From NCBI GenBank assembly GCA_021463195.1, contig JAJTXZ010000035.1, positions 1 to 45,843 on the forward strand: a stretch of 45,843 nucleotides of DNA. The letters are read 5' to 3'. Under the pieces are notes generated by a model, which saw only the letters and a program-made list of their open reading frames with translations, was not told the DNA's origin and did not search any database. Positions within the stretch are counted from its first letter, which is position 1; each line of letters begins with the position of its first letter. Below, one piece after another: positions 1-45,843 of this stretch. Origin of the DNA: Anaerolineae bacterium. GTDB taxonomy: Bacteria; Chloroflexota; Anaerolineae; UBA4142; SHND01. A program made the translations under genes and the position numbers.

Positions 1-780
1 GACGCGCGACAGCTGTGTTATTGTTTGACGCCCGCGCGTTTTCTCTGGCAATATGATGAATACGCGCGAAACGAAGCGCTGTCTGGCGCGGCGCGCGCGC
101 TGCTCCCCGCAGTAGTGACGTCGCTGCGCGAATGGGACCGACGCGCGGCGGCGCGGGTGGATGAATTTATCGCCATTTCGCGCGAAGTCCAAAAACGCAT
201 TCGCGCGTGCTACGGACGCGAGTCGAATTTGATTTATCCGCCGGTGGATGTCAATTTATTTCGCGTCGCCGCGCCGTCAGAGGTGAGCGATTATTTTTTG
301 ATTGTCTCGCGTTTGGTGCCGTACAAACGAATTGAGCTGGCGATTGAGGCGTTCAATCAAACGGGTTTGCCGCTGGTGATTGCGGGCGATGGCCGCGACC
401 GCGCGCGCCTTGAAGCGTTGGCGAAACCGAATGTAAAATTTTTGGGACGCGTATCCGACGCGGAACGGTTGGATTTGATGGCGCGCTGTCGGGCGTTCGT
501 CTTTCCGGGGCAAGAAGATTTTGGCATTACGCCGTTGGAAGCGAACGCGGCGGGGCGGCCCGTGCTTGCGTTTGGCGGGGGGGGGGCGCTGGATACCATT
601 GTCGAAGGCCTGAATGGCATGTTGTTTCACGCGCCGCGCGCCGAAGCGTTGAGCGCGTGTTTGCGCGCGTTTGACGCGCGCGCGTTCGATGCCGCGCGGA
701 TTCGCGCGCACGCGGAAAAATTCGACACTCGCGTTTTCCAAACCATGCTGCGCGAACATGTCTTGCGCGCGCGCGGATAA
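1..780 (+). CDS. GT4-family glycosyltransferase, 5' end outside window
   Basis: The frame is open from base 1 and 259 residues are visible. Near its start is a C-Y-C-x-T-P-x-R-F-L-W segment, which in bacterial GT4 sugar transferases lies in the first third of the protein, so roughly 100 or more N-terminal residues are missing. The C-terminal Rossmann half is complete: an SRLVPYKR motif, a G-D-G turn, and the E-x7-E motif (EDFGITPLE) that binds the nucleotide-sugar donor. It is expected to act on the cytoplasmic face of the membrane, adding one sugar to a lipid-linked glycan. It sits directly upstream of chain-length and dTDP-sugar genes, which fits exopolysaccharide or O-antigen assembly. A G10 tract at 577-586 encodes consecutive glycines in frame. 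Donor and acceptor sugars cannot be told from sequence. Confidence 0.9.
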   Translation, partial: DARQLCYCLTPARFLWQYDEYARNEALSGAARALLPAVVTSLREWDRRAAARVDEFIAISREVQKRIRACYGRESNLIYPPVDVNLFRVAAPSEVSDYFLIVSRLVPYKRIELAIEAFNQTGLPLVIAGDGRDRARLEALAKPNVKFLGRVSDAERLDLMARCRAFVFPGQEDFGITPLEANAAGRPVLAFGGGGALDTIVEGLNGMLFHAPRAEALSACLRAFDARAFDAARIRAHAEKFDTRVFQTMLREHVLRARG

Positions 781-781
781 T

Positions 782-810
782 TTGCGCCCCTGACCGCCTT
801 TTGTTATACT
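782..810 (+). promoter_or_regulatory. sigma70-type promoter for the first chain-length gene
   Basis: TTGCGC at 782-787, a 17-nt spacer and TATACT at 805-810 immediately follow the glycosyltransferase stop codon. The next start codon is at 857. Spacing and -10 box are close to consensus; the -35 box matches at three leading positions only. Confidence 0.55.
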
Positions 811-856
811 CGGCGCGCCGCGTTTGATCAAGCCGCGCGGCGTCGCAAGCAGCTCC

Positions 857-1534
857 ATGATTGAAATTCGTGAATATTGGCGCATTTTACGCGCCCGATG
901 GTATCTCCCCGTTATTCTGACTGTCCTCACCGTCGTTTTGACATGGCTCACCGCGCAAACTCCGCCGCCGAGTTTTGTCGCGTCCACGCGTTTTACCATT
1001 AGCGTTTCCGCCGACCGTCCATTGTCGGGCGTTGATCCCGCGCTCACCGGCGCGCAGGCGTCCGAATATATCCGCGATGATTTTGTCGAAGTGATTCGCA
1101 GCGATTTGTTTGCCGACGATGTGAACGCGGTCCTGAATGATCCGCAGTTGAAAATCGGCAAGAATAATATTGCGGGCGCGGTGGAAAAACAGCGCCGTAT
1201 TATGTCGTTGACGATTACGTGGCATGATGCCGCGCAGGCGCAGCGCATCGCGGACGCGGCGGTGCAGGCGTTGCGGCTGAATAACACAAAATACTTTGCC
1301 CAAATGGGCGCGCAAGGCGCGACGGTCACAATTTTGGACAAGCCGACGGTGGCGGCGGTCACGCCCGGTTTGCGCGAACGGCTCGACCTTTTTATTCGCG
1401 CGGCGCTCGCGTTTAGCGCGGGCATTGTCTTGATTTTTATCCTCGATTACGCGGATGACTCGGTGCGCGACGCGCGCGAGCTAGCGAAAATGGGTTTGAG
1501 CGTGATGGGAGAGATTCCGGATAAAAAGGGATAG
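857..1534 (+). CDS. Wzz/chain-length-determinant domain protein
   Basis: Product of 225 residues with the layout of the Wzz superfamily (polysaccharide co-polymerase): a short cytoplasmic N-terminus (MIEIREYWRILRARW), a first membrane helix at about 15-35, a periplasmic domain, and a second membrane helix near 185-205 followed by a short tail. The periplasmic part is small for a Wzz protein. It would set polymer length together with the paralogue at 1663 and the kinase at 2457. An upstream in-frame TTG at 824 would add 11 residues, but ATG 857 starts right at the conserved MIEIREYW segment and lies about 45 nt downstream of a good -10 box. No catalytic motif is expected or seen. Confidence 0.8.
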   Translation: MIEIREYWRILRARWYLPVILTVLTVVLTWLTAQTPPPSFVASTRFTISVSADRPLSGVDPALTGAQASEYIRDDFVEVIRSDLFADDVNAVLNDPQLKIGKNNIAGAVEKQRRIMSLTITWHDAAQAQRIADAAVQALRLNNTKYFAQMGAQGATVTILDKPTVAAVTPGLRERLDLFIRAALAFSAGIVLIFILDYADDSVRDARELAKMGLSVMGEIPDKKG

Positions 1535-1604
1535 CATGGTATTGCGCAAGTCGTCGCGCTTTGAATCGCCCGATACGATTTGCCGCAGCCCGCGCGCGCT
1601 TTAT

Positions 1605-1633
1605 TTGCCATCTCTCATTCGCTCTGCTAAGAT
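1605..1633 (+). promoter_or_regulatory. sigma70-type promoter for the second chain-length gene
   Basis: TTGCCA (1605-1610), a 17-nt spacer and TAAGAT (1628-1633), followed by an AAAGGAG ribosome-binding site at 1647-1653 and ATG 1663. It lies in the 128-nt gap between the two Wzz genes, so the second can be expressed separately. Confidence 0.6.
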
Positions 1634-1662
1634 AACTGTCCGTTTGAAAGGAGTTTGGGAAA

Positions 1663-2391
1663 ATGGATTTACGCGAATACGGTAGAGTATTGATTCGCCG
1701 TGGGTGGATTGTTGTCGTCGTCGCGCTCGTCGGCGCGTTGGGGGCTTTGCTCTTTAGTCGCATCCAAACGCCGGTCTATCGTTCCACGATTATGCTTTTG
1801 GCGAAACCGTCGCGTTCGTCCGATTACGGACAGGGCTTGGCCATCAAGAACTCGTTGCGACAGTACGCCAAGCAGCTGCAAACCAAAACGATCGCGCAGC
1901 AGGTGGTTGACCAACTGCAATTGGACCTCGCGCCCGCGAAATTTTTGGGCGGCGTCGAAGTCAGCAGCGACGAAGCGGATGGCACAGTGACGATTGCGGT
2001 CAAGAGTCCGAACGAGCAAATGGTTCCGCGCATGGCGCAGACGCTCGCCGAAAATTTTGTCATTTTGCATCAGCAAGAAAATTTACAGATGGACCAAAAT
2101 GACCGCATCCTCGTCAATATTCTCGACAATGCCACGCCGCCGGAAAAATTTTCGCCCAAGACAACTATCAATGTCATCGCTGGCGCGATTCTCGGCGGGC
2201 TTGCGGGCGTGCTGGCGATTTTTATTGTCGAATACATTCAATCGGGTTATATTCGCAAACCGGAAGATGTGGAACGTTCGTTGAATCTCACGACGCTCGG
2301 CGCGATTCCAAATATTTCGACGCAAGCGACAAAAACGAAACCGCGCGCGGCGGCGAAACAAACCGCGTCAAACAGCGCAAGCGCGCAATAG
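1663..2391 (+). CDS. Wzz/CapA-like polysaccharide co-polymerase
   Basis: Protein of 242 residues with N-terminal MDLREYGRVLIRRGW, a membrane helix at about 16-33, a periplasmic region with a VYRSTIMLLAKPS segment typical of Wzz N-terminal domains, and a second helix at about 170-190 followed by a cytoplasmic tail of some 50 residues rich in K, A and S. In Gram-positive-type systems the cytoplasmic tail of the adaptor (CapA/CpsC) activates a separate BY-kinase. The kinase-like gene starts 65 nt downstream, which supports that pairing. ATG 1663 is backed by a strong AAAGGAG site ten bases upstream. It is paralogous in layout to the gene at 857, so the locus carries two chain-length adaptors. 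Confidence 0.85.
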   Translation: MDLREYGRVLIRRGWIVVVVALVGALGALLFSRIQTPVYRSTIMLLAKPSRSSDYGQGLAIKNSLRQYAKQLQTKTIAQQVVDQLQLDLAPAKFLGGVEVSSDEADGTVTIAVKSPNEQMVPRMAQTLAENFVILHQQENLQMDQNDRILVNILDNATPPEKFSPKTTINVIAGAILGGLAGVLAIFIVEYIQSGYIRKPEDVERSLNLTTLGAIPNISTQATKTKPRAAAKQTASNSASAQ

Positions 2392-2456
2392 TGTAACGAC
2401 GCGACAATCAAGCTGATTCGTTCACGCTTGCGCGGCGCGACTGGCGCATTCGACCA

Positions 2457-3125
2457 ATGACTAATCCTCTTATCACAATTTCCAATCCGCGTTCGCCCAT
2501 TGCCGAAGCGTATCGCGCGCTGCGCACCAATTTGGAATTTTCCAATCTCGATAAATCGCTGCGCGCGCTGCTGGTCACTTCGGCGGGCGCGGAAGAAGGC
2601 AAATCCACCACGCTGGCGAATCTGGCGGTGACCATCGCGCAGAGCGGCAAGCGCGTTATTTTGGTGGATGCCGATTTGCGTCGTCCGACCCAGCATCAAA
2701 TTTTTGAACTCAAAAATAACGCGGGTTTGACCGATATGGCGCGTGATGATGCGCTGCTCGCGGCGCCGCCGCTCCAAGACAGCGGCGTACCCAATCTACA
2801 GATTTTGACGAGCGGACAGCTGCCGCCCAATCCGGCGGAAATTCTCGGCTCAAAGCGAATGAGCGATATTCTCGCCGCGCTGCTTGAACGCGCCGACCTA
2901 ATCTTGTTCGACGCGCCGCCTGTGCTTGCGGTCACCGACGCGGTGGTCTTGTCCGCCAAAATGGATGGCGTGTTGCTCGTCGTCAGCGCGGGCAAGACCA
3001 AACGCGAGAGCGCGAAAAAAGCGCGCGCGCAGCTCGAAAAAATCAACGCGCGCATTCTCGGCGCGGTCGTCAATAACGTCAAGGCGGAAAAGGGCGCGTC
3101 GTATTACTATGCGGAAAGCAATTAG
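2457..3125 (+). CDS. CpsD/CapB-family bacterial tyrosine kinase (BY-kinase)
   Basis: Protein of 222 residues with the P-loop layout of BY-kinases: Walker A SAGAEEGKST at 42-51, Walker A' VILVDADLRRP at 67-77 and Walker B LILFDAPP around 148-155. The conserved N-terminal S-P-I-A-E-A-Y-R-A-L-R-T-N segment is at 13-25. The enzyme would autophosphorylate on C-terminal tyrosines and control polymerisation through contact with the Wzz-type adaptors encoded upstream. The usual long Tyr cluster is reduced to three consecutive tyrosines at 216-218 within the last ten residues (GASYYYAESN). The start has no obvious ribosome-binding site; the family alignment supports this region. A MinD/ParA-type ATPase is the alternative, but the A' motif and neighbours favour a BY-kinase. 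Confidence 0.87.
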   Translation: MTNPLITISNPRSPIAEAYRALRTNLEFSNLDKSLRALLVTSAGAEEGKSTTLANLAVTIAQSGKRVILVDADLRRPTQHQIFELKNNAGLTDMARDDALLAAPPLQDSGVPNLQILTSGQLPPNPAEILGSKRMSDILAALLERADLILFDAPPVLAVTDAVVLSAKMDGVLLVVSAGKTKRESAKKARAQLEKINARILGAVVNNVKAEKGASYYYAESN

Positions 3126-3191
3126 CTCATCGCGTATCGCCGCTCAAGTTTTGATTTGCGCCACGCGATACGCCATACGCGATACGTGAAC

Positions 3192-4256
3192 ATGAAAGGT
3201 CTAGTTCTCTCGGGCGGCAAAGGCACGCGCTTGCGTCCGCTCACCTATACGGGCGCGAAACAACTCGTGCCGGTCGCCAATAAACCGGTGCTGTTTTACG
3301 CGCTCGAAGATTTGGTCGAAGCGGGCGTCACCGAGATTGGGATTGTTATCTCGCCCGAAACCGGCGAACAGGTTAAACAAGCGGCGGGCGACGGTTCGCG
3401 ATTTGGCGCGCGCTTTACGTATCTTTTGCAAGCGCAGCCGCTCGGCATCGCGCACGCCATTAAAATCGCGCAACCCTTTATCGGCGCGGACCCATTCATT
3501 TTATTTCTCGGCGACAATTTCATTCGCGGCGGCATTGTGCCCCAAGTCAACGCGTTTCGCGGCCAGGCGATGGACGCGCAAATTATTTTGTATGAGATGC
3601 AAGATCCCAGTTCAATGGGTGTGGCGATTTTGAATGACCAAGGACGCGTGCAACGTGTGGTCGAAAAACCCAAACAATTTATTTCACCCTACGCGGTCAT
3701 CGGCATTTATATGTTTAGTCCGTTGGTCTTTGAAGCGGTTCACGCGATCCAACCTTCCGCGCGCGGCGAACTGGAAATCACCGACACGATTCAATATCTG
3801 GTGGACAAAGGATTGAATGTACGCGCGCATCGTCTGACCGACGCCTGGGTGGATACGGGACGCATCGGCGATATGCTCGAGGCGAATCGGCTGGTCTTGG
3901 ATGTCATGTCGGGCAAGAATGACGGCAGCGTGGAAAATTCTGTGTTGGAGGGCCGCGTGATTTTGGAGCAAGGGGCGCGCGTGGTCAATTCCAAAATTCG
4001 CGGGCCCGCCATTATTGGCAAAGGCACGTTGATTGAGAACGCGTTTGTCGGACCCTATACGGCGATTCATCACGATTGCGTCGTGCGGAATTGCGAAATC
4101 GAACACAGCATTGTATTGGATAACAGTCGCCTTGAAGATTTACGCGCGCGCGTTGCGGATTCCTTGATTGGCCGCAATGCGCAAATCAACCATACGGCGG
4201 GGCCCAGTCAGACGATTCGTCTGATGCTGGGCGATTTCTCCCAAGTAGGGCTTTAG
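3192..4256 (+). CDS. rfbA: glucose-1-phosphate thymidylyltransferase, long form (RmlA-long)
   Basis: Protein of 354 residues, the usual size of the long RmlA form. The nucleotidyltransferase domain opens with the signature MKGLVLSGGKGTRLRPLT, followed by GAKQLVPVANKP and the metal-binding segment FLGDNFI. The last third shows left-handed beta-helix hexapeptides (I-x-G-P-A-I-I-G-K-G-T), absent from short RmlA. It makes dTDP-glucose from glucose 1-phosphate and dTTP, the substrate of rfbB downstream. ATG 3192 is chosen because the family signature begins there; an in-frame TTG at 3156 would add non-conserved residues encoded in a repeat-like stretch. Some long-form relatives have drifted specificity, so the exact sugar is inferred. 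Confidence 0.92.
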   Translation: MKGLVLSGGKGTRLRPLTYTGAKQLVPVANKPVLFYALEDLVEAGVTEIGIVISPETGEQVKQAAGDGSRFGARFTYLLQAQPLGIAHAIKIAQPFIGADPFILFLGDNFIRGGIVPQVNAFRGQAMDAQIILYEMQDPSSMGVAILNDQGRVQRVVEKPKQFISPYAVIGIYMFSPLVFEAVHAIQPSARGELEITDTIQYLVDKGLNVRAHRLTDAWVDTGRIGDMLEANRLVLDVMSGKNDGSVENSVLEGRVILEQGARVVNSKIRGPAIIGKGTLIENAFVGPYTAIHHDCVVRNCEIEHSIVLDNSRLEDLRARVADSLIGRNAQINHTAGPSQTIRLMLGDFSQVGL

Positions 4257-4297
4257 CGCCAATTCTAAATTTCAAGGCGGAGAGCGGAGGGAACCCT

Positions 4298-4549
4298 ATG
4301 CTCAATACCGCGCTTAAAGATACAAGCTACGCTGATTTATTTACCGCGCTCGGTAAATTCATCACGTCCAAAAAACTGCAAGATGTGTGTGTGATGGAAT
4401 TTGACCAAGGCGTCATTGTGATTGGCGCGGTCATGGTTGAAACGGCGGTTGGGTTTCAACGTCGTCAGGACACTTTTATTTTTGCGGGCGATGAATTGCG
4501 GTTGCTGCTCGAAACCGGCAATTTAAAACTGCGCCCGAATAACGTTTGA
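4298..4549 (+). CDS. uncharacterised small protein, paralogue of the next gene
   Basis: Protein of 83 residues with a strong GGAGGG ribosome-binding site upstream. I do not recognise the family. It aligns along most of its length with the protein encoded at 4563: S-Y-A-D-L-F-T-A-L-G-K-F-I here against S-Y-S-E-I-L-R-V-I-G-R-Y-L there, then conserved Leu, Glu, Gly-[VF]-Ile and Gly positions. The likely fold is an N-terminal helix (about 10-24), a beta-hairpin (about 30-52) and a C-terminal helix. No signal peptide or membrane segment. It sits between rfbA and rfbB in a tight plus-strand run, suggesting a role linked to nucleotide-sugar or polysaccharide work, but no function can be assigned. 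Confidence 0.72.
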   Translation: MLNTALKDTSYADLFTALGKFITSKKLQDVCVMEFDQGVIVIGAVMVETAVGFQRRQDTFIFAGDELRLLLETGNLKLRPNNV

Positions 4550-4562
4550 AAGCGAGACGATC

Positions 4563-4814
4563 ATGGAACGACCGCAAATCAACAATCGTTCGCTCAGCTA
4601 TTCCGAAATCTTGCGCGTCATCGGACGTTATCTGGATACGCACAATCTGGTCGCGCCGCGCATTTTGGAAACCGCCGACGGTTTTATTTTGCAAGGCGTT
4701 ATTGAAAATGGGGCGCGGGCGGGCGAACGCGAAACGTATCAACTCACGCCCGAAGATATTGTGGATTTACGCAGCGACGCTACCGCGCAGCGCGGCAAAC
4801 GCGTTGAAAGTTGA
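4563..4814 (+). CDS. uncharacterised small protein, paralogue of the previous gene
   Basis: Protein of 83 residues, 13 nt after its paralogue and ending 5 nt before rfbB, so translationally close to both. Shared positions with the upstream protein: S-Y-x-x-[IL]-x-x-[IL]-G-[RK]-[YF]-[LI], a Leu, an Ile/Val-x-Glu and G-[FV]-I-[LV]-x-G. The C-terminal 15 residues (Asp, Lys and Arg rich) are specific to this copy. Soluble, with no Cys pair or metal motif. The tandem arrangement suggests the two form a heterodimer or duplicated subunit, which is inference only. Confidence 0.7.
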   Translation: MERPQINNRSLSYSEILRVIGRYLDTHNLVAPRILETADGFILQGVIENGARAGERETYQLTPEDIVDLRSDATAQRGKRVES

Positions 4815-4819
4815 GGACA

Positions 4820-5851
4820 ATGAAAAATTTGTTGGTGACCGGCGGCGCGGGTTTTATCGGCTCGAATTTTACCCGCTACATGCTAAAGAAATATCCGCAG
4901 TACACTTTGGCGGTATATGACAAATTGACGTACGCGGGCAATCTGGACAATTTGCGCGACATCGCCGCCGACGCGCGCATGACTTTTACGCAAGGCGATA
5001 TTTGCGACGCGGACGCGGTGCGCGCGACGCTGCGAAAATATCGCGTGGATACGATTGTGAATTTCGCCGCCGAGTCGCACGTTGACCGTTCCATTCTCGA
5101 CGCGGACGCGTTTTTGCGCACGAACGTTATCGGCACGTACACGCTGTTGGAAGCGGCAAAAGAGTTGGGGCTGGAGCGGTTTCATCAAATCAGCACGGAT
5201 GAAATCTATGGTTGGGTGACCAAGCCCGCGCATGAAACCGACCCGTTGATTCCGCGTTCGCCGTACGCCGCGTCCAAAGCGAGCGGCGATTTGATGGTGA
5301 ACGCCTATTACGTCACGCATGGCGTGCCCACAACAATTACGCGCGGTTCAAACACCATTGGACCCTATCAATATCCCGAAAAAGCGGTTCCGCTCTTTGT
5401 GACTAACGCGTTGGAAAATAAACCGCTGCCTTTGTATGGCGACGGCAAACAGGTGCGTGATTGGTTGTATGTGACCGATCATTGCGAAGCGGTGGACTTG
5501 GTTTTGCATCGCAGCAAACCGGGCGAGGCGTACAACGTGGGCGGCGACAATGAACGTGAAAATGTCGAGGTCGTCAAAATAATTTTGGATACGCTCGACA
5601 AGCCATCCGATCTCGTGCGTCGCGTCGCCGACCGTTCGGGGCATGACCGCCGCTATGCGCTGGCGTTGGAAAAAATTCGCGCGCTCGGCTGGCAGCCGCG
5701 TCATTCGTTTGAACAGGCGTTGACGGAAACGATTCGCTGGTACGAAAGTAACGCGTGGTGGTGGCAAAAAATCAAAAGCGGCGAATATCGCGAATATTAC
5801 GAAATGCAATACGGCGAGCGATTGCGGATGAGCGAAGCGGTCGCCGTATAA
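4820..5851 (+). CDS. rfbB: dTDP-glucose 4,6-dehydratase
   Basis: Protein of 343 residues of the extended SDR type. GGAGFIGS at 8-15 binds NAD+. The dehydratase triad TDE is at 126-128 (STDEIYG), and the YxxxK pair is Tyr149/Lys153 in SPYAASK. The AESHVDRSI segment is a hallmark of RmlB. It converts dTDP-glucose to dTDP-4-keto-6-deoxyglucose, the branch point to dTDP-rhamnose and other deoxysugars; rmlC and rmlD are not in this window. ATG 4820 has a GAGGA site just upstream overlapping the previous stop codon. It is the last gene of the polysaccharide run and is followed by a terminator. Confidence 0.95.
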   Translation: MKNLLVTGGAGFIGSNFTRYMLKKYPQYTLAVYDKLTYAGNLDNLRDIAADARMTFTQGDICDADAVRATLRKYRVDTIVNFAAESHVDRSILDADAFLRTNVIGTYTLLEAAKELGLERFHQISTDEIYGWVTKPAHETDPLIPRSPYAASKASGDLMVNAYYVTHGVPTTITRGSNTIGPYQYPEKAVPLFVTNALENKPLPLYGDGKQVRDWLYVTDHCEAVDLVLHRSKPGEAYNVGGDNERENVEVVKIILDTLDKPSDLVRRVADRSGHDRRYALALEKIRALGWQPRHSFEQALTETIRWYESNAWWWQKIKSGEYREYYEMQYGERLRMSEAVAV

Positions 5852-5893
5852 AAAAATAGGATAGAAACGGTATAAAAAAATGGGGTGGAAACG
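5846..5893 (+). repeat. imperfect 24-bp tandem duplication at the rfbB stop
   Basis: GTATAAAAAAATAGGATAG plus AAACG at 5846-5869 is repeated with three changes at 5870-5893. The first copy contains the rfbB stop codon; the second forms the 5' arm of the terminator. Confidence 0.6.
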
Positions 5894-5921
5894 GTGTCTG
5901 GTTCCGTGTCTGCCCCATTTT
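5877..5921. terminator. convergent terminator between rfbB and phosphofructokinase
   Basis: AAAATGGGG (5877-5885) pairs with CCCCATTTT (5913-5921), with a further GGAA/TTCC pairing inside. The A and T tails at either end make it usable from both strands, as expected between converging genes. Confidence 0.7.
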
Positions 5922-5946
5922 AGTTTCGCGCGCGCAAGTTGGACGC

Positions 5947-7149
5947 TTATTCGCTCGTCATGATAAAAAGCGGCTGCATTTGGAAATTGGCATAGCGCGG
6001 GCGCAAACGCTCCGAATTATAATGCTTGGCTACGTTCACCGATTTTTTTGACGCGGTAACTACATCGAGCGGCATGTTGTCGTACCGCCCGTTTTTCAAA
6101 ACGACGAGGCGGCCGTGAATGCCTTGCAAAATTAAATCGAGCGCCAGATTGCCGTACGCCATTGGCACAATCGAATCAATCGCGTCGGGGTCGCCGCCGC
6201 GCACCAGATAGCCGAGTCGTTGGTTGATTGCGTTGATGGGTTTGCCGCGATTAAATTTGGGCGAGAGCGCGCGGAGTTCCGCAGAAACCAAATCGCCAAT
6301 GCCGCCCAGTTTGGCGTGACCGAACGAATCTGTCGCCGCGTTTTGAAAAACCATTTCGCCGCCTTCAAACATCGCGCCTTCCGAAACCAAGACGACGGAA
6401 TATTTGCTCGGATTTCTTTTGCGGTCCTCGACCATTAGTTCGGTGAGCTGCTCGATGTTGAATTTGTATTCGGGAATGACACAGCGATTCGCCGCGCCCG
6501 CCATGGTGGGCAGCATCGCGGTGAAACCGGCGTAACGTCCGAACACTTCCAACACCAAAAAACGTTCGTGCGAACCGGCGGAGGTGCGGAGCCGATTCAC
6601 CAATTCAATCGTGCGGCTGACGCAGGTGCTAAAGCCGATACAATAATCGGTGCCCGGCACGTCATTGTCCATCGTTTTGGGAATCGCCACCACTTTGATG
6701 CCTTCACGAAACAAGCGCACGCCGTAACTCAAAGTATCGTCGCCGCCAATCGGAATCAAATAATCTATGCCGAGCCACGCGAGATTTTTCAAAATTTCGG
6801 GTGTGAGGTCGTTCTTGTCTTGATTGTACGTATCTTGCAAATGTTCCGGCACATCTTCTTTTTTTACTTTGGGCGGATTCGTGCGCGAGGTATGTAGAAA
6901 AGTGCCGCCGGTGCGGCCCGCGCGATTCACGATTTCTTCAGTCAAAACCTGAAAATTTTCGCTGTTATCCGCCTTGTCGTCGCGCAGAATATTGATCGCG
7001 CCGCGCCAACCGCGACGAATGCCGATGACTTGGTACCCCTCGCGCAGCGCGCGAATCGTGACCGCGCGAATGGCGGGATTCAAACCCGGCACATCGCCGC
7101 CGCCGGTGAGAATGGCAATGACGCCTTTTTTGTGATTGATGTTGAACAT
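5947..7149 (-). CDS. 6-phosphofructokinase, residues of the PPi-dependent type
   Basis: Protein of 400 residues of the PfkA superfamily. GGGDVPGLN at 16-24 is the phosphate-donor loop; PKTMDND at 157-163 holds the catalytic Asp; EVFGRYAGF and a sugar-phosphate-binding H-E-R-F follow. ATP-dependent enzymes carry Gly at two positions where this one has Asp (GGDD, Asp138) and Lys (PKT, Lys158); that pair is the established marker of pyrophosphate-dependent PFK. It would phosphorylate fructose 6-phosphate to the 1,6-bisphosphate, reversibly if PPi is used. The minus-strand start has a GAGGAG site. It is downstream of, and probably transcribed with, the methyltransferase and proS. Donor choice is inferred from residues only. 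Confidence 0.9.
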   Translation of the reverse strand: MFNINHKKGVIAILTGGGDVPGLNPAIRAVTIRALREGYQVIGIRRGWRGAINILRDDKADNSENFQVLTEEIVNRAGRTGGTFLHTSRTNPPKVKKEDVPEHLQDTYNQDKNDLTPEILKNLAWLGIDYLIPIGGDDTLSYGVRLFREGIKVVAIPKTMDNDVPGTDYCIGFSTCVSRTIELVNRLRTSAGSHERFLVLEVFGRYAGFTAMLPTMAGAANRCVIPEYKFNIEQLTELMVEDRKRNPSKYSVVLVSEGAMFEGGEMVFQNAATDSFGHAKLGGIGDLVSAELRALSPKFNRGKPINAINQRLGYLVRGGDPDAIDSIVPMAYGNLALDLILQGIHGRLVVLKNGRYDNMPLDVVTASKKSVNVAKHYNSERLRPRYANFQMQPLFIMTSE

Positions 7150-7217
7150 GGCTGTGTGCTCCTCAAATTATTTAGCGCCAATCGAAATTTTAGACTGAAG
7201 CGGAATCCAAACGCGAC

Positions 7218-8003
7218 TCACTCTTTTATCTTTGCCACGACAAGCTGCTTCCACGGCTCGGACATCTCCCAAAAATTTTCGCGTTCGTAATTGCCCCAAT
7301 AGTGAACAATTTCAAAACCCGCGCGCCTCAACAAGTTTTCAATTTCGCGCGGAAAGAAATACGTGAGAGCGAGATCGGTGATGAATTCGCGCGCAAGAAT
7401 TTGATTTTGATATTCTTTGTTGCGCCACGTGACCGAGATGATTTGTTTACGCGTGTCCACCGCGCGCACATTGTCGCGGTGAATGCGCGAGCCGTCGGGG
7501 AAACTTTCGTCCATTTCCAACTGCCAGCGCGACAATTCCGCGCCGTGCATGCGCGTCACATCGGGGAAAAAGACATCGAATGCGAATAAACCATTTGGCG
7601 CGAGATGTTTTTGGATGGACGCAAGCGCGGCGAGCTGGTCAGCGCTCGTCGTCAAGATGCCGAACGTGTTGAACGGAATGTAAATCAAATTGAATTTGCG
7701 CGTAAATTCAAACGCGCGCATATCGCCTTGTTGAATGGAAATGCGCGCGCGAACATTTTCGTCCGTCGCGTCAAGTTTCTTGTGCGCGAGTTCCAGCATG
7801 TACGGCGATTCATCAATGCCCGTTACGCGCACGCCCGCTTCGGCGACGGGCAGCAGCACGCGCAATGTGCCGCACGCGAGTTCCAACGCCTCGCCATTTT
7901 CGCCGCATGTCTCGCGCGCGAAATTTTGCCAAAACGGAATATCCGCTTTGAACCCCGCATACACTTGGTCGTAGATGGATGCTTCAAGTTGCTGATAGTG
8001 CAT
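7218..8003 (-). CDS. class I SAM-dependent methyltransferase
   Basis: Protein of 261 residues. Motif I is ALELACGTLRVLLPVAE at about 39-55, the SAM-binding glycine loop with C-G-T in place of G-x-G; an acidic GIDESPYML follows and IQQGDMRAFEF supplies the acidic residue that contacts the adenine. The fold matches methyltransferase families 11/25 (small-molecule or ubiquinone-type). The substrate cannot be read from the sequence. It lies 68 nt upstream of phosphofructokinase on the same strand. The start codon has no clear ribosome-binding site and is preceded by a hairpin-forming A/T-rich repeat at 8009-8095. Confidence 0.8.
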   Translation of the reverse strand: MHYQQLEASIYDQVYAGFKADIPFWQNFARETCGENGEALELACGTLRVLLPVAEAGVRVTGIDESPYMLELAHKKLDATDENVRARISIQQGDMRAFEFTRKFNLIYIPFNTFGILTTSADQLAALASIQKHLAPNGLFAFDVFFPDVTRMHGAELSRWQLEMDESFPDGSRIHRDNVRAVDTRKQIISVTWRNKEYQNQILAREFITDLALTYFFPREIENLLRRAGFEIVHYWGNYERENFWEMSEPWKQLVVAKIKE

Positions 8004-8008
8004 AGGAC

Positions 8009-8095
8009 AAGTTAAAAGCTAAAAGTTAAAAGCTCAAAGTACAAAGTACAGAGTTCACTTTTAGCTTTTAGCTTTGCGCTTTTTACTTTTCAATA
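8009..8095. repeat. AAAAGCT/AGCTTTT word repeat forming a hairpin
   Basis: The proS-methyltransferase gap consists of tandem GTTAAAAGCTAAAA words (8011-8035) and then their complements TTTTAGCTTTTAGC (8057-8073), so the transcript can fold into an A/U stem with GC steps. Similar simple-word filler occurs at 34319-34480 and 41809-41870. Confidence 0.6.
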
Positions 8096-9526
8096 TGCTT
8101 TCGCGAATACCACGCGCTCTTGGCTCGCGCCGTCGCAGCGAATACATTTGCCCGCTTCTTTGGTTTGGACAAAAGGAATACAACGAATGGTCGCTTTGGT
8201 CTCTTGTTGAATCGCCGTTTCGCATTCGCGGTTGCCGCACCAATGCGCCATGAGGAAACCTGCGCCGCCTTCGCCCGCGGTGCGCGCTTGAAATTCCGCG
8301 TACGTGTCCACGCTGAATGTGTGATCGTCTTGGAATTTTTTCGCGCGCGCATAGAGCGTATCGTGAATGCTGTCGAGCGTTTGCGCCACCTGCGCGAGCA
8401 GTTCCGCGTTGGACACGAATTTTTTCTCGCCCGTGTCGCGCCGCGCGAGGACGACCTGATTTTTTTCAATATCTTTGGGTCCGATTTCGATACGCAGCGG
8501 CACGCCGCGCATTTCCCAATCGTTAAATTTGAAACCGGGCGACTTGTCATCGCGCGCGTCAATTTCCACGCGATAGTCCGCCAATTCGCGCGCGAGTTGT
8601 TTCGCCGCCGCCAATACCGGCGCGGGGTCGGCGTGTTTGCCAAAGATTGGCACAATGACGATCTGCGTGGGCGCGATGCGCGGCGGCATCAACAAACCTT
8701 TGTCGTCGCCGTGCGTCATCAGAATGGCGCCAATCGCGCGCGTCGAGAGACCCCACGACGCGGTGGCGGCGTATTGCAATTCGTTGCCGCGATCGAGATA
8801 GCGAATGTCGAACGATTTGGCGAAATTGTGTCCGAGATTGTGCGCCGTGCATCCTTGCAGCGCGCGGCCATCGCCCATCATTTGTTCCAGCGTATAGGTA
8901 ATATCCGCGCCGGGAAATTTTTCTTTTTCCGATTTGCGGCCCGCAAGCGAAGGCATTGCCGCCGCGTTAGCGTAAAAATCGAGATACGCGTCGGTGAGAA
9001 TCGCGAGCGCGTATTCGTTCGCTTCGTCCCAGCTCGCGTGAAAGGTATGCCCCTCTTGCCATAAAAATTCCGACGTGCGTAAAAACAAGCGCGTGCGTAA
9101 TTCGTAACGAAAGCAGCTATTCCACAAATTCAACAATAGCGGCAAATCGCGGTATGAATGAATCCAGTTACGCACCGTCATGTTGATGGTCGTTTCCGAC
9201 GTAGGGCGCACCGCATAGGGTTCCTCCAACGTCTCGCCGCCGCCGGATGCGACGAGCCACAAGTTGGGCGTGAATCCTTCGACGTGTTCTTTTTCGCGCT
9301 GAATATATGACAGCGGAATGAATGTGGGAAAGAACGCGTTTTTCGCGCCGTGTTTTTTAAAACGCTTATCGAGATACGTCTGAATATTTTCCCACAGCGC
9401 ATAGCCGTAAGGTTTGATAATCATCGTTCCTTTTGCCGCGCCGTAATCCGCGAGGTCGGCGCGTTGAACGATGGTGTTGTACCATTCCGAAAAATTTTCG
9501 GAACGGGAAGGGAGTTGGTCTGCCAT
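8090..9526 (-). CDS. proS: prolyl-tRNA synthetase, archaeal/eukaryal-type
   Basis: Protein of 478 residues, a class II aminoacyl-tRNA synthetase that charges tRNA-Pro. Motif 2 lies in R-Y-E-L-R-T-R-L-F-L-R-T-S-E-F, motif 3 in GLLMPPRIAP, and the anticodon-binding domain follows. It has no INS editing insertion, and the C-terminal domain has a Cys set (HWCGNREC and later GKCIRCDG) and the terminal Tyr, both typical of the archaeal/eukaryal-like ProRS found in some bacteria. A clear AGGAG site precedes ATG 9526. It sits between the lipoprotein gene and the methyltransferase on the minus strand. No T-box leader is visible. Confidence 0.95.
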   Translation of the reverse strand: MADQLPSRSENFSEWYNTIVQRADLADYGAAKGTMIIKPYGYALWENIQTYLDKRFKKHGAKNAFFPTFIPLSYIQREKEHVEGFTPNLWLVASGGGETLEEPYAVRPTSETTINMTVRNWIHSYRDLPLLLNLWNSCFRYELRTRLFLRTSEFLWQEGHTFHASWDEANEYALAILTDAYLDFYANAAAMPSLAGRKSEKEKFPGADITYTLEQMMGDGRALQGCTAHNLGHNFAKSFDIRYLDRGNELQYAATASWGLSTRAIGAILMTHGDDKGLLMPPRIAPTQIVIVPIFGKHADPAPVLAAAKQLARELADYRVEIDARDDKSPGFKFNDWEMRGVPLRIEIGPKDIEKNQVVLARRDTGEKKFVSNAELLAQVAQTLDSIHDTLYARAKKFQDDHTFSVDTYAEFQARTAGEGGAGFLMAHWCGNRECETAIQQETKATIRCIPFVQTKEAGKCIRCDGASQERVVFAKAY

Positions 9527-9550
9527 GTCAGTTTCTCCTATGTTGATCTT

Positions 9551-9994
9551 TTAATCGCGTATGCCTTGAAGAAAGTGCCACGTTTGATTCGTGTTCGGAT
9601 CATAAAGAATCAAGTGTTTGGTGAAATCAAAGATTCCCTCAAAGCATTGTTTGTCTGTTTTGGTAATTGATTCATCTGTCCAGTACGAAAAATCACTCTG
9701 CAATTTGCTGCATGATGTTTCGTGAATCGGATTGTTGAATTCGCTTTTCTCTCTAAAGCCGCGATGCTGAGCTAACATTTCAAAATATGCAGGGGATGCT
9801 TTGTATTTGAAATAGCCGTTGCCCAAAAACGCTGGCATCGTGTCAAAACTTTCGCCTTGAAACTCGCTGATACCTTCGGGAACAGCGTCGAGATTAAAGT
9901 ACGCTCGAAAAAAATCCTGTGCCGAAAGCTTGCTGACACAACTCGTGAGAAAAAGTAGTGCAGCCAACACGACAAGCGCGAAATGTTTTCTCAC
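9551..9994 (-). CDS. small lipoprotein of unknown function
   Basis: About 147 residues. The N-terminus has a basic start (RKHF), a hydrophobic stretch LVVLAALLF and a lipobox LTSC, so it should be exported and lipid-anchored. I do not recognise the mature part; it has two later Cys residues (SCSK and KQCFEG) that could form a disulfide, and aromatic-rich ends. GTG 9994 is chosen because it puts the basic residues directly before the hydrophobic core; an in-frame TTG at 10012 would add six residues but nearly touches the terminator upstream. The coding sequence is visibly A/T-richer and lacks the CGCG words of its neighbours, hinting at transfer. Confidence is moderate on function, fair on being a gene. 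Confidence 0.65.
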   Translation of the reverse strand: MRKHFALVVLAALLFLTSCVSKLSAQDFFRAYFNLDAVPEGISEFQGESFDTMPAFLGNGYFKYKASPAYFEMLAQHRGFREKSEFNNPIHETSCSKLQSDFSYWTDESITKTDKQCFEGIFDFTKHLILYDPNTNQTWHFLQGIRD

Positions 9995-10014
9995 AAATGA
10001 TGTGGCAAGCAACT

Positions 10015-10042
10015 AAAAACACCCGCTCATGCCGAGCGGGTG
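10015..10042 (-). terminator. Rho-independent terminator, minus strand
   Basis: CACCCGCTC and GAGCGGGTG form a 9-bp stem with a 5-nt loop at 10020-10042, followed on the minus strand by TTTTT (10015-10019). It ends transcripts from the minus-strand genes at 10296-11997 and lies just before the lipoprotein gene. Confidence 0.8.
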
Positions 10043-10175
10043 TGCGCGAAAAATACGAATTTACTTTTTCGTCGAGAGTCATCCAACTCGTCATGCAGCG
10101 TTCTAATGAAACGTTCGTTTGTTGGAATCCCCCTCGACTGTCCAAAAAATTCTACTGCGACAGTGAGGGGGCGCG
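10015..10175 (-). ncRNA. candidate minus-strand small RNA ending at a terminator
   Basis: This gene-free segment contains a long bulged hairpin (GACAGT-GAGGGGG at 10159-10171 with CCCCCTC-ACTGTC at 10129-10142) followed on the minus strand by the intrinsic terminator. No convincing start codon or family match. It could equally be the 3' untranslated part of the upstream operon; no clear promoter was found. Confidence 0.25.
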
Positions 10176-10239
10176 CGGTAATGGCCCGTCGAAACGGCAC
10201 GCGTCAAGAGTGGAAGAAAAATACGTCAACATGATGGGC

Positions 10240-10291
10240 AGGACAAATTTGTAATTTGTCCAGACGAATGGACAAATTACAAATTTGTCCT
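10240..10291. repeat. double palindrome, two nested inverted repeats
   Basis: Arms 10240-10261 and 10270-10291 are a perfect 22-bp inverted repeat around 8 nt. Each arm is itself a palindrome (GGACAAATT, 3 nt, AATTTGTCC). The element begins 4 nt after the 3' end of the minus-strand gene at 10296. It may be a terminator-like structure, a paired operator, or a dispersed palindromic repeat. Confidence 0.75.
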
Positions 10292-10295
10292 ACGG

Positions 10296-11354
10296 TTACG
10301 AATACGGCGCGTCGGAAAAAACGCGCGGCTCTACTATATCCAACGTTGATTCTTTTGACAAATTTGTTTCGGCGAATTCGCGCGCGGGTTCGGCTGCGCC
10401 TGTTTTGGCTTGGTTCGGAGGCGCGTTCTCGCCGCGCCATGCCGCGACCCACGCTTCCAACGCGCGCGCGATTTTGCGCGCAAGGCGCGGACTGCGCTGG
10501 CGCACCAAATCTTGCGTCGCTTCGTCGAAACCCAAATCATGCGTGTGTTGTTGGATTTCTTGTTGATTCAAAGTCCAATGATGGTCGGCAATCCATAAAT
10601 ACAAATCGGCTTGGGTGCGTCCGGAAAATTCCGCCAGCACATTGCGCTCGCGGATAATGCTGACGACGGGCATATAGACGTAATCGTACCAATCGGTCAC
10701 CGCCTCGGCCCATGAAACATCGCGGTGATAATCCAGACCGAGAAAATATTGATGCACCACAATATGTTCGAGCAAGCGCCCAAAGCCGCCGGGCTGCGAA
10801 AATTCGATATTCACATCGGGACGCAATTTATCGAGCTGCGTCTTTTCCAAAAAGGACGCGTACTCGCCCAACGCTTCCAGCCCTTGTGGATCAAGCCGCC
10901 GAATATCGCGCGTGAGCGGCGTATGCGTTTGCATTTCAATCACTTCGGCGTCAATGTAAAGCTGGCCCATCTGTCGCGCCACCGAAACGCGATGATGCCC
11001 GTCGCGCACAAAATACACCTCGCCGACCTGATACAGTTGAATCGGCGGCAGACTCACATCGCGCAGACGCAATTCATCAATTTTTTTCCAACGCGATTTC
11101 GTGCGCGCCTGCGCGGGCAAAAACGCGCGGTCAAAATCAAAATAGCGATTTGTCGTGGTGCCGACGATTTTTTCGACGGGTGTTGCTTGGACGCCGCGAT
11201 AGCTCTGTCCGTAAATTGGCAGCGCGCGGCGCACCGCGTCAAAAGATAACAACTCGTTCGGACGGCGCCGTAAAAACGCCGCGATATCATTCCAAAACGC
11301 GCGTGTGCGCGCTTGGCTAAAATCGTGTTCGGCGCGGGCGGAATATTGGCTCAT
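10296..11354 (-). CDS. ParB/sulfiredoxin-fold domain protein of unknown function
   Basis: Protein of 352 residues. The middle (about 85-142) matches the ParB N-terminal/sulfiredoxin fold: L-P-P-I-Q-L-Y-Q-V-G, then the hallmark D-G-H-H-R-V-S-V-A-R-Q at 118-128 and a beta strand after it. In ParB this loop binds CTP and in sulfiredoxin ATP. There is no helix-turn-helix resembling ParB and no parA nearby, so a partition role is unlikely. The N-terminal part is basic; the C-terminal part is helical and ends in a low-complexity Ala/Glu tail. It starts 19 nt downstream of the phosphoesterase on the same strand and is probably co-transcribed. Function unknown; similar lone Srx-fold proteins include kinases and nucleases. 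Confidence 0.75.
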   Translation of the reverse strand: MSQYSARAEHDFSQARTRAFWNDIAAFLRRRPNELLSFDAVRRALPIYGQSYRGVQATPVEKIVGTTTNRYFDFDRAFLPAQARTKSRWKKIDELRLRDVSLPPIQLYQVGEVYFVRDGHHRVSVARQMGQLYIDAEVIEMQTHTPLTRDIRRLDPQGLEALGEYASFLEKTQLDKLRPDVNIEFSQPGGFGRLLEHIVVHQYFLGLDYHRDVSWAEAVTDWYDYVYMPVVSIIRERNVLAEFSGRTQADLYLWIADHHWTLNQQEIQQHTHDLGFDEATQDLVRQRSPRLARKIARALEAWVAAWRGENAPPNQAKTGAAEPAREFAETNLSKESTLDIVEPRVFSDAPYS

Positions 11355-11373
11355 GGGTAAATCGTATTGCGCG

Positions 11374-11997
11374 TTATCGCGCCTGCGCGGCTAGTTCGAG
11401 CAATTTGTAACCGTACACATTGACAATCAAAGTGTGACCGCGCACGGCTTGACGCGTCGCGCGATTGTCATAAAGATGGATGTGGCCGTGCAGCAAATAA
11501 TCGGGATGATAACGGTCAATGAAATTCAGAAATGTTTTGAAACCGCGATGCGCCGAATCCGCGCCATCGTGGATGCCAAACGGCGGCGAGTGCGCGACCA
11601 ATACATCGAGATAACGCCCATATCGCAAACGATTCAGCCACAATTTGCGCGCGAGGCGGAATATTTTTAGGCGCATCGCGCGTTCGGTGTACTGATAACG
11701 CGGGGCATCGTTGTAACGCATCGAACCTTCGAGGCCCGCGAGCAATAATCCATTGTGGTTGACCACGCGCTCGTCGAGGTTGACGCATCCTTCGGGTTGT
11801 TCACGCGCGCCGCCGCGCGCGCCGTGATTGCCCATCACATAGTACAGCGGTTTGTCCAGCATTGTGACAATGTACTCTAAATACGCGCTCGGCAAATCGC
11901 CGCATGAAATAACCATTTCGGCGTCGCGCGCGATTTCGCGCACGGCCGGACTGTACAAAGTTTCAACGATAATGTCACTGATGGCAAGGACGCGCAT
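11374..11997 (-). CDS. calcineurin-like metallophosphoesterase
   Basis: Protein of 207 residues with the order of motifs of the calcineurin-like superfamily: SD at 7-8, CGD at 32-34, GNH at 56-58, AHSPP at 135-139 and HGHIH at 170-174. These bind the two metals and the phosphate ester. The first motif is normally D-x-H; here it is D-I-I, so one ligand of the first metal is absent, as in some divergent subfamilies. Soluble, no signal peptide. Substrate unknown. A minus-strand promoter is visible at 12097-12125, giving a leader of about 95 nt with a GC hairpin. Confidence 0.85.
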   Translation of the reverse strand: MRVLAISDIIVETLYSPAVREIARDAEMVISCGDLPSAYLEYIVTMLDKPLYYVMGNHGARGGAREQPEGCVNLDERVVNHNGLLLAGLEGSMRYNDAPRYQYTERAMRLKIFRLARKLWLNRLRYGRYLDVLVAHSPPFGIHDGADSAHRGFKTFLNFIDRYHPDYLLHGHIHLYDNRATRQAVRGHTLIVNVYGYKLLELAAQAR

Positions 11998-12096
11998 GGT
12001 CCGTTCTCACCTTTGGCTGTTTTGCATCCTCCGGCGGATTGAATAAAATTGCCCTGCCTCGCGATTGAGGGCAGGGCTACAATGCCGGACAACGAT

Positions 12097-12125
12097 AGTA
12101 TAGTGCAGATTGCGGCGCGCAACAA
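12097..12125 (-). promoter_or_regulatory. promoter for the phosphoesterase operon
   Basis: Read on the minus strand: TTGTTG (12125-12120), a 17-nt spacer, TATACT (12102-12097). The transcript would carry the hairpin at 12051-12077 (GCCCTGC / GCAGGGC with one bulge) before the start codon at 11997. Confidence 0.5.
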
Positions 12126-12185
12126 AATTTTGGCGCTTATCCACTTTGGCGCGTAGGGCGCGGCAAACCAAGCGTGTTTGCATCT

Positions 12186-12281
12186 TTAGAGCGAATTCCT
12201 GATTCGTTTGTGGGGCAAGACCTTTCGGGTTTTCGGAAACCCGAAAGGTCTACCCACAAATCAAAGTGGAATCGGCTCTAA
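12186..12281. mobile_element. type-B palindromic MITE-like element, complete copy 1
   Basis: 96 bp with ends TTAGAGC and GCTCTAA; inside, GATTCGTTTGTGGG on the left mirrors CCCACAAATC on the right. The centre (12218-12251) is a near-perfect palindrome starting AGACC and ending GGTCT around TTTTCGGAAA. It is homologous, in reverse orientation, to 37067-37162, also 96 bp. No clear target duplication here. Confidence 0.65.
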
Positions 12282-12359
12282 TGCGCCCGCGGCAGCGTTA
12301 TCAGGCGAGTTCACTTGCGAACACTTTCTACGCGAGATGGGCAAGCGCCAAACAAAATT

Positions 12360-12453
12360 CTGGTGATTGCCCGGATTTCCAGACCCTAAGGGTTTTCGAA
12401 AACCCTTAGGGTCTGGAAACCCGCTACGTTTTCGAGATGTGGGTAATCACCAG
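12360..12453. mobile_element. type-A palindromic MITE-like element with 8-bp target duplication
   Basis: 94 bp. Terminal inverted repeats CTGGTGATTGCCC (12360-12372) and GGGTAATCACCAG (12441-12453) differ at one position. The core 12376-12419 is a perfect 44-bp palindrome. The element is flanked exactly by ACAAAATT at 12352-12359 and at 12454-12461, as expected for a target-site duplication. No coding capacity, so any mobility would depend on a transposase elsewhere. Confidence 0.8.
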
Positions 12454-12464
12454 ACAAAATTGGA

Positions 12465-12493
12465 TTGACGCCGCGCGCGGCTTGTGGTATAGT
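12465..12493 (+). promoter_or_regulatory. strong sigma70 promoter for the LysM lipoprotein
   Basis: TTGACG (12465-12470), a 17-nt spacer and TATAGT (12488-12493). The -35 box begins 11 nt after the end of the type-A element. Identical hexamers and spacings occur at 22765-22793. Confidence 0.75.
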
Positions 12494-12574
12494 GCGCGTT
12501 GTAACCCGGCGGCATTATCCTATGCGTGCGAACTGTCCGCGAATGTCGAATTCGCTCAAAAAGGAGAATGACCG

Positions 12575-13381
12575 ATGAGATTGTATTGTACCAAGGGTAT
12601 GTTGTTTGTCGCGCTTGCCCTCTTGGCTTGGAGCGTCGCCGCTTGCACTCAGAGCAAACCCGTCGTTCCAACCCCCACGCTAATTCCACTCGATAATACC
12701 AATGTGATTGTGCCGGGCGGCGACGCGACCTCTATCGCGCCCACGAACAATCAGACTCCGGTTGACAATGCGACGCTTGTGCCGATTGTTGGCGATCAGA
12801 CGCCCGTTGCGCCCACCGGCGGCGTTGCCACAGCCGAACCGCTGCCGCTCGATACGCCCGCTCCGAATGTCACCGCTATCATTATCGAGCCAACGCTGTT
12901 TCCCACACCTACTACGGTTGGCGATACGGGACAACCTTCCGCGCAAACGACGCCCGGCGCTCCGGGCAATGATACGCAATCGGGCGGCGCGAATGCCGAC
13001 GCGTGCGGCAATCCGTACACGGTGCTGCCCGGCGAATGGTTTCTGGCGATTGCGCGCAAATGCGGTGTGACGTCGCAAGCGCTTGCGGCAGCGAATCCGG
13101 GCGTGAATCCGAATTTGCTGCGTCCCGGTCAAACGCTGAATATTCCCGGCGGCGGCGCAACCGGTGGCGGCGCGCCGCCGCCCGCGCAACCGACGGCGAC
13201 GACGGGTGGCGCACAACCTCCCGCGACGGGCGGTTGTCCCAATCCTTATACCGTGCAGCGCGGCGATACGCTCTTTAGTATCGCGCAGCGGTGCGGCGTT
13301 ACCGTCGCGGCGATTCAACAAGCGAACGGCATTCCCGCGCCCGAATATATTTTCCCGGGCCAACAACTACGGATTCCCTAA
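12575..13381 (+). CDS. LysM-domain lipoprotein
   Basis: Protein of 268 residues. The signal peptide ends in lipobox VAAC (Cys24), so the protein is lipid-anchored outside the membrane. Residues 25-140 are a Pro/Thr/Asn-rich linker. Two LysM domains follow, at about 143-190 (NPYTVLPGEWFLAIARKCGV and onwards) and 221-268 (NPYTVQRGDTLFSIAQRCGV and onwards), each starting with a Cys and containing a second Cys, so each may carry a disulfide. LysM binds N-acetylglucosamine polymers such as peptidoglycan. A GGAG site precedes ATG 12575, with a strong promoter upstream and a terminator downstream: a single-gene unit. No catalytic domain is present. Confidence 0.9.
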   Translation: MRLYCTKGMLFVALALLAWSVAACTQSKPVVPTPTLIPLDNTNVIVPGGDATSIAPTNNQTPVDNATLVPIVGDQTPVAPTGGVATAEPLPLDTPAPNVTAIIIEPTLFPTPTTVGDTGQPSAQTTPGAPGNDTQSGGANADACGNPYTVLPGEWFLAIARKCGVTSQALAAANPGVNPNLLRPGQTLNIPGGGATGGGAPPPAQPTATTGGAQPPATGGCPNPYTVQRGDTLFSIAQRCGVTVAAIQQANGIPAPEYIFPGQQLRIP

Positions 13382-13390
13382 ACGCGCGCA

Positions 13391-13426
13391 AACCTCGTAG
13401 GTTTCGAAAACCTACGAGGTTTTTTT
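13391..13426 (+). terminator. Rho-independent terminator after the LysM gene
   Basis: CCTCGTAGG (13393-13401) pairs with CCTACGAGG (13411-13419); seven T residues follow at 13420-13426. The loop core GGTTTCGAAAACC resembles the centre of the dispersed palindromic elements. Confidence 0.88.
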
Positions 13427-13498
13427 GTGTACGCGTCTTGTTTTTTTTCAATACTTGTGGCAAGGTAAAGCGCGAAATATTTTCGATGGGAGAATCGC

Positions 13499-14029
13499 AT
13501 GGAAGAGCTCATTCGGCGCGAATATGTGTATCAAGGGCGTGTTTTGAATTTGCGCTTGGATACGGTGCGCGTGAAAAACGGCGCGGTGACGCTGCGCGAA
13601 ATCGCGGAACATCGCGGCGCGGTTGCTATTCTGCCGCTTGACGATGCGGGCAATGTGACGTTGGTAAAGCAATGGCGGGCGGCGCCGGAACGCGTCATGT
13701 TGGAAATTCCGGCTGGCACGCTCGAACTGAATGAAAATCCGTTGGATGGCGCGCCGCGCGAACTTGAAGAAGAAACAGGTTTGACCGCCGCGCGTTGGGA
13801 TTTTCTGACGCGTTTTTTTCCCAGTCCCGGTATTCTCACCGAAGAAATGTTTTTGTATCTCGCGCGCGATTTGACGCAAGGCGCGCAGCGGTTGATGGAC
13901 GATGAAGATATTCAAGTCAGCGTCTTGTCGCTGGATGATGCGATCGCGCGTATTGCGACGGGCGAAATCGGCGACGCGAAAACGATTGTCGCGCTTTTGT
14001 TGACGCGCGAAAAAATACGTACAATGTAA
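13499..14029 (+). CDS. Nudix hydrolase, ADP-ribose pyrophosphatase type
   Basis: Protein of 176 residues with a perfect Nudix box (G-x5-E-x7-R-E-U-x-E-E-x-G-U) at 73-95, starting GTLELNE and ending RELEEETGL. The Glu residues bind the Mg2+ that drives hydrolysis of nucleoside diphosphates linked to another group. The N-terminal layout (a swapped strand domain with REYVYQGRVLNLRLDTV) and the R-Q-W-R-like VKQWRAAPE segment fit the ADP-ribose pyrophosphatase subgroup. A GGGAG site precedes ATG 13499. The GNAT gene starts 5 nt after its stop codon, so the two are likely co-translated. Confidence 0.9.
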   Translation: MEELIRREYVYQGRVLNLRLDTVRVKNGAVTLREIAEHRGAVAILPLDDAGNVTLVKQWRAAPERVMLEIPAGTLELNENPLDGAPRELEEETGLTAARWDFLTRFFPSPGILTEEMFLYLARDLTQGAQRLMDDEDIQVSVLSLDDAIARIATGEIGDAKTIVALLLTREKIRTM

Positions 14030-14034
14030 AAGCG

Positions 14035-14616
14035 ATGACGGCGCTTTATGGCACGAAAATATTTTTGCGACGCTTTGAAGACCGCATGAGCGACGCCGAA
14101 ATCGCGCGCTTGTACGAATGGAGCCGCGATCCCGAACTATTGCGTCTCAGCGGCGGGACCGTGACCGAATTGGATTTGGAAGAATTTCGCGAACATGTGC
14201 GCGGCGAACGGTTGTTTGGTCCGACGAACCGCCGAATGTTTTTGATTTTCGCGCGTGAGAATTTAGAATTGATTGGGCGGTTGGGCATTTTCGCGCTGGA
14301 TTGGAATCGCCGCGATGCGGAACTCGGCATCATCATTGGGGAGCGCGCGTATCAAAATCGCGGCTATGGGCGCGACGCGGTGCGCACATTGTTGCGCCAT
14401 CTGTTTACGTCGTCGTCGTTAAATCTGATTTATCTGTACACGTTTGCGGAGAATAAGCGCGCGCAACACACGTTCGCGACGGTTGGATTTCGCGTCACTG
14501 CGCAGGGACCGCGTTTTACGCCGGATATCGGAGAATTTCAGAGCGTGAAAATGGAATTGACGCGCGCGGAATTTTTAGAGCTGGAGTTGGCGCGCGCCGC
14601 GCCGCATACGCAATGA
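14035..14616 (+). CDS. GNAT-family N-acetyltransferase
   Basis: Protein of 193 residues of the RimJ/RimL-like GNAT group. The acetyl-CoA pyrophosphate loop is Q-N-R-G-Y-G-R-D-A near 104-112, preceded by the beta strand AELGIIIGE, and the FAENKRAQHTFATVGF segment near 142-157 is the usual motif B. It would move an acetyl group from acetyl-CoA to an amine; whether the target is a protein N-terminus or a small molecule is unknown. It follows the Nudix gene by 5 nt, and the peptide-binding protein gene follows by 77 nt. Confidence 0.87.
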   Translation: MTALYGTKIFLRRFEDRMSDAEIARLYEWSRDPELLRLSGGTVTELDLEEFREHVRGERLFGPTNRRMFLIFARENLELIGRLGIFALDWNRRDAELGIIIGERAYQNRGYGRDAVRTLLRHLFTSSSLNLIYLYTFAENKRAQHTFATVGFRVTAQGPRFTPDIGEFQSVKMELTRAEFLELELARAAPHTQ

Positions 14617-14693
14617 CTGTCCTCGCGTTGCGCGTTTTTGGCGCAGCGCGGCGCCGTTGCGAGATTTACAAGCTGGCAAGTCGGAATTTTGGA

Positions 14694-16354
14694 ATGCGCC
14701 AAATCAGAACCTTGTTGTACGCGCTCCTCGCGTGTGTTTTCCTCGTTAATTGCGGTCAAACGGCGACGACCCAAGATACCGAAATCGCGCTCAATCTCGG
14801 CGCTGAACCGGCAGCGCTCGATCCTCTGTTAGCTACTGACCCGCCGACGATTCAACTCGACCAACTTTTGTTCTCGAATTTGACGCAACTGAATGAAAGT
14901 GACGGCGCGCCGCAACCAGGTCTCGCGCGCGAATGGCTAGTCTCGCCCGATGGGTTGATTTGGGAATTTCGCTTGCGTGAGGATGTGTGGTGGGTCAAAT
15001 ATGACGCGGTGGAAGACGAAATTGTCAAGCTGCGGACGCTTAACGCGGACGATGTGGTGTACAGCGTGCAGCGTTTGTTTGACCCGCGCACCGCGTCGGG
15101 CTATGCCGCGCGTTTTGCGCCGTTGATTCGTGACGCGGAACGACTTGTGCGCGCCGACCCACGCACTTCGCCGGATGATTTGCAGCGTTTTGCGGATGAA
15201 TTGGGCGTCCGTAAAACGGGCGAATACAGTGTGCAGTTTGAATTGAATGCGCCGACTTCGGCGTTTCCGACGATTGTGGGCGCATGGCTTGGACGGGTGG
15301 TGCCGCGCGAAAATATCGCCGAGCATGGCGTTCGTTGGACCGAGATTGGCACGATGTGGACGAGCGGGCCTTATGTGTTGGTAGACCGCGAACCGTTTCG
15401 TTATTTGTTGTTGCGGAAAAATCCCGCGTACTATGACGCGGCAAAGGTTGAAATCGAACACTTGCGTTTCCGATTGCTGCCGGATGTAGCTTCGGCGCTC
15501 GACGCGTATTTGCGCGGCGAATTGGATACCACCGATCCGTACGATAGCATCGAAGGCGCTAATTTGGATCGCGTGCGCGCGGATCCCGCGCTTGGACGCG
15601 ATTTGAAATTGTTGCCCGGTTTATGCACGCAATATATTGGTTTTAATACGAGCAAGCCGCCGTTTGACGCGGTGGAGCTGCGGCAAGCATTCGCGCAGGC
15701 GTTGAATCGCGAGGATGTGGTGGCGCAAACGTTTGATTTGGGCGAACCGGCGCGCTGGTTTACGCCGCCTCAAGTGAATGCCGCGCCGGATGTGAACGCG
15801 GATATCGGAATTGATTTTAACGCGCCGCTCGCCAAGAGCGCGCTCGATCAAGCGCGCGTCGCCGGTTTGCGTTTGCCTGCCGCGTTGACGTTTGGCACGA
15901 ATACGAATCCGGTTTTTATTGACGCGGCGGTGGCGGCGATTCAAAATTGGCGCGCGACGCTCGCGGCATCCATCACGGTCGAGGATGCGCCGTGGGAAGC
16001 GTATTTGGAACAGCTGGCTCAAGACCCCCCCCCTTGTTTCGGATGGGCTATTGCGGTCAATATCCGGACGCGCACAATTTTTTGTACGACGCGTGGCATT
16101 CCGGTTCGCCGTACAATTTTACAAAATGGTCGTCGTCCGCCTTTGACGCGCTGGTTTCCGAAGCGGCGCGCGAGACGGATGCGCTCAAGCGCCGCCAGCT
16201 GTATTCGCGCGCGGAAAAAATTTTGGTGGAGCAGGATGTGGCGCTTATTCCGCTGGTGTGGAGTCAGCGCGCGGTGTTGACGCGCGCGCGGGTGGAACGC
16301 AAATTCGCGGTGATGGAAGGGTATGATCGCATCGAATATTGGAGATTGAAATAG
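14694..16354 (+). CDS. peptide-type solute-binding lipoprotein (SBP family 5), frameshifted
   Basis: N-terminal signal peptide with lipobox VNC (MRQIRTLLYALLACVFLVNC), so ATG 14694 is preferred to ATG 14613, which only adds 27 unlike residues. The body matches family-5 binding proteins (ALDPLLATDPPT near the start, TSGPYVLVDREPFRYLLLRKNP in the middle). The frame breaks at a run of nine C (16025-16033): upstream ends in LEQLAQDPPP, while the expected continuation LFRMGYCGQYPDAHNFLYD is in the frame one base back and runs to the stop at 16352-16354. A run of ten (or seven) C would restore about 553 residues. It is either a sequencing miscount, a phase-variable tract, or a young pseudogene. It would deliver peptides to the permeases downstream. 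Confidence 0.82.
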
Positions 16355-16469
16355 CCGCGCTGCCGCGTCGCGCGCGATGCGCGGGATACACTCACCGCGA
16401 TTTAATGCGCGCTTTAATTCGTTTTGGTACGCTCTGGAAACGAAATTTTTTATTCAATGCAGCGCGGTC

Positions 16470-16498
16470 TTGACACTCCCTATTCGTTATGATAGGAT
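16470..16498 (+). promoter_or_regulatory. strong sigma70 promoter for the first transporter operon
   Basis: TTGACA (16470-16475), 17-nt spacer, TAGGAT (16493-16498). The leader to the start at 16602 can form a stem CGGCTTG (16503-16509) / CAAGCCG (16547-16553) enclosing a smaller GCGAGT/ACTCGC hairpin. Confidence 0.75.
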
Positions 16499-16601
16499 TT
16501 CACGGCTTGCGAGTGGAACAACTCGCGATTGAAATTTTTCGAGTGTCAAGCCGACTGGTGAAAAAGGGCGGCTTTGGGCTGTCCGTTGGAGGAAGTTGGA
16601 A

Positions 16602-18365
16602 ATGTCTGAAAATCGCGGCTTGATTGCCGTTGTCGTTATTCTGCTGATTGCTTTGATTGGGGTGGTCTGTGTGGGCGTCGGCGCGCTGGTGTATTGTCCG
16701 CAACCGGGCAGTCTATGCGCGGGTCTGTTTGGCGCGCCGAACAATGTTTCGCAAAATAATCCATCCCAGCCGCAGCCGACGGGGGCGCCGAATCAAAATC
16801 AAGGTCAGAATCAAAATCCGAATCAGGATCCGTCGAGCGGCAGCTCGGCGCCCGCCGGAAATGTTTTGCGTTTGCCCGGCGGCAGCGGTATGGGCGGCGA
16901 TCCGCCTACGCTCGATCCCGCCAATACTAGCGATGTAGAATCGGCGACGTATATTGTCGAAATTTTTAGCGGGCTGGTGGGCTTTAACAAAGATTTGAAG
17001 ATTGTGCCAGACCTCGCCGAAAAATGGGATGTGAGCAATGATGGCAAGACGTACACGTTTACGCTGCGCCAAAATGCAAAGTTCCATGACGGCCGTCCGG
17101 TGACAGCGCAAGATGTCAAATATTCGCTCGAACGCGCCGCCGACCCGCGCACGCGTTCCACCGTGTCGCCGTTGTATTTGGGCGATATTACCGGTTTCAT
17201 GGACAAGTACACTGGCAAGGCGACCGAAGTCAGCGGGGTCAAAGTCATTGATAATTACACCATTCAGATTGACATTGACAAACCGATTTCGTATTTTCTG
17301 GCGGCGTTGGCGCATCCGACTTCGTACGTTGTGGACAAGTTCAACGTTGAATCGGGCGAACAGCCGTGGTATTTGAAACCGAATGGCACGGGGCCCTTCA
17401 AGTTGGCGCAATGGGACCAGGGGCAGCAAATCGTTCTCGAAAAGAACGCGGATTATTATGGCGACGTCAAACCTTCTGTAGACCGCATCGAATTTATGCT
17501 CGGCGGCGGTTCGGCGATGACGCGTTATGAGAATGGCGATTTGGACGCGACGCGCGTTTCGATTGCGGATATCGAGCGCGTTAGCGACCCGGCGAGTCCG
17601 TTGAACAAGGAATTGTCGGTTGACCCGCAACTTTCGACTTCGTTTATTGTGTTTAATACGCGCAAGCCGCCGTTCGATGACCCGAAAGTGCGGATGGCGT
17701 TTGCGATGTCCGTTGACCGCGAAAAATTGAATGATGTCGTATTCAAAAAGATGTCAACGGTGGCGACAGGTATTTTGCCGCAGGCGTTTCCGGGCTTTAA
17801 TCCGGATTTGAAAGGTATTCCGTATGATCCCGAAGGCGCCAAGAAATTGTTGGCGGAATCGAAATACGCGAGCGGTTTGCCGGATATTGTGTGGAGCACA
17901 GTGGGCGGCGGCGGCACGGCCGGTTCGGATGTGCAAGCGATTGCGGAAATGCTCAAGGAAAATTTGGGCGCGAACATTTCGGTGGAGCAAACCGATTGGG
18001 CGACCTATCTTTCGCAAATCAACGGCACCAATATTGATTTCCAGATGTTCGATATTGGTTGGAGCGCGGATTATGTGGACCCGCATAATTTTATCGGGCT
18101 GTTATTTCGCGGCGGCAGTTTGAATAACTGGAGCGGTTATGACAATCCGGCGGTTAATCAACTGATTGACGCGGCGAGCGTCGAACCGAGTTTGGAAAAG
18201 CGCATCGGCGAATATCAACAAGCGGAAGAAAAGATTCTCCAAGATGCGCCGGTGTTGCCGCTGACGTACGGGCGCGATTACTGGTTGACCAAACCGTATG
18301 TCAAGGGCGCGTTTTATCCGCCGTTGGTGATTGAACGGCTCAAGTACATTACGCTGGCAAGATAG
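16602..18365 (+). CDS. peptide-type solute-binding protein (SBP family 5), membrane-anchored
   Basis: Protein of 587 residues. The N-terminus (MSENRGLIAVVVILLIALIGVV) is a membrane anchor without a convincing lipobox. A Gln/Asn/Pro-rich linker follows to about residue 85 and then a full family-5 domain: DPPTLDPANTSDVESATYIVEIFSG-type opening, ALERAADPRT-like segment (KYSLERAADP), NGTGPFKLAQW, and F-D-I-G-W-S-A-D-Y-V-D-P-H-N-F near the C-terminus. A GGAGG site 9 bp upstream supports ATG 16602. It is the second of two consecutive binding-protein genes before the permeases and is followed by a strong hairpin at 18382-18416. The ligand is inferred to be an oligopeptide. Confidence 0.92.
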   Translation: MSENRGLIAVVVILLIALIGVVCVGVGALVYCPQPGSLCAGLFGAPNNVSQNNPSQPQPTGAPNQNQGQNQNPNQDPSSGSSAPAGNVLRLPGGSGMGGDPPTLDPANTSDVESATYIVEIFSGLVGFNKDLKIVPDLAEKWDVSNDGKTYTFTLRQNAKFHDGRPVTAQDVKYSLERAADPRTRSTVSPLYLGDITGFMDKYTGKATEVSGVKVIDNYTIQIDIDKPISYFLAALAHPTSYVVDKFNVESGEQPWYLKPNGTGPFKLAQWDQGQQIVLEKNADYYGDVKPSVDRIEFMLGGGSAMTRYENGDLDATRVSIADIERVSDPASPLNKELSVDPQLSTSFIVFNTRKPPFDDPKVRMAFAMSVDREKLNDVVFKKMSTVATGILPQAFPGFNPDLKGIPYDPEGAKKLLAESKYASGLPDIVWSTVGGGGTAGSDVQAIAEMLKENLGANISVEQTDWATYLSQINGTNIDFQMFDIGWSADYVDPHNFIGLLFRGGSLNNWSGYDNPAVNQLIDAASVEPSLEKRIGEYQQAEEKILQDAPVLPLTYGRDYWLTKPYVKGAFYPPLVIERLKYITLAR

Positions 18366-18381
18366 CAAGAGCGCTTTTATC

Positions 18382-18416
18382 GCACGCGGACGCAAATTTA
18401 ATTTGCGTCCGCGTGC
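18382..18416 (+). promoter_or_regulatory. hairpin between binding-protein and permease genes
   Basis: Perfect 17-bp inverted repeat (18382-18398 and 18400-18416) around one base, followed by AGTTTTTA. It is the usual position of a partial terminator or mRNA-stabilising stem that lets the binding protein be made in excess over the permeases. Confidence 0.7.
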
Positions 18417-18445
18417 AGTTTTTATCGAACGTTCCCGTCCGATTT

Positions 18446-19402
18446 ATGTTCGCATATATTATCCGCCGTTTGCTCTGGCTGCCGGTCCTGCTCGTGTTGA
18501 TTTCGATGGTCACATTTTGGCTGGGCTTGTATGGCCCCGGCGACCCGGTGCAAGTGATGATGGGTTTGCGCACCAATCCCAAAATCGTCGAGCAGGTTCG
18601 GCAAGAATATGGTTTTGATAAACCATTCCTCGTGCAGTATTGGAACTATATAACTAACGCGCTGCAAGGAAATTTTGGCTATTCGCTGGTCAAGTATCAA
18701 GGGCAGCGCGTGAGCGATTTAATCGCGAAACGGCTCCCGGTCACGTTGCAATTAAATCTGGTCGCGATTGTGTGGAGTGTTCCGCTCGGCATCGCGCTGG
18801 GCATTTTCGCCGCGCTCTATCGCAAATCGTGGCTGGATGTCTTGTTGCGCGTGATCGTGATTTTGGGCATCTCGATGCCGATTATTGGCTTGCAGCCCGT
18901 GCTGAATTTTTTGCTTTCGCGCAAACATGAAATCGGCGCGGTGACGCTTGGGCCGTTTTTGCCGCCGGGGGGCTGGCAAGGTATTTTCGCGCCGCATATT
19001 ATTCAACCCGCGTTCATTTTGGGTTTGGGTTTGCTTGCGGTGTACACGCGCCAAACGCGCGCGGCAATGATTCAAGTGATGAATTCGGATTATGTGCGGA
19101 CCGCGCGCGCGAAGGGTTTAAAAGAGTGGACGGTGGTGATGCGCCACGCGCTGCGGAATGCCGCGATCCCGTTGATAACGATTATCGGTTTTACGTTGGC
19201 GGGCTTGTTCGCGGGTTCGTTTTTGGTCGAACAATTTTATGCGATTCCCGGGGTGGGCGCCTTGGCGTACGAATCGTTGTTGTCTAAAGAATATTATATT
19301 ATTATGGCGTTCACGCTGATTGCGGCGACGGTCTATGTGATTGTGAATTTGTTGATTGATATCGCGTACGCGTTCGCCGACCCGCGCATTCGGTACAAAT
19401 AA
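18446..19402 (+). CDS. peptide ABC transporter permease, DppB/OppB type
   Basis: Protein of 318 residues with about six membrane helices, starting MFAYIIRRLLWLPVLLVLIS, the typical DppB opening. The EAA-type loop that contacts the ATPase is DYVRTARAKGLKE, and the C-terminus AYAFADPRIRYK is characteristic. ATG 18446 is chosen over ATG 18413 because the conserved N-terminus starts there. It forms the channel with the DppC-type partner, whose start lies one base after this stop. Confidence 0.93.
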   Translation: MFAYIIRRLLWLPVLLVLISMVTFWLGLYGPGDPVQVMMGLRTNPKIVEQVRQEYGFDKPFLVQYWNYITNALQGNFGYSLVKYQGQRVSDLIAKRLPVTLQLNLVAIVWSVPLGIALGIFAALYRKSWLDVLLRVIVILGISMPIIGLQPVLNFLLSRKHEIGAVTLGPFLPPGGWQGIFAPHIIQPAFILGLGLLAVYTRQTRAAMIQVMNSDYVRTARAKGLKEWTVVMRHALRNAAIPLITIIGFTLAGLFAGSFLVEQFYAIPGVGALAYESLLSKEYYIIMAFTLIAATVYVIVNLLIDIAYAFADPRIRYK

Positions 19403-19403
19403 T

Positions 19404-20384
19404 ATGGCAGCGCAAACGACGACGCTTGAGCAGGCGCAAACGATGACGCTTAAACCGCGTCCGGCGTGGTATGAAACGTGGTTGCGGTTTTCGCGTAATG
19501 TGCCGGCGCTGTTGGGTTTGATCATTATTGTGGCGTTGATATTCACCGCGTTGTTTGCGCCCGCGCTGGCGCCGTTCGATTATGCCAAAACCAATTTGGA
19601 TAATGTGGAGCAGCCGCCGAGCGCGGCGCATTGGTTAGGCACGGACCAACTGGGCCGCGATATGTTGAGCCGTCTGATTTATGGCGCGCGTTCGGTGGTT
19701 TTTGTCATTGCGGTCGTTTCGATTATTTCGCTCACGCTCGGTTTGACGTTGGGCGCCGTCGCCGGATATTTTGGCGGTATCGTGGATACCGTTATTTCGC
19801 GCGTCATTGATTTTTTATTCGCCTTTCCCGAACTATTGTTTATTTTCTTTATCGCCGCCACCATCAAGCCCGGGATTGTCGGCAATCTAAAAAGTTTCGC
19901 GTTAGCGAATAATTTGCCATGGCTCACCGAGTTTGTGCGTTCAGGGTATGCCGATTATTTGGTGGTAATGATTGCCTTGAGTATTCTCGGCTGGGGCGGC
20001 TTGGCGCGTTTGGTGCGCGGCCAAATTTTGGCGCTGCGCGAAAATGATTTTGTGTTGAGCGCGGAATGTGTGGGCGTGCCAGCGCATAAAATTATTTTTC
20101 GTTATCTGCTGCCCAACTCGCTGGCGCCGATTTTGGTTTCGATTTCGATGGGCTTGGGCGGAATCGCTTTGGCGGAAGGAGTGCTGGCGTATTTGGGGAT
20201 TGGCTTGCAGCCGCCCAATCCCAGCTGGGGGATTATTCTTTCGGATAATGTGGGACGCTATTGGCGCGAATGGCCCGAAATGTTGTGGCTGATTTTCATT
20301 CCGTTCGTGATTATGGCTGCGGTGGTATTTGCGTTCAATTTTGTTGGCGATGGTTTGAATGAGGCGTTCAATCCCGAATTGTAG
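19404..20384 (+). CDS. peptide ABC transporter permease, DppC/OppC type
   Basis: Protein of 326 residues. It has the soluble N-terminal stretch, first helix ALLGLIIIVALIFTALFAP and the DppC hallmark HWLGTDQLGRDMLSRLIYGARSV. The EAA region is altered to A-E-C-V-G-V-P-A-H-K. A long loop between helices includes NLKSFALANNLPWLTEFVRSG. It starts one nucleotide after the DppB-type stop codon (tight coupling). The C-terminus FVGDGLNEAFNPEL matches the family's D-x-L-R-D-A-x-D-P ending. Confidence 0.93.
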   Translation: MAAQTTTLEQAQTMTLKPRPAWYETWLRFSRNVPALLGLIIIVALIFTALFAPALAPFDYAKTNLDNVEQPPSAAHWLGTDQLGRDMLSRLIYGARSVVFVIAVVSIISLTLGLTLGAVAGYFGGIVDTVISRVIDFLFAFPELLFIFFIAATIKPGIVGNLKSFALANNLPWLTEFVRSGYADYLVVMIALSILGWGGLARLVRGQILALRENDFVLSAECVGVPAHKIIFRYLLPNSLAPILVSISMGLGGIALAEGVLAYLGIGLQPPNPSWGIILSDNVGRYWREWPEMLWLIFIPFVIMAAVVFAFNFVGDGLNEAFNPEL

Positions 20385-20478
20385 GCGCGATTGGAAATTT
20401 TGGACATTTGATTTATGATTATGGCGGCGCGCGCGGATAATATGGTGCGGGCTGGAATTTTAAGCTGGCTGGCTGTCC

Positions 20479-20507
20479 TTGAAAACAATTTCAAAGCGCG
20501 TTAAACT
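20479..20507 (+). promoter_or_regulatory. promoter for the ATPase pair
   Basis: TTGAAA (20479-20484), 17-nt spacer, TAAACT (20502-20507), about 75 nt before ATG 20583. It would let the two ATPase genes be expressed independently of the upstream permeases. Confidence 0.5.
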
Positions 20508-20582
20508 AAAGGATGCGTATCCGCAGATTTTAGGATGAATGCGCTAAAATCATAAATTCGCGATTTTTCCGCAGGGGGCTTT

Positions 20583-21614
20583 ATGAGCAACGTACTGCTC
20601 GATGTTCGTAATCTACGCACAGAGTTTGTCACACAGGACGGCGTCGTCCACGCGGTCAACGGCGTAACGTTCGCGCTGGAAGAAGGCGAAACCTTAGGGG
20701 TCGTCGGCGAATCGGGTTCGGGCAAATCGGTCTCGATGCTGACGGTGATGCGCCTGATTCCGATGCCACCCGGGCGCATTCCTTCGGGCGAGGTGTTGTT
20801 TCAGGGTCAAGACCTTTTGAAATTGTCTTCGGAAGAGATGCGTCAGATTCGCGGCAATAAAATCGCGATGATTTTTCAAGACCCGATGACGTCGCTCAAT
20901 CCCGTCTTGACCATCGGCACGCAAATCACCGAAGCGCTGGAACTGCATCTGGGCATGAACAAGGAAAAGGCGCGCAAGCGCGCCGCCGAATTGCTCAAGA
21001 TGGTGAATATCCCCGAAGCCGAGCGCCGCCTCGATGATTATCCGCATCAATTCTCCGGCGGGATGCGTCAACGCGTCATGATTGCGATGGGTCTTTCGTG
21101 TTCGCCGCAACTGCTCATCGCGGACGAGCCGACCACCGCGCTCGATGTGACGATTCAGGCGCAAATCACCGATATTATTAAACGGCTCAAGCATGAACTC
21201 GGCATGGCGATTATTTGGATTACACACGATTTGGGCGTGATTGCCGGTTTGGCAGACCGCATCAATGTCATGTATTCCGGTTACATTGTCGAGACCGCGC
21301 AAACCAAAGAGCTCTTTGCGAATCCGCTGCATCCGTATACGGTTGGGCTGCTGGGTTCGATTCCGCGTTTGGACGATAACCAAAAAGAAAAACTCACGCC
21401 GATCGAAGGGCTGCCGCCGGATTTGGTCAATATGCCAATCGGCTGCCCCTTTTACGCGCGCTGCGCGTTCGGCACCGACAAGTGCCAACAGGAAAATCCG
21501 CCGCTCATGTCGGTTGGCGTCAAACATTGGTCTGCTTGTTGGAATTATGAAGCCGTCCGCGCTAAACGCGACGAGATTTTGCGCCGTAATGTGGCACAGC
21601 CCGCAGCGGTGTAG
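20583..21614 (+). CDS. peptide ABC transporter ATPase, DppD/OppD type
   Basis: Protein of 343 residues. Walker A GESGSGKS, Q-loop FQDPMTSLNP, signature FSGGMRQR, Walker B LLIADEPTTALD and H-loop ITHD are all intact. The C-terminal extension carries the oligopeptide-type Cys set (GCPFYARCAFGTDKC and a later SAC), which in DppD of a thermophile holds an iron-sulfur cluster. It forms a heterodimer with the ATPase encoded 21 nt downstream. These two are the only transporter ATPases in the window, although three permease pairs are present. Confidence 0.95.
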   Translation: MSNVLLDVRNLRTEFVTQDGVVHAVNGVTFALEEGETLGVVGESGSGKSVSMLTVMRLIPMPPGRIPSGEVLFQGQDLLKLSSEEMRQIRGNKIAMIFQDPMTSLNPVLTIGTQITEALELHLGMNKEKARKRAAELLKMVNIPEAERRLDDYPHQFSGGMRQRVMIAMGLSCSPQLLIADEPTTALDVTIQAQITDIIKRLKHELGMAIIWITHDLGVIAGLADRINVMYSGYIVETAQTKELFANPLHPYTVGLLGSIPRLDDNQKEKLTPIEGLPPDLVNMPIGCPFYARCAFGTDKCQQENPPLMSVGVKHWSACWNYEAVRAKRDEILRRNVAQPAAV

Positions 21615-21635
21615 AGGAATCAAGGAGCCACATCA

Positions 21636-22670
21636 ATGACCATTGAAGCGCAGACTCGCGCTGCCCCAGCCAAGCTTGAGCAAAAAGCCGGCGGCGATAA
21701 TTCAATTCTGTTGGATGTACGCAACCTAAAAAAATATTTTCCGATTACGCAAGGCATCTTGGTGCAAAAAAAAGTCGCGGATGTCAAGGCGGTGGATGGC
21801 GTCACTTTTCATGTCAAGCAGGGCGAGACATTAGGTCTGGTGGGCGAATCGGGTTGTGGCAAATCCACCACCGGGCGCACCATCTTGCAATTGTACCGCC
21901 CGACCGAAGGCCAAGTCTTGTTTCGCGGCAAAGATTTAGCGCAGCTCAAAGGCGAAGAATTACGCCAGATGCGCAGCGACATGCAAATGATTTTTCAAGA
22001 CCCGTACGCGTCATTGAATCCGCGCATGACCGTCGGCGATATTGTCGCCGAGCCGCTGGAAGTGCATAACATCGCCAAAGGCAAAGAACGCAAAGAACGC
22101 GTCCAGGAACTTTTGCGAATCGTCGGTTTGAATCCGTACTTTATCAATCGCTATCCGCACGAATTTTCCGGCGGTCAACGTCAACGCATTGGGATCGCGC
22201 GCTCGATTGCGGTGAATCCCGATTTTATTGTCTGCGATGAACCGATTAGCGCGTTGGATGTTTCGATTCAGGCGCAAATCATTAACCTGCTGGAAGAATT
22301 GCAAGAACATCTTGGTCTGACCTATTTATTTATCGCGCACGACCTTTCGGTGGTGCGGCATATTTCCGATCGGGTGGCGGTGATGTATCTCGGCAAAATT
22401 GTCGAATTGACCGATAGCCGCGCGTTATATGCCAATCCACTGCATCCCTACACTCGCGCGCTGCTTTCTGCCGTGCCGATTCCCGATCCCATCATCGAAG
22501 AAAAACGCGAGCGGATTATTCTCGTCGGCGATGTGCCGAGTCCGGTGAATCCACCCAAGGGCTGCCGTTTTCATACGCGCTGCCCGCTCGTGATTCCCAT
22601 TTGTAAAGAGGTCGCGCCAGAATGGCGCGATGTCGGCAATGGGCATTTTGTCGAGTGTCACGTGGTCTAG
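21636..22670 (+). CDS. peptide ABC transporter ATPase, DppF/OppF type
   Basis: Protein of 344 residues. Walker [25 protein letters not shown]-loop, signature FSGGQRQR, Walker [14 protein letters not shown]-loop IAHD. The [14 protein letters not shown]-terminal insertion is typical of DppF/OppF. The C-terminal Cys residues ([15 protein letters not shown] and later FVEC) match its family. It closes the first transporter run; the next promoter lies about 95 nt downstream. Confidence 0.95.
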
Positions 22671-22675
22671 CATAA

Positions 22676-22753
22676 ATTCCGATTTAGGAGCAGAGAGAGA
22701 CCCGCAGGATTTTCGGAAACCCTGCGGGTCTAGAAATCTGGATAAATCACCAG
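22676..22753. mobile_element. chimeric palindromic element (type-A right end)
   Basis: Core stem AGACCCGCAGG (22698-22708) / CCTGCGGGTCT (22721-22731). To the right, GAAATCTGGATAAATCACCAG-like sequence equals the end of type-A copies. To the left, ATTCCGATTT matches the left flank of the element at 36995 instead. No target duplication was found. Confidence 0.55.
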
Positions 22754-22764
22754 TCGCTTTTTGT

Positions 22765-22793
22765 TTGACGCGTATTTGGAACTATGTTATAGT
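22765..22793 (+). promoter_or_regulatory. strong sigma70 promoter for the second transporter operon
   Basis: TTGACG (22765-22770), 17-nt spacer, TATAGT (22788-22793). The -35 box begins 11 nt after the CACCAG end of the repeat, the same layout as at 12453-12493. Confidence 0.75.
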
Positions 22794-23026
22794 CGCGCTA
22801 GCAGACATCCTCTCTCAACTTGTTCGATGTCATGTTACGCGTAGCCCTATTCACGGGCGCGAATGCTTCAGCGAGACTATGAGAACATTCCACTGTTCCA
22901 TGCTTTAACGAGTTAAAGTCTCTTTATTCTGCGGACCTCGACAATGATGTCACTCCTCACATGTTTGGCGATGAATTGTTTCGCTGAGCGAAATCACATC
23001 GCAATGCGCCAAAGCTCAATTCCAAA

Positions 23027-23034
23027 GGAGGTGA
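23027..23034 (+). promoter_or_regulatory. orphan Shine-Dalgarno sequence in the leader
   Basis: AAAGGAGGTGA, a full complement of the 16S rRNA 3' end, lies 197 nt before the real start codon with no start codon at a usable distance. A matching one is at 27688-27695 in the next leader. Confidence 0.45.
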
Positions 23035-23223
23035 AAACAGTCGCTACAATCTTGACGCTGTAATAACCAATCTGTATGCACTCGATTCTTTATTGCGCGC
23101 GGTCACCTTGAATTGGCGACGCGACCCGCCTGATAGTTTTGTGTCACGCGGTGTCTTGCAGTGAGAATTCGAGCATCAAACGGCACACCTATTTGTGTCA
23201 TAAATTCGCAGGAGGAGAAGGAA

Positions 23224-25077
23224 ATGAAAAAGTTTGCAATGCTTGCAGTCCTTGTCGCTTCGGTGGCGATGATTGCAGTGGCGTGCGGCGCGCCTGCCGC
23301 GCCGGCAGTTGTCCAGACTGCCGCGCCGATTATCCAGACGGTTGCGCCGGTTGTCCAAACTGTTGTGGTGCAACAGACTTCCGCGCCCGTCGTTCAGACC
23401 TCAGCGCCGGTGGTTCAGACGGTCGTCGTTCAACCAACCGCCGCGCCCGTCGCGGTCAATAAAGTTTTGCGCATCAATCTCGGTTCTTATCCCGACATCA
23501 TTGACCCGCAAAAATCTTCGTTCGTCAACGAAATCGCCCACCTCAAGCTGATGTACGAAGGTCTCACCAAGTTTGACACTAAACTTGCGACTGTTCCGGG
23601 CGCCGCCGAAAGTTGGAAATACAATGACGCCGCGACGGAATTGACCTTTACGCTGCGCGACGGTTTGAAATACAGCGACGGCACGTTGTTGAACGCCAAG
23701 CGCTTTCAATATTCGCTCATGCGCAATATTGACCCGCACACTGCCGGCGAATATGCGGCAATTACCGACGAAATCAAGGGCGCGCCCGAATGGCGTGGCG
23801 CGGACCTTTCCGCAGTCTCTGACGATGACCTTGCCAAGCTGCAAGCCGATGTTGCCGCCAGCGTGCAGGCGCTCGACAAGAGTGGTCAGCCGTGCAAAGA
23901 GGGTGAAGAAGGATACGCCCAAGCAGATTGCAATACCCTCAAGCTGACTTTTAGCAAACCCGCGCCCTATTTCCACACCATCATGGGCATCTGGGTCGCT
24001 TATCCCGCCAAAGAAGAAAATATCACCGAAGGCGGCGATAATTGGTGGAACAGCTCGAAATTCCAAATCGGCAACGGCCCCTACGTCCTCAAGACGCTTG
24101 AACCGTTTGTTCGCGCTCGTTTTGAACCCAACGCGAATTACTGGGGCGGCGCTGCCAAAGTGCCGATTGAATTCTCGTACATCGCCGATTCCGCTGTCTC
24201 TTTCCAAGCGTACAAGAATAACGAATTTGACATTATCGGTCTCGCCGCCGAAGACTTGGCGACGGTAAAAGCGGACCCGGTGCTCTCCAAAGAAGCGAAC
24301 ATCTTCCCCGGTTCTTGCACCTTTGCGGTCATGTTCCACCAACTCAAAGAACCTTTCACTGACCAAAAAGTGCGCGAAGCATTCGCGGAAGCGTTGAATC
24401 GCGATGGTTGGGTTACGGATGTGTTGCAAGGACTCGGCGCGTCAACCTTGACGTGGATTCCGCCCGGCTATCCTGGGTACGAAACCAGCACTAAATGGGG
24501 TTTTGATCCCGATCTCGCCAAGAAAACTTTGGCTGAATCCAAGTACGGCAGCGTGGACAAGCTGCCCGAAATCACCGCCACATTCAGTGATACGCCGCGC
24601 AACCGCACGCGCTATGACTGGCTCATTGGCAAGTGGAAAGAAGTTCTCGGCGTTGACGTGAAATTGAACCCCGTTGACCCGACGACCTTTACCGCGTTGA
24701 CCAAGGATATCAATACGGCGCCGCAAATGTTCATTCTCGGTTGGTGCGCGGATTATCCAGATCCACAGAACTGGCTGAGCGTCTACTGGCGGACCGGCGG
24801 TTTTGGCGAACGCATCGGTTACTCGAACCCCGACTTTGACAAGTTGGTGAATGAAGCCGATTCGACGGTTGATCCGGCGAAACGCGCGGACCTTTACGCG
24901 CAGGCGCAAAATCTCTTGATTGACGGCGCGCCGGTTGCGTTCATGTGGAACAATGTCAATACCTATATGATCAAGCCCTGGGTGACAGGTATCACAACCA
25001 CACCGCAGGACACGGATTTCCCCGGTTCACAAGACGTGGAATCCATTGATATTGACGTTAGCAAGTTGCCGCAATAA
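23224..25077 (+). CDS. peptide-type solute-binding lipoprotein (SBP family 5)
   Basis: Protein of 617 residues. The signal peptide ends in lipobox VAC (MKKFAMLAVLVASVAMIAVAC). Residues of about 27-80 are a VVQT-repeat linker (VVQT/IIQT units separated by AAP, VAP or SAP) before the family-5 domain, which starts near LRINLGSYPDIIDPQKSS and contains GNGPYVLKTLEPF and F-I-L-G-W-C-A-D-Y-P-D-P-Q-N-W. ATG 23224 follows an AGGAGGAG site; an in-frame GTG at 23161 is not supported. The insertion EWRGADLSAVSDDDLAKLQADVAAS-like region (two clauses around residue 200) is longer than in classic DppA. It should capture peptides for the permeases encoded at 25172-27294. Confidence 0.94.
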   Translation: MKKFAMLAVLVASVAMIAVACGAPAAPAVVQTAAPIIQTVAPVVQTVVVQQTSAPVVQTSAPVVQTVVVQPTAAPVAVNKVLRINLGSYPDIIDPQKSSFVNEIAHLKLMYEGLTKFDTKLATVPGAAESWKYNDAATELTFTLRDGLKYSDGTLLNAKRFQYSLMRNIDPHTAGEYAAITDEIKGAPEWRGADLSAVSDDDLAKLQADVAASVQALDKSGQPCKEGEEGYAQADCNTLKLTFSKPAPYFHTIMGIWVAYPAKEENITEGGDNWWNSSKFQIGNGPYVLKTLEPFVRARFEPNANYWGGAAKVPIEFSYIADSAVSFQAYKNNEFDIIGLAAEDLATVKADPVLSKEANIFPGSCTFAVMFHQLKEPFTDQKVREAFAEALNRDGWVTDVLQGLGASTLTWIPPGYPGYETSTKWGFDPDLAKKTLAESKYGSVDKLPEITATFSDTPRNRTRYDWLIGKWKEVLGVDVKLNPVDPTTFTALTKDINTAPQMFILGWCADYPDPQNWLSVYWRTGGFGERIGYSNPDFDKLVNEADSTVDPAKRADLYAQAQNLLIDGAPVAFMWNNVNTYMIKPWVTGITTTPQDTDFPGSQDVESIDIDVSKLPQ

Positions 25078-25094
25078 AAAGACGTGATGAACTT

Positions 25095-25124
25095 GAGCCG
25101 ATGTGGGGAAACTCACATCGGCTC
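25095..25124 (+). promoter_or_regulatory. hairpin between binding-protein and permease genes
   Basis: GAGCCGATGTG (25095-25105) pairs perfectly with CACATCGGCTC (25114-25124) over an 8-nt loop, 17 nt after the stop codon. No T-run follows, which suits attenuation or mRNA protection more than full termination. Confidence 0.68.
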
Positions 25125-25171
25125 TCGTCCACGTAATAAGCCAAGCGATTCGCGCAAGCGAGAGGTAACGT

Positions 25172-26212
25172 ATGGGCAGATTTTTGATTCGTCGGCTCTT
25201 GTGGTTGATTCCGGTGATGTTTGTCGTAGCGATAATCACCTTTGTCCTCATGCACGCCGCGCCCGGCGGTCCGTTTGACAAAGACCCCAGTCAGCGTCAA
25301 ATTGACCCAACGACCCAAAAGCAGCTCAATGCCCAATTCGGTTTGGACAAAGAAGTGTGGCTCGATTTCTCTGCCCTGATGAAGGGCGACATAGCTGGTT
25401 TTTTTGATACCCAATTTATTACTTATATGTTCGGCGGTACGGTCAATGGAAAATGGCGCTGCGGTTTCATTTGCGGCAACATGGGGCCATCCTTTCGTCA
25501 GCGCGGCATGATGGTCCAAGATATTGTGCTGGATCCGCCGGAAGGCAGGCAAGCGTGGGACAGTAAGGCGGGCTATTCGCTGCGTCTCGGCTTTATTGCG
25601 CTCCTATTCGCGACGCTGTTGGGAATTCCGATGGGCGTCATTTCCGCGCTGCGCCAAAATACGGTCGTAGATTATGCAAGTCTTTTTATCGCCACGTCCG
25701 GCGTCACCGTGCCAAACTTTGTTTTAGGTATTTTCTTGATTATTATTTTCGCGGTGGGTTTGAAACTGGTCCCCGTCGTCCCGCGCAGCTGGGATAATCC
25801 CATTGTGTGGATTTTGCCCGCCGTCGTCTTGGGCTTTGGGTTGCTCGCGTCAACCGCGCGTTTAACGCGCGCTTCAATGCTCGAAGTGATGCGCCAAGAT
25901 TATGTGCGCACGGCGCGCGCCAAGGGCTTGAGTCAACGCATGGTCGTGTGGCGACACATGCTCAAGAACGCGCTCATCCCCGTCGTAACGGTCATGGGAC
26001 CTGCTTTTGCCGGACTCATTACCGGTTCGTTTATTATCGAGACGATGTTCGGCTTTCCCGGCTGGGGCCGTCAGTTCGTCTTGGCGATTGGGCAGCGCGA
26101 TTATTCAATGATCATGGCGACGACGCTCATCTTTGCGCTCATTATTCAAATCGCGAATATTTTGGTGGATTTGGTTTATACGTTCCTTGACCCGCGAATC
26201 AAGTTGAGTTAG
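25172..26212 (+). CDS. peptide ABC transporter permease, DppB/OppB type
   Basis: Protein of 346 residues. N-terminal MGRFLIRRLLWLIPVMFVV helix, then an extended external region (about residues 30-125) longer than in the first operon's permease and containing a Cys pair in RCGFICG. The EAA loop is DYVRTARAKGLSQ and the end VYTFLDPRIKLS is typical. A GAGAGG site precedes ATG 25172. It partners the DppC-type permease that starts 86 nt downstream. Confidence 0.93.
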   Translation: MGRFLIRRLLWLIPVMFVVAIITFVLMHAAPGGPFDKDPSQRQIDPTTQKQLNAQFGLDKEVWLDFSALMKGDIAGFFDTQFITYMFGGTVNGKWRCGFICGNMGPSFRQRGMMVQDIVLDPPEGRQAWDSKAGYSLRLGFIALLFATLLGIPMGVISALRQNTVVDYASLFIATSGVTVPNFVLGIFLIIIFAVGLKLVPVVPRSWDNPIVWILPAVVLGFGLLASTARLTRASMLEVMRQDYVRTARAKGLSQRMVVWRHMLKNALIPVVTVMGPAFAGLITGSFIIETMFGFPGWGRQFVLAIGQRDYSMIMATTLIFALIIQIANILVDLVYTFLDPRIKLS

Positions 26213-26298
26213 CGCGGCATCAACAAGCTCTCGTGAATCGAATGTTTCGCTTTTTAGCCCGAGACTCGCGAGCAGCTTGATGCGTTAGGAGAATTGAT

Positions 26299-27294
26299 AT
26301 GGCTACCACTGCAACTGCCGGACGTCATTCGCTTGACCAAGCGCTCACGACCAAACCGCCGCAGAGTCTTTGGGTGGACGCGTGGGGACGTCTCAAAAAG
26401 AATCGCGCGGCGATGTTTGGTTTGGCGCTGGTCATTGGCTTTTTCTTTCTCGCCATCTTTGGTCCCATGCTTGCGCCGCACGACCCGCTCAAGATTAATG
26501 ACGGCAAAAGTTTTTTGCCGCCTGTCTGGTCGCCCGAAATTTTCAATAGCACTAACAAGGTCGGCGACCCGCAATTTTTTCTTGGCACCGATAGCATCGG
26601 GCGCGATGTGTTCAGCCGTTTAATCTATGGCGCGCGCGTATCGTTGGTCGTCGCAGTCGTTCCGACCATCTTTATCACCGCGCTCGGCATTTCGCTCGGT
26701 CTGCTCGCCGGCTATTCTGGCGGCATGCTTGACAATTTGCTGATGCGTTTTACGGACATCGTCTATAGTTTCCCCGACCTGCTCTTTTTCGTCGTCGTCA
26801 TGTTCGCGCTGCGCGATTCATTCTTGGGAGATTGGGCGAACGGTTTGATTCTTTTATTTGGCGCGCTGGCCATCGTCAACTGGGTTGGTATCGCGCGCGT
26901 GGTGCGCGGCAGCACGCTCTCGATCAAAGAAAAAGAATTTATCGAAGCCGCGCGCTCGATTGGCACGCGCGATCAAGCCATCATGCAGCGCCATATTCTC
27001 CCCAACATTCTTAGCCCAATTATTATTATTGTCGCCTTTTCCGTGCCGCGTCTGATTATCACCGAAGCGGTGCTCGGTTATTTGGGTTTGGGTTTGCGCC
27101 CCGGCACGTCGAGTCAAGAATTTTTTGTCACCAGTTGGGGCTCGCTGCTCTTGGAAGGACAAACGGCGATTAACGCGCAACCGTGGATGTTGCTTGGACC
27201 CGCCATTGCGGTGGCGCTCGTCGTGATGGGCTTTACCTTTCTCGGCGATGGTTTACGCGATGCGCTCGACCCGCGCATGAAGGGAACTGGCTAG
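26299..27294 (+). CDS. peptide ABC transporter permease, DppC/OppC type
   Basis: Protein of 331 residues with the DppC layout: soluble N-terminus, first helix MFGLALVIGFFFLAIFGPMLAP, the FLGTDSIGRDVFSRLIYGARVSL hallmark, EAA-type loop EAARSIGTRDQ and C-terminal FLGDGLRDALDPRMKG. An AGGAG site precedes ATG 26299. No ATPase gene follows; this operon must borrow ATPases, most simply those at 20583 and 21636. Confidence 0.93.
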   Translation: MATTATAGRHSLDQALTTKPPQSLWVDAWGRLKKNRAAMFGLALVIGFFFLAIFGPMLAPHDPLKINDGKSFLPPVWSPEIFNSTNKVGDPQFFLGTDSIGRDVFSRLIYGARVSLVVAVVPTIFITALGISLGLLAGYSGGMLDNLLMRFTDIVYSFPDLLFFVVVMFALRDSFLGDWANGLILLFGALAIVNWVGIARVVRGSTLSIKEKEFIEAARSIGTRDQAIMQRHILPNILSPIIIIVAFSVPRLIITEAVLGYLGLGLRPGTSSQEFFVTSWGSLLLEGQTAINAQPWMLLGPAIAVALVVMGFTFLGDGLRDALDPRMKGTG

Positions 27295-27329
27295 CAAGAT
27301 TGTGTTCCAAACGCTGTCGTCGTATTTTC

Positions 27330-27356
27330 AAGCCCTTCTGACCGACAGAAGGGCTT
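27330..27356 (+). terminator. hairpin after the second transporter operon
   Basis: AAGCCCTTCTG (27330-27340) pairs with CAGAAGGGCTT (27346-27356) over 5 nt, 35 nt past the stop codon. A T-run is lacking, so it may be a weak or 3'-protecting terminator. Confidence 0.5.
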
Positions 27357-27449
27357 GTGTATGTAGCGCGGTCGCATGTGATAAACTGTATTGCCGCGCT
27401 CTGCAATATGACACGTTGCGCGATTTGCGAGAATCCCGTTTGTGTATGT

Positions 27450-27560
27450 CTCGTGATCACCCCCATCTCGAAAACGTAACGGATTTCCAGACCCCAAGGG
27501 TTTGGCGATGAACTCTATCGCAGAAAACCCTTGGGGCCTGGAAATTCAGGTAATCACCGG
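27450..27560. mobile_element. type-A palindromic MITE-like element, second copy
   Basis: 111 bp, in the opposite orientation to 12360-12453. The end CTCGTGATCACC corresponds to CTGGTGATTGCC and the other end to GGTAATCACCGG; the arm ATCTCGAAAACGTAAC is shared with the other copy in reverse. The core palindrome (27484-27544) has a longer loop with its own GCGAT/ATCGC stem. Flanks GTGTATGT (27442-27449) and GCGTATGT (27561-27568) are a 7-of-8 target duplication. Confidence 0.72.
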
Positions 27561-27590
27561 GCGTATGTTTATCGCATAATGTTTTTTGCG

Positions 27591-27596
27591 TATAAT
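27591..27596 (+). promoter_or_regulatory. -10 box for the third transporter operon
   Basis: Perfect TATAAT at 27591-27596, 30 nt after the end of the type-A element; no good -35 box is at 17 nt (TTTATC at 27568-27573), so an activator may be needed. Confidence 0.45.
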
Positions 27597-27687
27597 GTGA
27601 ACGCAAAAATCGGTCTATCAAAAAAAGAATCCGCAAGACAATCAGGACAAACGTCTAGTCTGATTCAGACTTTACTCTTGCGCAAAA

Positions 27688-27695
27688 GGAGGTGA
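27688..27695 (+). promoter_or_regulatory. orphan Shine-Dalgarno sequence in the leader
   Basis: AAAAGGAGGTGAACCC, 215 nt before the real start at 27903, with no start codon at a usable distance. Counterpart of the one at 23027-23034. Confidence 0.45.
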
Positions 27696-27716
27696 ACCCG
27701 ACCCAAGTTTAATATA

Positions 27717-27820
27717 GAGCTAGCTACCGCGTTTCTGCGTGATTTGGAGCGCGCGAACTTGCCACCATGGCGCGAAAATCCGAAATTGGCAGAATAACTC
27801 TGCCAACGGTGCGCTAGCTC
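27717..27820 (+). ncRNA. candidate structured leader RNA
   Basis: GAGCTAGC (27717-27724) can pair with GCTAGCTC (27813-27820), followed by a CCG/CGG pairing, enclosing the hairpin TTGGCAGA (27786-27793) / TCTGCCAA (27799-27806). It does not match a riboswitch class that I recognise. Confidence 0.3.
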
Positions 27821-27902
27821 ATTCTGCTGTTAACGCTTTCCCTTTCAACTCAAGATACGTGATTCACCTATCACCTGTAACGTTTCCCAAGGAGGAGAAC
27901 GC

Positions 27903-29693
27903 ATGCAATCTCGTCGCCTTAAATTGGCGCTTCCGTTAATGGCGCTCATCGCGCTATTGGTCGCTGCCGCGTGCGCGCCTGCCGCGCAGCCGCCGGTAGT
28001 TCAAACCGTCGTCGTCGAAAAGGTCCAAACTAGCGCGCCGGTTGTGCAAACCCAAGTCGTCGAAAAGGTCCAAACCAGCGCGCCGGTCGTTCAGACTGTC
28101 GTCGTTCAGGCAACCGCTGTGCCTGCTCAAGCGCCGCAAGCATTTGTTTTTGGCGCGCAAGGCGAACCGGTTTGTCTCGACCCGGCGATCATCACCGACG
28201 GTATTTCAGGACGCGTAACCAACCAGATTTACGAAGGTCTGGTGAAATTTGACAAAGACACGACGAATCCCGTGCCATCCCTTGCCAAGAGTTGGACGAC
28301 CTCTGCCGATGGCAAAGAATGGACGTTTAAACTGCAAGAAGGCGTCAAGTTCCACGACGGCACCGACTTTAACGCCGATGCGGTTATCAAGAACTTTGAT
28401 TATTGGGGCAATACCAAGAACGCGCAGCATGATGGCCAAGTCAAAGCAGGACAGATCTTTGAATATTACGAAGCGCAGTTCGGCGGCTTTGACGAAAATA
28501 GTATCATCGAAAAAATCGAAGCCGTTGACCCCACCACCGTCAAATTTACCCTCCGACAGCCGCAAGGTCCGTTTTTGAATAATCTGGCAATGTTCGTCTT
28601 TGTGTTTGCCAGTCCGACCGCGCTCGAAAAGTACGGCGTTGACACGTGCAAGAACCCCGTCGGCACCGGCCCGTACAAATTTGTCGAATGGAAACCGAAC
28701 GAACAAGTGACGCTTGACGCATTCGCGGATTATTGGGACAAGGCGAACGCGCCCAAGATGCAACGCGTTATCGTTCGCAACATCCCGAACAACTCGGCGC
28801 GCTTGCTCGCTCTCGCCGCCGGTGAAATCAACGCGCTGGAAGGCATGGAACCGCGCGATGTCGCCGCTATCAAAGATGACCCGCGCTTCAAGCTGCTCTT
28901 GCGCCCGACCAATACGACCGGTTATCTCGCGTTCAACTATAACGTCAAAGAATTCAACGATCCCAAAGTGCGCCAGGCATTCGCCCAAGCCATCAACAAA
29001 AAAGCCATCGTGGATGCGCTCTATGGCGGCACCGGTTTGGTCGCTAATCAATTCCAACCGCCATCGCTGTGGGGTTATAATCACGACCTCAAAGATTGGG
29101 ATTATGACACCGAAGCCGCCAAGAAATTGCTGGCTGATGCCGGTTTCGCCAACGGTTTGAGCGAAGTAACCTTTAACGATAAAAAAGTGCCGCTCGAACT
29201 TTGGTACATGCCGGTCTCGCGCCCGTACTATCCGAATCCCAAAGATATCGGAACGGCAATGGCGGCTGACCTTGCCAAAGCGGGCATCAATGTCTCACTT
29301 CAGACGGTTGACTGGGCGACATATCTCAGTCGCCGCGCCAACGGTGAATTGCCGCTCTATATGCTCGGCTGGACGGGCGATAACGGCGATCCCGACAACT
29401 TTGTCTGCTACTTTTTCTGCTTGAGCGCGGATGACAAACCCCTTTCGCGTGAAGGTTTTGTAAATGACAAAGCATTGTCCGATTTGCTCCGAAAAGCCGC
29501 CGCGACGACTGAACAAGCCGAACGCGCCAAGATGTATCAGGAATCCGAGCAGATGATTCATGACAATATCTGGCGTGTTTTCATCGCCAACAATCAACCG
29601 CCGCTGGCGCTTGGCGCAAACGTGACCGGATACATCCCGAACCCAACTGGAACCGAATTCTTTAACACAGTCGAAGTCAAAGCCACACCGTAA
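27903..29693 (+). CDS. peptide-type solute-binding lipoprotein (SBP family 5)
   Basis: Protein of 596 residues. Signal peptide with lipobox AAC (MQSRRLKLALPLMALIALLV, then AAAC). A linker of about 50 residues repeats VVQT, VVEKVQT and SAPVVQT units, paralogous to that of the protein at 23224. The domain opens with EPVCLDPAIITDGISGRVTNQ and shows the classic IYEGLVKFD, PVGTGPYKFVEWKP and Y-M-L-G-W-T-G-D-N-G-D-P-D-N-F landmarks of DppA-like proteins. A strong AAGGAGGAG site precedes ATG 27903. Two Cys near the C-terminus (FVCYFFCLS) match a DppA feature. It should serve the permeases encoded downstream. Confidence 0.95.
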   Translation: MQSRRLKLALPLMALIALLVAAACAPAAQPPVVQTVVVEKVQTSAPVVQTQVVEKVQTSAPVVQTVVVQATAVPAQAPQAFVFGAQGEPVCLDPAIITDGISGRVTNQIYEGLVKFDKDTTNPVPSLAKSWTTSADGKEWTFKLQEGVKFHDGTDFNADAVIKNFDYWGNTKNAQHDGQVKAGQIFEYYEAQFGGFDENSIIEKIEAVDPTTVKFTLRQPQGPFLNNLAMFVFVFASPTALEKYGVDTCKNPVGTGPYKFVEWKPNEQVTLDAFADYWDKANAPKMQRVIVRNIPNNSARLLALAAGEINALEGMEPRDVAAIKDDPRFKLLLRPTNTTGYLAFNYNVKEFNDPKVRQAFAQAINKKAIVDALYGGTGLVANQFQPPSLWGYNHDLKDWDYDTEAAKKLLADAGFANGLSEVTFNDKKVPLELWYMPVSRPYYPNPKDIGTAMAADLAKAGINVSLQTVDWATYLSRRANGELPLYMLGWTGDNGDPDNFVCYFFCLSADDKPLSREGFVNDKALSDLLRKAAATTEQAERAKMYQESEQMIHDNIWRVFIANNQPPLALGANVTGYIPNPTGTEFFNTVEVKATP

Positions 29694-29704
29694 CGCTTTA
29701 ACAA

Positions 29705-29729
29705 GGGGTGAGGAGTTTCTCCTCACCCC
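29705..29729 (+). promoter_or_regulatory. hairpin between binding-protein and permease genes
   Basis: GGGGTGAGGAG (29705-29715) and CTCCTCACCCC (29719-29729), an 11-bp perfect stem with a TTT loop, 12 nt after the stop codon. It is the third case of a stem at this position in the window. Confidence 0.7.
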
Positions 29730-29753
29730 CACCTACCTCCTACACACTTTATC

Positions 29754-30761
29754 ATGGGTCGTTATCTCATCAAGCGTTTGCTGGCGCTTGTCCTGGTCCT
29801 ACTGGGCGTTTCCTTGCTCGTTTTTGGATTTGTGCGCTTGATTCCGGGCGACCCTGCGGTAGTCATGCTCGGCGAACGCGCGACGCCCGATAGTATCGAG
29901 CGCGTCCGCACGCAGCTCGGTTTGAACAAACCGATTTACGAACAATATCTGATTTTTATCAGCAACGCGCTGCGCGGCGACCTGGGCACATCGGTGCTGC
30001 GTGGCGAACCGGTCACGCGTGAAATTCTGCGCCGTTTTCCCGCGACGATTGAATTGGCGCTCGGCGCGATTATTTTTGCCATCGTGCTGGGCATTCCGCT
30101 GGGCATTATCAGCGCCATTAAGCGCAATTCGTGGTTCGATGTTTCCAGCATGATTGTCGCGCTCACCGGAGTTTCCATGCCCATCTTTTGGTTGGGCTTG
30201 ATGCTCATCTTTTTATTCGCCGTTATCTTGCATTGGCTGCCCTCTGGCGCGCGGCTCGATGCCAACACGCAATACGAACCCATCACTAATCTCGTGCTGC
30301 TTGACAGTTTGCTCCAATTCAATCTCGCGCTCTTTATGGAAGGTCTTCGCCATCTCATTCTGCCCGCGCTCGCGCTTGGCACGATTCCGATGGCAATCAT
30401 TGCGCGCATGACGCGCTCTTCAATGCTCGAAGTGTTGAATCAGGATTATGTGCGGACCGCGCGCGCCAAGGGATTGAAAGAACGCAGCGTCATCTTGCGC
30501 CACGCGCTGCGCAACGCGCTATTGCCCGTCATTACCATCGTCGGGCTGCAAGTGGGCCTCTTGCTGTCAGGCGCGATTTTAACCGAAACTGTTTTTTCGT
30601 GGCCCGGCATCGGACGTTGGCTCGTAGATGCGATTTATGCCCGCGATTATCCGATTGTGCAAGGCGTAACCTTGTCAATCGCCGTCATTTTTGTCGTCAT
30701 TAATCTGATTGTGGATATTCTCTACACTTTTGTAGATCCGCGCGTGCGCTTTGATACGTAA
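29754..30761 (+). CDS. peptide ABC transporter permease, DppB/OppB type
   Basis: Protein of 335 residues. MGRYLIKRLLALVLVLLGVS opening, RLIPGDPAVVMLGERATPD segment (conserved in DppB), EAA loop DYVRTARAKGLKE and VYTFVDPRVRF-like C-terminus (ILYTFVDPRVRFDT). Closest to classical DppB of the three in the window. Its stop codon abuts the start codon of the next gene. Confidence 0.94.
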   Translation: MGRYLIKRLLALVLVLLGVSLLVFGFVRLIPGDPAVVMLGERATPDSIERVRTQLGLNKPIYEQYLIFISNALRGDLGTSVLRGEPVTREILRRFPATIELALGAIIFAIVLGIPLGIISAIKRNSWFDVSSMIVALTGVSMPIFWLGLMLIFLFAVILHWLPSGARLDANTQYEPITNLVLLDSLLQFNLALFMEGLRHLILPALALGTIPMAIIARMTRSSMLEVLNQDYVRTARAKGLKERSVILRHALRNALLPVITIVGLQVGLLLSGAILTETVFSWPGIGRWLVDAIYARDYPIVQGVTLSIAVIFVVINLIVDILYTFVDPRVRFDT

Positions 30762-31673
30762 ATGAGTACTTTAACCTCTGTCTCGACCGCGTCGCCTGTC
30801 ACGCAAACGCTGACGCGCCCGCCGCGCAGTTTGTGGCGTGACGCCGGCCAACGTCTTTTGTCCAATCGGCTTGCCCAACTGGGCATGGTCATTGTCGTCT
30901 TTTTTACGTTCATGGCGCTCTTTGTGCCGATTTTTTTTCCGTACAATCCACGCGTGGATTCGGATCTCATAGCGCAGCTGAAACCGCCTTCGCTTGAACA
31001 TCCAATGGGCACCGATGAACAAGGGCGTGATGTGATGCGCCGTATCGCGCATGGCGCGCAGGCATCGCTCGGCGTTGGCGTTGGCGCCGTCCTCATCGCC
31101 GTTCTCATCGGGACCACCATCGGGCTGATTTCCGGCTATGTGGGGCGTTCATTAGATTTGGGCTTGATGTTCGCGATGGACGTTTTGCTTTCGTTCCCGG
31201 GTCTGCTCCTGGCGATTGCGGTTGTCGCGCTCATTGGGCCGGGCTTGCGTAATTCATTGTTAGCCATCAGCATTGTCAGCATTCCTATTTACGCGCGCAT
31301 CGCGCGCGCGACAGTGCTTTCGCTCAAACAACAAGAATACGTCACCGCCGCGCACGCGGTGGGCGCCAAAGGCGGACGCATCCTATTCCGACATATTTTT
31401 CCAAATAGTCTCTCGCCGATTCTGGTGACCGCCACCTTGGGCATTGCCGCCGCCATTTTGGAAACTGCCGCGCTCGGTTTTCTCGGTTTGGGGCAACAGC
31501 CGCCCTTTCCCGAATGGGGCGCGATGCTCGCCGACAGCGTAAAATATCTGACTAGCGGCGCGTGGTGGGTGCTGCTCTTTCCGGGACTCATGATTATGCT
31601 CACCGTGCTTGGCTTTAATTTGCTCGGCGATGGTTTGCGCGATGCGCTCGATCCGCGTTTACGCAGCGGTTGA
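30762..31673 (+). CDS. peptide ABC transporter permease, DppC/OppC type
   Basis: Protein of 303 residues. HPMGTDEQGRDVMRRIAHGAQASL is the DppC hallmark; the EAA-type loop is TAAHAVGAKGG and the end LLGDGLRDALDPRLRSG is canonical. ATG follows the DppB-type stop codon directly. It closes the third operon, which again lacks ATPase genes, and a terminator follows at 31712. Confidence 0.94.
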   Translation: MSTLTSVSTASPVTQTLTRPPRSLWRDAGQRLLSNRLAQLGMVIVVFFTFMALFVPIFFPYNPRVDSDLIAQLKPPSLEHPMGTDEQGRDVMRRIAHGAQASLGVGVGAVLIAVLIGTTIGLISGYVGRSLDLGLMFAMDVLLSFPGLLLAIAVVALIGPGLRNSLLAISIVSIPIYARIARATVLSLKQQEYVTAAHAVGAKGGRILFRHIFPNSLSPILVTATLGIAAAILETAALGFLGLGQQPPFPEWGAMLADSVKYLTSGAWWVLLFPGLMIMLTVLGFNLLGDGLRDALDPRLRSG

Positions 31674-31711
31674 GCCGCTTGATATTTTCATCAGTCCGCG
31701 CGTTATTTTTT

Positions 31712-31750
31712 ATCTCCTGTTCGACTTTCGGATACGAACGGGAGATTTTT
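31712..31750 (+). terminator. Rho-independent terminator after the third transporter operon
   Basis: A 12-bp stem, 31712-31723 with 31735-31746 (one G-T pair), followed by TTTTT. It lies inside a longer frame that could extend the next gene upstream, arguing against that extension. Confidence 0.85.
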
Positions 31751-31774
31751 ATTAAATCCGTTCTCATAACGCTC

Positions 31775-33799
31775 ATGCAGGAACTCCACTTGTTGACAAA
31801 CATCACGGTTGCGCTATTTGCCGCGTTTCTGGGCGGCATCATCGCGCGCCGTTTGAACCTGCCGACGATTGTGGGCTATTTGCTCGCGGGGATTGTGATT
31901 GGCCCCTTTACGCCGGGTTTTGTGGGCGATGTCGGCGCGATTGGTCAACTCGCGGAAATTGGCGTCATCTTTTTGATGTTTGGCGTCGGCTTGCACTTTT
32001 CCCTTCGCGATCTTTGGGTGGTGCGCGATATTGCGCTGCCCGGCGCGGTGATTCAAATGGCGTTGGTCACTGCGCTCGGTTTTGGTTTGACGCAACTATG
32101 GGGTTGGACGATTGGCGCAAGTTTGATTTTTGGCGTGGCGATTTCTATCGCCAGCACAGTAGTCCTCTTGCGCGCGCTAGAGGATCGGGGCTTGCTCAAT
32201 ACGATTCACGGACGGGTGGCAATGGGCTGGCTGGTGGTCGAAGATATTGTCAGCGTCGCCATTCTCGTCCTCTTGCGCGCGTTTGGCGAAAATAGCGATG
32301 CCATCCTCCAAGTCGGCTTGTTGACGATGGCCAAAGCGGGCATCTTTGTGGCGTTGATGTTATTTATCGGCATGCGCTTTGTGCCGTGGTTATTCGTGCG
32401 TATGGCTTTTATCGAATCGCGCGAACTTTTTATTTTGACCGTCATTGTGGTCGCGTTAGGCACCGCGTTCGCCGCGTCAGAATTTTTTGGCGTATCGCTG
32501 GCGCTCGGCGCGTTTTTGGCGGGCATCACCATTAACGAATCCACGACCAGTTATCAAGTGGGCGCGGATGTTTTGCCCTTTCGAGAAGTATTTACGATTT
32601 TATTTTTCGTTTCCGTCGGGATGTTGGTCAATCCGCTTTACTTGGTCGCCAACGCGGGACATGTTTTGGCGGTCACCGCGGTGGTTGTGATTGCCAAGCC
32701 CATTCTGACCGCGTTATTCGCGCTGGTGTTTCCTTATCCCGCGCTGACGGCGCTCATCGTCGGAGCGGGACGCAGTCAAATCGGCGAATTTTCGTTTTTG
32801 CTCGGCACGGCGGCGTTGGGGCTGCGCCTCTTGAATGCCGACCAATATTCGCTCATTCTGGCGTGCGCGGTCCTTTCCATTGTGGTAAATCCGCTGGTCT
32901 TTCGCGCGGTTCATCCGATTGCAAGTTGGTTGAAAAAACATCCAGACTTGTGGGCGCGACTCGACCGTCATGGCCCCGCGCCTGCGCTGCCCGAACAGCT
33001 CGAAAATCACGTCGTCGTCGTGGGATATGGACGCGTCGGACATCATATTGTGGATGTTTTGGAATATCTCAAGCTGCCGCGCCTTGTGGTGGATGCGGAA
33101 GTGACGCGGTTGGCGGAATTAGAAAAGCTCGGTGTGCCAACGCTGTTTGGCGATGCGGCGAATTCCGAAGTCTTGAAACATGCTGGCTTGACGCGCGCGC
33201 GCGCGCTTGTGGTCACGGTCCCGGATGAAGCGACAGCGGAAGTGGTTGTCGCCTCCGCCCGCGCGCTCGCGCCGCAACTCGCGATTATCGCGCGCGCAGG
33301 CACACAGAGCGGTGTCGCGCGCCTAGCGGAATTGGGCGCGCAGGATGTCATCCATCCCGAGTTGGAAGGCGGACTCGAAATTGTGCGACATACTTTGCTG
33401 CGTCTCGGTTTGCCGCCGGTCGAAGTTCAAAAATATACGGATGTTGTCCGACGCGATCATTATGACATAACGGTCTCGACGCCGGAAGAATATCGCCTGT
33501 TGGAGCAACTCGCCTATGCGCAGCGCGGGCTAGAGCTGGTGTGGCATCAAGTTGACCAAGCTGGTCCGTTGATTTATCAAACAGTCATGAGCGCAGGCAT
33601 TCGAGACCGCACCGGCGCGTCCGTCGTTGCCGTGCTGCGCGGCGAACAGGTCATTGCCAATCCCAAATCGGCGTTTCAATTTCAACCCGGCGATATAGTT
33701 GGCTTGATTGGCGAAGAAAGCCAAATCCGCGCCGCGCAAGAATTCTTGGCGCGACCCACAAAGGTAGCGTCCGAGACTCTGACGGATAGCGCAACGTAA
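31775..33799 (+). CDS. CPA2-family cation/proton antiporter with TrkA domains (Kef/YbaL-like)
   Basis: Protein of 674 residues. The first 390 residues hold about 12 membrane helices of the CPA2 exchanger family (LNLPTIVGYLLAGIVIGP, FGVGLHFSLRDL, ASTVVLLRALEDR). A TrkA-N nucleotide-binding domain follows from about 408 (HVVVVGYGRVGHHIVDVLE, with later Asp in VVDAEVTR), and a TrkA-C domain ends the protein (about 600-660). It exchanges K+ or Na+ for H+ under control of bound NAD(H) or nucleotide. ATG 31775 is preferred because the upstream frame contains a terminator. The ribosome-binding site is poor. Confidence 0.93.
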   Translation: MQELHLLTNITVALFAAFLGGIIARRLNLPTIVGYLLAGIVIGPFTPGFVGDVGAIGQLAEIGVIFLMFGVGLHFSLRDLWVVRDIALPGAVIQMALVTALGFGLTQLWGWTIGASLIFGVAISIASTVVLLRALEDRGLLNTIHGRVAMGWLVVEDIVSVAILVLLRAFGENSDAILQVGLLTMAKAGIFVALMLFIGMRFVPWLFVRMAFIESRELFILTVIVVALGTAFAASEFFGVSLALGAFLAGITINESTTSYQVGADVLPFREVFTILFFVSVGMLVNPLYLVANAGHVLAVTAVVVIAKPILTALFALVFPYPALTALIVGAGRSQIGEFSFLLGTAALGLRLLNADQYSLILACAVLSIVVNPLVFRAVHPIASWLKKHPDLWARLDRHGPAPALPEQLENHVVVVGYGRVGHHIVDVLEYLKLPRLVVDAEVTRLAELEKLGVPTLFGDAANSEVLKHAGLTRARALVVTVPDEATAEVVVASARALAPQLAIIARAGTQSGVARLAELGAQDVIHPELEGGLEIVRHTLLRLGLPPVEVQKYTDVVRRDHYDITVSTPEEYRLLEQLAYAQRGLELVWHQVDQAGPLIYQTVMSAGIRDRTGASVVAVLRGEQVIANPKSAFQFQPGDIVGLIGEESQIRAAQEFLARPTKVASETLTDSAT

Positions 33800-33818
33800 A
33801 AAAACTTGATACGAAAAT

Positions 33819-33847
33819 TTGCTCAAAATAGCGCTTGGCGCTACAAT
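33819..33847 (+). promoter_or_regulatory. promoter for rpsO
   Basis: TTGCTC (33819-33824), 17-nt spacer, TACAAT (33842-33847). The resulting leader (about 65 nt) could host the S15 autoregulatory structure, but no known S15-binding fold was confirmed by eye. Confidence 0.5.
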
Positions 33848-33919
33848 AGCGCTAATTCAAAGGCAAGACTCGGACGGCGGCCCAAGTATTCCGCCGTCGT
33901 TTCAATAGAGGAGCAGGGA

Positions 33920-34189
33920 ATGTCGCTCAAAAAGGCGGAAAAAACCGCTATCATGGGGCAGTATCATATTCATTCCAGTGATACCGGTTCGCCCGAAGTC
34001 CAAATCGCTTTGCTGACCACGCGCATCAATCAATTGGTCGAACATCTCAAATCACACAAACACGATAATCATTCGCGTCGCGGCTTGCTCAAGATGGTCG
34101 GGGAACGTCGCCGCCATTTGACGTATCTCTCCAAAAAAGATACTTCCCGCTACAAGAAAATCGTCGAACAATTGGGCTTGCGCAAATAA
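33920..34189 (+). CDS. rpsO: 30S ribosomal protein S15
   Basis: Protein of 89 residues, the standard length. It contains the invariant H[10 protein letters not shown] segment, [18 protein letters not shown] and [13 protein letters not shown], which bind 16S rRNA helices 20-22. ATG 33920 has a GAGGAG site eight bases upstream. The rpsO-pnp neighbourhood is conserved across many bacteria; here a terminator separates them. Confidence 0.97.
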
Positions 34190-34198
34190 TCGAATGCC

Positions 34199-34246
34199 AA
34201 ACGAGTAGATGGCGAACGGCTTTGACCCATCTACTCGTTTGTTTTT
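34199..34246 (+). terminator. Rho-independent terminator after rpsO
   Basis: A 14-bp perfect stem (34199-34212 with 34227-34240, including CGAGTAGATGG / CCATCTACTCG), with TTTGTTTTT overlapping its end. Confidence 0.88.
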
Positions 34247-34318
34247 GCGAATCCAACTCTACGCGCGGCTAAAAAACTTTTCTTTGCCGCGTAAGCAAAT
34301 TTCCCGGCGCGGAGCGCA

Positions 34319-34480
34319 GGAATTGGAAATTGGATATTGGAAATTGGAATTTAGAAATTGGAATATAGACATTCGACCTTGGACACTGGATTTACGCGCT
34401 CCAGTCCAAGCTCCGGCCTCTAGTTTTCAGCTTCTAGCTCCCAATCTCCAGTCTCGAATCTCCATCTTCCAGCTCCTGAC
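34319..34480. repeat. GGAAATT / CTCCAAT word-repeat region
   Basis: 34319-34390 consists of variants of GGAAATTGGA; 34399-34478 consists of variants of TCCAGTCTC and CAATCTCC. The two halves are roughly complementary, so the transcript can fold back. Confidence 0.6.
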
Positions 34481-34501
34481 CTCCGACGGGTAAACCAGTT
34501 T

Positions 34502-34555
34502 AGGTCGCAAGTTAAACGCCGCGCGCACGCGCCGCGAACTTGTAGTTTGCGACCT
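34502..34555 (+). promoter_or_regulatory. pnp leader stem-loop
   Basis: AGGTCGCAA (34502-34510) pairs with TTGCGACCT (34547-34555), with AAGTT/AACTT and a GC-rich inner stem. In E. coli, PNPase represses itself through a leader stem processed by RNase III; the position here suits such control, by inference. Confidence 0.45.
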
Positions 34556-34562
34556 GTAACGT

Positions 34563-34581
34563 AAAACCTATTGGAGGTTTT
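34563..34581 (+). promoter_or_regulatory. hairpin hiding the pnp ribosome-binding site
   Basis: AAAACCT (34563-34569) pairs with AGGTTTT (34575-34581). The GGAGG site at 34573-34577 lies in loop and stem, four bases before a run of T and the ATG at 34585. Confidence 0.5.
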
Positions 34582-34584
34582 TTT

Positions 34585-36843
34585 ATGTCGAATCAAATTT
34601 ATACCTATACTGCCGAAATTGGCAGCGAAACGCTCACAATCGAAGCGGGACGGTTTGCCTTTCAAGCCAATGGCGCGGTGACGGTGCGACAAAGCGATAC
34701 AATCATTTTGTCCACCGCGACCATGTCGGCGAAACCGCGCGAAGGCGCGGACTTTTTTCCGCTCACAGTGGATTACGAAGAACGTTTGTATGCCGCAGGT
34801 AAAATCCCCGGTTCATTTTTCAAACGCGAAGGCAGGGCTTCCGAAAACGCGATTTTGATTTGTCGTCTGACCGACCGCCCCATTCGTCCGCTGTTTCCCA
34901 AAGGAATGCGGAATGATGTGCAGGTCGTCATGACCGCGCTGTCCGCCGACCAAGAACATTTCATTGACGTCATGTCCATTCTCGGCGCGAGCGCGGCGTT
35001 AACGATTAGCGATATTCCGTTTCTCGGTCCTGTCGGCGCCGTGCGCGTCGGCTATGTGGATGGACGCTTTATCATGAATCCGACGGTCGCGCAAATGGAA
35101 CAATCTATTTTGGATTTGCGCCTCGCGGGCACGCGCGACGCCGTCATTATGATTGAAGCGGGCGCGAGCGAAGTGACCGAAGAATTGATGCTCGAAGCGA
35201 TTTACGCGGGACATCAAGCGTTTCAACCGCTCATTGATTTGCAGGAACGGATGCGCGCGGAAATCGGCAAACCGAAAACGACAGTGCCGCTCTTTACGGT
35301 CAGCGCCACAGTCAAAAGCGCTGTGCATGAAAAAATCGCGCCGCGCATCGCCGGCATTCTCAGCAGCGGTTATGGCAAATCGGAACGCGGCGGAATGCTC
35401 GATGCCGTGACCGCGGAAATCCAGATTGAACTCGGCGAACAATACGCGCCCGCCGATGTCGCCTCAGCGGTGGACGCCGAAGTCAAAGCGCAACTGCGCG
35501 CGTTGATTGTGAACGAAAATAAACGCGTGGATGGACGCGATACGAAAACGGTGCGTCCGCTTTCGGCGAACGTAGGTTTGCTGCCGCGCGCGCACGGCAC
35601 CGGCTTGTTTCAACGCGGCGAGACCCAAGTGCTGACGATTGCGACATTGGGGATGCCGAGCGAAGCGCAGAAAATTGATACGCTCGATCCCGACGATTCC
35701 AAACGCTATCTGCATCATTATAATTTTCCGCCTTATTCGGTCGGCGAAACGCGTCCGATGCGCGCGCCCGGCCGTCGCGAAATCGGACACGGCGCGCTCG
35801 CGGAACGCGCGCTCGTCGCCGTTATTCCGACTGAACAAGAATTTCCGTACACGATTCGGCTCGTATCCGAAGTCTTGTCGTCCAATGGTTCGACTTCGAT
35901 GGCAAGCGTTTGCGGCTCTACGCTCGCGCTGATGGATGCCGGCGTGCCAATCAGCGCGCCGGTCGCGGGCATTGCGATGGGCTTGATTGTAGAGGGCGAG
36001 CGTTACGCGATTTTGACGGACATTCTTGGCATGGAGGACGCGCTCGGCGACATGGATTTCAAAGTCGCGGGGACGAGCATGGGCATTACCGCGCTGCAAC
36101 TCGATTTGAAATTGCAAGGCATCGCGCCGGCGATTCTCAAAGAGGCGTTGACGCAAGCGCGCGACGCGCGGCTGAAAATCCTCAAAGTCATTACAGATAC
36201 CATCGCCGAACCGCGCGTGGAACTTTCACGCTATGCGCCGCGCATTCAAACGATTAAAATTGACCCCGAGAAAATCGGCGCGCTCATTGGCCCCGGCGGC
36301 AAGACGATTCGCGGCTTGCAAGAAGAATTTCAGGTCAAGATTGATGTTGAAGAAGATGGCACGGTCTTTGTCGCCGGCGTGAGTGGCGAAGGCACGGTCG
36401 GCGTGATGGACCGTATTCGCGCCATGACCGAATCGCCCAAACTCGGCTCGATTTATACGGGCAAAGTCGTGCGACTCGCCGAATTTGGCGTATTTGTCGA
36501 AATCGCGCCGGGCATGGATGGTCTGGTGCATGTTTCACAGCTCGCCGATTACCAAGTCAAAGACCCGCGCGATGTCGTCAAAGAAGGCGATGACGTGATG
36601 GTGATGATTACGGATATTGACGCGCAGGGCAAGATTCGTTTGTCGCGGCGCGCGGTGCTTGAAGGTTGGACGGTAGAGCAGGCGCGCGAGGCGGACCCCA
36701 AGTTGGGCAGCGGCGGCGGCGACCGCGGCAGCTCGCGTGGTCCGCGGCGTGACGGTGACCGCGGCGGTTCACGCGGCCCACGGCGTGACGGCGACCGCGG
36801 CGGCTATGATCGTCCGCGTCGTGATAATCCTCCGCGACGATAA
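34585..36843 (+). CDS. pnp: polyribonucleotide nucleotidyltransferase (PNPase)
   Basis: Protein of 752 residues. Two RNase PH domains (about 10-230 and 310-540) carry the conserved FFPLTVDYEERLYAAGKIPGSFFKREGR and the second-core GSTSMASVCGSTLALMDAGVP; a KH domain follows at about 556-615 (IGALIGPGGKTIR) and an S1 domain at about 620-690 (GKVVRLAEFGVFVEIAPG). The tail from about 705 is a set of RGxxRGPRRDGDRGG repeats, an RGG-type RNA-binding extension. It degrades RNA 3' to 5' using phosphate. The start is supported by a GGAGG site. A terminator follows at once. Confidence 0.97.
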   Translation: MSNQIYTYTAEIGSETLTIEAGRFAFQANGAVTVRQSDTIILSTATMSAKPREGADFFPLTVDYEERLYAAGKIPGSFFKREGRASENAILICRLTDRPIRPLFPKGMRNDVQVVMTALSADQEHFIDVMSILGASAALTISDIPFLGPVGAVRVGYVDGRFIMNPTVAQMEQSILDLRLAGTRDAVIMIEAGASEVTEELMLEAIYAGHQAFQPLIDLQERMRAEIGKPKTTVPLFTVSATVKSAVHEKIAPRIAGILSSGYGKSERGGMLDAVTAEIQIELGEQYAPADVASAVDAEVKAQLRALIVNENKRVDGRDTKTVRPLSANVGLLPRAHGTGLFQRGETQVLTIATLGMPSEAQKIDTLDPDDSKRYLHHYNFPPYSVGETRPMRAPGRREIGHGALAERALVAVIPTEQEFPYTIRLVSEVLSSNGSTSMASVCGSTLALMDAGVPISAPVAGIAMGLIVEGERYAILTDILGMEDALGDMDFKVAGTSMGITALQLDLKLQGIAPAILKEALTQARDARLKILKVITDTIAEPRVELSRYAPRIQTIKIDPEKIGALIGPGGKTIRGLQEEFQVKIDVEEDGTVFVAGVSGEGTVGVMDRIRAMTESPKLGSIYTGKVVRLAEFGVFVEIAPGMDGLVHVSQLADYQVKDPRDVVKEGDDVMVMITDIDAQGKIRLSRRAVLEGWTVEQAREADPKLGSGGGDRGSSRGPRRDGDRGGSRGPRRDGDRGGYDRPRRDNPPRR

Positions 36844-36857
36844 TCGCAGAATGAGAT

Positions 36858-36889
36858 AGCGCGGCTCTCCCGAGTCGCGCTTTTTTTTT
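36858..36889 (+). terminator. Rho-independent terminator after pnp
   Basis: AGCGCGGCTC (36858-36867) and GAGTCGCGCT (36872-36881) form a stem with one G-T pair; nine T residues follow from 36881. Confidence 0.9.
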
Positions 36890-36908
36890 ATCAATACTTT
36901 TGCCAAAC

Positions 36909-36952
36909 GCACGGCAAATTTCTGCGATGCAGTTCATCGCCATTTGCCGTGC
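36909..36952. repeat. nested perfect hairpin
   Basis: GCACGGCAAAT (36909-36919) pairs with ATTTGCCGTGC (36942-36952), and inside GCGATG (36924-36929) pairs with CATCGC (36935-36940) around a CAGTT loop. Independent of the type-A and type-B elements. Origin unknown. Confidence 0.6.
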
Positions 36953-36994
36953 CAAACAGGCGCAGTTTTTTGCATTGACGAAAATATTGTTTTA

Positions 36995-37066
36995 TCAGAG
37001 CGAATTCCGATTTGGTTTAGAATAAAAAGACCCGTTGGATTTCCGAAAACCCAACGGGTTTATCCC
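36995..37066. mobile_element. palindromic element, partial type-B relative
   Basis: Starts TCAGAGCGAATTCC, matching type-B ends, then ATTCCGATTT as in the element at 22676. The core AGACCCGTTGG.../...CCAACGGGTTT (37028-37061) is palindromic around TTTCCGAAAA. Its right part runs straight into the next element, so one copy may have inserted into the other. Confidence 0.55.
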
Positions 37067-37162
37067 CTAGCGCCGATTTCACTTTGATTTGTGAATAGGT
37101 TTTTCGGGTTTCCGGAAATCCGAAAAGTCTTGCTCCGCAAACGGATTAGGAATTCGCTCTAA
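37067..37162. mobile_element. type-B palindromic MITE-like element, complete copy 2
   Basis: 96 bp, reverse orientation relative to 12186-12281, with the same length. Shared landmarks: GCCGATTTCACTTTGATTTG on the left, AGGAATTCGCTCTAA on the right, central TTTCGGGTTTCCGGAAATCC. The core stem has drifted but keeps pairing. Confidence 0.65.
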
Positions 37163-37296
37163 ATCAGCGCTTGCGAATGCTTTTGATTCGTGGCAGACTG
37201 ACATGCGGAAACGTCCGCAGAGACGTTTCGTGTATTTGTTGCGAGCGAATTCGATTCGCCCAAAAGCGTGACACGCGCCCCACTGCGCTCGCGCTA

Positions 37297-37324
37297 TTGC
37301 AATTCGCAATCTGTTTGATAGAAT
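37297..37324 (+). promoter_or_regulatory. promoter for the TerC-family gene
   Basis: TTGCAA (37297-37302), 16-nt spacer, TAGAAT (37319-37324), about 95 nt before ATG 37424. Confidence 0.45.
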
Positions 37325-37423
37325 ACGACTCGAGAAAAAAATTTGACGATGTTACGCGCGCCGCCGCGCAGCGTAGATAAGAACGGCTCATGTTTGTATC
37401 CCCTAAACTTTTGGAGCGATGGA

Positions 37424-38383
37424 ATGACGTTTGATAGTATTATGTTATGGGTATTGTTCGGCGCGTTGGTCCTGTTTTTGCTTGCGCTCGATTTATTCGT
37501 CCTCAATCGCAAGGCGCACGAAATTTCCACCAAAGAAGCGTTCTTGACCAGTCTGTTTTGGATTTCCATCGCGTTGATTTTCAACGCCCTCGTATTTTTT
37601 CATCTGGGTCAAGTGGCGGGCTTGGAATTTTTCACCGGCTATCTGATCGAAAAAGCGCTGTCGGTGGACAATATCTTTGTTTTCGTTATCATCTTTGCCT
37701 ATTTTCAGGTGCCGCGTAAATATCAACATCGCGTGCTTTTTCTAGGCATTCTCGGCGCGCTGCTTTTGCGCGGCACGCTCATCTTTGTGGGCGCGGCGTT
37801 GATTGAACGTTTTCACTGGATTATTTATATCTTTGGCGCGTTCTTGATTTACACCGCGTACCGTTTGGCGACGCAAAACGAAGAAGGCGTTCATCCCGAA
37901 AAAAATCCGCTCGTCAATCTTTTTCGGCGCTTTATGCACGTGACGCCCGATTTTCATAACCAAACTTTTTTTCAGCGCATTGATGGCGTATGGTGGGCAA
38001 CGCCTTTATTGGTTGTCCTGCTGGTGGTGGAAACAACCGATGTCATTTTTGCGCTGGATTCGATTCCGGCGATTTTCGCCATTACCACCGATACGTTTCT
38101 GGTTTTCACTTCGAATATTTTCGCCATTCTCGGTTTGCGCGCGTTATATTTTTTGCTCGCCGGCGTCATGGGCAGTTTCCGTTATCTGAAGGCGGGCTTG
38201 GCGTTGATTCTCGGTTTCGTCGGCGTTAAAATGCTCATCGGAATCGCGAATATCACGATTCCGATTGCGGTTTCGTTAGGCGTGATTGTGCTAATTTTGA
38301 TTGTTTCGATTGCGGCTTCGATGATCGCGCAGCGTCGTCAAGAACGACAGCTTGCGTTGTCGCAAAAATCCAATGAATCTTGA
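37424..38383 (+). CDS. TerC-family integral membrane protein
   Basis: Protein of 319 residues with about nine membrane helices. Conserved TerC landmarks are present: LALDLFVLNRKAHEIS, the acidic FTGYLIEKALSVDNIFVF, and VETTDVIFALDSIPAIFAIT, whose acidic residues sit within helices and are thought to handle metal ions. Members include Alx and MeeF-type proteins linked to Mn2+ export and tellurite resistance. ATG 37424 is supported by a TTGGAG site; the 27 residues upstream in frame are not family-like. No Mn2+-riboswitch signature was seen in the leader. Confidence 0.92.
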   Translation: MTFDSIMLWVLFGALVLFLLALDLFVLNRKAHEISTKEAFLTSLFWISIALIFNALVFFHLGQVAGLEFFTGYLIEKALSVDNIFVFVIIFAYFQVPRKYQHRVLFLGILGALLLRGTLIFVGAALIERFHWIIYIFGAFLIYTAYRLATQNEEGVHPEKNPLVNLFRRFMHVTPDFHNQTFFQRIDGVWWATPLLVVLLVVETTDVIFALDSIPAIFAITTDTFLVFTSNIFAILGLRALYFLLAGVMGSFRYLKAGLALILGFVGVKMLIGIANITIPIAVSLGVIVLILIVSIAASMIAQRRQERQLALSQKSNES

Positions 38384-38437
38384 GCGCGCGTTTTTTTTCG
38401 CGCGCCATATCTTGACGGTGAACAGCGAGGCGAATCC

Positions 38438-39322
38438 ATGCAAGTCCATGTAAAATTCTTTGCCATTTTTCGCGAATATATCGGCTTGAAAGAAGATTGG
38501 CGCGAAATTGAACCCGGCACCACTGTGCAAGAATTGTGGAATCATTACACCGCGCACGCGAAAAATCCGCGCGCGGCGAATATTCGCGCCGCGTTTTCGG
38601 TGAATCAACGTTTGGCGAAACCTGAAACCGTTTTGAACGGCGGCGAAGAAGTCGGATTCCTGCCGCCTGTTTCAGGCGGCGCCGGCGCGCAAAAGCAAAT
38701 CGCCGCGCGCAAAACAAAAACGCCGGCGCGCGCGGCGAAAAAGAATGTCGCGCGCACGCGCGCTTTTGTCATTACCCAAAAACCGTTGACGCTCGATGCT
38801 CTCATCACGCGCGTTTCACATCCGGGCGCGGGCGGCATCGTCACCTTTCTCGGCGTCGTCCGCGATAATGCGAATGACAAACAAGTAAAATTTTTGGAAT
38901 ACGAAGCGTATCCCGAACTCGCGGAACGGATGTTGGCGCAAATCGGCGCGGAAGCGAATGAACGCTGGAGCGATGTTCGCATTGCCATCGCGCATCGCAT
39001 CGGACGCTTGAAAATCGGCGAGGCATCCGTCATTATCGTCACAAGTTCGGCGCATCGCGCGGACGCGTTCGCCGCGTGCCGTTACGCGATTGAACGCTTG
39101 AAAGTGATTCTGCCTGTTTGGAAAAAAGAATTCGCGTCGGATAGCGATTATTGGGTGGAAGGTCCAACCGTCGGCGATGTGTTGCCGGACGCGGCGGATG
39201 AAATTGTGGCAGCTGCTGACGCCGCGACGCGTGAAAATGAATCCGCGCCGTCGCCGAGTTTTGGCGTGTTGAGCGCGGCTGAAAATGTGGGAGAGATACG
39301 GACGGATTTGGAGAGTGTGTGA
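38438..39322 (+). CDS. MoaD-MoaE fusion, molybdopterin synthase in one chain
   Basis: Protein of 294 residues. Residues 1-81 are a MoaD-type ubiquitin fold ending in the obligatory Gly-Gly (VSGG, 80-81). A basic linker (82-108, Lys/Arg/Ala rich) leads into MoaE (about 109-250), with HPGAGGIVTFLGVVRDN, HRIGRLKIGEASV and HRADAFAACRYAIERLK, and the catalytic PVWKKE. The C-terminal 40 residues are low complexity. In separate-subunit systems the MoaD C-terminal glycine must be free to carry a thiocarboxylate, so cleavage after Gly81 is expected, as reported for the mycobacterial MoaX fusion. It makes molybdopterin from precursor Z (cPMP). No other moa genes are nearby. Confidence 0.9.
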   Translation: MQVHVKFFAIFREYIGLKEDWREIEPGTTVQELWNHYTAHAKNPRAANIRAAFSVNQRLAKPETVLNGGEEVGFLPPVSGGAGAQKQIAARKTKTPARAAKKNVARTRAFVITQKPLTLDALITRVSHPGAGGIVTFLGVVRDNANDKQVKFLEYEAYPELAERMLAQIGAEANERWSDVRIAIAHRIGRLKIGEASVIIVTSSAHRADAFAACRYAIERLKVILPVWKKEFASDSDYWVEGPTVGDVLPDAADEIVAAADAATRENESAPSPSFGVLSAAENVGEIRTDLESV

Positions 39323-39327
39323 AACGC

Positions 39328-39359
39328 AAACGAGCGCCGCTTACGGCGCTCGTTTTTTT
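39328..39359. terminator. bidirectional terminator between converging genes
   Basis: CGAGCGCCG (39331-39339) and CGGCGCTCG (39344-39352), extended by AAA/TTT, with a T7 run at 39353-39359 for the plus strand. It overlaps the stop of the minus-strand lipoprotein gene. Confidence 0.88.
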
Positions 39360-40300
39360 CAAGGTTTCGCTGTGGGTGTGACCGGTAAGGCGGTTGGCGG
39401 CGGCGTCGCCGTGATGTCTTGTTGCGGCGCAAAAGGTTGCGCGTCCGGCGGCGCTTGAATCTCGAACGCTTGGTCAAACTGATTCATTTTAAAGTACAAG
39501 TTGATACTGACTGTATCATTCTCGACTTGGGCGTTGTGTCCCAACACCTGTCCCTGAATTTTGCGGATGTAACCGTCCGCGCACGTCCAAATTTTCAATT
39601 CGCTGCGATCAATTTCGCCCAGTTGTTTTTTGAGCGTTGCCGAATCATTGACGCCGATAAGCTTTTGAATCGCCGGCGGATTTTGCGCCGCCCACACGGT
39701 GCAGTTCTCAGCGTCCAACACCTCGGCGCCGACCGAATGAAATTGGGCAGCGGCAAGGTCGTCGGCGACAAAACTATTCAGCAAGCCGCGCGCGGACGGC
39801 ATGCTCCGCGCCGCGTTTTGCAAATCTGCCGGCAGTTGATACCACAACGTCGGATCAATGCCCGGCACATCCGTCAAGCCTTTGATATAAACATTCTCGC
39901 CCAGCACAATCACTTGATACGTAATAAATTCGTTCGTGTCGCTCGTCATGCCGCTGATGACGACGCTCCGATTCAAAGTGCTGTCTTGGCCCTTGATGGC
40001 GAGACCGGGTAGCTCGGTGGTTTGGTTAGCGTGAACGCGCGTAATGCCGGTGGAAAAATCAAAATCGAGCGAACGGACATTTTGCGTTTTATTCAACGCG
40101 AACGCGATGGCGGGCGGCAGCGCGTCTGTTTTGGCTGGCGTTGCGCTGGGGCGCGCGGTCGGCGCAGCGGTCGCGGTTGGAATTGACGTCGGCGTTTCTG
40201 TCGGCGTTTCTGTCGGCGTGGGCGCGATCAGATTGTCGCAGCCGACTAACGCTAGCGCGGCGATTATAATGAGCCACAAAATAGAATTCAAGAATTTCAT
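39359..40300 (-). CDS. LppX/LprG-like lipoprotein
   Basis: Protein of 313 residues. Lipobox LVGC after a clear signal helix (FLNSILWLIIIAALAL), then a Thr/Pro/Ala-rich linker (about 25-58). The body (about 60-285) resembles the LppX/LprAFG lipoprotein fold, a half beta-barrel with a lipid-holding cavity (SLDFDFSTGITRV, VIVLGENVYIKGLTDVPG, W-Y-Q-L-P-A-D-L), with two Cys that may pair (AENCTVW and IWTCADG). The C-terminal tail is Pro/Thr rich again. It may carry lipids or glycolipids across the periplasm; the match is by pattern only. It lies 31 nt downstream of nth. Confidence 0.72.
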   Translation of the reverse strand: MKFLNSILWLIIIAALALVGCDNLIAPTPTETPTETPTSIPTATAAPTARPSATPAKTDALPPAIAFALNKTQNVRSLDFDFSTGITRVHANQTTELPGLAIKGQDSTLNRSVVISGMTSDTNEFITYQVIVLGENVYIKGLTDVPGIDPTLWYQLPADLQNAARSMPSARGLLNSFVADDLAAAQFHSVGAEVLDAENCTVWAAQNPPAIQKLIGVNDSATLKKQLGEIDRSELKIWTCADGYIRKIQGQVLGHNAQVENDTVSINLYFKMNQFDQAFEIQAPPDAQPFAPQQDITATPPPTALPVTPTAKP

Positions 40301-40331
40301 TTTTGATATCCGAGCTTTGTCCCGTATTCCG

Positions 40332-40988
40332 CTATCTGCTTTTTGTCACTCCCACCTTGTCGCAAAACTCCGCGATGGGACAGATCGAACATTTCGGACT
40401 CGTCGGACGACAAATATTTTGTCCGAGCGCGACGAGTAGCGGATTGATGCTTTGCCAATATCGCGGCGGCAAAATCGCGCGCAAGCTCATTTCCGTTTCC
40501 GCCGGCGTTTTGGTCTTGATATAGCCCCACCGATTGACGATGCGATGAACGTGCGTATCCACGCAAATACCGGGTTTGCCGAACGCTTCAACGACGACGA
40601 GATTCGCCACTTTGCGCCCGACGCCGGGCAGCGCGATTAATTCCTCAATCGTTTCAGGCACGCGGCTGTCATAGTTTTCGACGAGCAGCCGCGCCAAAGC
40701 GCGCGTCTGTTTTGCCTTTTGCGCGGGAAACGCTACGCCGCGAATCGCGGTCGCGATTTCTTGTTCGCTCAGCGCCGCCAGCGCGCGCGGCGTTTTCGCC
40801 AACGCGAAAAGTTTTGGATACACCTTGACCGTTACCGTATCCAACGTGCGCGCGCTCAGCACGGCGGCGACGAGGATTTCAAAATGACTCGCGCCCTGTC
40901 TCGCCATCTCGGTCACAATCGGCGGCATCCACTGTTGCGCCGCGGCGTCGAGCCGTTCAAAAGTTTCCGTCAAATCGTTGTTCGTCAT
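40332..40988 (-). CDS. nth: endonuclease III (DNA glycosylase/AP lyase)
   Basis: Protein of 218 residues. Helix-hairpin-helix LPGVGRKVANL (120-130) with catalytic Lys126, and catalytic Asp144 in CVDTHVHRI. The [4Fe-4S] loop has perfect spacing C-x6-C-x2-C-x5-C (Cys193, 200, 203, 209). It removes oxidised pyrimidines and cuts the abasic site in base excision repair. ATG 40988 is preferred to an upstream in-frame start at 41000 because family members start near MTNNDL. The LSART segment in place of LSAQ is a variant seen in archaeal-like relatives. Confidence 0.95.
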   Translation of the reverse strand: MTNNDLTETFERLDAAAQQWMPPIVTEMARQGASHFEILVAAVLSARTLDTVTVKVYPKLFALAKTPRALAALSEQEIATAIRGVAFPAQKAKQTRALARLLVENYDSRVPETIEELIALPGVGRKVANLVVVEAFGKPGICVDTHVHRIVNRWGYIKTKTPAETEMSLRAILPPRYWQSINPLLVALGQNICRPTSPKCSICPIAEFCDKVGVTKSR

Positions 40989-41039
40989 GCGAGATTCCAA
41001 ATTGGAAAGAGATCGCCGCGCTAATCCAAGCGCCAGGCT

Positions 41040-41801
41040 TTATACTTCAATGCCCCTCGCTTGCAGCCGCGCTTGCAGCTCGCGCAGCGTCGCGGGCGAA
41101 TGGCCCATGTAATGATTGTTCGCAAAACCCCATATCTCAATGCCGCGTTCATGCAATGTCGCAAGCGTATCTGCCCATTCATCCAACTCTTTGGCGCGCG
41201 GCAGGCGCACGCGCGTATAGTCGTCGTCGGGAATATCTTGGCGATTGCCGAGCCAACGAATGTACGTGAAATCCGTTGTCACCTCTTCGAGTTTCGGCAT
41301 GTACACGCGGTCAACCAACACGAGCGCGGCGCGATGTTTTTTTAACAATTCAAAAAACCAATCCTTGAGCCACGCGCGATTTCGCACTTCGACCGCGTAC
41401 CGAAACTCGGTTGGCAGCGCCGCGAGAAATTCGTCGAGCGAATTTTGCGATGCGGGTTTAAACGCGTATGAAAATTGCAAACACAAGGGCCCAAGTTTTT
41501 CGCCCAACAAACTCATCCCCGCCAAAAAAGATTGCGCGTCTGATTGCGCGTCCACCAACATTTTTTCGTGCGTAATGAGTTTTGGAAATTTCGCGGCGAA
41601 CTGAAACGCGGCGGGCGTGTCGCGGACCCATTTTTCCAAAAACGTTTTGCGCGGCGTGCCGTAAAACGACGAATCAATTTCAACCGCCTTGAATTGCGTC
41701 GCATAGTACGCGAGATACGAACCGGGCGGCGTGCCGTGCGGATAAAATACGTCGTTCCAACTTTTGTACGACCAACCTTGCGTGCCTAAATAAATTGTCA
41801 T
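41040..41801 (-). CDS. DUF72 family protein
   Basis: Protein of 253 residues. The opening MTIYLGTQGWSYKSWNDVFYP, then F-K-A-V-E-I-D-S-S-F-Y-G-T-P and Y-A-V-E-V-R-N-R-A-W, are hallmarks of DUF72, a TIM-barrel-like family of unknown function in many bacteria and archaea. The C-terminal region has the conserved W-G-F-A-N-N-H-Y-M-G-H-S-P-A-T. ATG 41801 is chosen; the frame extends 21 residues further upstream but through a word-repeat gap. It sits between an epimerase and nth on the minus strand. Confidence 0.9.
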   Translation of the reverse strand: MTIYLGTQGWSYKSWNDVFYPHGTPPGSYLAYYATQFKAVEIDSSFYGTPRKTFLEKWVRDTPAAFQFAAKFPKLITHEKMLVDAQSDAQSFLAGMSLLGEKLGPLCLQFSYAFKPASQNSLDEFLAALPTEFRYAVEVRNRAWLKDWFFELLKKHRAALVLVDRVYMPKLEEVTTDFTYIRWLGNRQDIPDDDYTRVRLPRAKELDEWADTLATLHERGIEIWGFANNHYMGHSPATLRELQARLQARGIEV

Positions 41802-41808
41802 GCGATAG

Positions 41809-41870
41809 CTGGAGACTGGAGACTGGAGACAGAGACTGCATAATCTCCAGTCCCTAGTCCCCAATCTCGA
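41809..41870. repeat. CTGGAGA / TCTCCAG word repeat
   Basis: GGAGACT units (41811-41836) are followed by complementary TCTCCAGTCCC units (41844-41870), so the gap can form a hairpin. It is the third such filler in the window. Confidence 0.6.
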
Positions 41871-41874
41871 ATTT

Positions 41875-42810
41875 CTAAACTCTCTTTCCCATGGTTCGCA
41901 ATATCTCCGCCAGCCCTTCGCGGTACGTCGGATATTTCGGCGCCCAGCCGAGCATCTTTTTTATCTTGTCGGTGCGATAACGCGCGCTCTGCGCGAGAAA
42001 TTTCGCCGCGTCGCCCATAAAGACGCGCGCGAGCGACGTCGTCATTTTAAAGGGCGCGGGCGCGTTCAACTGCGCGGCGATGTAATTTAGTCCGTCGGCG
42101 GCGTGAAAAGCCCAATCATCGGCGACGTTGAAAATTTCGCCGGGCGCGGGATGTTCCGCCGCAATCACGCACGCGCGCGCCATGTCGTCCACGTAAAGCC
42201 AATGCCAATACTGATTGCCCGAACCCAAAATGGGCATGCGGCGCTGTTGCAGCGCTTGTAGCAGCGCGCGCGTGGAGGGCGCGGTTGGTCCATACAACGA
42301 CGCGCCGCGCAAAATGACGACGGGCGTTTCGTACGCGTGATAATCCGCCAGCGCAGAACGTTCCATCTCCACTGTCGCTTGTCGCTGCCGCGCGAGTTTG
42401 CGCGGCAGCGGGTCGTCTTCGTGTTTCCACGCGCCGCGCGTGTCGCCGTACAAAAACGCGTCGCTTTGAATGACGAATGAATGCAGCGGTTGTTCTTGTA
42501 GCGCGCTCAATAAATTACGCGTGCCTTCGCTGCAGAGGCGGTCATGCAGCGCCCAAGCGTTGCCGCCGAACGACGCTTTTTGAGGCGACGCGGTGGCGAG
42601 ATGCAATACGCTGTCCGCGCCGCGCGTCGCCGCGCGAATGAAATCTTGGTCAAATAAATCGCCAATGCACGGCGTCGCGCCCGCGTCGCGCAGCGACTGC
42701 GCGCGCGTTTCAGCGCGCGTCAATGCGGTCACGCGATGGCCGCGCGCCGCTAGCAAACGCAGCGTCGGTTGTCCCACCACACTGGAACCGCCGGTCATAA
42801 AAATATTCAT
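41875..42810 (-). CDS. NAD-dependent epimerase/dehydratase-like protein
   Basis: Protein of 311 residues of the extended SDR superfamily. MNIFMTGGSSVVGQPTLRLLAARGHRV is the Rossmann start, with T-G-G-S-S-V-V-G for the usual T-G-x-x-G-x-x-G. The central segment ILRGASLYGP and the C-terminal GWAPKYPTYREGLAEIL are typical. At the place of the catalytic YxxxK the sequence reads LARQRQATVEMER; neither Tyr nor Lys is in place, so it is an atypical SDR whose activity is doubtful. It lies 28 nt downstream of the DUF3052-like gene. ATG 42810 opens directly at the conserved strand. Confidence 0.82.
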   Translation of the reverse strand: MNIFMTGGSSVVGQPTLRLLAARGHRVTALTRAETRAQSLRDAGATPCIGDLFDQDFIRAATRGADSVLHLATASPQKASFGGNAWALHDRLCSEGTRNLLSALQEQPLHSFVIQSDAFLYGDTRGAWKHEDDPLPRKLARQRQATVEMERSALADYHAYETPVVILRGASLYGPTAPSTRALLQALQQRRMPILGSGNQYWHWLYVDDMARACVIAAEHPAPGEIFNVADDWAFHAADGLNYIAAQLNAPAPFKMTTSLARVFMGDAAKFLAQSARYRTDKIKKMLGWAPKYPTYREGLAEILRTMGKRV

Positions 42811-42838
42811 CGGCAAAACGGATTGGCGCGCGACGTTT

Positions 42839-43246
42839 TTACGGACGCGGCATTTGACGCAGCACAAAGCGCGTGCCGTGTTCATCGGGGGAAAAGGCGA
42901 GGGTTTTATTGTCCACCAAAGTCGTTTTCAACGCGCGCGTGCGCATCGCATTCCAATCATAGCGGAAACCCAACTGCCGCGCCTGTTTTTGTTTTGGCAT
43001 GATGAGCCACAACGCGCCGTCGTCTTTGAGCGCGCGCGCGATTTGCGGAAACAGCGCGTCGAGATTCTCATCGGGCGCGGCAAAATGAAAAATCAAATCG
43101 TACTGCGCGCGCGTGGTGAGCCGCGTCGAAATCAATGTATCGGGCAGCGCCGTGTCGCGCAATTCCTGCGTGAACGCTTTGGGCGCGCGATGCACGAGAA
43201 TTTTTTGCCCCGCGATGATGCCGAGTTTTTTGAGTTCAGGGAGCAT
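42839..43246 (-). CDS. DUF3052-like small protein
   Basis: Protein of 135 residues. KLGIIAGQKILVHRAPKAF near the start, then YDLIFHFAAPDENLDALFPQIARALKDDGALWLIMPKQ, resemble the DUF3052 pattern (KLGI-x-G-x-x-V, LVHLF, GALWVSWPK) seen in actinobacterial proteins; the fold resembles the C-terminal part of a Rossmann methyltransferase, but no SAM loop is present. Function unknown. It begins 4 nt after the dehydratase stop, so the two are translated together. Confidence 0.7.
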   Translation of the reverse strand: MLPELKKLGIIAGQKILVHRAPKAFTQELRDTALPDTLISTRLTTRAQYDLIFHFAAPDENLDALFPQIARALKDDGALWLIMPKQKQARQLGFRYDWNAMRTRALKTTLVDNKTLAFSPDEHGTRFVLRQMPRP

Positions 43247-43250
43247 GAGA

Positions 43251-44204
43251 TTATGCCAATACCATTTTCAACTGTTCCGACGTGATATTTCCGCCGCTCA
43301 AAATTAACGCGACGTGTTTGCTGTCCAGTTGTTCGCGTACTTGCAGCGCGCCCGCAAGCGCCGCCGCGCCCGCGCCTTCGGCAAGCGTTTTCGCTTTTTG
43401 CAAATAGAGCGCAATCGCCGCGCGCAGCGCTTCTTCGCTCACCAAAATAAAATCGTCGAGCATGTTCCACAAAATTTTTTGCGGCAGCGCGAACGCGGTG
43501 CGCGTGGCGAGTCCTTCCGCGAATGTCGCATTCGTATCTTTCAGCAACGCGCGTTTTTTCCATGACTTGTACGCGGCAGGCGCGCGTTCCGCTTGAACGC
43601 CAATGATGCGAATGTTGGGATTAATGGTTTTGGCGACGATGCACGCGCCCGCCGCGCCGCTGCCGCCGCCAATCGGCGCGATGATTGTGTCCACGTCGGG
43701 AGCGTCTTGCAAAATTTCCAACGTATAGGTGCCGACGCCCGCGATGAGCAGCGGCTCGTTGCCTGAATGCACGTACCGCAAATGTTTTTCTTTTGCCAGC
43801 GCTTCGCAATGTTCGCGCGCGACATCGAAATCAACGCCGTGAAAAATAATGTCCGCGCCGAGCGCGCGCATCGCGTCCACTTTGACGGCGTTCGCGTTTT
43901 CGGGAACCACAATCGTCGCGGGAACGTCAAAGAGACGCGCCGCGTACGCGATGGATTGTCCGTGATTGCCGGTGGATGCGGCAATCACGCCGCGCGTTTT
44001 TTCGTCGTCGGATAGCCGCGCCATCAGATTGATGCCGCCGCGCACCTTGAACGCGCCGATGGGTTGATAATTTTCGTGTTTGACGCGCAAATGCAAACCC
44101 GTCGCCGCGTCGAGCGCGGGATAATTGAACAACGGCGTGCGCGGCAAATACGGCGCGATGTTTCGCTGCGCGTCAAGAACGTCAAGAAAAGTGGGCGCTT
44201 GCAT
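43251..44204 (-). CDS. threonine/serine dehydratase-family PLP enzyme
   Basis: Protein of 317 residues of fold type II. The PLP lysine is Lys53 in GAFKVRGG; the Asn loop STGNHGQS binds the cofactor ring, and the glycine loop IGGGSGAAG holds the phosphate. An absent C-terminal regulatory ACT domain makes it a short, catabolic or serine/threonine dehydratase-type enzyme rather than biosynthetic IlvA. It would deaminate threonine to 2-oxobutanoate, or serine to pyruvate; racemase activity in this family cannot be excluded. It is the first gene of the minus-strand run ending near 39359. Confidence 0.88.
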   Translation of the reverse strand: MQAPTFLDVLDAQRNIAPYLPRTPLFNYPALDAATGLHLRVKHENYQPIGAFKVRGGINLMARLSDDEKTRGVIAASTGNHGQSIAYAARLFDVPATIVVPENANAVKVDAMRALGADIIFHGVDFDVAREHCEALAKEKHLRYVHSGNEPLLIAGVGTYTLEILQDAPDVDTIIAPIGGGSGAAGACIVAKTINPNIRIIGVQAERAPAAYKSWKKRALLKDTNATFAEGLATRTAFALPQKILWNMLDDFILVSEEALRAAIALYLQKAKTLAEGAGAAALAGALQVREQLDSKHVALILSGGNITSEQLKMVLA

Positions 44205-44239
44205 GATTGGAGACTCGAGTCGAATATGCGAACGTTAGA

Positions 44240-44245
44240 ATTGTA
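44240..44245 (-). promoter_or_regulatory. -10 box for the minus-strand run
   Basis: TACAAT on the minus strand, about 36 nt before the start codon at 44204. No good -35 box is at 17 nt, so this is weakly supported. Confidence 0.3.
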
Positions 44246-44348
44246 CCACAGAACAAGACGTTTTCGACAAAACTTTTCAAGCTCGGAGATTTCAGAGTTT
44301 GTACGCGAGTCGGCGCAACGCGGCGCCGCGTTTTAGTTATAAACAAAA

Positions 44349-44376
44349 TTGTATCATGCCGCGAATGGTTTATAAT
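44349..44376 (+). promoter_or_regulatory. promoter for the glycoside hydrolase-like lipoprotein
   Basis: TTGTAT (44349-44354), 16-nt spacer, perfect TATAAT (44371-44376), about 43 nt before ATG 44420. Confidence 0.5.
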
Positions 44377-44419
44377 GTTCGCGGTAACTGTCTCTGTATA
44401 TCGCTCCGCCGCTGATTGG

Positions 44420-45673
44420 ATGCGCATGGGTATACCAAAATTAACAATTTTCGTTTTGACCATGTTGGCATTGACCGCGTATGGCTGCGCGGCGTCTACG
44501 CCTACAATGTCTGTGAGCGCTGTTCCGCCCTCGCGCGCGCTAGCCAGCGCGAATTCCACGCTATTCGCCACCGAAGAACCGACCATCCTCACGTCAACGC
44601 CTACGCGCGAATCGGCGCTTGACCCGACAAAAGAAAATACCGTTGTCGCGAGCGCCACGCTGGCGGCAACACAAACTTTGACTGTCACCGCGACCCCTTC
44701 TCCCACCAAACCGCCGCGTTTGCCATTGCGTGATGATTTGCCGCCGCTCACTCTGCAAGATTTTCCGCGTCCGCCCGACGATAATGGTTTAGGCATGCAC
44801 TTTTTGGCGGGCGGTTATTACGACGAAGCGGAATTGGACAAACAAATCGCGCGTCTCAACGAGTTGCATATCAAATGGGCGACGGTGGTGTACACGGATG
44901 AAAATCATCTTGAAATCGCCGCGCGCAAATTTTCCGAAGCGGGCATTTATGTCGTCTGGCGCAAAGCGCTGCGCCCATATCAACGCTATTCGAGTTGGGG
45001 CCGCGATATTGCCATCATTCAAAAGTACGGTTTGCCGCCGTACATGCAGTTGTATAACGAACCTGAACTGCCGGCTGAATGGGATGACAAACCCGAAGAC
45101 ATAAATTTGTATTTTGCGAATTTGCTCGCGGCTGCCAAAGACGTATACAACGCGGGCGGGTACCCCGGCATTCAATTTCTTGACCCCGACAATTTACGGC
45201 GTTTTATTGATGAAATTTACGCGCGGCAAGGCGAAGCGTTGTTCAAGCGCATGTTTTTTATTCCGCACGCGTACGGCTTGAATCATCCGCCGAATTATCA
45301 AGAAGATGAAAACGGCGCTTTGGGTTTTCGTCTCTTTGCCACTATCTTTTTTAAACGGCTTGGCTTTGTGCCGCCGTTCATTGTCGGCGAAGGCGGATGG
45401 AAAGTGGCTTCGGCGGAAGACAACCGTTTTCCGCCGGTGAGCGAAGAATTGCACCGTGATTATACGCTCGCGGTGTACGATTGGTTCCGCACGGGCAAAC
45501 TTTCGCATGGCGGCGCGCTGCCCGATTATTTGTTTGCGTTCAATATGTGGATGCTCGCCGGCGGCGACGAAGCGGGCGCGTGGTATGACGCCTTTAACGG
45601 CGACCGCGCGCTGACCATCGCCGCGGTGAAAAATCTTCCGCTCTTTACGCGCAAATTCAGCTGGGATAAATAA
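44420..45673 (+). CDS. lipoprotein with a clan-A-like glycoside hydrolase domain
   Basis: Protein of 417 residues. MRMGIPKLTIFVLTMLALTAYGC is a lipoprotein signal with Cys23. Residues 24-110 are a Ser/Thr/Pro-rich linker. The remainder looks like a TIM-barrel glycoside hydrolase: GLGMHFLAGGYYDEAELDKQ opens the barrel, YNEPELP (Asn213-Glu214-Pro215) has the N-E-P acid/base motif of clan A, and FIVGEGGWK (Glu324) could be the nucleophile at the end of strand 7. Family (GH5, GH39 or neither) and substrate are open. An in-frame TTG at 44207 would add 71 residues with no family likeness. A weak hairpin lies at 45689-45711. Confidence 0.8.
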   Translation: MRMGIPKLTIFVLTMLALTAYGCAASTPTMSVSAVPPSRALASANSTLFATEEPTILTSTPTRESALDPTKENTVVASATLAATQTLTVTATPSPTKPPRLPLRDDLPPLTLQDFPRPPDDNGLGMHFLAGGYYDEAELDKQIARLNELHIKWATVVYTDENHLEIAARKFSEAGIYVVWRKALRPYQRYSSWGRDIAIIQKYGLPPYMQLYNEPELPAEWDDKPEDINLYFANLLAAAKDVYNAGGYPGIQFLDPDNLRRFIDEIYARQGEALFKRMFFIPHAYGLNHPPNYQEDENGALGFRLFATIFFKRLGFVPPFIVGEGGWKVASAEDNRFPPVSEELHRDYTLAVYDWFRTGKLSHGGALPDYLFAFNMWMLAGGDEAGAWYDAFNGDRALTIAAVKNLPLFTRKFSWDK

Positions 45674-45711
45674 CAAATCAATTTCTAAAACGGCGCGCCG
45701 CGCGCGCCGTT

Positions 45712-45750
45712 CTAAAGCGGATTCCTAATTCGTATGTGGGCAAGAGACCT
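45712..45750. mobile_element. truncated type-B element (left end)
   Basis: CTAAAGCGGATTCCTAATTC, then TATGTGGGCAAGAGACCT, match the left arm of the copy at 12186 (TTAGAGCGAATTCCTGATTC, then TTTGTGGGGCAAGACCT). The palindromic core and right arm are missing beyond 45750. Confidence 0.55.
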
Positions 45751-45780
45751 GATATATTACAGATAAGCAGTTCAACTGTG

Positions 45781-45843
45781 GGTATGGTGACTCCGGTCAG
45801 ACCCCGAGTGCAAAACTCGTCCGAAAGATGGTGAGCCCATACC
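45781..45843 (+). ncRNA. candidate structured RNA at the window end
   Basis: GGTATGG (45781-45787) can pair with CCATACC (45837-45843), the last bases of the window, enclosing a CGAGT / ACTCG hairpin (45805-45809 with 45815-45819). The length (63 nt) is short and there is no T-loop, so it is not a tRNA. Family not recognised; the true end lies outside the window. Confidence 0.25.

Follow-up and report, generated by a model that had tools for sequence, protein, structure and literature searches.

The window examined here, the whole of contig 73 (45,843 nucleotides) in a draft genome of 4.72 Mb, contains three copies of a palindromic repeat. The first, a full copy of 94 bp at 12360–12453 on the forward strand, has terminal inverted repeats (TIRs) CTGGTGATTGCCC and GGGTAATCACCAG flanking a long central palindrome, and scores 109.7 bits over positions 1–94 of model R1; its DNA fold has a z-score of −10, corresponding to a long hairpin. 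It is bordered by two identical segments, ACAAAATT (12352–12359 and 12454–12461), a target site duplication (TSD). A −35 box (TTGACG, 12465–12470, forward strand) starts 3 nt past the duplication and 11 nt (12454–12464) past the element end, and is followed after a 17-nt spacer by a −10 box (TATAGT, 12488–12493, forward strand). Downstream of this promoter lies a forward-strand gene for a LysM protein (12575–13381; Pfam PF01476) with a lipobox-like leader in its translation. The second copy is partial, comprising the right half and end of the element (22698–22753, forward strand), and is fused, at a palindrome that both possess, to the left half of a different repeat family. The forward-strand promoter beside it (22765–22793) has TTGACG (22765–22770) and TATAGT (22788–22793) separated by 17 nt, and begins 11 nt from the element end at 22753; the SBP_bac_5 peptide-binding protein gene at 23161–25077 (forward strand; Pfam) follows. 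The third copy is a full element on the reverse strand (27450–27560) with an altered hairpin loop, scoring 74.6 bits with model R1; its flanks, GTGTATGT (27442–27449) and GCGTATGT (27561–27568), represent an 8-bp duplication with one mismatch. TATAAT (27591–27596, forward strand) is found 30 nt from its end, with no good −35 box where one is expected, and another SBP_bac_5 gene (27903–29693, forward strand; Pfam) is encoded beyond it.

The first-pass annotation of this DNA had described two copies as set at an identical distance from their promoters and a third as ending 30 nt before TATAAT, with all three promoters driving exported lipoproteins. For the first two copies the geometry is exactly as it was given. 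The TATAAT 30 nt from the third copy was also found, but this copy falls outside the shared geometry because it has a weak −35 region and a −10 box about 4 nt closer than in copies 1 and 2. The three genes in the window are indeed a LysM gene and two SBP_bac_5 genes, but genes behind targeted promoters are diverse genome-wide, and the lipoprotein link is a coincidence of a small sample. Several oligopeptide-type transporter clusters with similar, apparently paralogous genes (repeat families D1, D7 and D16; SBP_bac_5 genes) stand in a row between 14613 and 33799.

To recover the repeat genome-wide, a covariance model built from 24 copies was combined with nhmmer, and copies were analysed from separate stretches of the genome. 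The genome contains 137 occurrences of the pattern AATCACCAG, compared with eight for the reversed control, and 63 full copies with both flanks were obtained. Alignment of the 24 copies defined a 94-bp element without coding capacity, bounded by an imperfect 13-bp TIR, CTGGTGATTRCCC, with an interior of two differing subterminal arms around the central palindrome. Exact target duplications of at least 7 bp (7–10 bp, most commonly 7 or 8) flank 35 of the 63 copies. Judged by its sequence, the repeat is a miniature inverted-repeat transposable element (MITE): it is short and non-coding, has TIRs and a TSD, and its TIRs are common to autonomous, transposase-encoding elements in other genomes (L318 and L393, described below). 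Rfam gave no match within the window. REP/RAYT systems move without target duplication and use a Y1 transposase; this identity was ruled out, as duplications exist here and an element with the same TIR encodes a DDE, not a Y1, transposase.

Distances to promoters were then compared across all 63 copies. TTGAC occurs 10, 11 and 12 nt outside the element ends 9, 13 and 4 times, respectively, together accounting for 26 of 126 ends, while every other distance up to 51 nt yields 0–3 occurrences; the expectation is roughly 1 in 1000 per position. Promoters were predicted from consensus, a promoter-like pair being defined as TTGnnn-16..18-TAnnnT with at least 8 of 12 matches. Such pairs peak at offsets 10, 11 and 12, where 9, 8 and 5 ends carry one; shuffling gives a mean of 0.06 for each offset. 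The offset of the −35 box tracks the length of the duplication, from 9 nt with a 6-bp TSD through 10 nt (7 bp), 11 nt (8 bp) and 12 nt (9 bp) to 13 nt (10 bp), and the offset exceeds the TSD length by 3 in 36 of 41 cases. In copies whose TSD is exact, a −35/−10 pair starts 3 nt past the duplication in 16 of 35 in this genome and in 24 of 33 from other genomes of the class; pair counts at other offsets are 0–9, mostly 0–3. Random distances in other copies, which the first-pass annotation had named as evidence against its proposal, were thus not observed. A recognizable promoter is present at 30 of the 63 copies with at least 8 matches (4 after shuffling) and at 44 with at least 7 (15 after shuffling). 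Because some young copies with a perfect TSD, such as L032 and L033, have no recognizable promoter, targeting is either leaky or includes promoters invisible to the consensus. The A end of the element faces the promoter 19 times and the B end 6 times. At one promoter (L107:2080–2275) two MITE copies lie in tandem with TTTTTTCC repeated, which could reflect either duplication in tandem or two separate insertions at a single site; this locus was kept out of the evidence.

The same geometry extends beyond this genome. Of 60 genomes searched, 24 contain the 13-bp TIR, the window's own genome among them, with controls near zero. Other genera carry MITEs with the same TIR, mostly 77–157 bp long, whose interiors are unrelated, and these show the same duplications and geometry. 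When 396 genomes of the class were searched for the TIR followed by TTGAC at 0–30 nt, the gap was 10–12 nt in 64 of the 84 matches listed. Across 84,980 species, the TIR with a 10–11-nt gap to TTGAC was recovered in 110 stretches; among the 80 listed, about 69 are from Chloroflexota, and the remainder is at about chance level (our own estimate is about 15). Among the sequences scanned here, the family appears almost only in Chloroflexota.

An autonomous parent was identified in another genome. L318 (JAJYLQ010000012.1) is a 1453-bp insertion sequence with TIRs CCGGTGATTACCC and GGGTAATCACCAG, TSD flanks AATGTAAA and ATTGTAAA, and a single open reading frame of 463 codons, the start codon being provisional; it ends 11 nt before the promoter TTGACT-17-TATAAT. 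A second long copy, L393 (1424 bp), has perfect TIRs and an interrupted frame, is without a clear TSD and lies 11 nt before TTGAAA-17-TATAAT. L395 (789 bp) is a MITE-like deletion derivative with transposase remnants inside and the TSD TCTGTTTT. Of the 396 genomes of the class, 20 contain relatives of the transposase, among them a congener of the window's organism, which has a fragment (L394). None was found in the window's own genome, so the mobilizing enzyme there is deduced from the TIR match, and the MITE would have been cross-mobilized or its parent lost. DDE_Tnp_1 and IS1595 transposases of MITE-rich genomes were considered as parents and rejected, since no matching TIR pairs surround them. 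Single TIRs in relatives were also checked for an autonomous partner and yielded none; one is accompanied by an IS110-type gene (L221). At that locus the IS110-type transposase gene lies just inside the TIR (inward from 8796), itself upstream of a promoter, TTGCGG-17-TATAAT, and this is probably an IS110 element inserted in a MITE.

Comparison of the transposase profile with PDB matched Tn5 transposase (1mus, E 1.9e-6) over residues 182–362, the catalytic region. Matches to the NCBIfam families IS4_2, IS4_3, IS701, IS1380 and IS1634 are weak and all far below the family cut-offs (IS4_2, E 6e-12 for L393; IS4_3, E 5e-17 for the distant relative L427); with IS4_1 to IS4_4, the best score among close relatives was 45 bits against a cut-off of 152. 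No Pfam family reached its cut-off for the transposase, PF01609 included, and an AlphaFold model had a mean pLDDT of 50. On catalytic-domain homology we assign the predicted protein to the DDE transposases of the IS4/Tn5 superfamily. The TIRs of IS50 and IS10 start with CTG, as does the TIR of the new family, and the IS50/IS10 group of IS4 generates 9-bp target duplications, whereas those described here are mostly 7–8 bp. Tn5 and the IS4 superfamily are thus the closest protein relatives of the new family, although it reaches none of the family cut-offs and makes shorter duplications. We know of no description of promoter targeting for Tn5 or IS4.

An element-free counterpart was available for one targeted promoter. 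In the window's genome a citrate-synthase-like gene, named by reading its protein, has the promoter TTGACA-16-TATAAT with an element 11 nt upstream. In the congener G001 the matching promoter is without the element (CGAAAAAAATCTC TTTGACA...TATAAT versus CGAAAATTCC TTTGACA...TATAAT), and the more distant G008 and G018 likewise have a consensus citrate-synthase promoter without it. At this one shared locus the promoter therefore predates the insertion. The preference for DNA just upstream of −35 boxes, which the first-pass annotation had offered as one of two explanations, is borne out at sequence level by the MITE anatomy with its duplications, the one-nucleotide rule, the same geometry in elements of unrelated interior, the autonomous parent and this one element-free promoter in a congener. 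Its other suggestion, that the element serves as an upstream activating or insulating site, gained no support: MITEs with unrelated interiors follow the rule as well, and promoters are found facing either end, making that reading unneeded. We therefore favour, with a probability of about 0.87, a reading in which the MITE derives from a family of roughly 1.4-kb insertion sequences that carry the TIR CTGGTGATTACCC and encode an IS4/Tn5-superfamily DDE transposase, and in which this transposase selects sigma70-type promoters.

The main rival is that the transposase reads the word TTGAC(A) directly, with a bias for exposed promoter DNA; promoters would then be seen at the insertion sites only because selection removes insertions from genes and most TTGACs in non-coding DNA belong to promoters. 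No single feature of the sites is stronger than a TTGAC at constant distance, and insertion sequences with short sequence targets are common. The two readings were compared at loci picked by TIR and TTGAC alone from the scan of 84,980 species. In Chloroflexota, 59 of 68 targeted TTGACs are followed by a −10 hexamer (at least 4 of 6 matches) at 16–18 nt, compared with 76 of the 1023 remaining TTGACs in these loci and with 15 of 59 background TTGACs lying outside open frames of 100 codons. Moreover, where the −35 box is poor (at most 3 of 6), −10 hexamers still concentrate at an offset of 33–34 nt. Both observations argue that the target is the promoter and not TTGAC alone, and we consider direct word reading a possible but rather doubtful explanation. 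A general preference for A+T-rich or bent DNA or for UP elements, from which the association with promoters would follow, could account for target sites being A-rich 7–11 nt upstream of −35. The duplicated segment is, however, variable and only mildly A-rich, while conservation is strong in the −35 and −10 hexamers (targets having been partly chosen on these), and the anchor is the −35 box rather than the duplicated segment; such a preference is therefore very improbable as the primary cause.

It is also conceivable that insertion is random and that selection retains elements near promoters as activators, insulators or host-protein binding sites, in keeping with the long hairpin and the excess of A ends over B ends toward promoters. 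Selection would not couple the position of the −35 box to TSD length with one-nucleotide accuracy, however, and the geometry is the same in elements with unrelated interiors and in full-length insertion sequences, with diverse genes downstream, so we give this possibility very little weight. Least credible of all is that the promoters were created by the element or its insertion. Many insertion sequences and MITEs do provide a −35 box or a whole promoter (PMC9330008, PMC10969869), but here neither box falls within the element or the duplication, and G001 and more distantly related genomes have the citrate-synthase promoter, the one locus compared, in element-free form.

A model of promoter selection by the transposase can be outlined. 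The MITE would be an internally deleted, non-autonomous derivative of the 1.42–1.45-kb insertion sequences. One strand would be joined at a constant position, 3 nt before the −35 hexamer, and the second strand 6–10 nt (mostly 7–8) further upstream, so that the duplication would fall on the proximal UP-element region and leave the core promoter intact. A transposase measuring from the −35 box can produce such a rule; selection acting on retained copies could hardly do so. On the standard map of sigma70 promoters, the insertion site lies between the bases contacted by sigma region 4 and the proximal site of the alpha C-terminal domain; promoter-bound polymerase, or DNA shape resulting from it, is for this reason a likely guide. 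The recognized object may accordingly be the RNA polymerase holoenzyme bound at the promoter, by way of its alpha C-terminal domain or of sigma region 4, or else the shape that the enzyme imposes on promoter DNA, and the benefit may be a landing site of little harm to the host, as for Ty3 at Pol III genes. In its most specific form, on which we would place roughly even odds, the transposase of this family of insertion sequences and MITEs would dock on promoter-bound sigma70 holoenzyme and integrate 3 nt upstream of −35, representing a bacterial counterpart of Ty3/TFIIIB that has spread through Chloroflexota.

Bacterial transposons are usually thought to choose random sites, short sequence words, att sites or replication structures, and a search of the open-access literature found no bacterial promoter-homing transposon described. 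Reviews of bacterial MITEs and of the interplay between insertion sequences and promoters treat promoters as element-borne or formed by fusion, and not as resident targets to which an element homes (PMC10969869, PMC9330008). The closest behaviour is seen in Ty3 and other retrotransposons that target tRNA genes; they integrate beside promoters with nucleotide precision and leave the gene usable, Ty3 doing so via TFIIIB (PMC5911963). A precise distance to the promoter is likewise found here, and targeting through the transcription machinery would be shared under our model; the elements are unrelated, however, Ty3 and its like using eukaryotic retrotransposon integrases and acting at Pol III genes. 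Correia elements and other bacterial MITEs are similarly small, TIR-bounded intergenic repeats near genes, but promoters lie inside Correia elements, whereas the new MITE inserts at a fixed distance beside an existing promoter (PMC10969869). Insertion sequences that form hybrid (fusion) promoters or have TATA-like targets also couple insertion geometry to promoter elements; in hybrid promoters the end of the insertion sequence gives a −35 box to a resident −10 box, while here both boxes are the target's (PMC9330008). REP-targeting insertion sequences have a defined intergenic target too, but theirs is a repeat sequence rather than a promoter (PMC1525189). If correct, landing beside sigma70 promoters with one-nucleotide precision would constitute a new mode of target selection in bacteria and would explain how transposons reach high copy number in intergenic DNA with little harm; it would also provide a natural label for the promoters that are active in uncultured Chloroflexota, and point to a tool for inserting DNA immediately upstream of promoters.

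Several further repeats were noted. A second palindromic family with ends like GAGCGAATTCC occurs in the window at 12185–12280, 37028–37163 and 45699–45739, and its core hairpin, AGACC..GGGTTTTCGGAAACCC..GGTCT, is also present, with compensatory changes, in the MITE and in several other repeat families of the genome. The chimera that contains the second copy (22677–22753) joins half of this family to half of the CTGG MITE at the common palindrome, which suggests recombination between repeat families via the hairpin. The PNPase gene (34585–36843) contains three 36-nt tandem repeats at its 3′ end (36717–36824). Finally, three contig ends (L135:1–99, L136:1–99 and L137:1–132) lie inside MITE copies whose palindrome centre is cut by another repeated sequence, which ends in ATATTCAAATGCGCTCT and is apparently a second insertion sequence with the MITE hairpin as its target.
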